45,515 bases of DNA, taken from IMG/VR virus record IMGVR_UViG_3300042465_002270, positions 1 through 45,515 of that record, one strand, 5' to 3'. Each line of letters starts with the position of its first letter. Positions within the stretch are counted from its first letter, which is position 1. Positions 1 through 45,515 of this stretch are shown here, in pieces. Made by a program: the position numbers and the translations under genes. The notes beneath the pieces were generated by a model. It searched no databases and was not told where the DNA came from. It saw only the letters and a program-made list of their open reading frames with translations. This DNA comes from a virus.

Positions 1-25
1 AGGTTATAGGTGTGGTTTGATAAAG

Positions 26-46
26 TTATCCACAGGTTTATCCACA
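26..46 (+). other. Two perfect DnaA boxes
   Basis: TTATCCACA occurs at 26-34 and again at 38-46, same strand, 12 bp apart (about one helical turn). This is the strict bacterial DnaA box. A third perfect box lies on the minus strand at 8322-8330. Two in-phase copies suggest DnaA binding and possibly an origin; no AT-rich unwinding element can be assigned with certainty. Confidence 0.55.
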
Positions 47-390
47 GATAGATCTTACTGATATTTTTTAGATTTATCTTTGAGTGGAGGAAAAGGGAGG
101 GAAGTGGAGTATGGAGCATTTAGACAGAAGGGTTCGTAATGTCCAAGACGTTCAAACCCCCTACCACAAAACCTTCCCAATGTCAAACCTTTCCTTCCAA
201 GCTGTGGAGTATACCATCCAAACCTCTATTTGTCAAACCTTTATAGCCTAAAAACCCTATACAAAATTGCTCGAAATGTCCAATTAATTAATAAAAAAGA
301 ATAAAAAGGTTTTATAAATATTTAGAAACCAGGGAAAAAGGTTTGTTATTCGTAATGTGTTTTATAGTGTAGGGTTTGGTATATCTTTTG

Positions 391-445
391 ATCCCCCGCT
401 GCGGGATGTGTAGCTATCCTAGGAGTCATTTCTGGGGCGGGGGAT
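391..445. other. Inverted repeat, 9-bp GC-rich stem
   Basis: ATCCCCCGC at 391-399 and GCGGGGGAT at 437-445 are perfect inverted copies around a 37-nt loop that itself contains the palindrome CCTAGG. It is strikingly GC-rich for this region. It could be a structured RNA, a terminator without a clear U-tract, or a protein site. Confidence 0.4.
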
Positions 446-463
446 AAATAAGAGAGTTCGTAA

Positions 464-485
464 TGTCAGTAGTATAAGATACAAT
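464..485 (+). promoter_or_regulatory. Possible early-type promoter (TGTCAG-N10-TACAAT)
   Basis: TGTCAG at 464-469 and TACAAT at 480-485 are separated by exactly 10 bp, as in the early promoters. A start near 492 would transcribe rightward, antisense to the gene at 654-911. No convincing gene follows, so this may give a noncoding RNA or be a chance match. Confidence 0.35.
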
Positions 486-627
486 ACAAAACCTTTATAG
501 CTGGTTTGAAGGTTTGTCTATGATTGGGGAAAATTATTCGTTCATCGTAATAAAGTTCTGGGAAAAATTAAATTGGGTTCGTAATAAGGTTTTAAGGTTT
601 GATGGTTTGATGGTTTGTAAAGAAAAT

Positions 628-640
628 CCCGGGGGGCCCC
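628..640. repeat. GC-rich block of the GGGCCCGGG family
   Basis: A pure G/C block just beyond the stop codon of the last minus-strand gene. Related blocks occur at 4021-4029, 5309-5315, 7044-7054, 8331-8340, 9553-9563, 10825-10833 and 12257-12265, nearly all at the 3' ends of minus-strand operons. Function unknown; a terminator or boundary element is possible. Confidence 0.45.
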
Positions 641-653
641 GAAGGGCCAGCCT

Positions 654-911
654 TTATTGTTCTGAAGAAAGCAGATGTTCTAAATCTTCAAACCCTGTAT
701 CACTAAGATTTAATTCAGCCAATAATAATTCCCATGTTTCTTCAACAAAGCGCATACCATCAACAGAAGGCAACGCTAAATGTTCAGCATTAAAATATGC
801 TAATGGAAAACCTAGGTCATTGAACTCCATGAAGTCTTTAAACTCTTCTATGTCATCACGATATATCTGCCCTAGTATTTGGCATTTAGTATAAAAGTCT
901 GTCATTGTCAT
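654..911 (-). CDS. Hypothetical small protein
   Basis: An 85-aa acidic protein of unknown function with no motif I recognise. It is the last gene of the leftmost minus-strand operon. Its start overlaps the 3' end of the upstream gene by 26 bases, which suggests translational coupling; Met3 at 905 is an alternative start. A GC-rich block follows the stop codon. Confidence 0.6.
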   Translation of the reverse strand: MTMTDFYTKCQILGQIYRDDIEEFKDFMEFNDLGFPLAYFNAEHLALPSVDGMRFVEETWELLLAELNLSDTGFEDLEHLLSSEQ

Positions 912-1122
912 ATCCTATTCTCTGTTGTTCCATTATATCATCTTGGAATTGTGCTGACTCTAATACTTCTAGCGACCGCTTAAATAATAAAAGAGGGATT
1001 GCCTTTGCTAGATAGTATCCTACCTTTTCTAGATCAAGAGTAAAGTCTGATAACAATACCGAGATTTTTTGAGCAACCTTTTCCTCTTTGGTGGTATGGG
1101 TACTACGACTAATTCGATACAT
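886..1122 (-). CDS. Hypothetical small protein
   Basis: A 78-aa protein of unknown function, preceded by a strong AGGAGAGG ribosome site. It has its own sigma70-like promoter at 1140-1168, giving a predicted leader of about 11 nt. The N-terminus is basic (RISRSTHTTKEEK) and the middle is a hydrophobic helix-like stretch (LAKAIPLLLF). No family recognised. Confidence 0.6.
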   Translation of the reverse strand: MYRISRSTHTTKEEKVAQKISVLLSDFTLDLEKVGYYLAKAIPLLLFKRSLEVLESAQFQDDIMEQQRIGYDNDRLLY

Positions 1123-1139
1123 GTTTTCCTCTCCTGTTC

Positions 1140-1168
1140 ATTATAGCAAATAAAAGAGAGAGGCGCAA
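1140..1168 (-). promoter_or_regulatory. Sigma70-like promoter TTGCGC-17-TATAAT
   Basis: On the minus strand, TTGCGC (1163-1168) and TATAAT (1140-1145, preceded by TGC) are spaced by 17 bp. The predicted start is near 1133, just upstream of the gene beginning at 1122. This is one of only two ordinary -35/-10 promoters found in the early arm. Confidence 0.6.
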
Positions 1169-1201
1169 GTTCACCACAAGCATGCGCCCCTCATCTTTAT
1201 A

Positions 1202-1360
1202 TTAGCGAGAGGTGACCCGTTCCCCTTGCTTTAGGGCTGTAAGACTGGTATTATCGACAAACTTACCATTCTTACGAAGTACAAGACGTTGAGACTTACC
1301 GTAACGGGTATCCCATGTTTCTAGGTACGGGATTGTTTTTGCTTTTGATTTCTTAGCCAT
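1202..1360 (-). CDS. Hypothetical small basic protein
   Basis: A 52-aa Lys/Arg-rich protein starting MAKKSKAKT, with an AAGGAG ribosome site, 10 bases after the upstream gene. Its centre (ETWDTRYGKSQRLVLRKNGK) suggests a small beta-hairpin protein that could bind nucleic acid. This is inference from composition only; no family recognised. Confidence 0.6.
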   Translation of the reverse strand: MAKKSKAKTIPYLETWDTRYGKSQRLVLRKNGKFVDNTSLTALKQGERVTSR

Positions 1361-1370
1361 TTGTTTCTCC

Positions 1371-1727
1371 TTAGTTAGTTAGTGATAGATGAGGTGCATA
1401 TGCATTAATAAATGCGTTAAATTCAACAGGGTGAATATCAGTAATAGTATTATTAACAAAGTCAACAACAATGCTTTGCTCGCCAAGGTCCCATGACTCA
1501 TTGTTAATTGCATAGATTCCAAAACCGTGCTCGTCTAGAACACTGTCTTGAATAAGATAACTAATCATCATGCGGGTGGCATATGAAGAGTCTGACCAAC
1601 GGGCCCTTGAATGTGTTAGGGCTGCAGCGATATCAGGTTGCCAGTTCATCTGGCCCCAATGACTATATAGTACTACACTAGGCCCTGACTCTGAGTCTTT
1701 AAATATAAAGTTAATACGTGCTCCCAT
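1371..1727 (-). CDS. Hypothetical phage protein
   Basis: A 118-aa protein starting MGARINFIFKD. I believe similar proteins are frequent in actinobacteriophages, but their function is unknown. It begins at the TAATG overlap with the upstream stop codon, so it is translationally coupled. The sequence is a mixed alpha/beta soluble domain without cysteines or membrane segments. Confidence 0.7.
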   Translation of the reverse strand: MGARINFIFKDSESGPSVVLYSHWGQMNWQPDIAAALTHSRARWSDSSYATRMMISYLIQDSVLDEHGFGIYAINNESWDLGEQSIVVDFVNNTITDIHPVEFNAFINAYAPHLSLTN

Positions 1728-1915
1728 TAGTTCTCCTCATCATAACATCCGCAGCATTCTGTGCAGATCTGTTCGTCATCTTTGTAGCAGTTAGGGCACA
1801 TGTACTCTGACATATTCATATCAGGGTCCTTGCACCATTCACATATGGCAACGCATAGTTCGTCGAATGTATACTCAGATAATCGCTTATCTAATCTATT
1901 CGTCGTCATCATCAT
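1727..1915 (-). CDS. Small Cys-rich, probable zinc-binding protein
   Basis: A 62-aa protein (if the first of three adjacent Met codons is used) with a dense set of cysteines: CEWC, CPNC and CTECCGC. The pattern suggests one or two zinc ribbons. The start lies inside the acidic 3' end of the upstream gene; the longer frame upstream overlaps that gene fully and is not used. Function unknown. Confidence 0.6.
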   Translation of the reverse strand: MMMTTNRLDKRLSEYTFDELCVAICEWCKDPDMNMSEYMCPNCYKDDEQICTECCGCYDEEN

Positions 1916-2195
1916 CGTATGGGTCTGAGATGTATTCTTTCTCCAACATCCACTCCCTGATATCCTCGTGAAGTGACTCCGAACCAAACTCCATGGAGAA
2001 ACCCATGCCGTTCTCTACGGCCTCACATAGGTGCCCCCACATTTGCTCCTCTGTTACATTTACTTTATACTCCTGATCGCCTAAAATACTTTTAACAACA
2101 TCCCATGTCCATAGCCATACTAGTGAAGGGAATAGGTCAGTAGATTCTAGAAGGGATATACATTGGTTTAGTTTATCTTTGTCATCATTTTTCAT
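1896..2195 (-). CDS. Hypothetical acidic protein
   Basis: A 99-aa protein starting MKNDDKDKLNQ and ending in a run of aspartates (DPYDDDDDE). The start overlaps the upstream stop by 11 bases and was chosen over a longer in-frame start lying deeper in the upstream gene. Trp-rich centre (LVWLWTWD). No family recognised. Confidence 0.6.
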   Translation of the reverse strand: MKNDDKDKLNQCISLLESTDLFPSLVWLWTWDVVKSILGDQEYKVNVTEEQMWGHLCEAVENGMGFSMEFGSESLHEDIREWMLEKEYISDPYDDDDDE

Positions 2196-2532
2196 AGTGG
2201 TCAATATCCCCTTCGAAATCAATAACTACCTTAGTAATTGTGCCTTCCTCGTCTTTGTGAACATAGACAGGATAAACTCCGTCACCAAGTCCAGTATTAA
2301 ATACGACAGCGGTAGCAGTTTCTAATTGCCCAAAGTCTTTAGCAAGTGTAGTAGCGCTAGCACCCTGATAAGAGTACTGACCTTCTTTGCCTTCGATATT
2401 CCATTCCTCATTTTTATTGGTATCCCATTGGTCAAGGTAGGCTGGATCGCCAACCATTGCTTGCCCTGAGTCAATAGCGATCATGCCAGCGTAGTGTAGT
2501 TCTAGGTCTAGTGTTATGTTTTTTGTGGTCAT
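2185..2532 (-). CDS. Hypothetical protein, possibly DUF4241-like
   Basis: A 115-aa soluble beta-rich protein. The motifs DSGQAMVGDPAY near the N-terminus and FNTGLGDGVYPVYV near residues 79-92 resemble the DUF4241 family as I remember it; the assignment is tentative. The start follows a GAGGAG ribosome site formed by the end of the upstream gene. Function unknown. Confidence 0.6.
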   Translation of the reverse strand: MTTKNITLDLELHYAGMIAIDSGQAMVGDPAYLDQWDTNKNEEWNIEGKEGQYSYQGASATTLAKDFGQLETATAVVFNTGLGDGVYPVYVHKDEEGTITKVVIDFEGDIDHYEK

Positions 2533-2541
2533 ACTACAATT

Positions 2542-2874
2542 TTACTCCTCATCCTCATCATTGTCAAGTTCATCGTCTGCTGGGATAACTAAAGCTTGAA
2601 CATCATTTACCCAAGGCCGTTCAGTAATAAAATATCCAATCCGATTAACAAAACTATAACCAGACCAGATATACGTGCCTCCATCATCACCATCCCCATA
2701 AGTCCAAATAACGTTATCATTAGCCCCCTGTATAAATGTTAGTTCATCTCCATATGTTTCAAACATATAGCCATACTCTCCATCGCTAAATGAAGCATTC
2801 TCGTCTATATGATTAGGTATTGGCTTGTAGGTATCAAACCATTCATCATAGTCCATTTCAATTAGGATACTCAT
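2542..2874 (-). CDS. Hypothetical acidic protein
   Basis: A 110-aa, strongly acidic protein (C-terminus ADDELDNDEDEE) with many Gly, Tyr and Trp. It starts at an ATGA overlap with the upstream gene. No known domain recognised. It belongs to the co-directional early operon running from 3882 to 1202. Confidence 0.65.
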   Translation of the reverse strand: MSILIEMDYDEWFDTYKPIPNHIDENASFSDGEYGYMFETYGDELTFIQGANDNVIWTYGDGDDGGTYIWSGYSFVNRIGYFITERPWVNDVQALVIPADDELDNDEDEE

Positions 2875-3050
2875 ACTTTACCCTCAATGTTAATAGACTC
2901 ACACTCTTTACAGGTGGCTTCCTCTGGTTCATGATACTCTTTATAGATTACATCTATCATCTCACCGCTTTCGTCATACTCGGCTTCGTTGTAACTGTTC
3001 TCACAGTAAGTAAAGAATTTAGTGTTACCACAATCTAAACATTTAGGCAT
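2871..3050 (-). CDS. Small zinc-ribbon protein
   Basis: A 59-aa protein starting MPKCLDCGNTKFF, with a second pair CKEC near the C-terminus. CxxC...CxxC is a classical zinc ribbon. The start was set at the Met after a GAGGAG site; it overlaps the upstream stop by 8 bases. A role in binding DNA, RNA or a host polymerase is possible but only inferred. Confidence 0.65.
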   Translation of the reverse strand: MPKCLDCGNTKFFTYCENSYNEAEYDESGEMIDVIYKEYHEPEEATCKECESINIEGKV

Positions 3051-3324
3051 TATATTTCTCCTCAATATTTTTACGGTCAATACTTAAATTATACGTTAGG
3101 CAGTACATATCTGTCAAGGCCTGTAGGTACCCCTGATGATAATCATCTGATTCATCATACTCATCTTCTTCTAATGGGTCCCCGTTTTTAGCAGCCTCCC
3201 ATATTTGTTCAGTAATAAGCATTAGATTCTTTAGTTCACCATGCATGATATCAATTAATGGAATAGAGATATCTTCTAATGCCTTAGTTAAATGGTCAGG
3301 TATAAAAGGATACTTATCGCTCAT
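3043..3324 (-). CDS. Hypothetical protein
   Basis: A 93-aa mainly helical protein starting MSDKYPFIPDHL, chosen because a GGAG ribosome site lies 8 bases upstream and the start overlaps the previous gene by 11 bases. Rich in Asp and Glu (EEDEYDESDD). No family recognised. Confidence 0.65.
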   Translation of the reverse strand: MSDKYPFIPDHLTKALEDISIPLIDIMHGELKNLMLITEQIWEAAKNGDPLEEDEYDESDDYHQGYLQALTDMYCLTYNLSIDRKNIEEKYNA

Positions 3325-3478
3325 TGATATACTCCAAGTAATGATTAGATACGTTGATAGCACCTTCTAAGGCAACTCTATCATTAGCCCAACGACCAGA
3401 GTTTTCAATTGTCTCTAAGTCTTGTTCCATTGATATCTTATGTATGTTTATATACTCAGTTATTGTTTTTAGGTCCAT
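3314..3478 (-). CDS. Small hypothetical protein
   Basis: A 54-aa helical protein (MDLKTITEYINIHKISMEQ...) too short for standard ORF cut-offs. It fits tightly in the operon, 3 bases after the upstream gene and overlapping the next by 11. A TATAAT on the minus strand at 3485-3490 would start transcription exactly at its ATG, so it may also be expressed from a leaderless mRNA. Confidence 0.6.
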   Translation of the reverse strand: MDLKTITEYINIHKISMEQDLETIENSGRWANDRVALEGAINVSNHYLEYINER

Positions 3479-3481
3479 ATA

Positions 3482-3724
3482 CTAATTATAGGGGTTTGAA
3501 TTGATTTTTACAAGCGGCGTAGGTGTGATACTGGTCACATCACTATGGTGTGAGGCAAAGATAGAACCTGGTAGGACATGTGTGTTTAATTTAATAATGG
3601 CCTGGTGAGGGCACGGACAAATCGGGGTAGCAATATATTCATCTTTCCAATAAGTAGTAATCTCCATAAGAGTATCACACTCAGTACAAAGAAACTCATG
3701 CTTAGTCCAGTGGTTTGAAAACAT
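3482..3724 (-). CDS. Small probable zinc-binding protein
   Basis: An 80-aa protein with CTEC near residues 13-16 and CPCPH near 36-40, a likely zinc-ribbon arrangement. It begins at a TAATG overlap with the upstream gene. The Thr/Ser/Pro-rich C-terminus looks disordered. Function unknown. Confidence 0.6.
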   Translation of the reverse strand: MFSNHWTKHEFLCTECDTLMEITTYWKDEYIATPICPCPHQAIIKLNTHVLPGSIFASHHSDVTSITPTPLVKINSNPYN

Positions 3725-3882
3725 TAGTCAAAGTACCCTTCTGCCCATAGACCTTGTAAGAATTCGTGAGCGGTAACTAAATAATTATGAATAGCAGGAT
3801 TCTCATCAGCATTAATTAAGAGATCAGCAGAGCCAACTCCATAAATCATATTATCTAAATCTTCTTTAGTATAGCCAAGCAT
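3724..3882 (-). CDS. Small hypothetical protein, first gene of operon
   Basis: A 52-aa helical protein (MLGYTKEDLDNMIYGVGSAD...) after a CAAGGAG site, 24 nt downstream of the predicted start of transcription from the sigma70-like promoter at 3913-3941. First gene of the leftmost minus-strand operon. Family not recognised. Confidence 0.65.
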   Translation of the reverse strand: MLGYTKEDLDNMIYGVGSADLLINADENPAIHNYLVTAHEFLQGLWAEGYFD

Positions 3883-3912
3883 AATTCTCCTTGTGGTTTG
3901 TGGTATGTATTA

Positions 3913-3941
3913 ATTATCGCATGGATTTGGGAAAAAGTCAA
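3913..3941 (-). promoter_or_regulatory. Sigma70-like promoter TTGACT-17-GATAAT
   Basis: TTGACT (3936-3941) and GATAAT (3913-3918) are 17 bp apart on the minus strand and direct transcription of the operon from 3882 down to about 1202. The -35 box lies inside one of the GGGAAAA-N12-CGTAA motifs (3929-3952), which could therefore act as an operator here. Confidence 0.65.
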
Positions 3942-3985
3942 CTCTATCGTAATTAGAAATTGGGAAAAATGTCATCTTACCGTAA
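3929..3985 (+). repeat. Two GGGAAAA-N12-CGTAA motif copies
   Basis: Copies at 3929-3952 and 3962-3985, each with CGTAA starting exactly 19 bases after the first G and lying 33 bp apart. They cover the -35 region and upstream flank of the leftmost operon promoter. Confidence 0.5.
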
Positions 3986-4020
3986 TAAGGTTTGTAAGAA
4001 AATGTTATAAAAATATCAAT

Positions 4021-4029
4021 CCCGGGCCC
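4021..4029. repeat. CCCGGGCCC block after tRNA
   Basis: Nine G/C bases directly after the 3' end of the tRNA on the minus strand, followed by TTTTT some bases later (minus sense). Member of the GC-block family; may help end the DUF932-tRNA transcript. Confidence 0.4.
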
Positions 4030-4032
4030 TTG

Positions 4033-4106
4033 CGATCTGTATCGGACTTGAACCGACGACCTCTACCGTGACAGGGTAGCGCTCTAACCAACTGAGCTAA
4101 CAGACC
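4033..4106 (-). tRNA. tRNA-Asp (anticodon GTC)
   Basis: A 74-nt tRNA with a complete cloverleaf: acceptor GGTCTGT/ACAGATC (one G-U), D-arm GCTC...GAGC with AGTTGGTTA, anticodon stem CTACC/GGTAG around the loop CTGTCAC, and T-arm GTCGG-TTCAAGT-CCGAT. The anticodon is GTC (Asp) and the discriminator is G, as expected for tRNA-Asp. CCA is not encoded (CAA follows). It lies downstream of the DUF932 gene on the same strand and is probably co-transcribed from the promoter at 5195-5216. Confidence 0.95.
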
Positions 4107-4112
4107 TAATGG

Positions 4113-4135
4113 TGAGCAGTTTGAAATCATGCTCA
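4113..4135 (-). other. Post-stop RNA hairpin, copy A
   Basis: TGAGCA and TGCTCA form a 6-bp stem around an 11-nt loop, 11 bases after the DUF932 stop codon and before the tRNA. It belongs to a family of five similar elements (also 5324-5344, 6066-6088, 6592-6614, 9568-9588), each following a minus-strand stop codon and sharing TCCT before the stem and AAACT at the end of the loop (minus sense). Perhaps a processing or termination signal. Confidence 0.5.
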
Positions 4136-4145
4136 GGATTTTTTG

Positions 4146-5162
4146 TTAGGCTAACGCCATAACATTTTGAACAACCTTTAGCAAACGATTTTTTTCTGCG
4201 TTGATAGCAGGATCAAATCCACTTGCGCTTGCGAGCATAGATTCGTTATTGCCACCACGAGCAGAACGATACCAGTCAAGGCGTTCGGTAAGAGCGTTAA
4301 ACGCACCCCACGCATTACCAGCAATCATTCCATTAAACTCACCAGTGTAAATATCATTGACCATGCCAACTTTATTTTCCCACTTTTTGATTGAGCCTTT
4401 AGAATCCTTGTCGGGCTTAGGATAAGCAGCAAGAATGATGTCATTGAATGACTTAGCATTGACTTCTTTTTCGATCATTGCCTTAGCCATGATGTCAAAT
4501 TCGTCCATATACTTGTTAGCCATGCCAAGAGTTTCACGAGCAATTTGTACCTTGCCGTTAGCAGTTTGAGTATGGCGAATCTTGAAAGATTGCTTGACAC
4601 CATTCTTTTTCTTGATTGAACCAAGAGCAAGGTTGAGAGTGTTAGCGCATACAACACGAACTGGCGTGATACTTGCTTGAATAGCAATCGAGCCGTCATG
4701 TGATGTGTTGATGAGCAAATAAGTTTTAACCTTATCGGCAACACCATTAGGGTCAAGAATTGTTTCACGCTCTAGTGCTAACGCACCGAATACGACACGA
4801 CCACCCTTGATTGAGCCAGCAGTTTCCCAACGACCACCGCCGTCTAGGATATTGTCACCGAATGAGAATAGATCCTCATTCTGTAGTGGGTGATAACGTT
4901 CTCCAACGATACCAAGAATATCGGTTTGAGTGTTATCTGTGGGATTAGTACGCAAGACATATTGGTACGCCTTGTCGCTTGCTAGATGTGCTGGGGTTTC
5001 CAAATCCTCAAGACGAACATTCCACCCATTAAGGTTAGCAGCAGCCAACATTTCTGTGGTAGATTTTTCCTCTGTGAATACAGTACCCAATCCATGCCAA
5101 GCAGGTTCACGGAAAGAAGCGAATGAAGCCTTGCCGTTTTGTGTTTCGATGTCATGTGCCAT
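4146..5162 (-). CDS. DUF932 / TIGR03299 phage-plasmid protein
   Basis: A 338-aa protein of the DUF932 family (TIGR03299, phage/plasmid-like protein), recognised from the N-terminus (ETQNGKASFASFREPAWHGLG) and the middle stretch SITPVRVVCANTLNLAL (about residues 164-180). These proteins are common early genes in phages and plasmids; their biochemical role is not established. It is of family-typical length and intact. It has its own early promoter, a leader of about 26 nt and an AGAAAAGGAAA ribosome site. A conserved hairpin and the tRNA-Asp follow it on the same strand. Confidence 0.85.
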   Translation of the reverse strand: MAHDIETQNGKASFASFREPAWHGLGTVFTEEKSTTEMLAAANLNGWNVRLEDLETPAHLASDKAYQYVLRTNPTDNTQTDILGIVGERYHPLQNEDLFSFGDNILDGGGRWETAGSIKGGRVVFGALALERETILDPNGVADKVKTYLLINTSHDGSIAIQASITPVRVVCANTLNLALGSIKKKNGVKQSFKIRHTQTANGKVQIARETLGMANKYMDEFDIMAKAMIEKEVNAKSFNDIILAAYPKPDKDSKGSIKKWENKVGMVNDIYTGEFNGMIAGNAWGAFNALTERLDWYRSARGGNNESMLASASGFDPAINAEKNRLLKVVQNVMALA

Positions 5163-5194
5163 GAGTTTATTTCCTTTTCTGTTGTTGAATCTTA

Positions 5195-5216
5195 AGTATA
5201 GCAGGATAGACTGACA
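5195..5216 (-). promoter_or_regulatory. Early promoter TGTCAG-N10-TATACT
   Basis: TGTCAG (5211-5216) and TATACT (5195-5200, with TGC before it) on the minus strand, 10 bp apart. Predicted start near 5188, giving a 26-nt leader for the DUF932 gene. Confidence 0.75.
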
Positions 5217-5262
5217 AATACAACTTAGGACAGTTAAACATGGACAATCTGGACATTTTTCA

Positions 5263-5278
5263 AGTGATCTTAATCACA
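5263..5278. promoter_or_regulatory. CRP/GlxR-like palindrome
   Basis: AGTGA-N6-TCACA, one base from the perfect CRP-type site TGTGA-N6-TCACA. Its centre is about 82 bp upstream of the predicted start of the DUF932 promoter. Confidence 0.5.
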
Positions 5279-5323
5279 GCTAATAGATTTGACAAATTAA
5301 GATTTTTGCCCCGGGATTTGTGA

Positions 5324-5344
5324 AGCAGTTTAAGGACGTGCTCA
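5324..5344 (-). other. Post-stop RNA hairpin, copy B (weak)
   Basis: AGCA/TGCT stem (4 bp) with the shared loop start GTTTAAGGACG, 20 bases after the stop at 5365. It is the least well paired member of the five-copy family. A CCCCGGG block (5309-5315) follows it. Confidence 0.35.
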
Positions 5345-5364
5345 GGTCCATTAGTAGCCCCCTA

Positions 5365-5772
5365 CTAAATTATTTCAGTACGGTCAACGCTTCCCGAAAT
5401 ATATTCTACGCCTTCAGGATAAGAGACAGAATCAAAATCAATATCATGAATTAAATTTAGCGCTGACTCTTCATCACGAGCCCGACATGTCACTGAGTAT
5501 TGAACTGATACTTCTAATTCAAATTCTTGTGTTAATTCAAAACCAGCAATGTCGGCAATCTCTTGCGCTTCTGCTTCATTGATTGAAGCCTCTTCCAATG
5601 CGTTCATAGTCCATTCGTGAAGGTCATCCCGTAGTTTTTGTAGGGTGCCTGCTGTGTCATAGTCACGCTGTGCTAAGCGCTGGGAATGTAAAACTAAATC
5701 ATTGATTCGCTCCTCTTGCTTAGCGATAGTGGCCTTAAGAAAATCCTCTGTTGCGATTGCTGTTGTATTCAT
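5365..5772 (-). CDS. Hypothetical protein, coiled-coil N-terminus
   Basis: A 135-aa acidic protein. Residues 10-60 look like a helical coiled coil (ATIAKQEERINDLVLHSQRL); the C-terminal half (FELEVSVQYSVTCRARDEESALNLI) looks like a small beta-alpha domain. The latter resembles the repeated beta-strand modules of phage proteins that read EVxVxxxVxxxAxDEEEA, but no function follows. It is 3 bases downstream of the preceding gene. Confidence 0.65.
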   Translation of the reverse strand: MNTTAIATEDFLKATIAKQEERINDLVLHSQRLAQRDYDTAGTLQKLRDDLHEWTMNALEEASINEAEAQEIADIAGFELTQEFELEVSVQYSVTCRARDEESALNLIHDIDFDSVSYPEGVEYISGSVDRTEII

Positions 5773-5775
5773 GGG

Positions 5776-6039
5776 CTACTCCATACTCTCTGTTAGTTGT
5801 TTCATTTCTTTAATTGTATCAACCATGTCTGACATATCTGATTCTGATAAGCAAATAGTTGAAACAAGTGTTGCTGTTAGTGCTGATAGTGAGGCACTAT
5901 ATTTAAATAGTAATTGAGCAAATTGTTCGTTTTCCATGTACTCACGATTGCTAAACATGAATTGTGCTAAACTCATTAGTTCAGGATCAAATAGGGCTTC
6001 CTCTGTTGCTTCTTTAATTTGTAACATTGTGCTAATCAT
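5776..6039 (-). CDS. Hypothetical helical protein
   Basis: An 87-aa protein, probably all-helical, Met-rich and acidic. Met5 at 6027 is an alternative start. It lies between the conserved hairpin C and the coiled-coil gene and shares the operon started at 6564-6585. No family recognised. Confidence 0.6.
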   Translation of the reverse strand: MISTMLQIKEATEEALFDPELMSLAQFMFSNREYMENEQFAQLLFKYSASLSALTATLVSTICLSESDMSDMVDTIKEMKQLTESME

Positions 6040-6065
6040 TGGGCTACCTTTCTAAAGTTTTGTGT

Positions 6066-6088
6066 TGAGCAGTTTCTAGTCATGCTCA
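6066..6088 (-). other. Post-stop RNA hairpin, copy C
   Basis: TGAGCA/TGCTCA 6-bp stem around an 11-nt loop, 20 bases after the stop codon at 6109. Nearly identical in stem to copy A, with a different loop centre. Confidence 0.5.
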
Positions 6089-6108
6089 GGACATTTCCGA
6101 TTAAGGAA

Positions 6109-6531
6109 TTATAGGTATTCGGCTACCGCATTGTAAGTTGAGGTATTAACTGTTTCCTCATCTGTCATCTTTAGAATACGAATTGCGTTTGACAATTCTT
6201 TCTTAGACTCACGATAAGTGCTTGCGTGAATAAACTCGAACTCACGCTCTGGCTCTGCTGGCATATCCTTTTCGGATACTGTCAAGTCAAAGTCAATGTT
6301 TAGTGTGTTGTTGTATGAGCGATAGTTAGTGCGTAGGTTAAAAGACTTCTTGACATTAGCCATAGCGAAGGCAAAGACATCTGCTTTCCACTTTTCAGTA
6401 GCCTTCTCGAACTTTGCTTCATTAACTGCTTGCGTTGCGTAGTCTGCCTCTAACTTAGCAAGGGAGGCTTCTAGTCCTGTGATGATTTTAATTGTTGGTA
6501 CTTTTACATTTATTGCTTTGCTTCTAGCCAT
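6109..6531 (-). CDS. Hypothetical protein
   Basis: A 140-aa soluble protein (MARSKAINVKVPTIKIITGLE...). The N-terminal half is helical and Ala/Lys-rich; the centre (NNTLNIDFDLTVSEKDMP) is a beta-strand pair. I believe related hypothetical proteins occur in actinobacteriophages. It follows an early promoter with a leader of about 26 nt and an AGAAAAGGAAA ribosome site, the same leader as the DUF932 gene. Confidence 0.7.
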   Translation of the reverse strand: MARSKAINVKVPTIKIITGLEASLAKLEADYATQAVNEAKFEKATEKWKADVFAFAMANVKKSFNLRTNYRSYNNTLNIDFDLTVSEKDMPAEPEREFEFIHASTYRESKKELSNAIRILKMTDEETVNTSTYNAVAEYL

Positions 6532-6563
6532 GTGTTTTCCTTTTCTGTTTGTGGTGTATTTAT

Positions 6564-6585
6564 ATTATAGGGGGTTGGTCTGACA
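6564..6585 (-). promoter_or_regulatory. Early promoter TGTCAG-N10-TATAAT
   Basis: TGTCAG (6580-6585) and a perfect TATAAT (6564-6569) on the minus strand, 10 bp apart. Predicted start near 6557; drives 6531 to about 5365. Confidence 0.75.
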
Positions 6586-6591
6586 TTTTGG

Positions 6592-6614
6592 TGAGCCTTT
6601 TGGTATCTTGCTCA
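6592..6614 (-). other. Post-stop RNA hairpin, copy D
   Basis: TGAGC/GCTCA 5-bp stem with a 13-nt loop, downstream of the gene ending at 6671 and immediately before the next early promoter. Shares TCCTGAGC (minus sense) with copies A and C. Confidence 0.45.
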
Positions 6615-6670
6615 GGATAGTTCACGCCACTTATTTATAGTGCCTGTACGCTAGGCACTTAGTAATTAGA

Positions 6671-6835
6671 TTACTTTGCTGTCCAAGTTGTGTAACGGGC
6701 TGTGCCATTTACATCTAACTTTACTCGGACATTACCATTTGCTTGTGGGTCAATGGATACGATTGTTCCTGTAACCTTTGATTTTTGGGTTGTGTAGGTG
6801 TCGCCTACATTGTAGAGAGCAGTTGCTACTGTCAT
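6671..6835 (-). CDS. Small hypothetical beta-rich protein
   Basis: A 54-aa protein (MTVATALYNVGDTYTTQKSK...) that looks like a small beta barrel (VGDTY...VTGTIVSIDP...VRVKLD). Such a pattern fits a KOW/SH3-like or OB-like fold, but this is only inference. It has its own early promoter at 6869-6890, a 27-nt leader with GAAAAGG, and the conserved hairpin D downstream, so it is a single-gene transcription unit. Confidence 0.65.
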   Translation of the reverse strand: MTVATALYNVGDTYTTQKSKVTGTIVSIDPQANGNVRVKLDVNGTARYTTWTAK

Positions 6836-6868
6836 TTTGTTTTCCTTTTCTGTTTGGTTGATATTTTA

Positions 6869-6890
6869 AGTATAACATTTCCTACTGACA
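6869..6890 (-). promoter_or_regulatory. Early promoter TGTCAG-N10-TATACT
   Basis: TGTCAG (6885-6890) and TATACT (6869-6874), 10 bp apart on the minus strand, with TGT before the -10. Predicted start near 6862. Confidence 0.75.
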
Positions 6891-6997
6891 TTTATCAAAT
6901 TATTACCTGATAATCTCAATATATGGAATTGTTATTTGGTTATACCTAAGTATGACAGAAAATCTAGGAAATGTCAATTCGTATCGTAAATCGGGGA

Positions 6998-7013
6998 AGT
7001 GATAAATCTCACA
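6998..7013. promoter_or_regulatory. CRP/GlxR-like palindrome
   Basis: AGTGA-N6-TCACA, in the 241-bp gap between the genes at 6671-6835 and 7077-7319. It lies about 143 bp upstream of the nearest early start site, farther than the other copies. A degenerate GGGAAAA/CGTAA motif (6966-6989) and a GGGCCCGGGCC block (7044-7054) flank it. Confidence 0.45.
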
Positions 7014-7076
7014 CTTAATAGGCTTGACAATCATTGGGATTGGGGGCCCGGGCCTGCTTTCGCAGGGTACAGCTAA

Positions 7077-7319
7077 TTACTCATCATCCTCAACATAAAC
7101 ATATAGCGAAACTAACTCATCATGTTTTAGATTAACAATATCTTTATCACCAAACTCATCAATAAATTCAATTTGGTAATCATCTCCGTTATTAGTATCA
7201 TTAACTCCAATAACTTCAACAACATCATCCTCAACGCCAATTAAATCATTAAGCATTAGTTGCCCAGGTGTTAGACGATCAGCAAAGATTAATTCCATAG
7301 GTTTCATTGTAGCATTCAT
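7077..7319 (-). CDS. Hypothetical acidic protein
   Basis: An 80-aa acidic, probably beta-barrel protein (LTPGQLMLNDLIGVEDDVVEV...). The strand pattern suggests an SH3-like domain. The start MNATMKPMEL was chosen because GAGGA lies at good distance; a start five codons upstream is possible. Last gene of the 8185-7077 operon. Confidence 0.6.
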   Translation of the reverse strand: MNATMKPMELIFADRLTPGQLMLNDLIGVEDDVVEVIGVNDTNNGDDYQIEFIDEFGDKDIVNLKHDELVSLYVYVEDDE

Positions 7320-7323
7320 TTTT

Positions 7324-7599
7324 TTATTCCTCATCTACTGGGTCAATAAACCACGATAGGTGGTGTCCTTCAATAATAGCATGAGCAGGTGCGCCTGCGC
7401 TACCTCTCCAAGTTATGCCTTCAGGTAACAAGATCATGCGATCATAGTCCTCGTCATATGCTGCGTCAATAGCATCTATACAAGGTTGTACCATAGATAA
7501 CGGTACTGGTGGATAATGATTACCCTGTAAGTGATACGCTAATTGCGTTTCAAGGTCTAGTGTTGTATCTGCTAATCCAATTGCTGTTACTGATCCCAT
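7324..7599 (-). CDS. Hypothetical phage protein
   Basis: A 91-aa protein (MGSVTAIGLADTTLDLETQL...) that I believe belongs to a hypothetical family of actinobacteriophages. It is predicted to be a compact alpha/beta domain with a Trp-rich C-terminal half (GITWRGSAGAPAHAIIEGHH). It starts 3 bases after the upstream stop and ends just before the next gene. Function unknown. Confidence 0.65.
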   Translation of the reverse strand: MGSVTAIGLADTTLDLETQLAYHLQGNHYPPVPLSMVQPCIDAIDAAYDEDYDRMILLPEGITWRGSAGAPAHAIIEGHHLSWFIDPVDEE

Positions 7600-7602
7600 T
7601 AT

Positions 7603-7770
7603 TTATACCTCTACGCCTTCGTTGTTGTAAATAGTTAATTGCTTTATGTCTGCTACATAAACATTATCTTTATCTATTCCGTATTTTAATTGGAATTGGA
7701 ATACATCTATGGCTTCATCATATGACTCTGCTTCTACATTTATGAAAGTGTTAAACTCAAATATTTCCAT
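7603..7770 (-). CDS. Small hypothetical protein
   Basis: A 55-aa protein (MEIFEFNTFINVEAESYDEAI...) with the pattern strand, then ESYDEAIDVFQFQL helix, then strand. This resembles one repeat of the beta-alpha module seen in the C-terminus of the 5365-5772 protein. It begins at a TAATG overlap with the upstream gene. Confidence 0.6.
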   Translation of the reverse strand: MEIFEFNTFINVEAESYDEAIDVFQFQLKYGIDKDNVYVADIKQLTIYNNEGVEV

Positions 7771-7979
7771 TATTTTACTCCTACTGTTCCGTTGCGGTGA
7801 AAGGTCTTAGTGAACATCTTACCCGTTGGGTCTGACAAGTTATAGGTAGCGTATTCCTTAGCAGTGCCATGATCAACGCATAGATTCCAAGCGTTTACAA
7901 TTTCCAAGAGGTCTGCTACCTTTAAGGTATTGACCAATTCTCCGTCATACGAAGTGGTGAGTGAGTAGTTATATTCCAT
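7770..7979 (-). CDS. Small hypothetical protein
   Basis: A 69-aa protein starting MEYNYSLTTSYDGELV. The start at the TAATG overlap was chosen over a longer frame that reads through the upstream gene. An early promoter copy at 8011-8032, inside the upstream gene, gives it a 25-nt leader. No family recognised. Confidence 0.6.
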   Translation of the reverse strand: MEYNYSLTTSYDGELVNTLKVADLLEIVNAWNLCVDHGTAKEYATYNLSDPTGKMFTKTFHRNGTVGVK

Positions 7980-8185
7980 TAGTTTCCTTCTTTCGTAGTT
8001 GATATTTCTGATACTACCATGTCGTACTGACAATCGCAGGGTTCTGAGTAATCAAATGAGCAGAAATAGCAACCCATCATTTCATCGCATACACGGCACT
8101 GATACTTAAACTGTACTTCATCGCAACAATAATGAGATATATCCCAAATTAAGTAGTGATCTGTCTTATCTATAACTGTAGCCAT
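7979..8185 (-). CDS. Small Cys-rich protein, paralogue of 12418-12585
   Basis: A 68-aa protein with cysteines at YCC, CRVC, GCYFC and PCDC, a probable zinc-binding fold. The segment GCYFCSFDYSEPCDC matches GCYYCEFDYAQPCEC in the plus-strand gene at 12418-12585, so the two are paralogues on opposite strands. Start set at MATVID, after AAGAAGG; the promoter at 8221-8242 gives a 29-nt leader. Confidence 0.7.
   Translation of the reverse strand: MATVIDKTDHYLIWDISHYCCDEVQFKYQCRVCDEMMGCYFCSFDYSEPCDCQYDMVVSEISTTKEGN
8011..8032 (-). promoter_or_regulatory. Early promoter TGTCAG-N10-TAGTAT (intragenic)
   Basis: TGTCAG (8027-8032) and TAGTAT (8011-8016), 10 bp apart, inside the 7979-8185 gene. Predicted start near 8004, 25 nt ahead of the gene starting at 7979. 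Confidence 0.6.
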
Positions 8186-8220
8186 AGGGGGTAACCTTCT
8201 TTCTTTTTCTTTATACTGTA

Positions 8221-8242
8221 AGCCTACCATGGGTCACTGACA
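8221..8242 (-). promoter_or_regulatory. Early promoter TGTCAG-N10-TAGGCT
   Basis: TGTCAG (8237-8242) and TAGGCT (8221-8226) with TGG before the -10, spaced 10 bp. Predicted start near 8214, at the head of the operon 8185-7077. Confidence 0.65.
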
Positions 8243-8281
8243 TTTTTCTACGACACGCCGTAAACTGGGAAAATATTTCGG

Positions 8282-8330
8282 TGTGTTTAATCTCACATCG
8301 TAAATCACCCTGTGTATAAGCTGTGGATAA
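8282..8330. promoter_or_regulatory. CRP-like site and DnaA box
   Basis: TGTGT-N6-TCACA at 8282-8297 (one mismatch to TGTGA-N6-TCACA), centred about 75 bp upstream of the promoter at 8221-8242. A perfect DnaA box on the minus strand (TTATCCACA, 8322-8330) and a CCCCGGGCCC block (8331-8340) follow in the gap before the gp88-family gene. Confidence 0.5.
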
Positions 8331-8405
8331 CCCCGGGCCCACTTTCACTGGGTTATAAATAAAATTATAAGAAAAATAAAAAGATATAACCAATGGTTCA
8401 TTTTA

Positions 8406-9140
8406 TTATTTCTTAGTGGCAGAAAAAATAATATCACTCTTAGAATAAACGCAAAGTGAACATGACACGCATGCAGATCCTGCAGCGCTAATCAATGGAA
8501 TTTGTTTATTATTCTCAGGACATTTAGCAGCAGGCTTACCAATCATTTCTTTAAGATCTGCTTGACCTATAGCAAAATTCTTAGCAAGGTATGCCATACG
8601 GACCCCGCTATTAATTTTTAGATCAACAGCAGTTTTAACATTCTCACTATCAGCAGAAAAATACAGTGATAGGTTATCAATATCTTTTAGAATGAGAGCA
8701 GCAGATTTAACACGAGTGTAAACCCAGAATTGTACATCCGCATTAAGTTTAATTACATCGGACCATGCCGTAGTGTAAGTATCATTAAAGAAGTCACCGT
8801 CCCAATGGATACGAAATAGCATGGGCGCATTCTTTTTTACGCAATCAGCCTTAAAATCAGCAATCATTTCACCGATCAAATTAAGCATGGTTAAATAGTC
8901 TGCGTCTTTTAGCAGGGCCCAGTTATGAAGTAAGTTAACCTTTACGCTAGGGAATACCTTTTCTAGTTTTCCCGCATAACAGACACTCTCGCAAACAGAC
9001 GTTGCGCCAGGACAAGAATAAGCCTTTCCAGCGGGTAGGCCGAAGGTATTGGCAATGGCTGCTTGCTTTCCATTTTTTGTGACAAGGTTAGCGACCTTTC
9101 TATCATTAGAACGTTTTAATTTCAGGGGATTAGTAGTCAA
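8406..9140 (-). CDS. gp88-family phage protein
   Basis: A 244-aa protein that I assign to the phage gene product 88 family (Pfam GP88), which occurs widely in actinobacteriophages and has no proven function. Visible hallmarks are the N-terminal cysteine cluster C43, C50 and C54 (YSCPGATSVCESVCYA), the RIHWDGDF motif around residues 110-117, and a C-terminal cluster (C207 and CVSCSLC at 224-230). The cysteines suggest a metal or Fe-S site; a link to radical-SAM-like barrels is speculation. The start is a TTG overlapping the upstream gene by 11 bases. Confidence 0.8.
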   Translation of the reverse strand: MTTNPLKLKRSNDRKVANLVTKNGKQAAIANTFGLPAGKAYSCPGATSVCESVCYAGKLEKVFPSVKVNLLHNWALLKDADYLTMLNLIGEMIADFKADCVKKNAPMLFRIHWDGDFFNDTYTTAWSDVIKLNADVQFWVYTRVKSAALILKDIDNLSLYFSADSENVKTAVDLKINSGVRMAYLAKNFAIGQADLKEMIGKPAAKCPENNKQIPLISAAGSACVSCSLCVYSKSDIIFSATKK

Positions 9141-9309
9141 GACCTAGACTCATTTCTAATACCATATCTTCATGGGATACAGTATCTGCTAATTCATTTA
9201 GCCAGCAATAATCACACATAGGCATATGCTGATCAACAGCATTTTCATTACACTTAGGGCAGGTAGTTGCGTAGTATTCATCATAGAATTCATCGTTTTC
9301 AAATGTCAT
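9130..9309 (-). CDS. Small zinc-ribbon protein
   Basis: A 59-aa acidic protein with CPKC (17-20) and CDYC (32-35), a zinc-ribbon pattern. It has an AAAGG ribosome site and a 30-nt leader from the promoter at 9346-9367, and overlaps the gp88-family gene by 11 bases, so the two are probably made together. Confidence 0.65.
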   Translation of the reverse strand: MTFENDEFYDEYYATTCPKCNENAVDQHMPMCDYCWLNELADTVSHEDMVLEMSLGLDY

Positions 9310-9325
9310 GGGGGCACGACCTTTC

Positions 9326-9475
9326 TTAGTTGTTGTTATCTTTTAATTCTAGCATAGCAGACTGACATTTTCTACCCTTGCGAGTATAAGTCTTTTTAGA
9401 AGGTACAGCAGAGGCAGCATTAGAACGGCGAAGTTCCATAAGTCTGCGTAATTCCTCAGCGGTTTTCTTAGTCAT
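9326..9475 (-). CDS. Small basic protein, leaderless
   Basis: A 49-aa Lys/Arg-rich protein (MTKKTAEELRRLMELRRS...). It has no ribosome site. A TAAGAT -10 box with TGC before it (9482-9487, minus) predicts a transcript starting exactly at the A of its ATG. Its 3' third contains the early promoter for the next gene. It could bind DNA or RNA, judging from charge only. Confidence 0.55.
   Translation of the reverse strand: MTKKTAEELRRLMELRRSNAASAVPSKKTYTRKGRKCQSAMLELKDNNN
9346..9367 (-). promoter_or_regulatory. Early promoter TGTCAG-N10-TAGAAT (intragenic)
   Basis: TGTCAG (9362-9367) and TAGAAT (9346-9351), 10 bp apart, embedded in the coding sequence of the 49-aa gene. Predicted start near 9339; drives the zinc-ribbon and gp88-family genes. 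Confidence 0.6.
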
Positions 9476-9481
9476 AAACTA

Positions 9482-9552
9482 ATCTTAGCAGAATTGGGGA
9501 AAAATATCAAATAGACGTAAAGTGTTAAATATCACATGTGATCAATATCACA
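9482..9552. promoter_or_regulatory. Promoter with tandem CRP-like sites
   Basis: The minus-strand -10 TAAGAT is at 9482-9487. Upstream lie a GGGAAAA-N12-CGTAA motif (9497-9520), a near CRP site AGTGT-N6-TCACA (9521-9536) and, directly abutting, a perfect TGTGA-N6-TCACA (9537-9552). Site centres are about 53 and 69 bp upstream of the predicted start at 9475. Confidence 0.55.
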
Positions 9553-9567
9553 GGGGCCGGGCCGTGC

Positions 9568-9588
9568 TAGCAGTTTTAAATCTTGCTA
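9568..9588 (-). other. Post-stop RNA hairpin, copy E (compensatory change)
   Basis: TAGCA/TGCTA stem, 12 bases after the stop at 9601. Compared with the TGAGCA/TGCTCA stems of copies A and C, one G-C pair is replaced by A-T on both sides, which supports a conserved RNA stem. A GGGGCCGGGCC block (9553-9563) follows. Confidence 0.5.
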
Positions 9589-9600
9589 AGGATTTTTATT

Positions 9601-9753
9601 TTACTTTTTTATTCGTTCAGTTCGCAAAGCAACTTGTAACCTGCGAATTTCTTTTTCTAATTGGATGTTGCGTTGCCAAAAAGCAATCATCATTGTAAGC
9701 GATCCAGCTAAAGCAATTACAATTGCGATTAGTGTTCCGTTATCTAAAATCAA
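9601..9753 (-). CDS. Small membrane protein with coiled-coil tail
   Basis: A 50-aa protein from a TTG start that overlaps the TGA of the upstream gene (TTGA). Residues 7-25 (TLIAIVIALAGSLTMMIAF) form one membrane helix, followed by a charged helical tail (EKEIRRLQVALRTERIKK). Size and layout resemble small phage membrane proteins such as Rz-like, holin-like or inner-membrane effectors; the actual role is unknown. Confidence 0.6.
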   Translation of the reverse strand: MILDNGTLIAIVIALAGSLTMMIAFWQRNIQLEKEIRRLQVALRTERIKK

Positions 9754-9950
9754 TTTGCCATCTCCAATTCTTTATAGCAAGCAATAGCAAATCTGTTTGC
9801 GTCAAATCTTTCGTTATCAGTTTCGAACATTAAAGAAAATTCATCTACCAAATCAGCAAATAAAATTTCTCCTTGCTCATCAAAAACAGATGTAGCAAAA
9901 TAATTGCTAAGAATTTGAGCAGTAGCAACATAGTCTTTGCGAGTCATCAT
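9750..9950 (-). CDS. Small hypothetical protein
   Basis: A 66-aa helical protein (MMTRKDYVATAQILSNYF...), similar in flavour to actinobacteriophage proteins that read MTRKDYExxAxIL. It begins immediately before the stop of the upstream gene and ends at the TTGA overlap with the membrane protein. Function unknown. Confidence 0.65.
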   Translation of the reverse strand: MMTRKDYVATAQILSNYFATSVFDEQGEILFADLVDEFSLMFETDNERFDANRFAIACYKELEMAN

Positions 9951-10160
9951 TTATTTAACCACCTTTAAAATAGCATAAGTGCCGTGTTCATTTACTTCAG
10001 CAAGTGCTGGCTCTAAAGCAGGCACTATAAATTTATGTAGCACTGATTCTAAAAGTTGAACTTGATCTAATTCGCTAAGTGCTAAGAATTGTTTTGCTAC
10101 TGGATGAGTTTCGTCAAATTCTGTTACGAATTTTAGTGAGTGTTCGATTGCTATTGTCAT
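9951..10160 (-). CDS. Small hypothetical protein
   Basis: A 69-aa helical protein (MTIAIEHSLKFVTEFDETHP...). The promoter copy at 10202-10223, inside the preceding gene, gives it a 35-nt leader. No cysteines or membrane segment. Function unknown. Confidence 0.65.
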   Translation of the reverse strand: MTIAIEHSLKFVTEFDETHPVAKQFLALSELDQVQLLESVLHKFIVPALEPALAEVNEHGTYAILKVVK

Positions 10161-10175
10161 TTTATTTCCTATTCG

Positions 10176-10316
10176 TTAGTTGGATTCGGGTGTATTAAAT
10201 AATTGTATATCTTGGCACTGACAAGGCTCGACATGGTAGTCCTCGCCTGTACCAAAAAAGATTAAGCCAGTTGAGTAGCACTCATCGCAGGGGATTGTTA
10301 AAACTGAGTTTATCAT
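10176..10316 (-). CDS. Small probable zinc-binding protein
   Basis: A 46-aa protein with CDEC at 10-13 and CQC at 32-34, resembling half of a DnaJ-type or ribbon zinc site. It begins at a TAATG overlap with the upstream gene. Its 3' half carries the promoter of the next gene. Confidence 0.6.
   Translation of the reverse strand: MINSVLTIPCDECYSTGLIFFGTGEDYHVEPCQCQDIQLFNTPESN
10202..10223 (-). promoter_or_regulatory. Early promoter TGTCAG-N10-TACAAT (intragenic)
   Basis: TGTCAG (10218-10223) and TACAAT (10202-10207), 10 bp apart, inside the 10176-10316 gene. Predicted start near 10195, serving 10160 to about 9601. Confidence 0.6.
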
Positions 10317-10525
10317 TATCCACCTACCTTAACGGCGACAGTTGCCCAAAAGTTTTTGATTCCACGAGTTGAGCGAACTTCGATTGCGTATGCCTCGAAC
10401 TCTGATCCGTACCAGACATCTGGGCGTGGTGTTGCGTATTGGATAACGCCTTCATCATGGCGATTGTGTGAGCGATAAGTCTTGCCGATTAGCAAGTCCT
10501 CGATTGAGTATGGTTTTGCTGACAT
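10316..10525 (-). CDS. Small hypothetical protein
   Basis: A 69-aa basic, beta-rich protein (MSAKPYSIEDLLIGKTYRSHN...). It starts at a TAATG overlap and has a 21-nt leader from the promoter at 10553-10574. The GKTYRSH segment is not a P-loop. Function unknown. Confidence 0.65.
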   Translation of the reverse strand: MSAKPYSIEDLLIGKTYRSHNRHDEGVIQYATPRPDVWYGSEFEAYAIEVRSTRGIKNFWATVAVKVGG

Positions 10526-10638
10526 TAGTTGTCACCTTTCTTTATTTCTTTAATTGTAGCGGATAGGACTGACAAAGCCTGAGCCTTGCTTGCGTTGCGT
10601 TGCGCCTGTATTAGCGCCTTATATTCCTCTAGTGTCAT
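10525..10638 (-). CDS. Very small hypothetical protein
   Basis: A 37-aa helical protein (MTLEEYKALIQAQRNASKAQ...) with a GAAAGG ribosome site, 26 nt after the predicted start of the promoter at 10671-10692. First gene of this operon; its coding sequence carries the promoter of the next gene. Confidence 0.55.
   Translation of the reverse strand: MTLEEYKALIQAQRNASKAQALSVLSATIKEIKKGDN
10553..10574 (-). promoter_or_regulatory. Early promoter TGTCAG-N10-TACAAT (intragenic)
   Basis: TGTCAG (10569-10574) and TACAAT (10553-10558), 10 bp apart, inside the 37-aa gene. Predicted start near 10546. Confidence 0.6.
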
Positions 10639-10670
10639 TTTTGACCTTTCATTTAATTGCTTACTATGTA

Positions 10671-10692
10671 AGTCTATACTATTAGACTGACA
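10671..10692 (-). promoter_or_regulatory. Early promoter TGTCAG-N10-TAGACT
   Basis: TGTCAG (10687-10692) and TAGACT (10671-10676), 10 bp apart. Predicted start near 10664, at the head of the operon 10638-9601. Confidence 0.65.
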
Positions 10693-10740
10693 ATATCAAA
10701 TTAGAAATGCTAACAATTCGGACATTTCTTAAATTATTTT

Positions 10741-10756
10741 TGTGATCATTCTCACA
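10741..10756. promoter_or_regulatory. CRP/GlxR-like palindrome (perfect)
   Basis: Perfect TGTGA-N6-TCACA, centred about 85 bp upstream of the predicted start at 10664. Confidence 0.55.
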
Positions 10757-10832
10757 TTGGGAAAAATTATGTAACAATTTAATAACGATCTTAACTATTA
10801 CGGCGTGTCGATTTGACTTTTGCGCCCGGGCC

Positions 10833-10925
10833 CTATTCTTTAGAAAGTAAATATAAAAAACGAAACGCAAAAAATAAAGTTAAGAAAAATAAAGCTCTGC
10901 CGTCAGTGAAAAAAGTTAAGTCCAT
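10833..10925 (-). CDS. Very small membrane protein
   Basis: A 30-aa protein with one hydrophobic helix (residues 11-27, ALFFLTLFFAFRFLYLL), 3 bases after the upstream gene. Its stop codon directly abuts a GGGCCC block. Last gene of the 12071-10833 operon; function unknown. Confidence 0.5.
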   Translation of the reverse strand: MDLTFFTDGRALFFLTLFFAFRFLYLLSKE

Positions 10926-10928
10926 TTT

Positions 10929-11033
10929 TTATTCTCCAATTCCGTTAAGCATTTTTTCTAATTCTAAAAGTTGTTCATTAGTTAAATGATCTAATTGTAT
11001 TGCGTTAGCAAAATTAAAAATATCTTTACTCAT
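10929..11033 (-). CDS. Very small hypothetical protein
   Basis: A 34-aa helical protein (MSKDIFNFANAIQLDHLTNE...), overlapping the upstream gene by 8 bases. Last-but-one gene in the operon. No family recognised. Confidence 0.55.
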   Translation of the reverse strand: MSKDIFNFANAIQLDHLTNEQLLELEKMLNGIGE

Positions 11034-11226
11034 TTTCTAATTCCTCATTTTCTCTAATAGCGTCCTCAAAATCCAAAAGCGATTGGTGATAAGCAACAGG
11101 GTCGCACTCTCGCAAAATCTGTGAGGCAGAAAAAGATAAGTTACCAATTTCAAAAGGCTTATACGATTCGTCTAGCATGTCATCAAACCATGATTTAATT
11201 TCAAAAGCGACATCAAAATCTAACAT
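11026..11226 (-). CDS. Small acidic hypothetical protein
   Basis: A 66-aa acidic helical protein (MLDFDVAFEIKSWFDDMLDE...), coupled by a TAATG overlap to the upstream gene. Function unknown. Confidence 0.65.
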   Translation of the reverse strand: MLDFDVAFEIKSWFDDMLDESYKPFEIGNLSFSASQILRECDPVAYHQSLLDFEDAIRENEELENE

Positions 11227-11402
11227 TATTTATCTCCTCTAATAGTTCCGTTAATTGATAATATGTCACACTCTACTTTTAGAGATGTGTTTTTGTTAAG
11301 GCGTGAAGGTAAGGCAGAAAGAAAATCAAGCACCTGTTGCTTAGAATAGAAAGGCATTTTCTTAGTGTTGCCGTTATATGAGGTTAGTGTAAGTGTTATC
11401 AT
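11226..11402 (-). CDS. Small hypothetical protein
   Basis: A 58-aa basic protein (MITLTLTSYNGNTKKMPFYS...), strand-helix-strand in appearance, coupled by TAATG overlaps on both sides. Function unknown. Confidence 0.6.
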   Translation of the reverse strand: MITLTLTSYNGNTKKMPFYSKQQVLDFLSALPSRLNKNTSLKVECDILSINGTIRGDK

Positions 11403-11551
11403 TATTTTTTCTCCATTACTTTAATTATGACATCTAAATCTTTTTCGGTAAGCAATACGCTTGCGCTGCCCCATAGGGCTGCGTGTGCGAGTACGCCATG
11501 AGCCTCTTTTGCTAAGGCATAAGCCAAATCTCTTTTATCGTGGATACTCAT
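11402..11551 (-). CDS. Small protein, paralogue of 12793-12942
   Basis: A 49-aa protein ending LLTEKDLDVIIKVMEKK. The plus-strand gene at 12793-12942 is also 49 aa and ends FLTEKDLQIIISVLEKK, with LAKE and LWG also shared, so the two are clear paralogues. Coupled to its neighbours by TAATG overlaps. Function unknown. Confidence 0.7.
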   Translation of the reverse strand: MSIHDKRDLAYALAKEAHGVLAHAALWGSASVLLTEKDLDVIIKVMEKK

Positions 11552-11826
11552 TATTTACACTCCTGACATGTGAACTTAGTGAACTTTTTATCTTTAGCAA
11601 ATACCTCTAAGTAATTATCATTACAGTTAGAGCATGCGATAAGTGCGGTAGAGGCTCTGCCGTATAGGTGAGGCTCTAGTACGGATAACAGGGCGTTATC
11701 TATAACCTCTTGAGTTTTTAGTATAGTCATATTATGACCACCTTTCTTTTTTGTTATTAAGGTAAGTTTAGCATTAGGGTCTGACATTTCTGCCCATATT
11801 GGCAGGGTATCTAATGTGATACTCAT
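11551..11826 (-). CDS. Zinc-ribbon protein with two possible starts
   Basis: The C-terminal part has CSNC and CQEC, a zinc ribbon. Two starts are plausible. The longer (11826, 91 aa) begins at a TGATG overlap with the upstream gene. The shorter (11730, 59 aa, MTILKTQEV) has its own GAAAGGTGG ribosome site and an early promoter at 11765-11786 lying inside the longer frame. The promoter, leader and first codons of the shorter form resemble those of the gene at 11826-12071, which favours the shorter form as the original gene. Confidence 0.65.
   Translation of the reverse strand: MSITLDTLPIWAEMSDPNAKLTLITKKKGGHNMTILKTQEVIDNALLSVLEPHLYGRASTALIACSNCNDNYLEVFAKDKKFTKFTCQECK
11765..11786 (-). promoter_or_regulatory. 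Early promoter TGTCAG-N10-TAAACT (intragenic)
   Basis: TGTCAG (11781-11786) and TAAACT (11765-11770), 10 bp apart. Predicted start near 11758, 28 nt before the internal ATG at 11730. The segment is a recognisable duplicate of the promoter at 12106-12127. Confidence 0.65.
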
Positions 11827-12071
11827 CACTCCCAACTCCTATTAGTAGCATAGGCGACATACTTAGAGGGAGTATATTCGATCTCTACTAGATTAGTTTC
11901 TAGAATTGTACCCGTTAAGGCTACAAGGTCTAGGTACTCATTAGCCTGTATCTCAGAATTAAAGATAACCCCTAAGCAGGTACTAAACTCTTTCATAAGA
12001 GGATATTTCGGATTTGTGTTTAACTCAACACGGAAGGATAATTTCCAACCTTTTTCTTTTAATGTAGTCAT
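11826..12071 (-). CDS. Hypothetical protein, first gene of operon
   Basis: An 81-aa protein (MTTLKEKGWKLSFRVELNTN...) of mixed alpha/beta type. The ATG after GAAAGGTGG was chosen rather than the GTG three codons upstream. First gene of the operon that runs to 10833, with a 28-nt leader. Function unknown. Confidence 0.65.
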   Translation of the reverse strand: MTTLKEKGWKLSFRVELNTNPKYPLMKEFSTCLGVIFNSEIQANEYLDLVALTGTILETNLVEIEYTPSKYVAYATNRSWE

Positions 12072-12105
12072 TTTGACCACCTTTCTTTATTTTCTTTATA
12101 CTGTA

Positions 12106-12127
12106 AGTTTAACATAGGGGTCTGACA
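12106..12127 (-). promoter_or_regulatory. Early promoter TGTCAG-N10-TAAACT
   Basis: TGTCAG (12122-12127) and TAAACT (12106-12111), 10 bp apart on the minus strand. Predicted start near 12099. Confidence 0.65.
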
Positions 12128-12364
12128 TTTTCAGGGGTACAAACAGAACAATTCGGACATTGTGACATAGAACACATGTGAGGAATATCACAAGAACGGG
12201 GGAAATTATAACAATTACGTAACAATTTTATTTTTATCGGTGTGTCGACTTGACAAGGGCCCGGGATCTTTTTTGCTAATGAAAGATGTCCGTTTTATTA
12301 GCATTTGTCGTGTGAGGTTTATCACATAAATTTATTACACGATCACGGCGTGTCGTGTTGATTA

Positions 12365-12386
12365 TGTCAGTGCCCCCTGCTATACT
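12365..12386 (+). promoter_or_regulatory. Early promoter TGTCAG-N10-TATACT
   Basis: TGTCAG (12365-12370) and TATACT (12381-12386), 10 bp apart, with TGC before the -10. Predicted start near 12393; 25-nt leader. Confidence 0.75.
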
Positions 12387-12417
12387 TGCCATATAACAAC
12401 AACGAAAGGACATAAAA

Positions 12418-12585
12418 ATGTCACTTACCCTATATCCCGTTAATCAGTACTATTTAACTGATAACACTCAATTTATCCATTGTGGCGAGATCCAATTCCG
12501 TCACTATTGCGATAAGCACTTTGAGGCTCAAGGTTGCTACTATTGCGAGTTTGACTACGCTCAGCCTTGCGAGTGTGACGAGTAA
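12418..12585 (+). CDS. Small Cys-rich protein, paralogue of 7979-8185
   Basis: A 55-aa protein with six cysteines; the segment GCYYCEFDYAQPCEC is shared with the minus-strand protein at 7979-8185. Probably zinc-binding. It follows a GAAAGGA ribosome site and an early promoter with a 25-nt leader. First plus-strand gene of the window. Confidence 0.7.
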   Translation: MSLTLYPVNQYYLTDNTQFIHCGEIQFRHYCDKHFEAQGCYYCEFDYAQPCECDE

Positions 12586-12617
12586 CACATCGGACACGCC
12601 CCCAAAAGGGGTCAAAA

Positions 12618-12639
12618 TGTCAGTACCCCCTGCTATACT
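12618..12639 (+). promoter_or_regulatory. Early promoter TGTCAG-N10-TATACT
   Basis: TGTCAG (12618-12623) and TATACT (12634-12639), 10 bp apart, nearly the same sequence as the copy at 12365-12386. Predicted start near 12646, 24 nt before the gene at 12670. A short CCCC/GGGG hairpin (12600-12611) just before it may end the preceding transcript. Confidence 0.75.
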
Positions 12640-12669
12640 TCCATTATACAAACTAACAAAGGACAGAAA

Positions 12670-12792
12670 ATGAACCCATTTACAGCACTTATTGACTGGA
12701 TCGACGATAACGCAGACTTCATGGCACCAGTAGGAGCCTTCATTGGCGTAGGTATCGCAATCGCACTATGTTTTATTAACGGGGGTAACTAA
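12670..12792 (+). CDS. Very small membrane protein
   Basis: A 40-aa protein with one hydrophobic helix at about residues 18-36 (MAPVGAFIGVGIAIALCFI) after an acidic N-terminus. It has an AAAGGA ribosome site. Possibly inserted in the host membrane; role unknown. Confidence 0.6.
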   Translation: MNPFTALIDWIDDNADFMAPVGAFIGVGIAIALCFINGGN

Positions 12793-12942
12793 ATGAATAA
12801 GTATGAACTAAGAGAAAAAGCCGTTACTTTGGCTAAAGAAAATTACGGTACAGATAAATACGCTGTACTATGGGGAGCAGCACAAACGTTCCTCACAGAA
12901 AAAGATCTACAAATTATTATTAGTGTATTGGAGAAAAAATAA
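12793..12942 (+). CDS. Small protein, paralogue of 11402-11551
   Basis: A 49-aa protein (MNKYELREKAVTLAKENYGT...), same length and C-terminal pattern (LTEKDLxxII) as the minus-strand protein at 11402-11551. It starts directly after the upstream stop codon. Confidence 0.65.
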   Translation: MNKYELREKAVTLAKENYGTDKYAVLWGAAQTFLTEKDLQIIISVLEKK

Positions 12943-13131
12943 ATGATAAACGCAACATTGACCAGTGTCACAGGTGGCACAAAAGTTATGAATTTTATTA
13001 GCAAAGAACATCTAAATAATTTTATTGAAAAATATGCGGAGATCCTTCCAATTGGCAAGGCTGTAAATATAGACGCACCTCTCGCAGGTATTCACTCAGG
13101 CTGGATTCATGGCAAGGCTAAGAAAATTTAA
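12943..13131 (+). CDS. Small hypothetical protein
   Basis: A 62-aa protein (MINATLTSVTGGTKVMNFIS...) that starts directly after the upstream stop codon (TAAATG). Last gene of this small plus-strand operon, followed by a terminator-like hairpin. No family recognised. Confidence 0.6.
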   Translation: MINATLTSVTGGTKVMNFISKEHLNNFIEKYAEILPIGKAVNIDAPLAGIHSGWIHGKAKKI

Positions 13132-13139
13132 AACGTGCT

Positions 13140-13167
13140 CACTATTTTTTAGTGTGTAGGTTTTTTT
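13140..13167 (+). terminator. Probable intrinsic terminator
   Basis: CACTA/TAGTG hairpin (13140-13154) with a five-T loop, followed after six bases by a run of seven T (13161-13167). A short stem, so moderate strength; located 8 bases after the last gene of the operon. Confidence 0.5.
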
Positions 13168-13245
13168 AAATCTGTATCATACACAACTACAAAATATTCA
13201 GATTTTAGCCAATTTGGTTTTTTAAAATTTTATTCAGAATTGTGC

Positions 13246-13251
13246 TACAAT
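13246..13251 (+). promoter_or_regulatory. Extended -10 (TGTGC-TACAAT), leaderless
   Basis: TACAAT with TGC before it ends six bases before the ATG at 13258, so the predicted start of transcription is the ATG itself. No -35 box is seen. Confidence 0.5.
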
Positions 13252-13257
13252 AAATCT

Positions 13258-13374
13258 ATGAACAAAGACCACTATACTCCTTTAGACATTGCAAATGATG
13301 AACTTGATGCAGCTAATAATTTAATAGACGCAGAAAACCTTGCTAAAGAAAAATTAAATGGCAATCCTAAATAA
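13258..13374 (+). CDS. Very small acidic protein
   Basis: A 38-aa helical acidic protein (MNKDHYTPLDIANDELDAAN...) that appears to be translated from a leaderless mRNA. It overlaps the next gene by 17 bases. Function unknown. Confidence 0.5.
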   Translation: MNKDHYTPLDIANDELDAANNLIDAENLAKEKLNGNPK

Positions 13375-13492
13375 CCTTGAATACTCCTGGGATAAACCAG
13401 AACCACAATACGAATCTCTGGCTATGAAAATATTTTCAGATTTTTGTTGTAATGGATGTAGCTGTAAATCCGAATCAGACCATAACAAATAA
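13358..13492 (+). CDS. Very small Cys-rich protein
   Basis: A 44-aa protein with a C-terminal CCNGCSC cluster. Starts within the 3' end of the upstream gene. Its stop codon is only 4 bases from the end of the convergent methyltransferase gene. Function unknown. Confidence 0.45.
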   Translation: MAILNNLEYSWDKPEPQYESLAMKIFSDFCCNGCSCKSESDHNK

Positions 13493-13496
13493 GTTT

Positions 13497-14150
13497 TTAA
13501 GGTGCTTCGTATCTTCCATAATACTTATAAATTTCATATGGAATAACAGTCGAATCAACCCACCAGTCTTCATGGCCTATCTTGGCAACTAAAGAATATC
13601 CAAGGTTATTTAAAATCTCTCTTTGAGCATCACGCAGTGAGGCATTCTTGTAATTAATAACATACTCATGTTCGAAAGAAATCACGGTAAATCGATATCT
13701 GGATAATGGCAGGGCAATTAAACCATTCAATGGTGTTCCAATAGGAGCAAGAGGCCTTCCACCGTTATCCATAGGAGATTCAATGTCAATTTGAAGGTAG
13801 TCTATTTGCTTTGGAAAGTTATTTTCTTCAAAATACTTTAGATAATCAAATTTTGTAGCGTCTTGTAGCAAACAAGGGTTTTTTCGAACGGTATTGTAAT
13901 CTTCGACATTTCTTTCGTCTAGATCAAAACCAACTCCAGTCCAATCATACTCAGTCTCCATCTTATAAGTAGTGTTTCCACCTATTGGACCTGCTGATCC
14001 CATCTCTACATAATATCCATTTTTCTTATATTCTAGGATGTCTAAAGCAAAAGTGTCTGAGGCTTGCATCACATTGCCTTTTCCTATCATGTATGTGTTA
14101 AGCTCTTGTCTGCTCATATTATTTATTTTATCTATACGTGGATCCATCAT
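13497..14150 (-). CDS. FkbM-like methyltransferase
   Basis: A 217-aa protein resembling the FkbM family of SAM-dependent methyltransferases: GYYVEMGSAGPIGGNTT (about residues 45-61) fits motif I, GVGFDLDER (about 73-81) fits the acidic end of strand 2, and IDYLQIDIESP (about 115-125) fits motif IV. Family members usually methylate sugar hydroxyls or peptide products. It is translated from a GAGG site at the end of the oxygenase gene, which it overlaps by 23 bases. It is therefore in one operon with that oxygenase and a zinc-ribbon protein. A role in decorating a glycan or fibre is inference. Confidence 0.7.
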   Translation of the reverse strand: MMDPRIDKINNMSRQELNTYMIGKGNVMQASDTFALDILEYKKNGYYVEMGSAGPIGGNTTYKMETEYDWTGVGFDLDERNVEDYNTVRKNPCLLQDATKFDYLKYFEENNFPKQIDYLQIDIESPMDNGGRPLAPIGTPLNGLIALPLSRYRFTVISFEHEYVINYKNASLRDAQREILNNLGYSLVAKIGHEDWWVDSTVIPYEIYKYYGRYEAP

Positions 14151-14718
14151 GTTCCTCTATTTCGCTAAAGAGTTCTTTATTTAAAAGAACTGGACTATCT
14201 TTTGATCCTCTTACAAAGGTTGTTGAAAAATATCGTGGTAAGTCATCGGTAACAGGCAAATTTTTATGCAATATATTCCCACCATGCATAACCAATGACC
14301 TGGCTTTAGGTTTATGAACTATGCCTAGCTCAGAATACTCTAGCTCTCCACCTTGGTACTCATCATTATAATATATACATATACCGTATCTAATGTGATA
14401 TGGTTCATCGTATAGCCAGTAATCCCTATGTTCCTGGATTGTTGCTCCTTGCCTATACCGTTGAAGTGCAACACCTCCTACATATAACAATGATTCAAAT
14501 AGGTTATTGACTTGATCTTCTATTTCTCTAAATACTTCTGGTTTCTCACCGTTATATTGTTTGCCATAGAAAAATCCATTTTTATAATCATCATTAACTG
14601 ATAACCACCATTGCTCTTCATCTAACTCTGATGAAAACTTTAGTATTTTTTCTTGTTGCTCAATGGTAACAAAATCTTCAACTTCATAAATATCTGGGGA
14701 TAACCTATTAATTTTCAT
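14128..14718 (-). CDS. 2OG-Fe(II) oxygenase (prolyl-4-hydroxylase type)
   Basis: A 196-aa protein of the 2-oxoglutarate/Fe(II) oxygenase superfamily. The iron ligands H97-x-D99 (QEHRDYW) and a distal His (H151 in NILHKNLP) are present, with R162 as the likely 2OG anchor. The segment YYNDEYQGGELEY (116-128) is the family strand-turn. The start used is the ATG one base after the upstream stop codon. It is the only oxygenase outside the 28-35 kb cluster. The substrate is unknown; a proline- or glycan-modifying role is inferred. Confidence 0.85.
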   Translation of the reverse strand: MKINRLSPDIYEVEDFVTIEQQEKILKFSSELDEEQWWLSVNDDYKNGFFYGKQYNGEKPEVFREIEDQVNNLFESLLYVGGVALQRYRQGATIQEHRDYWLYDEPYHIRYGICIYYNDEYQGGELEYSELGIVHKPKARSLVMHGGNILHKNLPVTDDLPRYFSTTFVRGSKDSPVLLNKELFSEIEEHDGSTYR

Positions 14719-14719
14719 A

Positions 14720-14914
14720 TTACCACTTACCAATCGGACATTTAGCATTTAACAACATAGATTTAGCAGCCATAAAACATCCACATTTTTTGCAAGTTTG
14801 AGTCTTTGGTCTAAACCAATCACAAGTTTTGCAAATATCTAGTCGAGTTTCTTTTATATCTTTTTCAACTCTTGGCGAACCATTAATTAAGTCAAAAGGG
14901 GTTACATCATCCAT
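14720..14914 (-). CDS. Small zinc-ribbon protein next to oxygenase
   Basis: A 64-aa protein with CKTC, CKKCGC and a final Cys (NAKCPIGKW). CKKCGCFMAAK and the CP..KW end are shared with the plus-strand protein at 28191-28451; both lie just upstream of a 2OG-Fe(II) oxygenase gene. I recall the family (perhaps DUF6171) from T4-like and aquatic phages; function unknown. A -10 box at 14921-14926 places the transcript start exactly on its ATG. Confidence 0.75.
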   Translation of the reverse strand: MDDVTPFDLINGSPRVEKDIKETRLDICKTCDWFRPKTQTCKKCGCFMAAKSMLLNAKCPIGKW

Positions 14915-14920
14915 ATACTT

Positions 14921-14926
14921 ATTATA
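14921..14926 (-). promoter_or_regulatory. -10 box TATAAT, leaderless
   Basis: TATAAT (minus strand) at the distance that predicts a start at 14914, the first base of the zinc-ribbon gene. The 145 bases between this and the divergent plus promoter hold two small inverted repeats (GGATC-TTT-GATCC near 14968-14980, and a CGAC/GTCG pair near 15018-15035). Confidence 0.55.
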
Positions 14927-15058
14927 GCCTATAGAGAGGACAGGAGCCGATTTAAGACATGTTTGGATCTTTGATCCATATGTTGTCTAGGGGAGGGTTT
15001 GTTATCTCTATTTTCGGCGACTTCTATATTCCGTCGAAATTAAAATCTTATATAATGA

Positions 15059-15064
15059 TATAAT
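15059..15064 (+). promoter_or_regulatory. Extended -10 TGA-TATAAT, leaderless
   Basis: TATAAT preceded by TGA; predicted start 15071, one base before the ATG of the holin-like gene. No -35 box evident. Confidence 0.55.
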
Positions 15065-15071
15065 AACTCTT

Positions 15072-15344
15072 ATGACTATACAAGACTGGGCTGCTTTAAT
15101 TTTAAGCGTATTAACCATAGTCGGCATCATGGCTGGCGGAATCAAATTTCTCGTAAAACATTATCTAAGTGAACTTAAACCCAATTCAGGCTCATCTATG
15201 AAAGACCAAATTTCAAGGCTAGAAACTCGCATTAATGAAGCAGATGTTAGTCGTAAGCAGATGAAAGAAGATCATAAGGTTATGAAAGAAAAGCTAGACC
15301 ATATGTATGATATTCTTTTAGAGTATATATCTAAATCTAAGTAG
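15072..15344 (+). CDS. Holin-like membrane protein
   Basis: A 90-aa protein with one membrane helix (about residues 8-30, ALILSVLTIVGIMAGGIKFL) and a charged coiled-coil tail (about 42-85). Size and layout match phage holins and small membrane-anchored coiled-coil proteins of actinobacteriophages. No lysin is adjacent; the lysozyme-like gene is at 20087-20632. The call rests on topology alone. Confidence 0.55.
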   Translation: MTIQDWAALILSVLTIVGIMAGGIKFLVKHYLSELKPNSGSSMKDQISRLETRINEADVSRKQMKEDHKVMKEKLDHMYDILLEYISKSK

Positions 15345-15349
15345 TTCTT

Positions 15350-16027
15350 ATGATCCCCAAAATAATTTGGCAGACCCAAGAATCTGAGTTTGAAAACCTA
15401 TTGCCATTTCAGAAAAATATAATAGGAACTTGGAAAAACTTAAATCCAGACTGGGAGCATAGATATGCTGACTCCAAACAAAGAGAGCAAGACGTAAAAG
15501 ATTATAACGATACGTTATATAAAGTATATCAAATATCCAGCGGAATAAATAGAGCAGACATGTGGAGAATGGTAGTAACTTATACACATGGTGGATTTTA
15601 TGCGGATATGGATTCTATTTGTACGTTTCCGCTAAATAATGCTATATCCCAATACTATAAAAATGAAGATATGATATCCAGCTCAAAAGGATTTCAAACA
15701 AATTCTGAGTCTATAAATAACTCAAACTTTGCTGCTACAAAAAATAGTAAAACCATGAAATCAATTTTAGATGACATTATAGAAGAATGTGAAAAAATAT
15801 TAGCAAGTGGGAGCAGACTCCCGAGCACTATACCTGGATTTCCAGTTTATGGTTGTTTTTCTAAAAATGCTATAAAAAATGAATATGGTGTATGCTATAT
15901 AGATAACTATTTTAGTCATTCAAAAGACTATAAAGATAAGTTTGACATAGACTATAAAATTGTATACAATGGTAAATTGACTAGTTATTCAGAATTTGTA
16001 AAAGAATCTAATTTACCTATTTACTAA
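15350..16027 (+). CDS. DxD glycosyltransferase (GT32-like)
   Basis: A 225-aa glycosyltransferase of the sugar-binding DxD type. The N-terminus MIPKIIWQTQ, the GINRADMWR segment (66-73) and GGFYADMDSI (81-90, with D86 and D88) are the hallmarks of the GT32/Gly_transf_sug group. Such enzymes transfer a nucleotide-sugar residue using a divalent metal held by the DxD motif. It is complete and starts 5 bases after the holin-like gene. Phage glycosyltransferases act on phage DNA, tail proteins or host glycans; here the neighbouring fibres and modification enzymes make a fibre or surface glycan plausible. Confidence 0.8.
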   Translation: MIPKIIWQTQESEFENLLPFQKNIIGTWKNLNPDWEHRYADSKQREQDVKDYNDTLYKVYQISSGINRADMWRMVVTYTHGGFYADMDSICTFPLNNAISQYYKNEDMISSSKGFQTNSESINNSNFAATKNSKTMKSILDDIIEECEKILASGSRLPSTIPGFPVYGCFSKNAIKNEYGVCYIDNYFSHSKDYKDKFDIDYKIVYNGKLTSYSEFVKESNLPIY

Positions 16028-16239
16028 TATATATAATATACTTAAAAACCTTAACTATAGTATATTCTTTTCTTTATATATTTTAAGTATAGCATAGACA
16101 TTACTGGCTTTTATATCGATACCCCGTTTTGAATTATAACTTTTTATAACAATTTATAAATCTATACCATATTATAACTTTTTGTTATTAAACTCTATAT
16201 ATTCCTGGATTTTTAATAAAATAAGATATAATTTAAGAG
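16028..16239. other. AT-rich intergenic region
   Basis: Very AT-rich, no gene seen. ATTATAACTTTTT is repeated directly at 16133-16145 and 16171-16183. A minus-strand TGC-TATACT sits near 16086-16095, but no gene follows it on that strand. Confidence 0.5.
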
Positions 16240-16290
16240 CTAACACCTAGGTTCTACCCACCCCACCCACTGAGCTTAGGTGTTAGTTTT
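16240..16290 (+). terminator. Intrinsic terminator before fibre genes
   Basis: CTAACACCTA (16240-16249) and TAGGTGTTAG (16277-16286) form a perfect 10-bp stem with a C-rich 27-nt loop, followed by TTTT. It separates the holin/glycosyltransferase unit from the fibre region. The next -10 box begins only nine bases after the stem. Confidence 0.7.
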
Positions 16291-16294
16291 ATGG

Positions 16295-16300
16295 TATAAT
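16295..16300 (+). promoter_or_regulatory. Extended -10 TGG-TATAAT, near leaderless
   Basis: Predicted start 16307, two bases before the ATG at 16309. No -35 box; placed directly after the terminator. Confidence 0.6.
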
Positions 16301-16308
16301 CAATTATT

Positions 16309-16710
16309 ATGTGCACCCCTACAATTGATAAGTATGGAGCTACTCCAGCAAACATTAAATGGACAGTGGTTCGTGGGGATAGCGCAAACCTTAAAATTGA
16401 ATTTTTTGAGGACGATGAAGTAACAGAATACGATACTACGGACTGGACTTACATTGCTACAGCCTATGATCCAAGTGGTCAAGTATTAGATGATCTTCCT
16501 GTTGTTTCTGGATTAGGTTATGGTGAAATTCAAGTATCATCTGGGACTACCGCAAATTGGGGAACAGCCTATAGATCTGTAGTGGCAGAACTTTCTTTTG
16601 ATTTACAAGTTGTAATCCCAGCTGGCTCTGGAGAAGGTGAAGATACAACTTGGACTCCAGTTATTGGAACTATTTGTGTACTTGGTGATGTTAGCGGAAC
16701 GAGCCTTTAA
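16309..16710 (+). CDS. Beta-sandwich adaptor-like protein (LtfC/BppU-like)
   Basis: A 133-aa all-beta protein. VVRGDSANLKIEFFEDDEVTEYDTTDWTY fits the opening strands of LtfC- or BppU-N-like domains, in which a short W/Y..GDS/T...F segment is followed by a D/N-rich turn and DLT/DTTDW. Such domains link fibres to the tail or baseplate. Two more members follow at 17559 and 21297. Predicted to be translated from a nearly leaderless mRNA. Assignment to the exact family is tentative. Confidence 0.6.
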   Translation: MCTPTIDKYGATPANIKWTVVRGDSANLKIEFFEDDEVTEYDTTDWTYIATAYDPSGQVLDDLPVVSGLGYGEIQVSSGTTANWGTAYRSVVAELSFDLQVVIPAGSGEGEDTTWTPVIGTICVLGDVSGTSL

Positions 16711-16793
16711 TGCCTGTTGTAAAGATTTCTACTCCAAAAACTAATTTGCCACCTGTTATAAAAATTGGTAAAAAAACATTTAAGGTAAAATAG
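16710..16793 (+). CDS. Very small basic protein
   Basis: A 27-aa Lys/Pro-rich peptide frame (MPVVKISTPKTNLPPVIKIG...) starting at a TAATG overlap with the adaptor gene and ending 3 bases before the collagen-like gene. Its tight placement favours a real gene. The 75-aa protein at 21723 holds the same place after another adaptor gene. Confidence 0.45.
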   Translation: MPVVKISTPKTNLPPVIKIGKKTFKVK

Positions 16794-17534
<741 letters not shown>

Positions 17535-17537
17535 TGG

Positions 17538-17543
17538 TATAAT
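17538..17543 (+). promoter_or_regulatory. Extended -10 TGG-TATAAT
   Basis: Predicted start 17550, giving a 9-nt leader made almost only of the ribosome site (AGGAGGA, 17549-17555) of the next gene. Confidence 0.5.
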
Positions 17544-17558
17544 ATATTAGGAGGAATC

Positions 17559-17930
17559 ATGGCATTTCCAGGAACTTATAATTTTAATTACTATCGTGGC
17601 GACACATCAGAATTTGTTATCCAACCAAAAAATTCTAATGGAGAAGCATTTGACCTAACTGGCTATACTGCAAGTTTTACAATTGCTAGTGCAAGAGGGC
17701 CTATTGGTGCAGCCCCAGCGTTTTCTTACACTGCATCCGCAGTAGTAAATGATGTAACAAACATTATAACTTGTAAAATTATTCCGTCACTAGGAAGAAC
17801 TCTCCTAGCTGGAACACATGTATATGATGTTCAAATAACTAATACAACACCTGAACCAGATGTTATTTTTACACTTTTAACAGGAACAATTACAGTAACA
17901 AATGATATTACGGGTGCTGGTAGTGCCTGA
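17559..17930 (+). CDS. Beta-sandwich adaptor-like protein (LtfC/BppU-like)
   Basis: A 123-aa all-beta protein; YYRGDTSEFVIQPKNSNGE followed by AFDLTGYTASFTI matches the start of BppU-N or LtfC-like domains (GDT...F...G...DLTGYT). Probably an adaptor that joins the next fibre genes to the tail. It has a strong AGGAGGA ribosome site and overlaps the next gene. Confidence 0.65.
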   Translation: MAFPGTYNFNYYRGDTSEFVIQPKNSNGEAFDLTGYTASFTIASARGPIGAAPAFSYTASAVVNDVTNIITCKIIPSLGRTLLAGTHVYDVQITNTTPEPDVIFTLLTGTITVTNDITGAGSA

Positions 17931-18510
17931 AGTATTAGTGTCAACTGATAGTATAACGGTTGTAGGACCACCAAACATTATTGAAGTATTAGTTGATATT
18001 GGTTCAACTGGAACTCGTGGAAATAGATTTATTGTTGGTTCTGGAGATCCAAATTTAGCAACAGTACAAGGTGTTTTACTCTCAAACAATTTAATATTAA
18101 ACGATATGTATATTAATACATCTCCAGGAGCAGATTATGGTTATCTTTATCAGTATCTAGCTGTTCCTGGCGCAAGCGACCAATGGATTCAGGTTCTCGA
18201 TATGAATCCTGTCTTGTATTCTCAAACACACTTGACAACATATACTGCTGGAACAGCACAAATTACCATTCCAATTGCAAACATTGTAACTATATCTGGA
18301 ACTCCGCTTACAGCAGAAAATTTTAATATTCAATATAGTATTGCACATTCAGACCCCGTAGCATCATCTATGTCCATACCAGCACTTGCTGGGTCTGGAA
18401 CAAACCTTGTAATCAATTTTAACGCAGTAGAGTATGACGGTACTAGTTGGGCAAACTTAACTGGAAATGTAACTACTCATCTATTTATATCAATAGTTGA
18501 AGGAATATAA
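17923..18510 (+). CDS. Tail fibre-like structural protein
   Basis: A 195-aa protein if translated from the GTG at 17923, which overlaps the upstream stop by 8 bases; ATG at 17902 would add seven residues. The segment DIGSTGTRGNRFIVGSGDPN (about residues 25-44) is typical of actinobacteriophage fibre proteins. The rest is Thr/Ser/Ala-rich beta structure. Likely part of the tail tip or fibre. Confidence 0.65.
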   Translation: MPEVLVSTDSITVVGPPNIIEVLVDIGSTGTRGNRFIVGSGDPNLATVQGVLLSNNLILNDMYINTSPGADYGYLYQYLAVPGASDQWIQVLDMNPVLYSQTHLTTYTAGTAQITIPIANIVTISGTPLTAENFNIQYSIAHSDPVASSMSIPALAGSGTNLVINFNAVEYDGTSWANLTGNVTTHLFISIVEGI

Positions 18511-18532
18511 TAGTTTTAGTCACACTTTGTGA

Positions 18533-18538
18533 TATAAT
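18533..18538 (+). promoter_or_regulatory. Extended -10 TGA-TATAAT
   Basis: Predicted start 18545; 10-nt leader with GAGAGGTG before the fibre gene at 18555. Confidence 0.5.
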
Positions 18539-18554
18539 TCTAGAGAGGTGAATC

Positions 18555-19328
18555 ATGGCAAGTGAAAGCATAGGTACTTTAGTACCAACAAGAATTCCAA
18601 GTCTTGGAGACGCAGCTGATATTCAGGTTGCTCTTAGAACATATCATTATGGGTCTGAAAGTTTTAATACAGCTGAAACAAATACAGCAAACTTAGTTAG
18701 CCCATCAATTGCATATACACTTAATAGCCTAGACGTACGAATTGATGCTATTGAAGGAGGAGGATCTCTTTCAGCCTCAAGCTTTAACGCAAAAGGAGAT
18801 TTGCTTTCAGCTTCTGCAAATGACGTTTTATCTGTAGTCACTGTTGGAGCAAATGGAACAATCTTAACTGCAGACAGCGCAACTGCTTCTGGATTATCAT
18901 GGTCTACTCCTGCTGCAGCAACTACTATAACTACAACATCCTCTACAACAGATGCAAAAATTGCCTGGGATACTACAAACAAGCAAATTCAAGTTGGTAA
19001 TGGAACAAGTCTTTTAAATTTTCAACCATTTAATGTAAATACAACTGCTAAAACTGGAGCATACACATTTGTTTTATCTGATGCTAGCACTCTTGTTCAA
19101 ATGAATGGTGCTTATGCCTTTACCGTTCCACTTAACGCAACTGTTGCTTATCCTATTGGAACTCAAATACACTTAATTGCACTTACAACAGGAGTTACAG
19201 TTGCTTTCACTGTTGGAATTACTTCATATGCAACCCCAGGAGCAAAAATACGTGCAGCTGGATCAATGGCAACATTAATAAAGCTAAATACAGATACTTG
19301 GGTACTTGCAGGAGACTTGATTGCATAA
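18555..19328 (+). CDS. Tail fibre protein
   Basis: A 257-aa fibre. The N-terminal third holds a short helical coil (about 50-75), then a Thr/Ala/Ser-rich beta shaft. The C-terminal domain (FVLSDASTLVQMN... to NTDTWVLAGDL, about 165-257) is a repeat-independent tip shared with the 690-aa fibre at 24749-26821 (NTWVVYGDL at its end). In both cases the next gene encodes an FN3-FFPP protein. Confidence 0.75.
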   Translation: MASESIGTLVPTRIPSLGDAADIQVALRTYHYGSESFNTAETNTANLVSPSIAYTLNSLDVRIDAIEGGGSLSASSFNAKGDLLSASANDVLSVVTVGANGTILTADSATASGLSWSTPAAATTITTTSSTTDAKIAWDTTNKQIQVGNGTSLLNFQPFNVNTTAKTGAYTFVLSDASTLVQMNGAYAFTVPLNATVAYPIGTQIHLIALTTGVTVAFTVGITSYATPGAKIRAAGSMATLIKLNTDTWVLAGDLIA

Positions 19329-20011
19329 TGCCAATTCCAGGAGTAACGGGTTCTTCAGATAATCGCCAGCCAGGAACTCCAACTATTGGAGCTGCAACTG
19401 CTGGCAATGCTAGTGTATCCGTAGCTTTTACTGCTCCAGCAAATACTGGAAAACCTAATACTTCTTTACTTTATACTGCAACAACAACTCCAAATTCAAT
19501 TACAGGAACTAGTTCTACATCTCCAATTACTATTTCTGGTTTAGCTAATGGTACTTCTTATACCGCAGTTGTTAAACTAAATAATACCGTTCAAGATTCT
19601 CTAAGTTCTACTGCTAGTAATTCATTTACTCCAGTAGCTCCAGGACCATTCTTCCCGCCATTCTTCCCGCCATTCTTCCCGCCATTCTTCCCGCCATTCT
19701 TCCCACCATTCTTCCCGTTCTTCCCACCATACTTCCCACCTTCTCCAACAATTACTAATCTTTCAATTGTTGAAGCATACAATGGAGGATTCTTAAGTTG
19801 GGATTCTACTCTTCAGGCTTCATACATGATTACAACTTCACCTAGCTCAAATCTTAATGGAGCAACTGGAAATACTGCTACATCAAGAACAATGACTGGT
19901 GGAACTCAGTTAACACAATATACCGTTACAGTAACTGTTTACACAGGATCAAGCCAGACTGGAGTTAGTGCATCTGCTCAAATAACCTTTACAACGCCAG
20001 CTGCCCCCTAA
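19328..20011 (+). CDS. FN3 protein with FFPP repeats
   Basis: A 227-aa protein starting at a TAATG overlap with the fibre gene. An FN3-like domain (about 15-105) is followed by a Phe/Pro tract (107-138) of eight FFPP-type units (the last YFPP) and a second FN3-like domain (about 140-227). FN3 domains on phage tails usually bind surface carbohydrate. The FFPP tract is unusual: every unit pairs two aromatic residues with two prolines, so it could form a rigid polyproline rod with aromatic faces. With the phage prolyl-hydroxylase cluster, the prolines are candidate substrates (inference). Confidence 0.8.
   Translation: MPIPGVTGSSDNRQPGTPTIGAATAGNASVSVAFTAPANTGKPNTSLLYTATTTPNSITGTSSTSPITISGLANGTSYTAVVKLNNTVQDSLSSTASNSFTPVAPGPFFPPFFPPFFPPFFPPFFPPFFPFFPPYFPPSPTITNLSIVEAYNGGFLSWDSTLQASYMITTSPSSNLNGATGNTATSRTMTGGTQLTQYTVTVTVYTGSSQTGVSASAQITFTTPAAP
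19646..19741 (+). repeat. In-frame 12-bp tandem repeat encoding FFPP
   Basis: Repeats of CCATTCTTCCCG (last base G or A) nearly identical in DNA, interrupted once by a 9-bp unit. The tract is GC-rich compared with its surroundings and uses the same codons each time, a sign of recent expansion by slippage or recombination. Confidence 0.9.
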
Positions 20012-20043
20012 TAATCAATTATTTTAAAGTGCATAAAATAAAA

Positions 20044-20069
20044 AACCCCTACTTTTTACAGTAGAGGTT
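20044..20069. terminator. Bidirectional terminator between convergent genes
   Basis: A 10-position stem with one mismatch (AACCCCTACT/AGTAGAGGTT) and a six-base loop. It is followed by T6 on the minus strand and CTTTATT on the plus strand. It can end both the FFPP gene (plus) and the lysozyme gene (minus). Confidence 0.75.
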
Positions 20070-20086
20070 CTTTATTACCTAAAGTT

Positions 20087-20632
20087 TTATTTAGGGAATT
20101 TTTGCATCCAAGCCCTAGTCTTTGGCGTAATACCTTTCCAAGAAGACCAGTCATTTCCCCCGTTGGACATATAGTATGCAATCTCCGCATTTTTTACGGG
20201 ATTGAATAACTCAGCGTTTGTATCTAGATCAAACTTATCTCTACGATCAGGACCTAGATTATCGATCATGTTAATTTGAAACATCCCATAAGAGGAGTCT
20301 CCAGTCTTATGATTGCCATTGTATGCCAATGGACGACCATTAGATTCTTTTTTAGCAATAGCCCAAGCTACTACTAAATCCTTACCCTCAAACCCTACAA
20401 GAGAAAGGAGTTGCTTTAGTTCTTTATCTGTTAAGTGTGTTCTGTTTTCAAATTTAGCTAACATTTTTGCCTTAGAAACAACAAATGCCTCCTTGTCGGA
20501 GGCAGGAGCTTCTACAGACTTATTTATTAGTAAATTATTTTCGGTACTTGATGCATTAGCAGAGTTACTAAAAGGTGCAATAACACCAACTAATGCTAGG
20601 ATTCCAATCCAAGCTTGCTTGTCTCTTCTCAT
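20087..20632 (-). CDS. Secreted lysozyme-like / lytic transglycosylase
   Basis: A 181-aa protein with an N-terminal signal peptide (MRRDKQAW, hydrophobic core about 9-20, cleavage probably after ANA-27) and a C-terminal lysozyme-fold SLT domain. The catalytic-type motif AIAKKESNGRP (E96) and SYGMFQIN (114-121) are the usual hallmarks of lytic transglycosylases and lysozymes. It should cut peptidoglycan outside the membrane, in lysis or in local wall opening. It stands alone on the minus strand within the fibre region, with its own promoter, a 5' stem-loop and a shared terminator. An acquired morphon-like gene is possible. Confidence 0.8.
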   Translation of the reverse strand: MRRDKQAWIGILALVGVIAPFSNSANASSTENNLLINKSVEAPASDKEAFVVSKAKMLAKFENRTHLTDKELKQLLSLVGFEGKDLVVAWAIAKKESNGRPLAYNGNHKTGDSSYGMFQINMIDNLGPDRRDKFDLDTNAELFNPVKNAEIAYYMSNGGNDWSSWKGITPKTRAWMQKFPK

Positions 20633-20655
20633 AATAATAACCTCCTAGAGAACAA

Positions 20656-20687
20656 ATGCTACCTGTTGGTAGCATGTATTAAGTATA
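20656..20687 (-). promoter_or_regulatory. Promoter with 5'-terminal stem-loop
   Basis: TATACT (20682-20687, TGT before it) on the minus strand predicts a transcript starting at 20675. The first 20 nt of that transcript (20675-20656) form a perfect 8-bp hairpin, ATGCTACC/GGTAGCAT with a four-base loop. The leader then continues 23 nt to an AGGAGG site. A 5'-terminal hairpin often protects an mRNA from decay. Confidence 0.65.
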
Positions 20688-20760
20688 ACATAAAAATGAC
20701 CTCAAAAGCAAACTTTAGGTAACATTTTTATAACTTTTCAATAACTTTCTTAGGAAGTGG

Positions 20761-20766
20761 TATAAT
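20761..20766 (+). promoter_or_regulatory. Extended -10 TGG-TATAAT, near leaderless
   Basis: Predicted start 20773, three bases before the ATG at 20776. Confidence 0.6.
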
Positions 20767-20775
20767 AATAAGATT

Positions 20776-21297
20776 ATGGCTGAAACTTCAATTTACGATT
20801 TTCCTTATCCCGAATTAACCGACCCAGTTGATATTGTGGGAGATATTCAGTCTTTGGCTGAGAGTATAGAAGCGGTCCTTTTTGCAGCAGAATCAAACAT
20901 AACAATTGAAGTTACAAATGTTAGTGGTGTTTCTATTGCCAAGGGTGATCCTGTTTATGTTTCTGGATTTAATAATGACAGCGGAAAACCACAAGTAACT
21001 AAACTAACTAACACAATGAATTATCCTATGTTAGGTTTGGCTAAAGATGTTTTTGCTACAGCAACTGACGGTGTAGTTGTTATTTCTGGTATTTTTAGTA
21101 ATGTTAATACTTCTTCTTATACCGCTGGAAATATTCTTTACACTGGAACTTCTGGGGGATTAACAGCAACCCAACCAGCAACTGGAGGAACAGCAGTAGG
21201 AGTTGTAGCAAAATCACACGCAACTACTGGTGTTATAATTGTTGGTAAACCAACAGGCAATGGAACTTGGGCAGCATTGAAAGCAGGGTTAGCATAA
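20776..21297 (+). CDS. Fibre-associated structural protein
   Basis: A 173-aa protein. The first 40 residues resemble the N-terminal attachment part of fibre proteins (YDFPYPELTDPVDIVGDIQSL). The rest is a beta domain (VSIAKGDPVYVSG ... DGVVVISGIFSNVNTSSYTAG ... GVVAKSHATTGVIIV), as in fibre-linked or decoration-type domains that read GDxVYVSG and AGxxLYxGxxGGLTxTxP. Probably a tail fibre base component. Confidence 0.65.
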   Translation: MAETSIYDFPYPELTDPVDIVGDIQSLAESIEAVLFAAESNITIEVTNVSGVSIAKGDPVYVSGFNNDSGKPQVTKLTNTMNYPMLGLAKDVFATATDGVVVISGIFSNVNTSSYTAGNILYTGTSGGLTATQPATGGTAVGVVAKSHATTGVIIVGKPTGNGTWAALKAGLA

Positions 21298-21719
21298 TGG
21301 TAAGCTATAGAAATAAAGATGAAAGTTCGTTAACATCAGTTAAAGCTCCTACCACCTATAATCTTGGAAACAGACCACCACTTATTAATTGGACTATTGT
21401 TACTGGCGATAGTGCAGCATTTAGAATTTATGTGCAAGATGATCTTGGTGATGCTATTGATGTTGACTTATGGACAATTAGATCTCAATTTAGAAGATAC
21501 TCTGACAATGTTGGAGACGATCTTTTATTTACACTAACACCAACTCCATCAGATCTTGACGGGCCTGGAGAATTTACATTATCTTTGACACCAGCACAAT
21601 CTAAGCAATTATTAACTGCAGATGTATTTGATGTTCAACTATCAGATGCTACCAGAGTTTGGACGGTATGCCAAGGAGAAATGGTTATGATTGGCGAAGT
21701 TACAGATCAAGAGTCATAA
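21297..21719 (+). CDS. Beta-sandwich adaptor-like protein (LtfC/BppU-like)
   Basis: A 140-aa protein starting at the TAATG overlap (a longer frame upstream is not used). NWTIVTGDSAAFRIYVQDDLG followed by DVDLWTIRSQFRR parallels the 16309-16710 protein (KWTVVRGDSANLKIEFFEDD...DTTDWTYIATAY). It is the third member of the adaptor family in the window and heads another set of fibre genes. Confidence 0.65.
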   Translation: MVSYRNKDESSLTSVKAPTTYNLGNRPPLINWTIVTGDSAAFRIYVQDDLGDAIDVDLWTIRSQFRRYSDNVGDDLLFTLTPTPSDLDGPGEFTLSLTPAQSKQLLTADVFDVQLSDATRVWTVCQGEMVMIGEVTDQES

Positions 21720-21722
21720 CAA

Positions 21723-21950
21723 ATGGCTAAAGTAAAAGTTTTAGATGTAAACCATTATTCAAAAGTTGTATTTGATATAAAACCTAAAGCTTCAAAAGCA
21801 AGAAATATTGGTTATTATAAAAAAGTTCAAGTAAAAGAAACTTTACCTTTTAAATTACGAATTACAAATATTGGAATAGATGGGGTAAACCCATTAGCTC
21901 CGCCTGGAATTGGTGTTCAAATAATTGGTTTTTCTAACTATATTATCTAA
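21723..21950 (+). CDS. Small basic protein
   Basis: A 75-aa Lys-rich, beta-like protein (MAKVKVLDVNHYSKVVFDIK...), 3 bases after the adaptor gene. Its place in the gene order matches the 27-aa basic peptide at 16710. Function unknown; perhaps a linker in the fibre assembly. Confidence 0.6.
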   Translation: MAKVKVLDVNHYSKVVFDIKPKASKARNIGYYKKVQVKETLPFKLRITNIGIDGVNPLAPPGIGVQIIGFSNYII

Positions 21951-21961
21951 TATAAATGTGA

Positions 21962-21967
21962 TATAAT
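21962..21967 (+). promoter_or_regulatory. Extended -10 TGA-TATAAT, leaderless
   Basis: Predicted start 21974, exactly the A of the next ATG. Confidence 0.6.
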
Positions 21968-21973
21968 CAGCAT

Positions 21974-22420
21974 ATGGCTAAAATATCAATCGCAAGTGTA
22001 AAGGCTTTATTCCAAACTGGAGATCGTCCAAGTCAAACAAATTACGAAGACTTGATTGACAGTGCTTCTGCTCGTTCTACTGACCTTGGTTCAGATGGCA
22101 ACAATGAGTCTACAATTAATGGTATTGAAAATACTACAATTTTTGATAACTTTTTAGCAAGCGAGTGGAGATCAGTAAAATACATGATCTCAATTAAAAA
22201 GACTTCTGGCGGTGCAAATAAATATTGGGCCACAGAATTAACCATAGTCCCTGATGCTACAGATGTAAACGTTAGTGAATATGGGACAGTAGATAATGAT
22301 GGGAATATTGGCACCATCTCCGTATCTAGAGCAGGCGATACAGTTTCACTTTCTGTAGTACCTGTGGGTGGACAAACCCCTATAACCTTACGCTACTTGC
22401 GTATTGGGTTAAAGGCCTAA
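21974..22420 (+). CDS. Hypothetical fibre-region protein
   Basis: A 148-aa protein with a helical N-terminus (ALFQTGDRPSQTNYEDLIDS, as in phage proteins that begin with a short attachment helix) and a beta-rich C-terminal domain ending RYLRIGLKA. No ribosome site; leaderless translation is predicted. It is probably a structural protein of the tail-fibre assembly. Confidence 0.6.
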   Translation: MAKISIASVKALFQTGDRPSQTNYEDLIDSASARSTDLGSDGNNESTINGIENTTIFDNFLASEWRSVKYMISIKKTSGGANKYWATELTIVPDATDVNVSEYGTVDNDGNIGTISVSRAGDTVSLSVVPVGGQTPITLRYLRIGLKA

Positions 22421-22433
22421 CTAAGGAGATAAA

Positions 22434-24215
22434 ATGGCAACAGTAACAAAAGACTTTAGAGTAAAGGCGGGACTGGTAGTTGAGGGATCAACTGCGACCG
22501 TTAATGGAAAAAATATTATCACAGCAGGTGTCGTTGATGCTAAGGGTGATTTAATTGTAGGTAGTGCAGATGATGCAGTAGCTCGTTTAGGTGTTGGCAC
22601 AAATGGTCAAGTACTTACGGCAGCATCAGGTGCAACATATGGTGTTGAGTGGGCAGCTCCAGCAGCAGTTGGTGTCTTTGCTTCTTCAATTTCATTTGAA
22701 GGTTCTACAGCAGATGATTATGAAACAACTGTTGCAGTAACTGATCCAACAGCAGACCGTACGATCACATTCCCAGATGCAACTGGTACAGTAGCGCTTA
22801 CTTCAGATGTTACAACACACGCAAGCCTTACAGAAGCACATGGTGCAACTGGTGCGGTAGTTGGAACAACTAATACACAAACACTTACCAACAAGACACT
22901 AACATCACCAAAGGTAAATGAAGATGTTGTTATGTCAGCAACTTCTACAGAGCTTAATATTCTTGATGGTGCAACACTTTCAACTACAGAGCTTAACTAT
23001 GTAGATGGCGTTACATCAGCAATTCAGACTCAGTTAAATAACAAGGCTGCTTCTTCAGACCTTACAACTCACACAGGAGCAACAGAAGCACACGGTGCAA
23101 CTGGTGCGGTAGTTGGAACAACAAACACTCAGACTCTTACAAATAAGACTCTTACGAGTCCAACACTTACAACACCAGCACTTGGTGTGGCTACTGCTAC
23201 ATCTATCAATGGAACAACCATTCCAGAGACAAAGACACTTGTTGTAACAACAGATAAGTTAAATGTACTTGCATCAACATCTTCTTCAGAACTTGCTGGG
23301 ATCATCTCTGATGAAACTGGTACTGGAGCACTTGTTTTTGCTAATACCCCAACACTTGTAACACCAAACATTGGTGCAGCAACTGGTACATCTTTGGTTC
23401 TTTCAGGGGACCTAACAGTTAATGGTACAACAACTACAATTAATTCAACAGAAATCACAATTGATGATAAGAACCTTACACTTGGCTCAGTAGCAACACC
23501 AACAGATGCAGGTGCTGACGGTGGTGGTCTTACTCTTAAGGGTGCCACAGACAAGACTTTCTCATGGGTAGATGCAACTGATGCATGGACCTCATCTGAA
23601 CACCTTAACCTTGCTTCTGGTAAGGACTATTACTTAAACGGTACACTAGTAACAGCTGCAACACAAACTCTTACAAATAAGACAATTGATGGTGCAAGCA
23701 ACACACTTACAGTACGAATTGCAAATGATGTTTCTGGTCTTGGAACTGGCATAGCTACATTCCTTGGAACACCATCATCTGCAAACCTTGCAGCAGCATT
23801 AACTGATGAAGCAGGTTCTGGAACAGTAGCATTTACTACTAGCCCAACTTTTGTTACACCAACTCTTGGTGCAGCAGCAGCAACAAGCATTGCTCTACCA
23901 GATGCCCTTGTAGGATCTGCAACAGCAACTGCTGGAACTTCAGCAACAACTATTGATACATTCTCAGCAACAACATATACAGCTGCTAAATATATCGTAC
24001 AAATGAAAAAGGGTACTGATATTGAAGTAATTGAAATGCTTGTAGCGGTAGATGGAGCAAATAACGTTTATGTAACAGAGTACGCTGATGTAATCAGCAA
24101 TGCTCAACTAGGAACAACAAATGCCGTTTATGACGGTGGAAATGTTCTTCTTCAAGTTACTGGAGCAGCAGCTGATACTGTTGTTAAGGTAAGCAAGACC
24201 TACATCGAAGCATAA
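22434..24215 (+). CDS. Repetitive tail fibre protein
   Basis: A 593-aa fibre made of Thr/Ala/Gly-rich beta repeats. Recurring elements are TQTLTNKTLTSP (three or more), DPTADRTITFPDATGTVAL (about 105-123) and TELNILDGATLSTTELNYVDG (about 175-200). The stretch from SGDLTVNGTTT through GADGGGLTLKGATDKTFSWVD to SSEHLNLASGKD (about 320-400) recurs in the 690-aa fibre. The C-terminal domain (about 500-593) differs and is probably the receptor-binding tip. It has a TAAGGAG ribosome site. Confidence 0.8.
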   Translation: MATVTKDFRVKAGLVVEGSTATVNGKNIITAGVVDAKGDLIVGSADDAVARLGVGTNGQVLTAASGATYGVEWAAPAAVGVFASSISFEGSTADDYETTVAVTDPTADRTITFPDATGTVALTSDVTTHASLTEAHGATGAVVGTTNTQTLTNKTLTSPKVNEDVVMSATSTELNILDGATLSTTELNYVDGVTSAIQTQLNNKAASSDLTTHTGATEAHGATGAVVGTTNTQTLTNKTLTSPTLTTPALGVATATSINGTTIPETKTLVVTTDKLNVLASTSSSELAGIISDETGTGALVFANTPTLVTPNIGAATGTSLVLSGDLTVNGTTTTINSTEITIDDKNLTLGSVATPTDAGADGGGLTLKGATDKTFSWVDATDAWTSSEHLNLASGKDYYLNGTLVTAATQTLTNKTIDGASNTLTVRIANDVSGLGTGIATFLGTPSSANLAAALTDEAGSGTVAFTTSPTFVTPTLGAAAATSIALPDALVGSATATAGTSATTIDTFSATTYTAAKYIVQMKKGTDIEVIEMLVAVDGANNVYVTEYADVISNAQLGTTNAVYDGGNVLLQVTGAAADTVVKVSKTYIEA

Positions 24216-24234
24216 TTAAGAAAAGAGGCTAGAA

Positions 24235-24708
24235 GTGGCAACTGTAAACAAAGACTTTAAGGTAAAGCACGGGTTAGATGTAACCCAAGGCGGAACTTTC
24301 GGGGGAACTGTAACAGTTGCCACTCCTACTGAAAATACACATGCAGTAACAAAACTATATGTAGATAACTTACTAGGATCGGCAACTCCAATTGTTCCTA
24401 CTGAATCATCTGCCCCAGTTTCTCCAGTAGATGGACAGCTATGGTTTGATACAGTATCACAACATCTATCTATTTATTCTACTGATGCTGCTGAATGGAT
24501 TATGATTGCTACATTTGCTGATACCGCTGATCTTAGACAACACATTCACGATACAGCAATTGATGGAACTGGACTAATTGTTTCTATATTCCAAGATGCA
24601 GGGTTTTATGATTCAATCTTTACATCTACAGAAATTGCTGGGTTTTATGATTCAGCATACTGGAATAATAGTTACGACGGCGGAAGTCCATTAGATAATT
24701 TTAGTTAA
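24235..24708 (+). CDS. Tail fibre-like protein
   Basis: A 157-aa protein from a GTG start (GAGGCT upstream). The N-terminus ATVNKDFKVKHGLDV matches that of the 593-aa fibre (ATVTKDFRVKAGLVV), so the two share an attachment domain. The middle part (VDGQLWFDTVSQHLSIYS) is a small beta domain common in fibres. Two copies of AGFYDSI/AGFYDSA occur near the C-terminus. Confidence 0.7.
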   Translation: MATVNKDFKVKHGLDVTQGGTFGGTVTVATPTENTHAVTKLYVDNLLGSATPIVPTESSAPVSPVDGQLWFDTVSQHLSIYSTDAAEWIMIATFADTADLRQHIHDTAIDGTGLIVSIFQDAGFYDSIFTSTEIAGFYDSAYWNNSYDGGSPLDNFS

Positions 24709-24716
24709 TTATCTGA

Positions 24717-24722
24717 TATAAT
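24717..24722 (+). promoter_or_regulatory. Extended -10 TGA-TATAAT
   Basis: Predicted start 24729; leader of 20 nt with GGGAGG before the fibre gene at 24749. Confidence 0.5.
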
Positions 24723-24748
24723 AGATAAAGGTCTGGGAGGACAAAAAT

Positions 24749-26821
24749 ATGGCAACAAGAATGCAACAGCGTAGGGGTACTGCAGCACAGTGGATCTCTA
24801 CTAACAGTGGCAACGGTCCTATCCTAAACGCAGGAGAAATCGGGTACGAAACCGATACAAACAAATTTAAAATTGGTGATGGTACAAATCACTGGCTAAA
24901 CCTTGACTACTTTATTGATGCTAATTCAACAGCAAATCCATCATTTGGTTCAAGCATTACATTTGAAGGTGCAACTGCAAATAATTTTGAAACTACGGTT
25001 TCGGTAACTGATCCAACAGATGATCGCACTATTACTTTGCCAGATGCTACAGGAACAGTAGTTCTTGCCGATGCCAGCGGTAACGTAACAGTATCAGGAG
25101 ACTTAACAGTATCAGGAACAACCACTATTATTAATAGTACAGTTCTTGAAGTTCAAACTGAAGTTAAGTTTGAAGGCGCTACAGCAAATGGATTTGAGAC
25201 AAGTCTTAAGGTTGTAGATCCAACAGCAGACAGAGACATAACATTTCCAGATGCTACTGGAACAGTTGCCTTACTTGATGCTACTCAAACACTATCTAAT
25301 AAGACAATTAATTTAACTTCAAATACATTAAACACTACTCTTGCTCAATTAAATACAGCGGTATCTGATGCCGATGTTGCTTCACTTGCTGGATCAGAAA
25401 CCCTTACTAATAAAACTTTAACATCTCCAAAAATTAACGAAGATGTTATTTTATCAGCAACAGCCACAGAGCTAAATGTTCTTGATGGGATTACTTCATC
25501 TACAGCTGAGCTAAATATTCTTGATGGTGTTACAGCAACAGCAGCACAAATAAATGTTCTTGCATCTTTGACTTCATCTGCAACAGAATTAAACATTCTT
25601 GATGGTGTTACAGCTACCACAGCAGAGTTAAATAAGCTTGCTGGAGTTACTGCAACTTCAGCTGAAATTAATACTTTAGCTGGACTTACGTCTACCGCTG
25701 CAGAATTAAACATTCTTGACGGTGCGCTTCTATCTGTAACTGAACTTAACTATGTAGACGGTGTAACTTCATCTATTCAAACACAGTTAAATAATAAGCA
25801 AGCAGTAGTCGCTAATGTTTCAGATACTGAAATTGGATACCTAGATGGCGTTACTTCAGCTATTCAAACACAAATAAATGGCAAGCAAGCAACTGTTGCT
25901 AACGTATCAGATGTTGAAATTGGATATCTTGATGGTGTTACTTCAAGCATTCAAACACAGCTAGATGATAAATCAACTGCTTCTAAGACTGAAACACTTA
26001 CAAATAAAACTCTTACATCACCAGTAATTAACACACCTACTGGAATTACTAAATCTGATGTTGGCCTTGCAAATGTTGATAACACAACAGATGCTAACAA
26101 GCCAGTATCAACTGCTGCTCAAACAGCACTTGACCTAAAGGCAAATCTTGCAAATCCTACATTTACAGGGACAGTAAACGCAGCAGACCTTACTCTTTCT
26201 GGAAACTTAACAGTTAACGGAACTACAACAAACCTTAACTCAACTAACCTTGTTATTGAAGACAAAAATATTGTTCTTGGAGACACAGGAACCCCTACTG
26301 ATACCACTGCAGACGGTGGCGGAATTACACTTAAGGGCGCAACTGATAAAACCTTTAACTGGGTAGATGCAACAGATTCTTGGACTTCTTCAGAGCACAT
26401 CAACCTTGCTTCAGGAAAAGACCTAAAGGTAAATGGAACTGCAGTTATTAGCTCAACTGCTGGTGGATTTATATTTACTGATGGCACACAGACAAAAGAA
26501 GGAACTCCTTCTCGTACACCAATTATTCAAAAGACAGACTCTTATACACTGTCAGCATTAACTGAAAGAGATTCACTAATTGAAGTTGCAAAAGGATCTG
26601 CAGCAACAATTACAATTCCACTAAACTCAGCAGTAGCCTTTCCAGTTGGAACCTCAATTGATGTCCTTCAAACCTCAACAGGTCAGGTAACAATTGCAGG
26701 AGATGCTGGAGTAACAGTAAACTCAACACCAGGATTAAAACTAAGAACACAATGGTCAACTGCAACTCTTTTCAAGAGAGCAACAAACACTTGGGTTGTT
26801 TACGGCGATCTAACAGCGTAA
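24749..26821 (+). CDS. Long repetitive tail fibre protein
   Basis: A 690-aa fibre. The N-terminus (MATRMQQRRGTAAQWISTNS ... GEIGYETDTNKFKIGDGT, 1-48) is the common phage fibre start with the GEIGxExDTxxFKIGDG motif. The shaft has many copies of TELNILDGVTA/TTAELNKLAGVTA (about 230-400) and GYLDGVTSSIQTQ. A second block (about 480-560) is homologous to the 593-aa fibre. The C-terminal tip (about 600-690) is shared with the 257-aa fibre at 18555. Confidence 0.85.
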   Translation: MATRMQQRRGTAAQWISTNSGNGPILNAGEIGYETDTNKFKIGDGTNHWLNLDYFIDANSTANPSFGSSITFEGATANNFETTVSVTDPTDDRTITLPDATGTVVLADASGNVTVSGDLTVSGTTTIINSTVLEVQTEVKFEGATANGFETSLKVVDPTADRDITFPDATGTVALLDATQTLSNKTINLTSNTLNTTLAQLNTAVSDADVASLAGSETLTNKTLTSPKINEDVILSATATELNVLDGITSSTAELNILDGVTATAAQINVLASLTSSATELNILDGVTATTAELNKLAGVTATSAEINTLAGLTSTAAELNILDGALLSVTELNYVDGVTSSIQTQLNNKQAVVANVSDTEIGYLDGVTSAIQTQINGKQATVANVSDVEIGYLDGVTSSIQTQLDDKSTASKTETLTNKTLTSPVINTPTGITKSDVGLANVDNTTDANKPVSTAAQTALDLKANLANPTFTGTVNAADLTLSGNLTVNGTTTNLNSTNLVIEDKNIVLGDTGTPTDTTADGGGITLKGATDKTFNWVDATDSWTSSEHINLASGKDLKVNGTAVISSTAGGFIFTDGTQTKEGTPSRTPIIQKTDSYTLSALTERDSLIEVAKGSAATITIPLNSAVAFPVGTSIDVLQTSTGQVTIAGDAGVTVNSTPGLKLRTQWSTATLFKRATNTWVVYGDLTA
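25440..25960 (+). repeat. Coding repeats ELN-LDGVT in fibre shaft
   Basis: About a dozen imperfect repeats of 36-60 bp encode ELNILDGVTA-like units. They probably form a beta-helical shaft; DNA copies are diverged, so slippage is older than in the FFPP tracts. Confidence 0.75.
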
Positions 26822-26835
26822 TAAGGGGAATATAA

Positions 26836-27795
26836 ATGGCTAAGAAGACGGGTAAACGTTCATCTGCATCAAATGACTTTTTAGAGCCATTAGCGCCAAC
26901 AAGCGTAACTGCAACAAACGTAGGAACAGGCAGAGCGTTTAACAATGGCGCAGCCACAGTTACATTTTCTTTGCCTGCGCTATCCCCTGCTGCTACATCA
27001 TTTACTGTAACCTCGTCTCCTGGCGGATATACTGGAACTGGGTCATCTTCTCCAATTACAGTCACAGGTTTGCAATCTAACACGGCCTACACGTTTACTG
27101 CAACAGCGACTAATGCTGCTGGAACATCTGCAGCCTCATCTGCTTCAAGTTCAATTACAGCTACAACAGTTCCTGCAACCATGTCTGCCCCAACACCTAC
27201 TGCTGGTGTTAATCAAAACTCTATTGCCTTCTCAGCCCCCGCAACTGGTGGTAGCGCAATTACTGGGTTTACTGTAACAGGATCTGACGGTACTTCTGGA
27301 ACAGGTGCTACTTCTCCAATTCTTATTAATGATACCGCTGGAACAGCTCAAACTTATACAGTCACAGCAACTAATGCTAATGGTACAAGCGTTGCTTCTG
27401 CTGCGTCTGGATCAGTTACTACATTATCTCCATTCTTTCCTCCTTTCTTTCCCCCATTCTTTCCGTTCTTCCCACCTTTCTTCCCACCGTTTTTTCCTTT
27501 CTTCCCGTTCTTCCCACCGTTTTTCCCACCATTCTTCCCGTTCTTCCCACCATTCTTCCCTCCATTCTTCCCACCTTTCTTCCCGTTCTTCCCACCTTTC
27601 TTCCCGTTCTTCCCACCGTTCTTCCCACCATTCTTCCCACCATTCTTCCCAAGCTTCTCAAGTTGTTCAACAGCTGGTAACTATTGTGGAGCCGACGCAG
27701 GTGGTGCCCCATGCTGTGGAGGAGCAGGCTCATGTGATTTCTTTTCTTGTTTTGGAATAACAGGTTATGCTTGCGGTGGCAATAATTTCTGTTAA
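26836..27795 (+). CDS. FN3 protein with long FFPP repeat and Cys-rich tip
   Basis: A 319-aa protein: basic N-terminus (MAKKTGKRSS), two FN3-like domains (about 18-112 and 113-198), a Phe/Pro tract at 199-272 with about 20 FFP or FFPP units, and a C-terminal Cys/Gly-rich tip (273-319) with eight cysteines, enough for four disulfides. It follows the 690-aa fibre, as the 19328 protein follows the 257-aa fibre. It may be a fibre tip, the FN3 domains binding glycans, the FFPP tract acting as a stiff spacer and the Cys-rich end as a disulfide-stabilised knob. Proline hydroxylation by the oxygenases encoded just downstream is a hypothesis. Confidence 0.8.
   Translation: MAKKTGKRSSASNDFLEPLAPTSVTATNVGTGRAFNNGAATVTFSLPALSPAATSFTVTSSPGGYTGTGSSSPITVTGLQSNTAYTFTATATNAAGTSAASSASSSITATTVPATMSAPTPTAGVNQNSIAFSAPATGGSAITGFTVTGSDGTSGTGATSPILINDTAGTAQTYTVTATNANGTSVASAASGSVTTLSPFFPPFFPPFFPFFPPFFPPFFPFFPFFPPFFPPFFPFFPPFFPPFFPPFFPFFPPFFPFFPPFFPPFFPPFFPSFSSCSTAGNYCGADAGGAPCCGGAGSCDFFSCFGITGYACGGNNFC
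27430..27651 (+). repeat. In-frame tandem repeat encoding about 20 FFP/FFPP units
   Basis: 222 bp of 9- and 12-bp units built on TTC TTC CC(A/G) CC(A/G/T). Units at the 5' end carry more silent changes (TTT, CCT, CCC) while the 3' end is nearly homogeneous, which suggests recent expansion at the 3' side. Confidence 0.9.
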
Positions 27796-27855
27796 AATTG
27801 TTAAAAAGTAATAACTATGATATAGTTAATACATTAAATAGAATATGGAGTTGAT

Positions 27856-28188
27856 ATGTTAATAACTGAAGGACTTGTAAAAAAGGGTAAAGTAATAGCT
27901 TTTATTTCTGATGGCATTGTAGAATATGTATTACATTCTGTACCACCTTTGCCAGAAATTCTTGCTCAAGGATACACTTTTGTAGATAATACACAAGACT
28001 ACCCAGACTTACCTTTAGGTAAGTTTAAAATTGAATTAACTAGCACAGAAGGCATAGTTTTGCCAATTTTATCAGATGAAGCTACTTATTCTGTTTTAAA
28101 AAGCAATCTTTTGGCAGTAGAAGTTCCAGAAGGATTAGAAGTTAGAATGGGTTGGAAATACCAAGATTCTGTCTTCTCTCAAGATTAA
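27856..28188 (+). CDS. Hypothetical protein before the oxygenase block
   Basis: A 110-aa protein (MLITEGLVKKGKVIAFISDG...) with a mixed beta/alpha pattern and an acidic, Pro-containing middle. It follows a TGA-TATAGT box (27821-27826) and a GGAG site. It ends 2 bases before the zinc-ribbon gene. Family not recognised. Confidence 0.65.
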   Translation: MLITEGLVKKGKVIAFISDGIVEYVLHSVPPLPEILAQGYTFVDNTQDYPDLPLGKFKIELTSTEGIVLPILSDEATYSVLKSNLLAVEVPEGLEVRMGWKYQDSVFSQD

Positions 28189-28190
28189 AC

Positions 28191-28451
28191 ATGTCTGAAA
28201 AAACTCCTTGGGAAATATATAAAGAAAAAAACAAAGATATGGTTGAACACCTATCTAAAACTGTAAAACCTTGGGATATGATTAATCCTAATGCTGAAAG
28301 AGCAGATGAATCTTTATCAAATAAAAGGTATGATATTTGTAAATCATGCCCAGAGTTAATTAAGTTAACTAAACAATGTAAAAAATGTGGTTGTTTTATG
28401 GCAGCTAAAACTAAACTTCTTAGCGCTACTTGTCCTTTAGATAAGTGGTAG
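28191..28451 (+). CDS. Zinc-ribbon protein, paralogue of 14720-14914
   Basis: An 86-aa protein. The N-terminal half is charged and helical. The C-terminal half has CKSC, CKKCGCFMAAK and TCPLDKW, closely matching the minus-strand protein at 14720-14914. The five cysteines plus one further likely ligand fit a zinc ribbon. Like its paralogue it stands just before a 2OG-Fe(II) oxygenase gene. The start chosen is the ATG after the upstream stop. Confidence 0.75.
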   Translation: MSEKTPWEIYKEKNKDMVEHLSKTVKPWDMINPNAERADESLSNKRYDICKSCPELIKLTKQCKKCGCFMAAKTKLLSATCPLDKW

Positions 28452-28488
28452 CACTAGCCTTATTTTGCTTTAAATAGCTTTTTCATGC

Positions 28489-28494
28489 TATAAT
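28489..28494 (+). promoter_or_regulatory. Extended -10 TGC-TATAAT
   Basis: Predicted start 28501; 23-nt leader before the first oxygenase gene of the cluster at 28524. Confidence 0.5.
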
Positions 28495-28523
28495 AAATTA
28501 TAACCTTAAAAGATGGGGATCTT

Positions 28524-29234
28524 ATGGATATTTATGATGAAAATGAAAATCATTGGTTTACAAAAGACAGGTCTGAAACAGTTTCAGGTAGAGTTGAAAG
28601 ATTAATGCCTCAAATCAATATTTCTATTAGTAATCCAGGATTAGGACTAAACATTTATCATAATGTTTTTTCTAAAGATGATTCAGAAAGATATATTAAT
28701 ACGCTTGAGCACAATCTTTCAGGAGATAAAAAATATAAGTGGTCAGAAGCTAAAGTTACAAACTCTGATGCCCCAATTAAAAAAGCAAGAGATTGTGTAG
28801 ACTTTAAATATAAGCAAGAAAATCTTGGGCCAAGAGATGAATCTAATCAAGACTTAATTGATCTTCATGAAGAGATTTACCAAAAGCTAAAAATGTGTGT
28901 AGACGACTATGCTCATTATTGGGGAATTAATGTTACATATTACGAAGCATTTAACTTTGTAAAGTATGAGGGTGAAGGAACTCACTTTAATATTCATGCT
29001 GATCATGGCCCTGCTTATAATTGTACAGTCTCTGCTGTTATCTATATTAATGATGATTATGAAGGCGGAGAGATTAAGTTTCCAAGATTAGATAATTTTG
29101 TTCATACTCCAAAAGTTGGAGATATAGCTATATTCCCTTCAAACTATATTTATGAACATGCTTCTTTGCCAATGAAAACAGGAACAAAATATTGTGTTGT
29201 TATTATGACAGACATAAACGAGCTGAGCCATTAA
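28524..29234 (+). CDS. 2OG-Fe(II) oxygenase 1 (prolyl-4-hydroxylase type)
   Basis: A 236-aa oxygenase with the complete double-stranded beta-helix active site: H158-A-D160 (HADHG), distal H212 (YEHASLP) and the 2OG-binding K222 (TGTKYCVV). YINDDYEGGEIKFPRL lies between, as in P4H-type enzymes. Family members hydroxylate prolyl or other residues, using Fe(II), 2-oxoglutarate and O2. It is closest to the oxygenase at 30015 (both share YNCTVS, NDDYEGGE and FPSN). Starts the oxygenase cluster; overlaps the next gene at TAATG. Confidence 0.9.
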   Translation: MDIYDENENHWFTKDRSETVSGRVERLMPQINISISNPGLGLNIYHNVFSKDDSERYINTLEHNLSGDKKYKWSEAKVTNSDAPIKKARDCVDFKYKQENLGPRDESNQDLIDLHEEIYQKLKMCVDDYAHYWGINVTYYEAFNFVKYEGEGTHFNIHADHGPAYNCTVSAVIYINDDYEGGEIKFPRLDNFVHTPKVGDIAIFPSNYIYEHASLPMKTGTKYCVVIMTDINELSH

Positions 29235-30004
29235 TGAATAAGTTGGCAATCTTTAGATCTTTTAGGCCTTGGCTAAATAAGGATAGTGTTTCTGTTCCAG
29301 CACCAACACAGAATGTTATTCCTCAATGGTATAAGGATGCAGACAGATTTGCAAAAAATCCAATGAACAATGAATATTATAATGCACCAAAAGAAACTTG
29401 CCCTTTTCCAAAAGACGGTACAGTAGATGACTATGGAAAAATTCCTACATGGAAAGCATGTCCTGCAATCATGGATGCATTTTCAACTGGATATGTTTTT
29501 AAAACTCCTTGCGATTTAATATTTTCTAAAAACGTACAAGGAGTTATTGGTGTAAAGATTGAAGATAGTAGATATCAAGATTTCTGTACTCAAAGACCAC
29601 CGATGCCACAGTTTGAGCATCCAAAAGGATTCTATGAGCACCATTTTGCTTGGTCTTCTGATTGGGGGCTAGAGTTACCAGAAGGATATAGTGCTTTGTT
29701 TATGACACCAATGAATAGATTTGATCTGCCATTTTTAAACACAACAGGAATTGTTGACTCAGATAAGGTTCATTTGCTTGGAAGCTTTCCATTCTTTATT
29801 GCAGAAGGTTGGGAAGGAACAATTCTAGCAGGCACTCCATACCTACAAGTCTTACCATTTAAAAGAGAAAACTGGAAAAGTGAAGTAGAGATATTAGGAC
29901 AGGCTGAGATTTATGATAAAATGTTTAACAACATGAAGTTTTATAGACAGCCTGATGGCGGAGTATATAAAAATAAAGTTTGGTCAAGAAGAGAATACAA
30001 ATAA
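29234..30004 (+). CDS. Unknown protein within oxygenase cluster
   Basis: A 256-aa soluble protein starting at a TAATG overlap with oxygenase 1. It is rich in aromatic residues and Pro (VIPQWYKDADRFAK, PFLNTTGIVDSD, AGTPYLQVLPFKRENW), which suggests a jelly-roll or cupin-like beta fold. No HxD iron site is visible. I recall proteins of this kind next to oxygenases in cyanophage and other aquatic phage genomes, without known function. It may be a partner, an acceptor-handling protein or another modifying enzyme. Confidence 0.7.
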   Translation: MNKLAIFRSFRPWLNKDSVSVPAPTQNVIPQWYKDADRFAKNPMNNEYYNAPKETCPFPKDGTVDDYGKIPTWKACPAIMDAFSTGYVFKTPCDLIFSKNVQGVIGVKIEDSRYQDFCTQRPPMPQFEHPKGFYEHHFAWSSDWGLELPEGYSALFMTPMNRFDLPFLNTTGIVDSDKVHLLGSFPFFIAEGWEGTILAGTPYLQVLPFKRENWKSEVEILGQAEIYDKMFNNMKFYRQPDGGVYKNKVWSRREYK

Positions 30005-30014
30005 GGAGAATAGA

Positions 30015-30671
30015 ATGGAAACATGGACAGAAAAAATAGACCTTGGTAATGGAATCTTTTGTTACAAGGGTGTAATTAAAAAAGAAATTGATGTAATAAA
30101 AAGACTTGAAGATAATCTTAAGCCAGAAGGAGATACCACTGGGTACAGCTGGCAACCTGCGTATGTAGGATACAAACAACTAATGCCAGACTATAGAGAT
30201 TGTAATGATTTTAAGTTTAAGAAAACAGATATTGAAAATGATAAAAGTCAAGTCAGTCTAAACCTTCAATCACTTTGGCAAGATCTTTATGATGTAAAAT
30301 TACCAGCAGTAGAAGATTATTGCAGAATGTACAATATTCATAATTTGAAATATTGGGAAGCTTTTAATTTTATTAAATATGGTCAAGGTCAACACTTTAT
30401 GGAACATCACGATCATGGGTTTTCTTATAATTGTACTGTTTCTTTAGTTTCATATGTTAATGATGACTATGAGGGCGGAGAACTTTTCTTTAGACTACAG
30501 AACCTAAAAGTCAAAGCAGAGGCTGGGGATTTGTTTATTTTCCCATCAAACTTTATGTATCCACATCAAGCCATGCCAGTAACTTCTGGAACTAAATATT
30601 CTATTGTAACAATGCTTGATTACAGTAAAAAGTTTCACACTCCAGAAATGTATAGTGCAGAGGCAGACTAA
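30015..30671 (+). CDS. 2OG-Fe(II) oxygenase 2 (prolyl-4-hydroxylase type)
   Basis: A 218-aa oxygenase. The ATG after AAGGAG was chosen over an in-frame start inside the upstream gene. Iron ligands H131-H-D133 (EHHDHG) and H184 (YPHQAMP), 2OG anchor K194 (SGTKYSIV). Shares NCTVSLVSYVNDDYEGGELF with family members. Overlaps the next gene at TAATG. Confidence 0.9.
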   Translation: METWTEKIDLGNGIFCYKGVIKKEIDVIKRLEDNLKPEGDTTGYSWQPAYVGYKQLMPDYRDCNDFKFKKTDIENDKSQVSLNLQSLWQDLYDVKLPAVEDYCRMYNIHNLKYWEAFNFIKYGQGQHFMEHHDHGFSYNCTVSLVSYVNDDYEGGELFFRLQNLKVKAEAGDLFIFPSNFMYPHQAMPVTSGTKYSIVTMLDYSKKFHTPEMYSAEAD

Positions 30672-31387
30672 TGTTTAATATCTCAGTTGAAAAAACACAG
30701 GGGGCTTTGTTTGATATTCAGCCCATGTCAATTAAAAGAGACTGGATGGATGTAACATCAGAAGGCCATGCTTATAGATGTTTTCCAGTAACCCAATCAA
30801 ACGTAATTGGCTGGAGTCTTTCTTGTGTAGAAGATATTGAGTTTATTTGGGATGGAGTTAATGATCAAACTCCAGATCGTGTTGAAATATTCAGCCCATC
30901 GGGAGCATATTCTGGAAGAGGTCAATCTTCTATAAGTTTAAATACGGGTTTAGTTTTTAGAACAGACAAAGATGTAAGTATTTTTACTATTAATCCAGTA
31001 AATTATTTTAGCAATGAGTTTGAAACAATGTCATCATTAATGAGCACATCTTTTTATGACAATCCTCTGCCTTTAGCTATTAAAGCAAAAGTAGCAAACA
31101 AAAGAGTGGTTATCAAAGCTGGAACCCCAGTTGCTACAATAATTCCTATATCTTTGTCAAATTTAAACGGTACAAATATTGAAATTGTTAAATACCAAGA
31201 CAATGATAGAACAAGATTAGAAGCCAATATGTCCTATGGAAATGCTGCACAAGAAATAAATAAAACTGGGAAATGGACAGACTGGTATAGAGATGCGGTA
31301 AATGAAAACAAAGAATCTCAAGGTTCACATGAGGTAAAAACATTAAAACTAAGCGTAACAGACAATACGAAGGGTGATATAATATAA
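30671..31387 (+). CDS. Unknown protein, possibly DUF6065-like
   Basis: A 238-aa protein. AYRCFPVTQSNVIGWSLSC (about 34-52) followed by FIWDG and a late AGTPVATIIPI segment recalls the DUF6065 family of phage proteins, which sit near oxygenases and have unknown function; the family name is tentative. The C-terminal part is charged and probably flexible. It shares the AGTPxxxxxP element with the protein at 29234, so the two may be distant relatives. Confidence 0.65.
   Translation: MFNISVEKTQGALFDIQPMSIKRDWMDVTSEGHAYRCFPVTQSNVIGWSLSCVEDIEFIWDGVNDQTPDRVEIFSPSGAYSGRGQSSISLNTGLVFRTDKDVSIFTINPVNYFSNEFETMSSLMSTSFYDNPLPLAIKAKVANKRVVIKAGTPVATIIPISLSNLNGTNIEIVKYQDNDRTRLEANMSYGNAAQEINKTGKWTDWYRDAVNENKESQGSHEVKTLKLSVTDNTKGDII
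31378..31383 (+). promoter_or_regulatory. Extended -10 TGA-TATAAT, leaderless
   Basis: Predicted start 31390, exactly the ATG of oxygenase 3. The box overlaps the last codons of the upstream gene. Confidence 0.55.
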
Positions 31388-31389
31388 AT

Positions 31390-32070
31390 ATGGAACAAAA
31401 TAAAGACTCATATACAGTAGTTAAAAGAACACCGTCTATAACTCCATCTGGGTGGTTTGGGGATAGCAAAGACATGATTGTTGAGCTAGAAAACTTTATG
31501 ACGCAGGAAGAGATAGAGTTTTTAGAAAAAGCTGCCAAATCTTTAACAATTTGGGATGTAACCGAAAGCCATGTAAATGAAAATGGAACTGTTACCTATG
31601 ATTCAGATTATTGGAAGGATAGAGTTGCAACTCAGCCAACCTTAGACAAGAATGATCCTAAAATATCACCAATAGTTGCTGGCCTATTTCAAAGATTAAA
31701 ACCAATTGTAGAAGAGTTTTATAAAGTAGAAGTTCACCCAACTGGAACAACCATTGTTAAGTGGCTTCCTGGACAATTTCAAAAACCTCATGCAGATAAA
31801 GAATTACATGAAGGCCCAGATGCTGGAACTCCAAACGATTTTCCCAACTATGATCTTTCTAGTTTGTTTTATTTAAATGACGACTACGAAGGTGGAGAAC
31901 TATACTTCCCACTACAAGGTGTGCAGTTTAAACCTAAAAAAGGTGCTGCTTACTTTTTCCCAGGGGATAAAAATTATATTCATGGAGTTACTGAGATTAA
32001 GAGTGGCATAAGATTTACATGTCCATTTTTTTGGGAGATTAAAAAACATACGGGGGAGAGACAACCATGA
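31390..32070 (+). CDS. 2OG-Fe(II) oxygenase 3 (prolyl-4-hydroxylase type)
   Basis: A 226-aa oxygenase with H134-A-D136 (KPHADKEL), H198 (YIHGVTEI) and R208 (SGIRFTCPF) in the 2OG position, where members 1 and 2 have Lys. LFYLNDDYEGGELYFPLQG is the family core. No ribosome site but a -10 box placed for leaderless expression. It overlaps oxygenase 4 by 4 bases (ATGA). Confidence 0.9.
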   Translation: MEQNKDSYTVVKRTPSITPSGWFGDSKDMIVELENFMTQEEIEFLEKAAKSLTIWDVTESHVNENGTVTYDSDYWKDRVATQPTLDKNDPKISPIVAGLFQRLKPIVEEFYKVEVHPTGTTIVKWLPGQFQKPHADKELHEGPDAGTPNDFPNYDLSSLFYLNDDYEGGELYFPLQGVQFKPKKGAAYFFPGDKNYIHGVTEIKSGIRFTCPFFWEIKKHTGERQP

Positions 32071-32933
32071 CAGAGCCAGCGCTTAACCCAATAGAAATAT
32101 ATCCACAAATATTTGTTTATAAAAATATGTTTAAGGATATAACAAAGACGCACTCCGAGTTAAAAAATTCTTCAGGTCACGAAGACGAACTGCTAAATGA
32201 GTGGACAAAATGGTCTGACTTTGGAGAGTATTTAAACCCTACATTTAAAGATCATCCACACGGATTTAGCACAGAGTATTTGCAGCAGATAGAAACTAAA
32301 ACAGATAAACAGGAAGTTCAAAAACTTGCACTTCTAGAATTATTTAATAACTTTTATGCAGTAACAAAAGACTACGCTATTAAAAATAATATAGATCTTG
32401 ATCAAGATAAAGAGATAACAAATCATTATGGAGAACAGGTAAAAGAGTGGAACAGGTCTGGACCATCTATAGCAAGATATAGAACAGACATTGTAGACCC
32501 AATAGCCATGACATATCATTCTGACTATATACGCCAACCAATTGTTAGCCCAGGGTACAAGTTTGTAATAACTGCTCTAGTGTATTTTAATGATGACTAT
32601 GATGGTGGAGAGATTGACTTTATTGTTGATGGAGAAGCCTATAAGTATAAGCCAGAAGCAGGAGACTTTTTAGTATTTCCATCAGGTCATCCAGACATAC
32701 TAACAAAGAACGGCTCAGTCTATATTCACGGAGTTATGCCAGCAAAAAAGACAAGTAAATACCTATCCAGAATGTATTGGATGAAGTATTCTCTTGGAGA
32801 TGATGAATGGTTTGAAAAAGAGAAAGAATTTGGAAAAGATGTTTGGGAATCAATGCAGCCAGATATAATGCAAAAGTTTAGAGATGAACATCCCAATAAA
32901 ATTAATGCAGACAAAGAAAGAAGGATAAAATGA
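32067..32933 (+). CDS. 2OG-Fe(II) oxygenase 4
   Basis: A 288-aa oxygenase, the longest of the set. H151-S-D153 (YHSDYIR), H221 (YIHGVMP) and K231 (TSKYLSRMYW) form the active site; LVYFNDDYDGGEIDF is the core strand. About 130 N-terminal and 50 C-terminal residues, helical and charged, are additions not shared with the shorter members and may bind a specific substrate. Coupled by 4-base overlaps on both sides. Confidence 0.9.
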   Translation: MTEPALNPIEIYPQIFVYKNMFKDITKTHSELKNSSGHEDELLNEWTKWSDFGEYLNPTFKDHPHGFSTEYLQQIETKTDKQEVQKLALLELFNNFYAVTKDYAIKNNIDLDQDKEITNHYGEQVKEWNRSGPSIARYRTDIVDPIAMTYHSDYIRQPIVSPGYKFVITALVYFNDDYDGGEIDFIVDGEAYKYKPEAGDFLVFPSGHPDILTKNGSVYIHGVMPAKKTSKYLSRMYWMKYSLGDDEWFEKEKEFGKDVWESMQPDIMQKFRDEHPNKINADKERRIK

Positions 32934-33685
32934 ATCTAAACAATAAAAAAAGAATTACAAAGGACATAGTTATTTATGAAAACTTTGTTACTGATGAAGA
33001 GTGCCAAAAAATGGTTCAAGCACTTGATGCTCAAGCAGAGGGTGGAAAGTTATCATGGATGCCTATCTCATTTTATGAGTCATACTCTTCTGTACTTCCA
33101 CAAGACAATGACCAAGAAGTTCTTGACGTTGGACTATCTCCAACTATTTTTTCAGATATTGAAAAGATGATGCCAGAAGCAATTGCTTCCGTACACGACT
33201 TAGATCCAAAGGTAATATCAAAAATTGGATACCATACACAAAAGTGGGAGCCAGGAGCATACGCAAGAATTCACTCTGACAATACAGATGAGCATGGAAA
33301 ATCTGGGGCATTTACGAGAAGTAGGTATGCAGGCTTTTTATACCTTAATGACGACTTTGAGGGAGGACTGCTTAAGTTTCCAGCACAAGACGTAGAGATT
33401 CAACCAAAGGTTGGAATGCTTGCCGTATTTGACGGAGGATTTAACAACATGCACGAAGTATCCCTTATTACAAGTGGAGTAAGATATACCATCGGATCTT
33501 TCTGGGATGACAGAGAAGAATCAGATTATCCGCAAGAACTAAGAGATGCCTGGGCTGTAGAAATGAAAGAGACTAGAGCCAATCAAGAAATTGAAAGAGC
33601 AGAGTGGCAAGAGCTTTTAAAGCAAGGTTGGAAGTTGGATGCAAATGGAAATAAGTACAAGGTAGAAGATATTCTAAATGATTGA
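32930..33685 (+). CDS. 2OG-Fe(II) oxygenase 5
   Basis: A 251-aa oxygenase: H115-S-D117 (IHSDNTDEHGK), H175 (NMHEVSL) and R185 (SGVRYTIGSFW). FLYLNDDFEGGLLKFPAQD is the core. The C-terminal 50 residues form a charged helix. Overlaps the next gene by 8 bases. Confidence 0.9.
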   Translation: MNLNNKKRITKDIVIYENFVTDEECQKMVQALDAQAEGGKLSWMPISFYESYSSVLPQDNDQEVLDVGLSPTIFSDIEKMMPEAIASVHDLDPKVISKIGYHTQKWEPGAYARIHSDNTDEHGKSGAFTRSRYAGFLYLNDDFEGGLLKFPAQDVEIQPKVGMLAVFDGGFNNMHEVSLITSGVRYTIGSFWDDREESDYPQELRDAWAVEMKETRANQEIERAEWQELLKQGWKLDANGNKYKVEDILND

Positions 33686-34337
33686 GTCCTTAAAAAAACA
33701 GTTGACAGATGCTGGCTATGTAGTTGAAGATATTACCTCAAAACTATTTTCTGTTGAAAACTTTTTATCACAAGATCAAATAGATACTTTTTGGGATATT
33801 ATAAATAGTACATCTCAAGAAGACTGGGAAGTAGAATATCACGCAAACTTAAAAAACTTTTGCATGCAAAAATTTGGTAGAGATGATGTAGATAATCTGG
33901 TTGCTGAAGGTAAGTTTGAAGTTACTCAAAATTGGAAAGATAAAAATTTTAATATATTACACCATGAGATATACAGACCATTATATGATGGTTTAAACTC
34001 AATGGTAGTAAAATCTGATCCAGAGTTAATTTTAAGTGGTTTTGCAACAATTCAAAGAATGCAAGCGGGGGTAGAATTAAAATCTCACACAGATCAAAGA
34101 ACAGATCCATCTATAAAATATGCTACAATTGTATATATTAATGATGACTATGTAGATGGTGAGTTATTTTTCCCAAACCTTGATATCCAGTTAAGGCCTA
34201 AACCAGGAACTATGTTATTTTTTCCAGGCGATGAAAAGTATGAACATGGAGTCAAGCATGTAGGAGATGGACCAGTAAGATATGTTCTTGTTGGATTCAT
34301 TAAAGAAAAAGATCACTATCAAAAGAATAGGTACTAG
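33678..34337 (+). CDS. 2OG-Fe(II) oxygenase 6
   Basis: A 219-aa oxygenase: H137-T-D139 (SHTDQRTD), H190 (YEHGVKH) and R201 (GPVRYVLVGF). IVYINDDYVDGELFFPNLD is the core, with VDGE in place of the usual EGGE. N-terminal helical region as in other members. Followed 10 bases later by oxygenase 7. Confidence 0.9.
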   Translation: MIESLKKQLTDAGYVVEDITSKLFSVENFLSQDQIDTFWDIINSTSQEDWEVEYHANLKNFCMQKFGRDDVDNLVAEGKFEVTQNWKDKNFNILHHEIYRPLYDGLNSMVVKSDPELILSGFATIQRMQAGVELKSHTDQRTDPSIKYATIVYINDDYVDGELFFPNLDIQLRPKPGTMLFFPGDEKYEHGVKHVGDGPVRYVLVGFIKEKDHYQKNRY

Positions 34338-34347
34338 GAGGCACCAA

Positions 34348-34977
34348 ATGGATAGAGAAATACTTGAAGAAAAGGTTTACTATTACACAAATGTAATTGA
34401 AGACCCAAAAAGACTTGTTGAAGCAATTGAGAATGACAATCAAGATCCTTGGGGCGAATGGATGGCGTGTAGTGGACAAGAGTATGTCTATGGAACAGAT
34501 AAAAGTATTTCCCAGGCAGACCCATCAGATGAAAAGAATACTTATATTTATTCCACACTACAAAAGGCTTTTGACGATGTAGCAAGAGACTATGCAGCAG
34601 CCCAAGGTATTACAGAAGAGCCTAAACTATTTCCAATGTATCCAATTAAAAAATATCAAGCTGGTACATTTATGGGAGCACACTTTGATCAACAAGAGGG
34701 AGACGAAAGACTAAAAGTTTCTTTTGTTATGTACCTAAATGATGATTATGAAGGTGGGGAAATATCTTTTACTATTGCTTCTCCAGGAGGAATATTAACA
34801 GAGGCAAGACCTCCAGCAGATTTTGCAGAAGCCGAAAAAGGATTAAACTATACATTTGCTATAAAGCCAAAAGCAGGAAGCATCATTGTATTCCCACCAT
34901 CACCTCCATATCACCATACAGCACACCTAGTTAAGAGTGGCTTTAAGATTATGGTTCCACAACATTGGATTCATTAA
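34348..34977 (+). CDS. 2OG-Fe(II) oxygenase 7
   Basis: A 209-aa oxygenase. The ATG after AGGAGG was chosen; an in-frame frame upstream lies inside the previous gene. H112-F-D114 (AHFDQQEGD), a YHHTAH segment in which H190 best fits the distal ligand, and K200 (SGFKIMVPQHW). It has an insert of about 28 residues (GGILTEARPPADFAE...) between the core strands. It ends inside the start region of the dehydrogenase gene. Confidence 0.9.
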   Translation: MDREILEEKVYYYTNVIEDPKRLVEAIENDNQDPWGEWMACSGQEYVYGTDKSISQADPSDEKNTYIYSTLQKAFDDVARDYAAAQGITEEPKLFPMYPIKKYQAGTFMGAHFDQQEGDERLKVSFVMYLNDDYEGGEISFTIASPGGILTEARPPADFAEAEKGLNYTFAIKPKAGSIIVFPPSPPYHHTAHLVKSGFKIMVPQHWIH

Positions 34978-35647
34978 TATTAAAACAGCTATAGTAACTG
35001 GAGCAAGCAAGGGTGTAGGGTTAGCAACAGTTAAACGTTTGTCTGAAAATGGATACAAAGTTATTGCTGTTTCAAGAAATCTTTCAAAAGTGTCTAAGAT
35101 TATATCTGATAACGTTGAGGTATATAACCTAGACATAACAGACTCTAAAGCAATAGAAATATTCTTTGAAAAATACAAAGATATTACTTTAGATCTTCTA
35201 GTTAATAATGCTGGAGGAGGATCAGGTCCAACTCATATTATTAATGAAACTCCAGAAAATTTTAGAAAAGCCTATGACATAAACGTTACTGGCCCTATGT
35301 ATTTATCTCAACTATTTGTTCCTTGTATGGAGAAATCACAATCTCCAACTATTATATTTATTACTTCTTTTGGTGGCAAGGTCCCATATCGTGGTGGAGG
35401 AAATTATACAAATGCTAAAAGAGGTGAACGTGGCTTAATTGATACAATGAGACTTGAGTTTCCTCAATTTGGTATTAAAATTACAGAAATCTGTCCAGCA
35501 ACTATTGATACCCAAGAACAAAAACGGGAGCATGCATTAACTGCAGAAGATTTAGCAGAAGCTATTTACTGGGTAGGATCATTACCAAGTCATGTTAATA
35601 TAAATGAAATTGAAATTTGTCATATCAACAGTAGCAAGTATAATTAG
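34937..35647 (+). CDS. Short-chain dehydrogenase/reductase
   Basis: A Rossmann-fold SDR with TGASKGVG (21-28, cofactor loop), NNAG (90-93) and the catalytic S144, Y157 and K161 (GNYTNAKRG), all correctly spaced. It oxidises or reduces an alcohol or carbonyl with NAD(P)H. No ATG precedes the domain: the start is either the GTG at 34937, overlapping oxygenase 7 by 41 bases (236 aa), or an ATT at 34973 or 34979. It ends the modification operon; its substrate may be a sugar or an oxygenase product (inference). Confidence 0.8.
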   Translation: MALRLWFHNIGFINIKTAIVTGASKGVGLATVKRLSENGYKVIAVSRNLSKVSKIISDNVEVYNLDITDSKAIEIFFEKYKDITLDLLVNNAGGGSGPTHIINETPENFRKAYDINVTGPMYLSQLFVPCMEKSQSPTIIFITSFGGKVPYRGGGNYTNAKRGERGLIDTMRLEFPQFGIKITEICPATIDTQEQKREHALTAEDLAEAIYWVGSLPSHVNINEIEICHINSSKYN

Positions 35648-35686
35648 TTTTTTATTTATAACACTTTTGTTATATAAAAGTACTAA
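35644..35686 (+). terminator. AT-rich hairpin after modification operon
   Basis: TTAGT...ACTAA brackets a nearly continuous AT-rich stem with the inner pair TATAAC/GTTATA, directly over the stop codon of the dehydrogenase gene. It lacks a clear T-run after the stem, so termination is possible but not certain. Confidence 0.4.
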
Positions 35687-35744
35687 CTATAAACAATAAC
35701 TTTATACATTAAAACTGAGCGTGGAATTGTTTTTAATTCTATGC

Positions 35745-35750
35745 TATACT
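35745..35750 (+). promoter_or_regulatory. Extended -10 TGC-TATACT upstream of nrdJ
   Basis: Predicted start 35757, giving a 53-nt leader with an AGAAAGGTGG ribosome site. This is longer than most leaders here. No cobalamin riboswitch can be recognised in it. Confidence 0.5.
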
Positions 35751-35809
35751 TAGGACTACTTCCGATTCTACGAAGTACTCAACCAATATTAGAAAGGTGG
35801 CATACTTAA

Positions 35810-37840
35810 ATGTCAGATGTTTTTTCGTTTCGCTTATCAGAGGATTTTGTAAATAAATATAGTAATACTCCAGCACCGTTTGGATTTTCAGATGCGGGTA
35901 GCAACTCTTTAGGAGAAATTACTTTTATCAGAACATATTCTCGTGTTAAAGAAGATGGAACAAAAGAACGTTGGCACGAAGTATGTCGCCGTGTAATTGA
36001 GGGTATGTACTCAGTTCAAAAGAATCATGCTAAAGATAATAGACTACCTTGGAATGATAATAAATCACAGAAGTCAGCACAAGAAGCTTTCCAAAGAATG
36101 TTTGAATTAAAGTGGACACCTCCAGGCAGAGGTCTCTGGGCTTTCGGAACCCCAATGACTATGGAGAAAAGAAACTCAGCTTCATTACAAAATTGTGCAA
36201 TGGTTTCTACCCGTGACATTGATCGTAATGATCCAGGTGCCCTTTTTGCTTGGGTAATGGATGCTTTAATGTTAGGAATTGGAGTAGGGTTTGATACCTT
36301 GGGACAAGACAAACAAATGCCTATCTACGCTCCTACAGAGCCAGTTTCTACCTATGAGATTCCTGATACTCGTGAAGGATGGGTTGAGTCTGTCCGTCTT
36401 TTAATTAATTCATTTTTACGTCAAAATCAATCTATTCAAGAATTTAAGTATGACCTTATCCGTCCTCTAGGATCAGCCATTAAAGGCTTTGGTGGGGTCG
36501 CTAGCGGTCCAGAACCATTAATTCAACTACACATACGCATACGAAATGTCATTGGCTCTAGAGCAGGAGAAGTACTAGATAGTCGTGCAATTGTTGACAT
36601 TGTTAATCTTATTGGAACATGTGTCGTTTCTGGAAATGTTAGACGTTCTGCTACTTTGGCTTTAGGAACACCAGAAGACAATGGTTTTATTAATTTAAAG
36701 AATCCAGAAGTATTTCCTGAAAGAAATTCATTTGATCCAGAAAAACCAGGCTGGGCATGGATGTCTAATAATTCTATTTCTGCTACTGTTGGCACTAAAT
36801 ATGAAGACTATGTTGATTTAATTGCTGATAATGGTGAGCCAGGATTTATTTGGTTAGATGTTGCGAGAGACTATGGTCGTTTAGCAGATGCACCAGACTA
36901 TAAGGATTCCCGTATTATGGGATTCAATCCTTGTGCGGAGCAGCCATTGGAGTCATACGAACTTTGTACACTTGTAGAAGTGCACTTAAATCGTCATGAA
37001 TCCAAGGAGGACTTCCTAAAGACATTAAAATTTGCGTATCTTTATGGAAAGACTGTTACCCTTATGCCAACACATTGGCAGCAAACAAACGGTATCATGC
37101 AAAGAAACAGACGTATTGGAACATCCCTAACTGGAATTGCATCTTTTGCAGATACCTATGGATTACCAACAACTCGTGAATGGATGGATGAAGGGTATCA
37201 AAAGATTCGTTACTATGATCACAAATACTCAGAATGGCTATGCGTTAGAGAGTCTGTTCGTGTAACAACAGTTAAGCCATCAGGATCTGTATCACTGCTA
37301 TCTGGAGCAACTCCAGGAGTTCACTGGGGCCCAGGAGGAGAGTTTTATTTAAGATCTATTCGTTTTGGAAACACAGATCCTATGCTTTATTTGTTTAAAG
37401 CAGCGGGATATAAAATTGAAGATGATGTAGTATCAGCCAATACATCTGTAGTATATTTTCCAGTAGCATCTGGTCACAAGAGATCAGAAAAAGAAGTTAG
37501 CCTATTTGAAAAGATTGGTTTAGCAGCTACTGCTCAGAAGTACTGGTCAGATAATGGCGTTTCCGTTACTCTTTCTTTTGATAAAGAAACAGAAAAGAAG
37601 TTTGTTGCACCAGCCCTAAATATGTACGAAGGACAGCTAAAGGCAGTTTCTTTCCTTCCAATGGGAAATAAGACTTATCCACAGCAACCGTACACAGAGA
37701 TAACAAGAGAAGAATATAACTCTTATGTGGGTACAATTGGTAAGATTGACTGGTCTGCTATCTATGATGGAGTTGAAAATCTTGAGGCAGAAGGAGAGTC
37801 TTATTGCTCTACTGATGCTTGTGAGATTAAACTTTATTAA
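35810..37840 (+). CDS. nrdJ: Adenosylcobalamin-dependent ribonucleotide reductase
   Basis: A 676-aa class II, B12-dependent ribonucleoside triphosphate reductase of the monomeric NrdJ type. It makes deoxynucleotides for phage DNA synthesis, with no need for oxygen or a small subunit. Visible landmarks: NCAMVS with the first active-site Cys (about residue 129), NPCAEQPLESYELCTL (about 372-387) with the thiyl-radical Cys, the Glu and the second redox Cys, VTTVKPSGSVSLLSG (about 484-498), and the C-terminal redox pair CSTDAC four residues from the end. All catalytic residues are intact and the length is near the family norm. It stands alone between the modification block and the structural genes, with its own promoter. 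Confidence 0.93.
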   Translation: MSDVFSFRLSEDFVNKYSNTPAPFGFSDAGSNSLGEITFIRTYSRVKEDGTKERWHEVCRRVIEGMYSVQKNHAKDNRLPWNDNKSQKSAQEAFQRMFELKWTPPGRGLWAFGTPMTMEKRNSASLQNCAMVSTRDIDRNDPGALFAWVMDALMLGIGVGFDTLGQDKQMPIYAPTEPVSTYEIPDTREGWVESVRLLINSFLRQNQSIQEFKYDLIRPLGSAIKGFGGVASGPEPLIQLHIRIRNVIGSRAGEVLDSRAIVDIVNLIGTCVVSGNVRRSATLALGTPEDNGFINLKNPEVFPERNSFDPEKPGWAWMSNNSISATVGTKYEDYVDLIADNGEPGFIWLDVARDYGRLADAPDYKDSRIMGFNPCAEQPLESYELCTLVEVHLNRHESKEDFLKTLKFAYLYGKTVTLMPTHWQQTNGIMQRNRRIGTSLTGIASFADTYGLPTTREWMDEGYQKIRYYDHKYSEWLCVRESVRVTTVKPSGSVSLLSGATPGVHWGPGGEFYLRSIRFGNTDPMLYLFKAAGYKIEDDVVSANTSVVYFPVASGHKRSEKEVSLFEKIGLAATAQKYWSDNGVSVTLSFDKETEKKFVAPALNMYEGQLKAVSFLPMGNKTYPQQPYTEITREEYNSYVGTIGKIDWSAIYDGVENLEAEGESYCSTDACEIKLY

Positions 37841-37852
37841 CCCTTAGCCTGC

Positions 37853-37858
37853 TATAAT
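37853..37858 (+). promoter_or_regulatory. Extended -10 TGC-TATAAT
   Basis: Predicted start 37865; a 10-nt leader with TAGGAG before the ATG at 37875. Confidence 0.55.
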
Positions 37859-37874
37859 AAGGGGTAGGAGATAT

Positions 37875-40800
37875 ATGTCTAACCCATCTAATTTATATGC
37901 AGAAAAAATTTACTCAGAGCACCCTCTGGTACTTTGGGCACTAGACGATCAAGCAGATTATGTAAGTTTAATTACTGAGGCAAAAAGAAATATAGTATCT
38001 CTTTGGGATGACACAGAATCCTGTACTTTAAGTTCTGGGTCAGCACCTGCAGAAGAACCTTTTCCTGATAGTTTTACAAGCCTAGTGTCTTGCAATGTTC
38101 CAGCAGGGGCATCTGGGGAATCAATTATATTAAGTCCAGATATTGATAATTTCCAAAACCTTAATACAACATTAGGAACATTTTCTATTGGTTCTTATTT
38201 TTATATTGATAGTTTATATATTAACTCTATTGCTATTGGTTATGAATATACAGATACAACTACTTTAGAGGTAGTTCAAAAGCTTAAAACTTTTGCAGAT
38301 CCAGCCTACCAGTCATGGTCTTTTATGTCAGAAACTTTTGAAATCCCTGAAGAAAATACAAACTTTAAAATAATTATAAAAATATTAAAGTCTTCAGGCG
38401 GAGCAACATCTGCTGACTATAAAGTTTATTTTAATGGAATAACTACAGGACAATGGTCTGAAGAATTTCATAAAGAATCTTTAGGAGTTACACCAGCATC
38501 TTTTCCAGCAACAATTGCAATTGATACAACAGATACCGTAATCCCAGCTGCAGCCTATGGAGTGTCTAGTAATACCGCATACTATTTGGTAAAGAATAAT
38601 GCTCTTCTTGCAAAAAATACAAGTATTCCATTAGTATTTGGTGCTTCTGGGTTAACTAAAATTATTCCAAACACATCAAACAAACCTTCATTAATATTTC
38701 CAGGTCAAGGATTTTTAAACAAATCTGGGCAGCATAAAGAATACACTGTAGAGTTTTGGGCAAGAATAATTGCAGACTCTCCAGACCCAAAAAGAATATT
38801 TGGACCAATTGCTTCTACAGATGGACTCTATGTAGATTCAGGCTTTTTAACTTTAGTTATTGGTGGTCAGTCAAATTCTCATTTTGTTGGTGAGTGGTTT
38901 AGACCAATGCTTATCCATATTAGATTAATTAAGAATTCTGTGACGGTATTGGTAAATGGAGAACAGGTAATAGAAATTGCTATTGATACCACATCTTTAG
39001 CATTACCAGACTTACTAAATGCACAGCTAAAAAGCCAAGACTGGCTTGGATTTTATGCATACGAGAATGTAAGTTTGATTGAAGTAGACTGTTTTGCTAT
39101 ATACTCTTACCAAGTTTCTGTAACTGTTGCTAAACGTAGATGGGTTTATGGTCAAGCCGTATCTTCAGCACAATCTATCAACTCATCCTATGGTGGAACT
39201 TCTGCTTTTATAGACTATTCATTTTCAAACTATACCGCAAACTATAACTATCCAAGCTTTGCACAGTGGCAACAGGGAAGCTTTGATAATCTAGAAACAA
39301 CATCTTTAGAGTTGACAACACCATCTTATAGTTTGCCTAACATATTTTTAGATACTAAAAGTCTAGATGATCTATATACTGATTGTAAAGCAATACAGAC
39401 AGATCAAGAATCTGGAGCATTTCCACACAAATTTTTAACATTTAGACCAAACTCAACTTGGAGTGGACTAGGAACATATCTAAACTTTCCAAAATTAAAT
39501 ATTTTAAATGATAAGGTTAAGTCTATTTATGGGGTATTTGGCAGCAATGTACTATTGCTTGATGCAGAATACTACAACACTTCTCCAGCAGACTATATTG
39601 AAGCAGGGTATTATAATACTACCAGCTGGACAGAATTTTTTGATGCTGGAAATCCAGGAACTAATCAAACATTAATTAAAATTTATAATACGCTAACAGG
39701 TGATTTTTTTATTGTTAGACTTAATGAAACCGTTATTGAGTATGTTTTAAATTATAATAAAGAAGAACAAATAGTGTATACAACAGAAAACATTGAGTCT
39801 GAACAACTTTTTGCAGTTGGAATTAATATTGATGATTTGTCTAATGTTTTTGGAGGCAATGTTTCAGCATTCTTTGGTAATGTAAATGGACTAAAAGTCT
39901 ATGTTGCAGGAGACGAAGAAACATCTAACTCATTCTTTGGAAAAATTTACTCATTAGGATTTACAACAGAGCTTAATCATAAATCAATATCAAACTATTT
40001 TAATGAATACGGTGTTGTTAAATTTGATGATTTATCTGCCCCTGGAGTAACAGAAGAAACTAATGCTATTGCTCTTATAAATCATTTAGCCAGCTATACC
40101 CTGTTGCCAACAGAAGCATACAATGAATTCTTTCTTGATATTGGAGTATCTGGACACTGGCAAGACTACCTTCCCCTTTCTTATTTTGCTAAATATGTTA
40201 ATAACGCACAAGGTGCTTCTTACTATGATTTAGATTTTTTACAGTTTAACCTTGGGTATCCATCGCCATCTAAACTACTAGAAAAAGAAACTAACTCTTC
40301 TTGGACATATGAAGATTTAAAGGAAGAATATTCAGCACCTATTCAGCAAACCTATTATCAAATAGATAATAGCCTTATTACTGGATGGAATGACTATGAA
40401 GATTTATCTCAAAAGGCATTAAAGTACTACGAATATGATACCTCAGAATCTTTTGTTAAAAGCTATGTTACTTTTCAATATATAGCAGATGGAGCAAATG
40501 CTCTTGATGAAACCTTTAATATTAATGTTCCAGCCAAAGAAGGATCAATTATTGATATTGATAACTACCCAGACTGGGCTGCTAGTAAATTTGAAATTGT
40601 AGATAATACAATTATTTATCCTAGCAAGTCTGTAGATTTCAATGACTTAGCAGTTGTATATTCTATTGAGTTTAATGTGCGTGGAATTATTAATAGACCA
40701 ATTAAAATTAAAGAATTAGAGATAGCTTCGCAAGCATTGAGTGATAATGCCTTTAACTCGGTAGGTACTAGGTTTGGAGTTGATCTAGTGCCATACAAAA

Positions 40801-41615
40801 AATCTGGAATTTATTTTGACTATAAGTCAAAAAATCCTTTTAGTATTTATAAGTCAAGCACACCATACCTTTATTTAACAAAAAATTCTGGAATAGAGGT
40901 TCGTGGGGACTTTAACTTTGAAACAAATCGTGGCATTGCTATGCCAATTAATAAAGAATTGTCAGATGAATATCGTGTAAGCTCAATGCAAGCCTGGATG
41001 TTCGTAAATCAAGATTTTTTTTCTGCTTCACCAATTGAAATCTTTGAAATTAAATACAAAGAAGATATTATTAAATTTTACATGGTTGCAGACAGTCCAT
41101 CTGGATCAAGAGCTAAAATATATGCAACCAGTAGCTTAACTGGAACAGAATATACAGGGCTAACGTATTTCTGGAACGGCATATCAGTTCAAAATCCAGT
41201 TATTACAATAAAAGAATGGGGATCACTAGGATTACAGTTTTCATCTGCACTAAACTTTGACCTATACACTGGTGCAATTAATCTAAATGGTCCAATACTT
41301 TTTAATAATATATCTTTCTACCAGGCAAACAATTTACAGACAATACAGAGCATTGTTACTAGGCCTTGGCTAAAGGTTTTGAACAGTGATGGAGAAAAGC
41401 TTTGGTCGTACTGGAGTGAAAACTTTAATTGGCAAGAAGCCTTAGTCGTTTCAAGCTCAGAGCTATATGGAGTCAACCCAACAGATGTTTATAAGAACTA
41501 CCTAGGAACTAATAAGATTATCATTGATGATAATGAGGGTATGACGTTTGATTCTAATAAAATGAAGATATATACTGATACTACATGGGATACAAAGACC
41601 CTCTTGCCAGTCTAA
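37875..41615 (+). CDS. Large LamG-like structural protein
   Basis: A 1246-aa protein, the largest of the window. Its N-terminus (NLYAEKIYSEHPLVLWALDD) is like that of large minor tail proteins of actinobacteriophages. A LamG/concanavalin-like domain is suggested at about 285-425 (KEYTVEFWARI ... WLGFYAYENVSLIEVDCFAIYSY); a second at about 1030-1180 (SSMQAWMFVNQ...). Such domains bind carbohydrate. The rest is beta-rich with few repeats. It is probably a tail or capsid fibre involved in host binding. Its place just before the portal is unusual for a tail protein. Confidence 0.7.
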   Translation: MSNPSNLYAEKIYSEHPLVLWALDDQADYVSLITEAKRNIVSLWDDTESCTLSSGSAPAEEPFPDSFTSLVSCNVPAGASGESIILSPDIDNFQNLNTTLGTFSIGSYFYIDSLYINSIAIGYEYTDTTTLEVVQKLKTFADPAYQSWSFMSETFEIPEENTNFKIIIKILKSSGGATSADYKVYFNGITTGQWSEEFHKESLGVTPASFPATIAIDTTDTVIPAAAYGVSSNTAYYLVKNNALLAKNTSIPLVFGASGLTKIIPNTSNKPSLIFPGQGFLNKSGQHKEYTVEFWARIIADSPDPKRIFGPIASTDGLYVDSGFLTLVIGGQSNSHFVGEWFRPMLIHIRLIKNSVTVLVNGEQVIEIAIDTTSLALPDLLNAQLKSQDWLGFYAYENVSLIEVDCFAIYSYQVSVTVAKRRWVYGQAVSSAQSINSSYGGTSAFIDYSFSNYTANYNYPSFAQWQQGSFDNLETTSLELTTPSYSLPNIFLDTKSLDDLYTDCKAIQTDQESGAFPHKFLTFRPNSTWSGLGTYLNFPKLNILNDKVKSIYGVFGSNVLLLDAEYYNTSPADYIEAGYYNTTSWTEFFDAGNPGTNQTLIKIYNTLTGDFFIVRLNETVIEYVLNYNKEEQIVYTTENIESEQLFAVGINIDDLSNVFGGNVSAFFGNVNGLKVYVAGDEETSNSFFGKIYSLGFTTELNHKSISNYFNEYGVVKFDDLSAPGVTEETNAIALINHLASYTLLPTEAYNEFFLDIGVSGHWQDYLPLSYFAKYVNNAQGASYYDLDFLQFNLGYPSPSKLLEKETNSSWTYEDLKEEYSAPIQQTYYQIDNSLITGWNDYEDLSQKALKYYEYDTSESFVKSYVTFQYIADGANALDETFNINVPAKEGSIIDIDNYPDWAASKFEIVDNTIIYPSKSVDFNDLAVVYSIEFNVRGIINRPIKIKELEIASQALSDNAFNSVGTRFGVDLVPYKKSGIYFDYKSKNPFSIYKSSTPYLYLTKNSGIEVRGDFNFETNRGIAMPINKELSDEYRVSSMQAWMFVNQDFFSASPIEIFEIKYKEDIIKFYMVADSPSGSRAKIYATSSLTGTEYTGLTYFWNGISVQNPVITIKEWGSLGLQFSSALNFDLYTGAINLNGPILFNNISFYQANNLQTIQSIVTRPWLKVLNSDGEKLWSYWSENFNWQEALVVSSSELYGVNPTDVYKNYLGTNKIIIDDNEGMTFDSNKMKIYTDTTWDTKTLLPV

Positions 41616-41620
41616 TATGG

Positions 41621-41626
41621 TATACT
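41621..41626 (+). promoter_or_regulatory. Extended -10 TGG-TATACT, leaderless
   Basis: Predicted start 41633, one base before the ATG at 41634. Confidence 0.6.
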
Positions 41627-41633
41627 TGAGGTT

Positions 41634-42020
41634 ATGGATTCATTAATAAACCCAAAAACTGGTAAACCGATTGTTAACAATGTACGCAGAAAAGTCATCG
41701 ATAAGCACTATGACTGGGGACTGTATGTGTATAAAAAGTCAACTGGAAAATGGTTTACAGACGGCTCAGGCTCAGTACTGAATATCCCTGCACAAAAAGG
41801 GGATATATCTAAGATTGCAGAACTAAAAAGAGAAGCAATTTCCTACGGAGATGACGGTCAAGGAACAGCAGTCTTTGTTCCTGGATTGACAAGGGTAACA
41901 GAAGAAGAATATTCAGAGCAAAAGGATAGAATGAAGCAAGGATTAATTCCTTCCCTAAATGATCTTGGTGCCATTGATGCAGCACAAAAAACTTTAAGGA
42001 TGTATGGCGATGAGGGATAG
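41634..42020 (+). CDS. Hypothetical protein upstream of portal
   Basis: A 128-aa basic protein (MDSLINPKTGKPIVNNVRRK...) with a short beta domain (YDWGLYVYKKSTGKWF) and a helical acidic end. It overlaps the portal gene by 17 bases and so is coupled to it. Unknown function; its place suggests a packaging or head role. Confidence 0.65.
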   Translation: MDSLINPKTGKPIVNNVRRKVIDKHYDWGLYVYKKSTGKWFTDGSGSVLNIPAQKGDISKIAELKREAISYGDDGQGTAVFVPGLTRVTEEEYSEQKDRMKQGLIPSLNDLGAIDAAQKTLRMYGDEG

Positions 42021-43611
42021 TTCTGATTACGTTAGTGCAAAACTAAATACACAAGAACAAGAAGAGAACATTTTTCATGCCCAAGACCCATTTAATAAAA
42101 CTTGGGATGATTTAAAAGATCTTGGTGGAATCAATCAAAACTTTAAAAGAAGAACTGTCAGACTTTTAAACAAGGCTGCTGAAATGACTCCAGCATATTT
42201 GGACTCAGCAAATGCTCAGTCATCAGGAGTTGACGGTACTGGGACAAAGGGTATTAATCCTGGAACAGTATACCGAAATGGATATGGCCTATTTGATATT
42301 ATTACTCCACCATACAACATGTATGAACTAGCAAACTTTTATGATACATCTTTTGCTAATCATGCTGCTATTGATGCTAAGGTAGAAAATATTGTAGGTC
42401 TTGGATATCGTTTTGATATTTCAGACAGAACATCTTTACGCCTTGAAACTTCAAGTGATGAGCAAGCATCTGCTCGTGCTCGAAAAAGAATTGAGCGCAT
42501 GAAGATTGAGCTTCGTGATTGGATAGAGAATTTAAATGATGATGACTCATTTACAAAGACTATGGAAAAAGTTTATATAGACTTAGAGGCAACAGGAAAT
42601 GGTTTCATTGAAATAGGAAGAACTGTTGAAGGCGACATCGGATACCTAGGTCATATTCCAGCAACTACTGTTCGTGTTCGTAGATTAAACGATGGCTTCC
42701 TTCAGATTATTGGTCAGCAAGTAGTTTACTTTAGAAACTTTGGGGCTAAGAACCAGAACCCAGTTACTGTAGATACTAGACCAAATGAGATTATTCATAT
42801 TAAGCAATACTCACCACTAAATACCTTTTATGGTGTACCAGATATTGTTGCTGCTTTTCCATCTTTGATTGGTGACAAGTTAGCATCACAATACAACATT
42901 GACTACTTTGAAAATAAAGCGGTACCACGATATATCATTACTTTAAAGGGTGCCAAGCTAAGTGCAGATGCAGAAGATAATATGTTTAGATTCTTGCAGA
43001 CTGGACTAAAATCTCAATCCCATAGAACTTTGTATATACCACTTCCTGGGGATACAGATCAAAACAAGGTTGAGTTCAAAATGGAGCCAATTGAAAATGG
43101 TATTCAAGACGGATCATTTAAAGAATACAGAAAGCAAAATCGTGATGATATCCTGATTGCCCATCAGGTTCCAATTTCTAAACTTGGTGGCTCTGACTCT
43201 GGTATCGCAGCAGCTTTGTCTCAAGATCGCACATTTAAAGAACAAGTTTCACGACCAGCACAACATCATCTTGAAAAGATTATCAATAAGATCATCAAAG
43301 AAAAAACAGATATTCTAGAGTTAAGGTTTAATGAGCTAACCCTTACAGATGAAATTGCTCAGTCTCAAATTCTTGAACGTCTTGTTAAGACTCAGATCAT
43401 GATGCCAAATGAGGCAAGAGAAGCTCTTGATCTTCCACAAACTAAAGACGGAGATACTCCATTCGTAATGTCTCCAGGTCAAGCAAATGATGCTCAATCA
43501 AATGCAACTGCAAATCGCCAACGGGATACAGAAAGAGTTAACAACCAGTCAGATGGCCCAGCAACTATAGCTGGAAGAAATCCTAAAGGTGAAGGAAGAT
43601 CATCTCAATAA
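42004..43611 (+). CDS. Portal protein
   Basis: A 535-aa phage portal protein of the HK97/PBSX-like group. Segments typical of the family include ANFYDTSFANHAAIDAKVENI (about 110-130), GNGFIEIGRTVEGDIGYLGHIPATTVRV (about 198-225), YSPLNTFYGVPDIVAAFPSL (about 270-289) and DDILIAHQVPISKLG (about 380-395). It should form the dodecameric ring through which DNA enters and leaves the head. The C-terminal 60 residues are polar and disordered. Start MAMRDSS at 42004 or Met3 at 42010. Confidence 0.9.
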   Translation: MAMRDSSDYVSAKLNTQEQEENIFHAQDPFNKTWDDLKDLGGINQNFKRRTVRLLNKAAEMTPAYLDSANAQSSGVDGTGTKGINPGTVYRNGYGLFDIITPPYNMYELANFYDTSFANHAAIDAKVENIVGLGYRFDISDRTSLRLETSSDEQASARARKRIERMKIELRDWIENLNDDDSFTKTMEKVYIDLEATGNGFIEIGRTVEGDIGYLGHIPATTVRVRRLNDGFLQIIGQQVVYFRNFGAKNQNPVTVDTRPNEIIHIKQYSPLNTFYGVPDIVAAFPSLIGDKLASQYNIDYFENKAVPRYIITLKGAKLSADAEDNMFRFLQTGLKSQSHRTLYIPLPGDTDQNKVEFKMEPIENGIQDGSFKEYRKQNRDDILIAHQVPISKLGGSDSGIAAALSQDRTFKEQVSRPAQHHLEKIINKIIKEKTDILELRFNELTLTDEIAQSQILERLVKTQIMMPNEAREALDLPQTKDGDTPFVMSPGQANDAQSNATANRQRDTERVNNQSDGPATIAGRNPKGEGRSSQ

Positions 43612-43635
43612 TTGAGAAAACTCATAAATGTTTGG

Positions 43636-43641
43636 TATAAT
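43636..43641 (+). promoter_or_regulatory. Extended -10 TGG-TATAAT, near leaderless
   Basis: Predicted start 43648, three bases before the ATG of the protease-scaffold gene at 43651. Confidence 0.6.
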
Positions 43642-43650
43642 AGATAAGCT

Positions 43651-44961
43651 ATGAATATAAATAAAGCTTCCTGGGTTACCGACGGAGACAACGTTCGTCT
43701 ATCAATGCCTTTTGGTAAGGTAGATCAAGAGCGAAGACTTGTTTCAGGTTTTGCCTCTCTAGACAATGTTGACAAACAAATGGACATTGTAACTACCGAA
43801 GCTAGTATGAGTGCTTTTGCAAAGTTTCGTGGAAACATTAGAGAAATGCACCAACCATCTGCTGTTGGCAAGATGATCTCATTTAAAGAAGAAAAATATT
43901 TTGATCCAGAATCAAAGAAGTTCTATAAGGGAATATACGTTTCTACCTATATTTCTAAGGGTGCCCAAGATGCTTGGGAAAAAGTTCTTGATGGCACATA
44001 CACTGGTTTTTCAATCGGGGGACGAATGAACAAGTGGGATGATGCATATGATGATACAATGGAAAAGCAAATTAGAATTATCAAGGACTATGACCTCATT
44101 GAGCTATCTCTTGTTGATAGTCCAGCAAACCAATTTGCTAGCATTATGTCAGTTGAGAAGGTTGATGGTGTCGATATGATTAAAGCAGATAACACTGTTT
44201 TAGAAAATGTATTCTATGACAAAGAGTCTGGATTAGTTATTGTTTCTGAAGAAGAGACACAAGTAAGTCCTGCAACTGGACAAGAAATGAAGAACATTGG
44301 TTTTGTTGAAAAAGATGATTTAGAAAAAGCAAATATGATAAAGTTCTTAGTTGATAGTGCTAAAGGCATTAGTACAATTAAGATTACTAAGGAGGTAAAT
44401 CCAATGACAGAAGCAACAGAAGTAGCAGTCGAATCTGCAGTTGAAGAAGTTGAGGTTACTCCAGAGGCACAGCCAGCAGTTGTTCAAGAAACACCTGCAG
44501 TAGTTGAGGAAGCACCAGCAGCTGAAAAAGCTCTTGCTGTAGAATCATCTGATGGTAGTGCAGAGTCTTCAGTTGCACCTGCAGCTGAGACTGTAGAGAA
44601 TACTGCAGACAAGGCAGATAGCCTTGATGCAAATGCAACAGCATCTAATGAAGAAATTGCTAAAGCAGTTTCAGACATTAAGGATTCTCTAACTAATGCC
44701 TTTGGCGATCTCGCTTCAACTGTAAAATCTTTACATGAGCAGATTATGACACTAAGTAAGTCTCTTGAATCCGTAACTAGTGAGGTTAAGGAAGTTAAGG
44801 GAACATTTGATGAGTTTGGCAAGCGAGTGGATGACGTAGTAGCAGACACAGCTTTCCGCAAGTCTGGCGATCTAGGCGAGATCGTACAGTTCGAACCACT
44901 TAAGGTTCAAAAATCCCTATGGGGCGGTCGTTTCCTCACATCAACCGACCTATTCAACTAA
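43651..44961 (+). CDS. Prohead protease fused to scaffold domain
   Basis: A 436-aa head maturation protein. The N-terminal part (about 15-170) matches the XkdF/S78-like prohead protease group: VSGFASLDNVDKQMDIV, H67 in REMHQPSAVG, S121 in YTGFSIGGRM as likely catalytic residues, and DLIELSLVDSPANQ. The C-terminal part (252-436) is a Glu/Ala-rich disordered stretch followed by a long coiled coil (about 335-395) and ends LWGGRFLTSTDLFN, as in scaffold proteins. A strong internal ribosome site precedes Met252, so a separate scaffold is probably also made. Confidence 0.88.
   Translation: MNINKASWVTDGDNVRLSMPFGKVDQERRLVSGFASLDNVDKQMDIVTTEASMSAFAKFRGNIREMHQPSAVGKMISFKEEKYFDPESKKFYKGIYVSTYISKGAQDAWEKVLDGTYTGFSIGGRMNKWDDAYDDTMEKQIRIIKDYDLIELSLVDSPANQFASIMSVEKVDGVDMIKADNTVLENVFYDKESGLVIVSEEETQVSPATGQEMKNIGFVEKDDLEKANMIKFLVDSAKGISTIKITKEVNPMTEATEVAVESAVEEVEVTPEAQPAVVQETPAVVEEAPAAEKALAVESSDGSAESSVAPAAETVENTADKADSLDANATASNEEIAKAVSDIKDSLTNAFGDLASTVKSLHEQIMTLSKSLESVTSEVKEVKGTFDEFGKRVDDVVADTAFRKSGDLGEIVQFEPLKVQKSLWGGRFLTSTDLFN
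44404..44961 (+). CDS. Nested scaffold protein (internal start)
   Basis: In-frame internal start at Met252 of the protease-scaffold gene. AAGGAGGT at 44389-44396 lies 7 bases before ATG 44404, the best ribosome site in the area, although it is inside a coding sequence. The product would be 185 aa: an acidic Ala/Glu/Val-rich N-terminus, a coiled coil and the conserved C-terminal tip. This parallels the internally started scaffold (Nu3) of lambda. An excess of free scaffold over protease is expected for capsid assembly. Confidence 0.75.
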   Translation: MTEATEVAVESAVEEVEVTPEAQPAVVQETPAVVEEAPAAEKALAVESSDGSAESSVAPAAETVENTADKADSLDANATASNEEIAKAVSDIKDSLTNAFGDLASTVKSLHEQIMTLSKSLESVTSEVKEVKGTFDEFGKRVDDVVADTAFRKSGDLGEIVQFEPLKVQKSLWGGRFLTSTDLFN

Positions 44962-44989
44962 GATATAAAATCACTAGGAGGTGAACAAT

Positions 44990-45515
44990 ATGTCGGAACA
45001 AAATATAGAAAAGAACTACCCAGGATCTGGTGGCAGCGGAGCAGAGATTAACTCTCAAGGCGCAACAGTATCTGGTGGTATTGGTGGTGCAACTGCCCGT
45101 GATGCAAATGGTAACGTAGATCCAGCTACATCACTCGGTAACACAGCAACAGCTAACTTCGGTGTCACAACTGGACCTAACGCTGTTAATCCAACTGGAA
45201 CATCAGGTGGTATTTTAGCACCAGAGCAAGCTCGTCGCTTCATCGACTACGTGTGGGATGGAACAGTTCTCGCCAAAGACGGTCGTAAAGTTACAATGCG
45301 AGCAAACACAATGGAAATCGAAAAGGTTAACGTTGGAGAGCGTGTAATCCGTGCTGCTGCTCAAGGTAGCCCAAACTACACAAACGCTGGCGCAACATTC
45401 TCAAAGGTAGAACTAACAACCAAAAAGATTCGTCTTGACTGGGAAGTTTCTACAGAATCACTAGAAGACAATATTGAAGGCGGTGCTCTTGAAGATCACC
45501 TAGTTCGTCTTATGA
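44990..45515 (+). CDS. Major capsid protein (N-terminal part, cut by window end)
   Basis: The first 175 codons of the major capsid protein, with a strong AGGAGGTGAA ribosome site; the gene continues past the window. The N-terminal 65 residues are Gly/Asn/Thr-rich and probably flexible. ILAPEQARRFIDYVWDGTVL (about 75-94) and LTTKKIRLDWEVSTESLEDN (about 143-162) are typical of the HK97-fold capsid proteins with N-arm and E-loop. Its position after the protease-scaffold gene supports the call. Confidence 0.85.
   Translation, partial: MSEQNIEKNYPGSGGSGAEINSQGATVSGGIGGATARDANGNVDPATSLGNTATANFGVTTGPNAVNPTGTSGGILAPEQARRFIDYVWDGTVLAKDGRKVTMRANTMEIEKVNVGERVIRAAAQGSPNYTNAGATFSKVELTTKKIRLDWEVSTESLEDNIEGGALEDHLVRLM

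Follow-up and report, generated by a model that had tools for sequence, protein, structure and literature searches.

What a phage might do with seven 2OG-Fe(II) oxygenases is the question raised by IMG/VR record IMGVR_UViG_3300042465_002270, which we analysed over a stretch of 45,515 nucleotides (the window). 2OG oxygenases are common auxiliary genes of aquatic phages, with guessed roles in DNA repair, nitrogen sensing and iron uptake (PMC2984593, PMC3037559, PMC13184970). As originally predicted, seven such genes, all on the plus strand, occupy positions 28524–34977; each matches the PF13640 profile at 34–52 bits against a curated cut-off of 27, and the lengths first given for them are correct. 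They are o1 (28524–29234, 236 aa, 41.8 bits), o2 (30015–30671, 52.1 bits), o3 (31390–32070, 226 aa), o4 (32067–32933, 288 aa), o5 (32930–33685, 251 aa), o6 (33678–34337, 219 aa) and o7 (34348–34977, 209 aa). An outlying eighth member, o8 (14128–14748, minus strand, 28.4 bits), brings the range for the whole set to 28–52 bits, again above the cut-off; a pair consisting of an o8-like gene and a methyltransferase gene is sometimes found downstream of the module. The genes had been described as a tandem run overlapping mostly by 4–8 bases. They are indeed clustered, but the run is broken by two genes of the DUF6065 kind (29234–30004 and 30671–31387), and among the six pairs of successive oxygenases only three overlap (o3/o4 and o4/o5 by 4 bases, o5/o6 by 8). 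The o2 open reading frame has its first ATG at 29955 and that of o7 opens at 34282; a conserved M-x-T-W places the probable start of o2 at 30015, and o7 probably starts at 34348, leaving a 10-base gap after o6.

The predicted active sites are borne out. The iron ligands HxD...H are intact in all seven proteins and invariant across the aligned orthologues of each, and the 2OG anchor, lysine in members 1, 2, 4 and 7 and arginine in 3, 5 and 6, is invariant within each orthologue group. The residues are H158, D160 and H212 with anchor K222 in o1 (ligands invariant across 21 orthologues); H151, D153, H204 and K214 in o2 (numbered on the open reading frame); H134, D136, H198 and R208 in o3; H151, D153, H221 and K231 in o4; H115, D117, H175 and R185 in o5; H137, D139, H190 and R201 in o6; and an HxD, a distal histidine and an anchoring lysine in o7. 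Assignment to PiuC or to the TET/JBP enzymes did not hold. Weak PiuC-type NCBIfam matches occur in o2, o3 and o7, but the best score against the PiuC model (PRK05467) is 37.4 bits where its equivalog cut-off is 143, and for the TET/JBP DNA oxygenases (PF12851) o3 reaches 20.6 bits and o8 15 bits against a cut-off of 34.9. PHROG labels of 'DNA endonuclease V' and 'ferrochelatase' are probably annotation artefacts, because the matched stretch takes in the oxygenase core. In PADLOC the sole match was a generic '2OG' accessory model, with no other defence genes seen.

The closest solved relatives are peptidyl hydroxylases. In a profile search of the PDB, o1, o2, o3, o5 and o6 best matched prolyl 4-hydroxylases, prolyl 3-hydroxylase 1 (P3H1) or lysyl hydroxylase LH3, with modest E-values of 1e-3 to 1e-6; o4 and o7 gave no match in this search. 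For most members the best matches were P3H1 and collagen-type prolyl 4-hydroxylases (P4H; Bacillus anthracis 3itq/5hv0, PBCV-1 vCPH 5c5t and human C-P4H), with which they have the HxD...H triad in common. The predicted model of o3, of moderate confidence (pLDDT 68), adopts a double-stranded beta-helix fold matching P3H1, PBCV-1 vCPH and Bacillus P4H (E 1e-9, TM about 0.5–0.6). Because PHD2 and PiuC have closely similar folds, the substrate cannot be read from the fold alone. Collagen-type P4H and P3H1 act on repetitive proline-rich structural proteins; the putative phage substrate would be an FFPP/FFP rather than a G-X-Y repeat. The 2OG anchor of C-P4H is a lysine, whereas three of the seven phage oxygenases use arginine and, unlike collagen-type P4H, the phage enzymes come as seven paralogues in a single operon. 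The nearest annotated phage relatives, at 26–45% identity, are 2OG-Fe(II) oxygenases from marine cyanomyoviruses (phrog_61), which have been proposed to act in DNA repair or 2OG metabolism (PMC3037559, PMC2984593). There too several occur per genome, some near tail genes, but they are scattered over genomes of 149–244 kb, and we did not find an FFPP stalk in the cyanophage oxygenase loci that we read.

Identity between members is low (20–40% to member 2), as had been noted, and in the trees each member and its orthologues in other phages form a separate clade with strong support, members 1 and 2 being an old duplicate pair. This rules out recent amplification, in keeping with the original prediction; the seven are ancient paralogues. 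Megablast against known phages found nothing. About 150 viral contigs from fresh water keep the gene order of the cluster, and the carriers appear to be mostly actinophages, since most of these contigs bear whiB. Every gene is under strong purifying selection (dN/dS 0.04–0.12), and because order and selection are both maintained the cluster is more than a chance assembly. Among relatives, o4 is the member most often missing, and o7 splits into two deep allelic classes. The number of oxygenases, once thought exceptional, is not: relatives hold 6–13 PF13640 genes and cyanophages 4–13 in 149–244 kb, while FFPP-bearing records mostly hold 6–11, with one DSL-LC01-like record at 14. What is unusual is the density and fixed order of the genes, not their total.

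The informative neighbours are the two DUF6065-type genes and a protein with a Phe/Pro repeat encoded upstream. D1 (29234–30004, plus strand, 256 aa), between o1 and o2, is not an oxygenase by sequence; a Pfam search gave no match, and it joins the DUF6065 group through the PHROG profile phrog_7084 (4e-32), with 75–84% identity in 17 orthologues. Its model, of low confidence (pLDDT 60), weakly resembles a dUTPase/dCTP deaminase fold, a resemblance we treat as a weak lead. D2 (30671–31387, plus strand, 238 aa), between o2 and o3, belongs to DUF6065 (PF19541) by its Pfam score of 88.2 bits against a cut-off of 26.6. In these loci DUF6065 genes often accompany oxygenases; in haloviruses their relatives adjoin thymidylate synthase, a context that hints at a different role. 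A short-chain dehydrogenase, SDR (34937–35647, plus strand; PF00106, 1.8e-40), usually closes the module, following o7 in 35 of 41 loci.

Upstream of o1 lies fp2 (26836–27795, plus strand), a fibre-like protein with FN3 domain(s) (fn3, 1.2e-7), a 73-residue (FFPP/FFP)n stalk and a Cys-rich tip; the stalk, at about 27433–27651, is 55% phenylalanine and 45% proline, and the tip of proteins of this type is variable. A second FN3-like protein, fp1 (19298–20011, plus strand), also contains an (FFPP)n stretch. The gene preceding and adjoining the stalk gene encodes a tail-fibre-like protein with an Mtd_N domain (24749–26821, plus strand; PF18454, 7.4e-12), homologues of which also adjoin stalk genes at divergent loci. 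From this location we assume that the stalk protein is part of the virion, where it would serve as an adhesin. Further upstream are a collagen-like protein gene (16797–17534) and genes for a glycosyltransferase and an FkbM-like methyltransferase (13497–16027).

The oxygenases are specifically linked to genes for stalks of aromatic pairs and diprolines, and this holds for divergent modules and in two phage lineages. Of the distinct module loci, 52 extend 3 kb or more upstream, and each of them has an FFPP open reading frame before o1, at a median gap of 732 bp. A collagen-like frame was present at only 10 of these 52 loci, and we rejected that protein as the main substrate or obligate partner. 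In four loci (L096, L126, L139 and L154) module and tail genes have changed places, yet the stalk gene has remained beside the module. In the reverse direction, we scanned viral DNA blindly for codons spelling FFPPFFPPFFP and examined the resulting records for PF13640 genes, which were present in 45 of 50, as against 2 of 68 random viral records (2/50 and 0/18; Fisher p 2e-24). Of the five stalk records without one, at least two have stalk frames cut by a contig end, and the others are fragments. An oxygenase lies within 2.5 kb of 59 of the 72 stalk frames that have at least 2.5 kb of downstream sequence, in 53 cases downstream on the same strand, and 29 stalk-linked oxygenases are less than 50% identical to any member in the window. 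The pairing recurs in an independent lineage, the relatives of DSL-LC01, where all nine stalk-positive records hold 3–14 oxygenases but only 2 of 25 stalk-negative records hold any, both as clusters at a contig end (p 1e-6). In this lineage two seeming exceptions do have a stalk, but of a different form, (FFxPPx)n, encoded between the tail gene and the oxygenase. The repeat may be spelled FFPP, YFPP or FFxPPx, in step with module type, while the pairing persists; a minimal module (L174) comprises just a stalk, one oxygenase and DUF6065. The linkage is partly one of common descent, because related tail loci are common to all the stalk phages found.

Since a fixed operon follows the stalk gene and distant phages show the same pairing, the fibre of the phage itself is probably what the enzymes modify. 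Distinct substrates had been suggested for the seven; the genomic evidence points instead to a single structural protein encoded nearby, on which the sites or registers of modification may differ, and we consider it reasonably probable that the operon is a multi-enzyme maturation module hydroxylating the Phe/Pro-rich stalk. The seven prolyl-hydroxylase-like oxygenases would hydroxylate the repeat of fp2, and possibly that of fp1, in the infected cell, after synthesis and before virion assembly. The enzymes might differ in the residue, register or repeat type on which each acts, with proline (or phenylalanine) as the hydroxylated residue; the DUF6065 proteins and SDR would be accessories. Hydroxylation could render the extremely hydrophobic stalk soluble, stiff or competent for assembly. 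For the wider proposition, that freshwater actinophages and related lineages use 3–14 oxygenases and DUF6065 to convert a Phe-Phe-Pro-Pro polymer into a hydroxylated stalk, we judge the chances evenly balanced. Such a system would parallel, in phages, the maturation of collagen or extensin, with a new structural repeat as its basis.

The same linkage could arise if oxygenases and stalk gene were merely co-inherited in a hypervariable tail and cargo block, the enzymes having functions unrelated to the stalk. Homologues of the tail gene tf690 flank most stalk loci, divergent ones included, so that the locus is partly shared by descent, and in cyanophages oxygenases can be close to tail genes where no FFPP stalk is present. 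The pairing nevertheless holds where oxygenases are less than 45% identical, where strands are flipped, where the module has moved and where the stalk is spelled differently; it discriminates inside one lineage (9/9 versus 2/25), and the collagen-like and ribonucleotide reductase (RNR) neighbours are lost far more often than the stalk, all of which makes co-inheritance unlikely in our view. Somewhat less likely again is the decoration of a host or virion glycan, or a small molecule, by the 2OG enzymes and SDR together with the FkbM-like methyltransferase and the glycosyltransferase. Against the SDR that usually ends the operon, the nearby glycosyltransferase and FkbM-like genes, and the o8-like and methyltransferase pair that can follow the module stand the kinship to peptidyl hydroxylases and the inconstancy of the glycosyltransferase and methyltransferase neighbours, neither of which is part of the minimal module.

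Hypermodification of nucleotides or DNA, in concert with RNR and a dUTPase-like DUF6065 protein, would account for the RNR gene that adjoins the module in 23 of 41 loci, for the weak fold match of D1, for the thymidylate synthase beside the halovirus relatives and for the sub-cut-off Tet_JBP matches of o3 and o8. However, the remaining 18 loci lack an adjoining RNR gene, and none was seen in those divergent loci that we read, whereas the stalk gene is kept; with the linkage not maintained, we rejected RNR-linked nucleotide chemistry. The PDB matches include no TET/JBP structure, the D1 model is of low confidence, and we give this reading a low probability. Auxiliary metabolism, in which the enzymes burn 2-oxoglutarate or aid host iron or nitrogen physiology, is a published proposal for viral oxygenases of cyanophages or of the PiuC-like type (PMC3037559, PMC13184970), with which these proteins share a Pfam family and, for some, the weak PiuC-type matches. 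We find it very improbable here: the proteins belong to the same superfamily as PiuC but score far under that family's cut-off, and bulk 2OG turnover poorly fits seven diverged, selected and stalk-linked paralogues.

Genome context offers phage 2OG oxygenases a specific, testable substrate, the aromatic/proline repeat stalk. If stalk hydroxylation is correct, a hydroxylated Phe/Pro polymer makes up part of the virion in phages of freshwater bacteria. It would be a structural biomaterial of a new kind, produced by a class of phage-encoded protein maturation that would likewise be new, and DUF6065, a family of unknown function, would gain a place in a system. Searches of the open literature, subscription papers being outside their scope, found no earlier description of FFPP, DUF6065, phage hydroxyproline or a phage prolyl hydroxylase. 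The carriers of the stalk-bearing operon are a common freshwater phage lineage.

Profile scoring of the window, an IMG/VR virus record of 45,515 bases, placed seven genes, o1–o7, above the cut-off for PF13640 2OG-Fe(II) oxygenases between positions 28524 and 34977. Every gene of the originally predicted tandem array is thus real, but two further genes are interspersed among them, D1 (29234–30004, phrog_7084) and D2 (30671–31387, DUF6065), which are members of one phage family; a short-chain dehydrogenase (SDR) gene lies downstream. Overlaps of 4–8 bases, said to join most of the genes, do exist, but only at o3/o4, o4/o5 and o5/o6. Conserved start sites point to position 30015 as the likely start of o2 and 34348 as that of o7. 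The iron ligands and the Lys or Arg anchors are as first assigned, and are kept in every aligned orthologue. An eighth PF13640 gene, o8, resides on the opposite strand at 14128–14748, in close proximity to an FkbM-like methyltransferase and a glycosyltransferase gene (13497–16027); in relatives, a pair of o8-like and methyltransferase genes sometimes occurs downstream of the o1–SDR module. Phrog_2297, phrog_274 and phrog_3531 are named 'DNA endonuclease (V)' or 'ferrochelatase', names also found on RefSeq phage genes with 2OG oxygenase domains, and their proteins contain such domains.

Two protein-based scans of viral contigs yielded two sets of 80 loci, in nearly all of which the order o1-D1-o2-D2-o3-(o4)-o5-o6-o7-SDR is kept; o4 is optional, the order of D1 and D2 changes, and o6 and o7 fall into deep allelic classes. 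In trees, every member forms its own supported clade. Members o1 and o2 stem from an old duplication and cluster together with bacterial and cyanophage homologues, while o3–o8 are separate from the sampled bacterial sequences, a split to be read with caution as an o2-first query drew that sample. Pairwise dN/dS was 0.04–0.12 for all seven oxygenases and 0.07–0.09 for D1 and D2. From the separate clades, conserved order and low dN/dS we conclude, at the level of sequence, that o1–o7 are ancient paralogues, each individually maintained; recent amplification is ruled out, as the original prediction of old duplicates or separate acquisitions had held. Their number, which it called exceptional, is ordinary for such phages: relatives carry 6–13 PF13640 genes and cyanophage genomes 4–13. 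A curated table lists up to five 2OG oxygenases in cyanophages (PMC3037559).

Compared with all solved structures, profiles of o1, o2, o3, o5 and o6 best matched the Bacillus anthracis prolyl 4-hydroxylase (P4H), PBCV-1 P4H, prolyl 3-hydroxylase 1 (P3H1) or lysyl hydroxylase LH3; those of o4 and o7 matched none. For a predicted model of o3 (pLDDT 68), the leading matches were P3H1, viral collagen P4H and bacterial P4H, followed by PiuC and PHD2; scores were too low for membership of the PiuC or TET/JBP families. The low-confidence model of D1 bears a weak likeness to dUTPase/dCTP deaminase. Proteins of the DUF6065/phrog_7084 type often accompany oxygenases, and their halovirus relatives adjoin thymidylate synthase.

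Upstream of o1, with two short ORFs of 110 and 99 aa in between, lies fp2 (26836–27795), which comprises an FN3 domain, a 73-residue (FFPP/FFP)n stalk (55% Phe, 45% Pro) and a Cys-rich tip. The preceding gene encodes an Mtd_N tail protein. In related phages the FN3 region and the grammar of the stalk are retained and the tip is exchanged for different Cys-rich domains, a Hint/intein-like domain (Intein_splicing 1.6e-5) or tails that, by eye, resemble intramolecular chaperones. Judged by these domains, fp2-type proteins have the anatomy of an adhesin, a stalk with exchangeable tips. Hint/intein-like C-termini with an HN motif occur on FFPP proteins at L198:6071–7393, L146:2593–3900 and L104:4156–5454, and such a tip may cleave itself. 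All 52 distinct loci whose upstream sequence spans 3 kb or more have an FFPP protein ahead of o1; only 10 of these have a collagen-like ORF, and a downstream ribonucleotide reductase (RNR) gene occurs in only 23/41 loci. Where the order of module and tail genes is swapped (L096, L126, L139 and L154), the stalk gene travels with the module.

The association also emerged from the stalk side. Scanning 2.9 million viral contigs for FFPPFFPPFFP codons, blind to oxygenases, returned at least 120 stretches. Of 50 stalk records, picked mainly by length, 45 contain PF13640 genes, mostly 6–11 each, against 2/68 control records from two arbitrary DNA patterns, with one gene each (Fisher p = 2e-24, the counts not being phylogenetically independent). 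With at least 2.5 kb of downstream sequence required, an oxygenase lies no more than 2.5 kb from 59/72 stalk ORFs, likewise non-independent; in 53 of the 59 cases it sits downstream and on the same strand, and in 29 it is less than 50% identical to any window member. Divergent modules repeatedly contain DUF6065 relatives (24–45% identity), and the minimal one is a stalk, one oxygenase and DUF6065 (L174). Among bacterial oxygenase loci from genomes, again not independent, the FFPP repeat occurs in the flanks of L415 and L416 and in 0/78 of the others. Stalk and oxygenases of these two are on contigs assigned to Chitinophagaceae and Verrucomicrobiales MAGs, which look like phage sequence binned with bacteria.

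The window's RNR best matches those of mycobacteriophage Gaia and of DSL-LC01, a lake phage whose annotated hosts are Actinomycetia. WhiB, regarded as an actinophage marker (PMC10202952), occurs in 10/14 long records searched, a set made up of 11 relatives and 3 records retrieved by the stalk scan. Because of both, the host is most likely a freshwater actinobacterium.

The main rival explanation is that the tail locus as a whole is inherited as a block. As a control for shared ancestry we chose 34 long records related to DSL-LC01 via RNR, which carry 0–14 PF13640 genes. The strict FFPP pattern occurs in four and [FY]FPP in six, with 5–14 oxygenases in each. Two seemingly stalk-less records with 5 and 9 oxygenases were apparent counter-examples, an objection overturned when both were found to encode, between a tail gene and an oxygenase, a 132–138-aa protein whose stalk is a variant, (FF[ASG]PP[AGS])n, with a final FK as in YFPP stalks. 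Searched over all 34, this variant turns up in three records only, each of which has the module. At least three oxygenases are thus present in 9/9 stalk-positive versus 2/25 stalk-negative records (p = 1e-6, which is optimistic, the variant pattern having been picked after two of its three records were seen); [FY]FPP alone gives p = 2e-5 at a threshold of five. In the two exceptions, G139 and G153, the oxygenase cluster runs to the contig end on the side expected for the stalk gene. This contrast argues against block inheritance, as do changes in stalk spelling. The spelling also differs between module types: 41% of units are single-P in o1–o7 loci versus 3% in divergent loci. Small proteins at L581:5518–5916 and L582:9758–10174 carry the (FFxPPx)n variant instead of the FFPP stalk.

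The most parsimonious account is that o1–o7 act as hydroxylases on the aromatic/proline stalk that the phage's own fibre carries, their putative substrate, with DUF6065 and SDR as inferred accessories. A stalk more than half Phe should be very hydrophobic, and hydroxylation could render it soluble or set its stiffness. Multiple paralogues would suit a repeat that offers more than one position and spacing, as is the case for collagen, whose modification is shared out among P4H, P3H and LH. In the open literature we found nothing on FFPP phage proteins, DUF6065 or a phage fibre hydroxylation module.

Stalk codons (27433–27651) are rare elsewhere in the phage, with TTC at 34/40 Phe versus 26/159 in five other genes and CCG at 8/33 Pro versus 2/136; the bias may adjust how the repeat is translated or mirror its mode of expansion. 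A second FFPP protein (19298–20011) has FN3-like regions flanking the repeat on both sides. The same phage encodes a collagen-like G-X-Y tail-region protein (16797–17534, PF01391), a possible further hydroxylation target.

Follow-up and report, generated by a model that had tools for sequence, protein, structure and literature searches.

The window analysed here is the whole 45,515-nucleotide stretch of IMG/VR record IMGVR_UViG_3300042465_002270 (positions 1-45,515), whose source is described as a freshwater phage. It ends within a major capsid protein gene, which is preceded by a gene encoding a prohead protease joined in one reading frame to a scaffold-like C-terminal part (Table 1). A Shine-Dalgarno (SD) sequence and an ATG inside that gene could give a second, nested product. 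In the fold model of the long protein (mean pLDDT 61, mostly 70-90 across the protease domain), the protease is followed by a beta module and helix up to residue 237, disorder to approximately residue 323, and a helix at residues 324-405.

Table 1. Features of the protease-scaffold locus, in window coordinates
Feature	Position	Strand	Basis or remarks
Promoter match TTGAGA-18-TATAAT	43612..43641	+	11/12 positions, TG before -10; TSS expected about 43648
Full-length prohead protease-scaffold gene, 436 aa	43651..44961	+	SD-less start, in-frame TAA 43645-43647 directly upstream
Protease domain, residues 1-165	43651..44145	+	T4 gp21 / herpesvirus-protease fold; H67 and S121 invariant
Small beta module and helix C-terminal to protease, residues 184-237	44200..44361	+	Fold prediction, alignment
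Predicted RNA hairpin, two stacked helices	44345..44383	+	Freshwater clade only; ends 5 nt before SD
Internal Shine-Dalgarno AAGGAGGT	44389..44396	+	Sequence, aSD pairing, conservation
Internal start ATG, codon 252	44404..44406	+	ATG or GTG in all relatives
Nested product, predicted scaffold, 185 aa, pI 4.2	44404..44961	+	Acidic and disordered at the N-terminal end, with a long helix
Long predicted helix, residues 324-405, likely coiled coil	44620..44865	+	Fold prediction
Major capsid protein gene, SD AGGAGGT, ATG 44990, cut by window end	44976..45515	+	

We found that the N-terminal part of the protein has the profile matches of the S78/XkdF-type prohead proteases. It matched PF14550 (Peptidase_S78_2) at 29.8 bits (cut-off 24) and PF04586 (Peptidase_S78) at 28.1 bits (cut-off 21), and residues 1-433 matched phrog_9427 with an E value of 2e-109. 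The lambda C protease belongs to the ClpP/S49 type. Pfam matches with E values of up to 1 included no S49 family, and the ClpP/S49 domain of the lambda C family proper was accordingly not found. Searching with the long model in Foldseek alone yielded no good match. A second look with VIA-align matched the predicted fold to T4 gp21 (5jbl_B; Z 12.8, rmsd 3.1, 132 aligned) and to the herpesvirus proteases of VZV (Z 7.3) and HCMV (Z 6.1), although the herpesvirus scores would be borderline if they stood alone. The putative catalytic residues H67 and S121 are invariant in 34 aligned sequences. In the Streptomyces-phage relatives, the beta module and helix (residues 184-237) are Cys-rich. The first-pass annotation had placed the internal start exactly where the protease domain ends. 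The start does lie after the folded part of the protein, but the protease fold itself spans only residues ~7-165, so that placement is approximate.

The full-length gene had been described as having a nearly leaderless start, and this was borne out. No SD precedes the ATG at 43651, which lies 9 nt after TATAAT. The in-frame TAA makes 43651 the sole possible upstream start for the long form. Of the promoter matches in the region TTGAGA-18-TATAAT is the best, and a transcript made from it would carry a leader of about 0-3 nt. TATAAT lies 9-10 nt before the ATG in 63 of 100 distinct upstream regions from relatives, with other close spacings in most of the others, and -10-like sequences stand directly before the start in Streptomyces and Rhodococcus phages and in a second freshwater group. 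Judged by these alignments, the SD-less full-length start next to a predicted promoter is conserved among relatives. Elsewhere in the window, the genes at 15072, 16309, 20776, 21974 and 31390 begin 6-9 nt after TATAAT with no SD between. A leaderless-type start therefore seems to be a habit of this phage.

The ribosome site claimed inside the gene was present as described. AAGGAGGT is followed by a spacer of 7 nt (44397-44403) and an ATG in frame with the ORF at 43651-44961. This sequence occurs once in the whole window. Its predicted pairing with the 16S tail was -12.5 kcal/mol, compared to -14.5 kcal/mol for the capsid gene, making it the second strongest among the starts examined. The window holds six matches to AGGAGG-N4-10-ATG, a number reached in none of 100 shuffles (maximum five). 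The other matches are mostly gene starts, at 17559, 20632 (minus strand), 34348 and 44990 (the capsid gene); one is antisense within a gene. The AGGAGG before the ATG at 34348 points to codon 23 as the true start of the ORF listed from 34282. A frameshift at the internal SD was rejected: both alternative frames run into a stop, after 2 and 17 codons, and no slippery heptamer was seen. When codons of the protease-scaffold gene were shuffled synonymously, an equally strong in-frame site arose in 160 of 1000 shuffles (16%), so that the site in this single gene is no better than chance. Predicted folds compared with synonymous shuffles gave no consistent signal for accessibility of the SD and start, which were not unusually open. 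Since these single-gene statistics are not significant, the case for the site rests on its conservation.

To judge conservation we used 209 genes from freshwater, Streptomyces, Rhodococcus and Alicyclobacillus phages, grouped into 45 clusters at 80% amino acid identity. The strongest in-frame site was at the protease-scaffold junction in all 45 clusters, with ATG as the start codon in 42 and GTG in 3. The GGAGG core is read in phase 2 in 24 clusters (K-E-V and similar) and in phase 0 in 20 (E-G-G); one cluster carries AAGGGGG at the SD position. The Streptomyces (Stanwilliamsviridae) and Rhodococcus (Weaselvirus) phage proteins are 32-43% identical to this one, and their best internal site is again at the junction, as is that of Alicyclobacillus phage MMB025. 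At one start position some Streptomyces phages have ATG and others GTG. A contig binned with a cyanobacterium led to a second aquatic group, in which the site comes after an insertion, at about codon 288-307. More distant S78 homologues (Chloroflexi, Acidobacteria and other MAGs) had no clear comparable site at the junction.

Closer relatives gave the same picture at the level of single codons. All of the nearest IMG/VR relatives shown to span the site retain both AGGAGG and ATG. Each of 130 distinct freshwater genes has ATG as codon 252, and 129 of them have AAG as codon 247. The codon for E248 is GAG in 130/130, with 0 codon changes on the tree; other conserved Glu columns show 4-19 changes, and GAG makes up 26% of Glu codons. 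Conserved codons have about 17 synonymous changes each in the protease but 1-3 at the junction. Synonymous change is likewise very low in the last 35 codons (44850-44961), before the capsid gene.

The SD is kept while its codon phase and the encoded peptide differ, which argues for selection on the RNA and cannot be explained by protein constraint. On this comparison of relatives, selection maintains the internal SD and start codon as RNA elements, and it is very likely that the nested start is real. The earlier proposal of an internal ribosome site yielding a 3'-nested, scaffold-like product is thus upheld across all clusters, in two codon phases, and by the unchanging E248 codon.

We consider it highly probable that one gene gives two proteins, a leaderless-started protease-scaffold and an SD-started scaffold of 185 aa, in a nested protease/scaffold arrangement. 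The promoter directly upstream would give a leaderless or nearly leaderless mRNA from which the 436-aa protein is made, and the internal SD would guide ribosomes to the ATG at 44404, yielding the C-terminal 185 aa alone. The short product would act as an internal scaffold that helps the capsid protein form a procapsid. A minority of full-length copies would carry the protease into the procapsid, presumably by co-assembly through the scaffold tail that they share with the many scaffold copies, and the protease would then cut the scaffold away.

A predicted hairpin lies just upstream of the SD, with helices pairing 44345-44350 with 44378-44383 and 44355-44361 with 44365-44371. In 15 freshwater genes it was more stable than synonymous resamples (z from about -1.7 to -4.2), and each phage record searched had a single strong copy. 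For the most part, nothing comparable was seen in Streptomyces, Rhodococcus and Alicyclobacillus phages. In the covariation analysis, most observed changes preserve the pairing and 98% of cells pair; there was no double-sided change and shuffles did equally well, so the hairpin is only suggestive as an RNA structure. A weak Rfam match to SAM-II was below threshold and was treated as chance. The hairpin may leave the SD accessible or lie at a processed end.

This hairpin bears on whether the scaffold is read from a transcript of its own, made from an internal promoter or by processing at the hairpin, with use of the same SD, as for herpesvirus UL26.5. A promoter match (TTGATA-16-TACAAT) does lie at 44351-44378, and the hairpin, 5 nt ahead of the SD, might serve in processing or protect a 5' end. 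However, TACAAT is not conserved among relatives (TACATC, TACTTC, GACAAT), and the hairpin is absent from most other groups. We regard such a transcript as unlikely, and it would supplement the internal start rather than replace it.

The nested product is most likely the scaffold, judging from its position, charge and predicted helix. It lies between the portal and protease genes on one side and the capsid gene on the other. Its pI is 4.2, and it is predicted to contain a disordered acidic stretch and an 82-residue helix. It ends in a conserved C-terminal motif, KSLWGGRFL. No sequence match was found between the nested product and a proven scaffold protein. The capsid protein is about 375-390 aa in relatives, with a Gly/Ala/Asn-rich N-terminus in which no helical delta domain is apparent, and a separate scaffold is therefore expected. 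Most phages encode their scaffold separately (PMC3185693). We infer that the nested product is made in excess over the full-length protein. In 79 of 93 loci the scaffold half is nearer to the capsid gene in codon usage (0.593 vs 0.554), a small effect among related loci. This is as expected for a more-translated stretch and lends slight support.

Function is assigned here from position, charge and helix content, and the nested product could be real and yet be something else, such as a regulator of the protease, an adaptor for the portal or a decoy substrate. We think this improbable, given its place between the portal/protease and capsid genes, a capsid protein without a visible delta domain, and the lack of a second scaffold candidate between those genes.

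It is considerably less probable still that the SD-like sequence acts by pausing elongating ribosomes so that the protease domain can fold, with no internal initiation. The SD does stand directly after the folded part, with a predicted hairpin ahead of it in the freshwater clade. Pausing needs no start codon, however, and an ATG or GTG is found at SD spacing in 45/45 clusters, across insertions and both codon phases, with ATG and GTG interchanging at one site. Chance, or protein-level constraint alone, would fit the frequency of equal sites in synonymous shuffles, but we give it almost no weight, since the two codon phases, the start codon that is always kept and an E248 without codon change already contradict it.

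The nested two-product arrangement is of a known kind. In lambda, the protease-scaffold gene C contains the nested scaffold Nu3 (Shaw and Murialdo 1980, as related in PMC8508860), and protease and scaffold share one gene in both lambda and P2 (PMC8508860). The first-pass annotation had drawn the comparison with C/Nu3, and the gene arrangement fits: the predicted scaffold is encoded in frame by the 3' part of the protease gene, the capsid gene is downstream, and an in-frame internal start with an apparent SD of its own, the mark of a nested protease/scaffold gene, is found at the junction. The comparison does not extend to the protease. What is new here, and unlike lambda C/Nu3, is an S78/T4 gp21/herpes-type protease, a leaderless long start, and a hairpin before the SD in one clade. 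P2 gpO is alike in giving protease and scaffold from one gene; it is made as one product and is not known to have a nested start.

Since the protease is S78/T4 gp21/herpes-like, UL26/UL26.5 is a closer analogue at the protein level than C/Nu3. In HSV-1, UL26.5 starts inside UL26, and scaffold derived from the full-length protein contributes only about 10% of all scaffold (PMC12474303). The phage gene is similar in having an N-terminal protease of the same fold family, a predicted C-terminal scaffold with a conserved C-terminal tail, and a probable shorter C-terminal product from a start inside the longer gene. Unlike UL26.5, the short form here would be read from an internal ribosome site, and no conserved internal promoter was seen. 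A fuller reading is that this gene is the phage counterpart of UL26/UL26.5 with a homologous protease fold, that the leaderless and strong-SD starts set the ratio of protease to scaffold, and that the freshwater hairpin tunes or processes the short message. We offer this reading tentatively, as one with somewhat less than an even chance of being right.

Direct homologues of this gene are annotated in Stanwilliamsviridae and Weaselvirus (Beuffert, Faust, Coruscant, Peregrin) as 'capsid maturation protease'. They have the same gene order and the same internal SD and start, with the SD in a different codon phase from this gene. The public records examined list one protease CDS with no nested start annotated. 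A literature search, which took in few subscription papers, found no report of a nested start in these phages. The nested start would supply a scaffold gene for a large group of phages in which only a 'capsid maturation protease' is annotated, and would correct those annotations. It would also tie the nested scaffold arrangement to a herpes-type protease on the phage side. The gene would be a natural pair of leaderless and SD-led starts in one frame, and the ratio of their outputs should be important for capsid assembly.

Two other features of the window were noted. A run of about seven ORFs at 28524-34977 resembles related 2OG-Fe(II) oxygenases (HxD and GGE-like motifs, by eye only). In the tail region, the ORFs at 19298-20011 and 26836-27795 contain long repeats of the PFFPPFFPP type.
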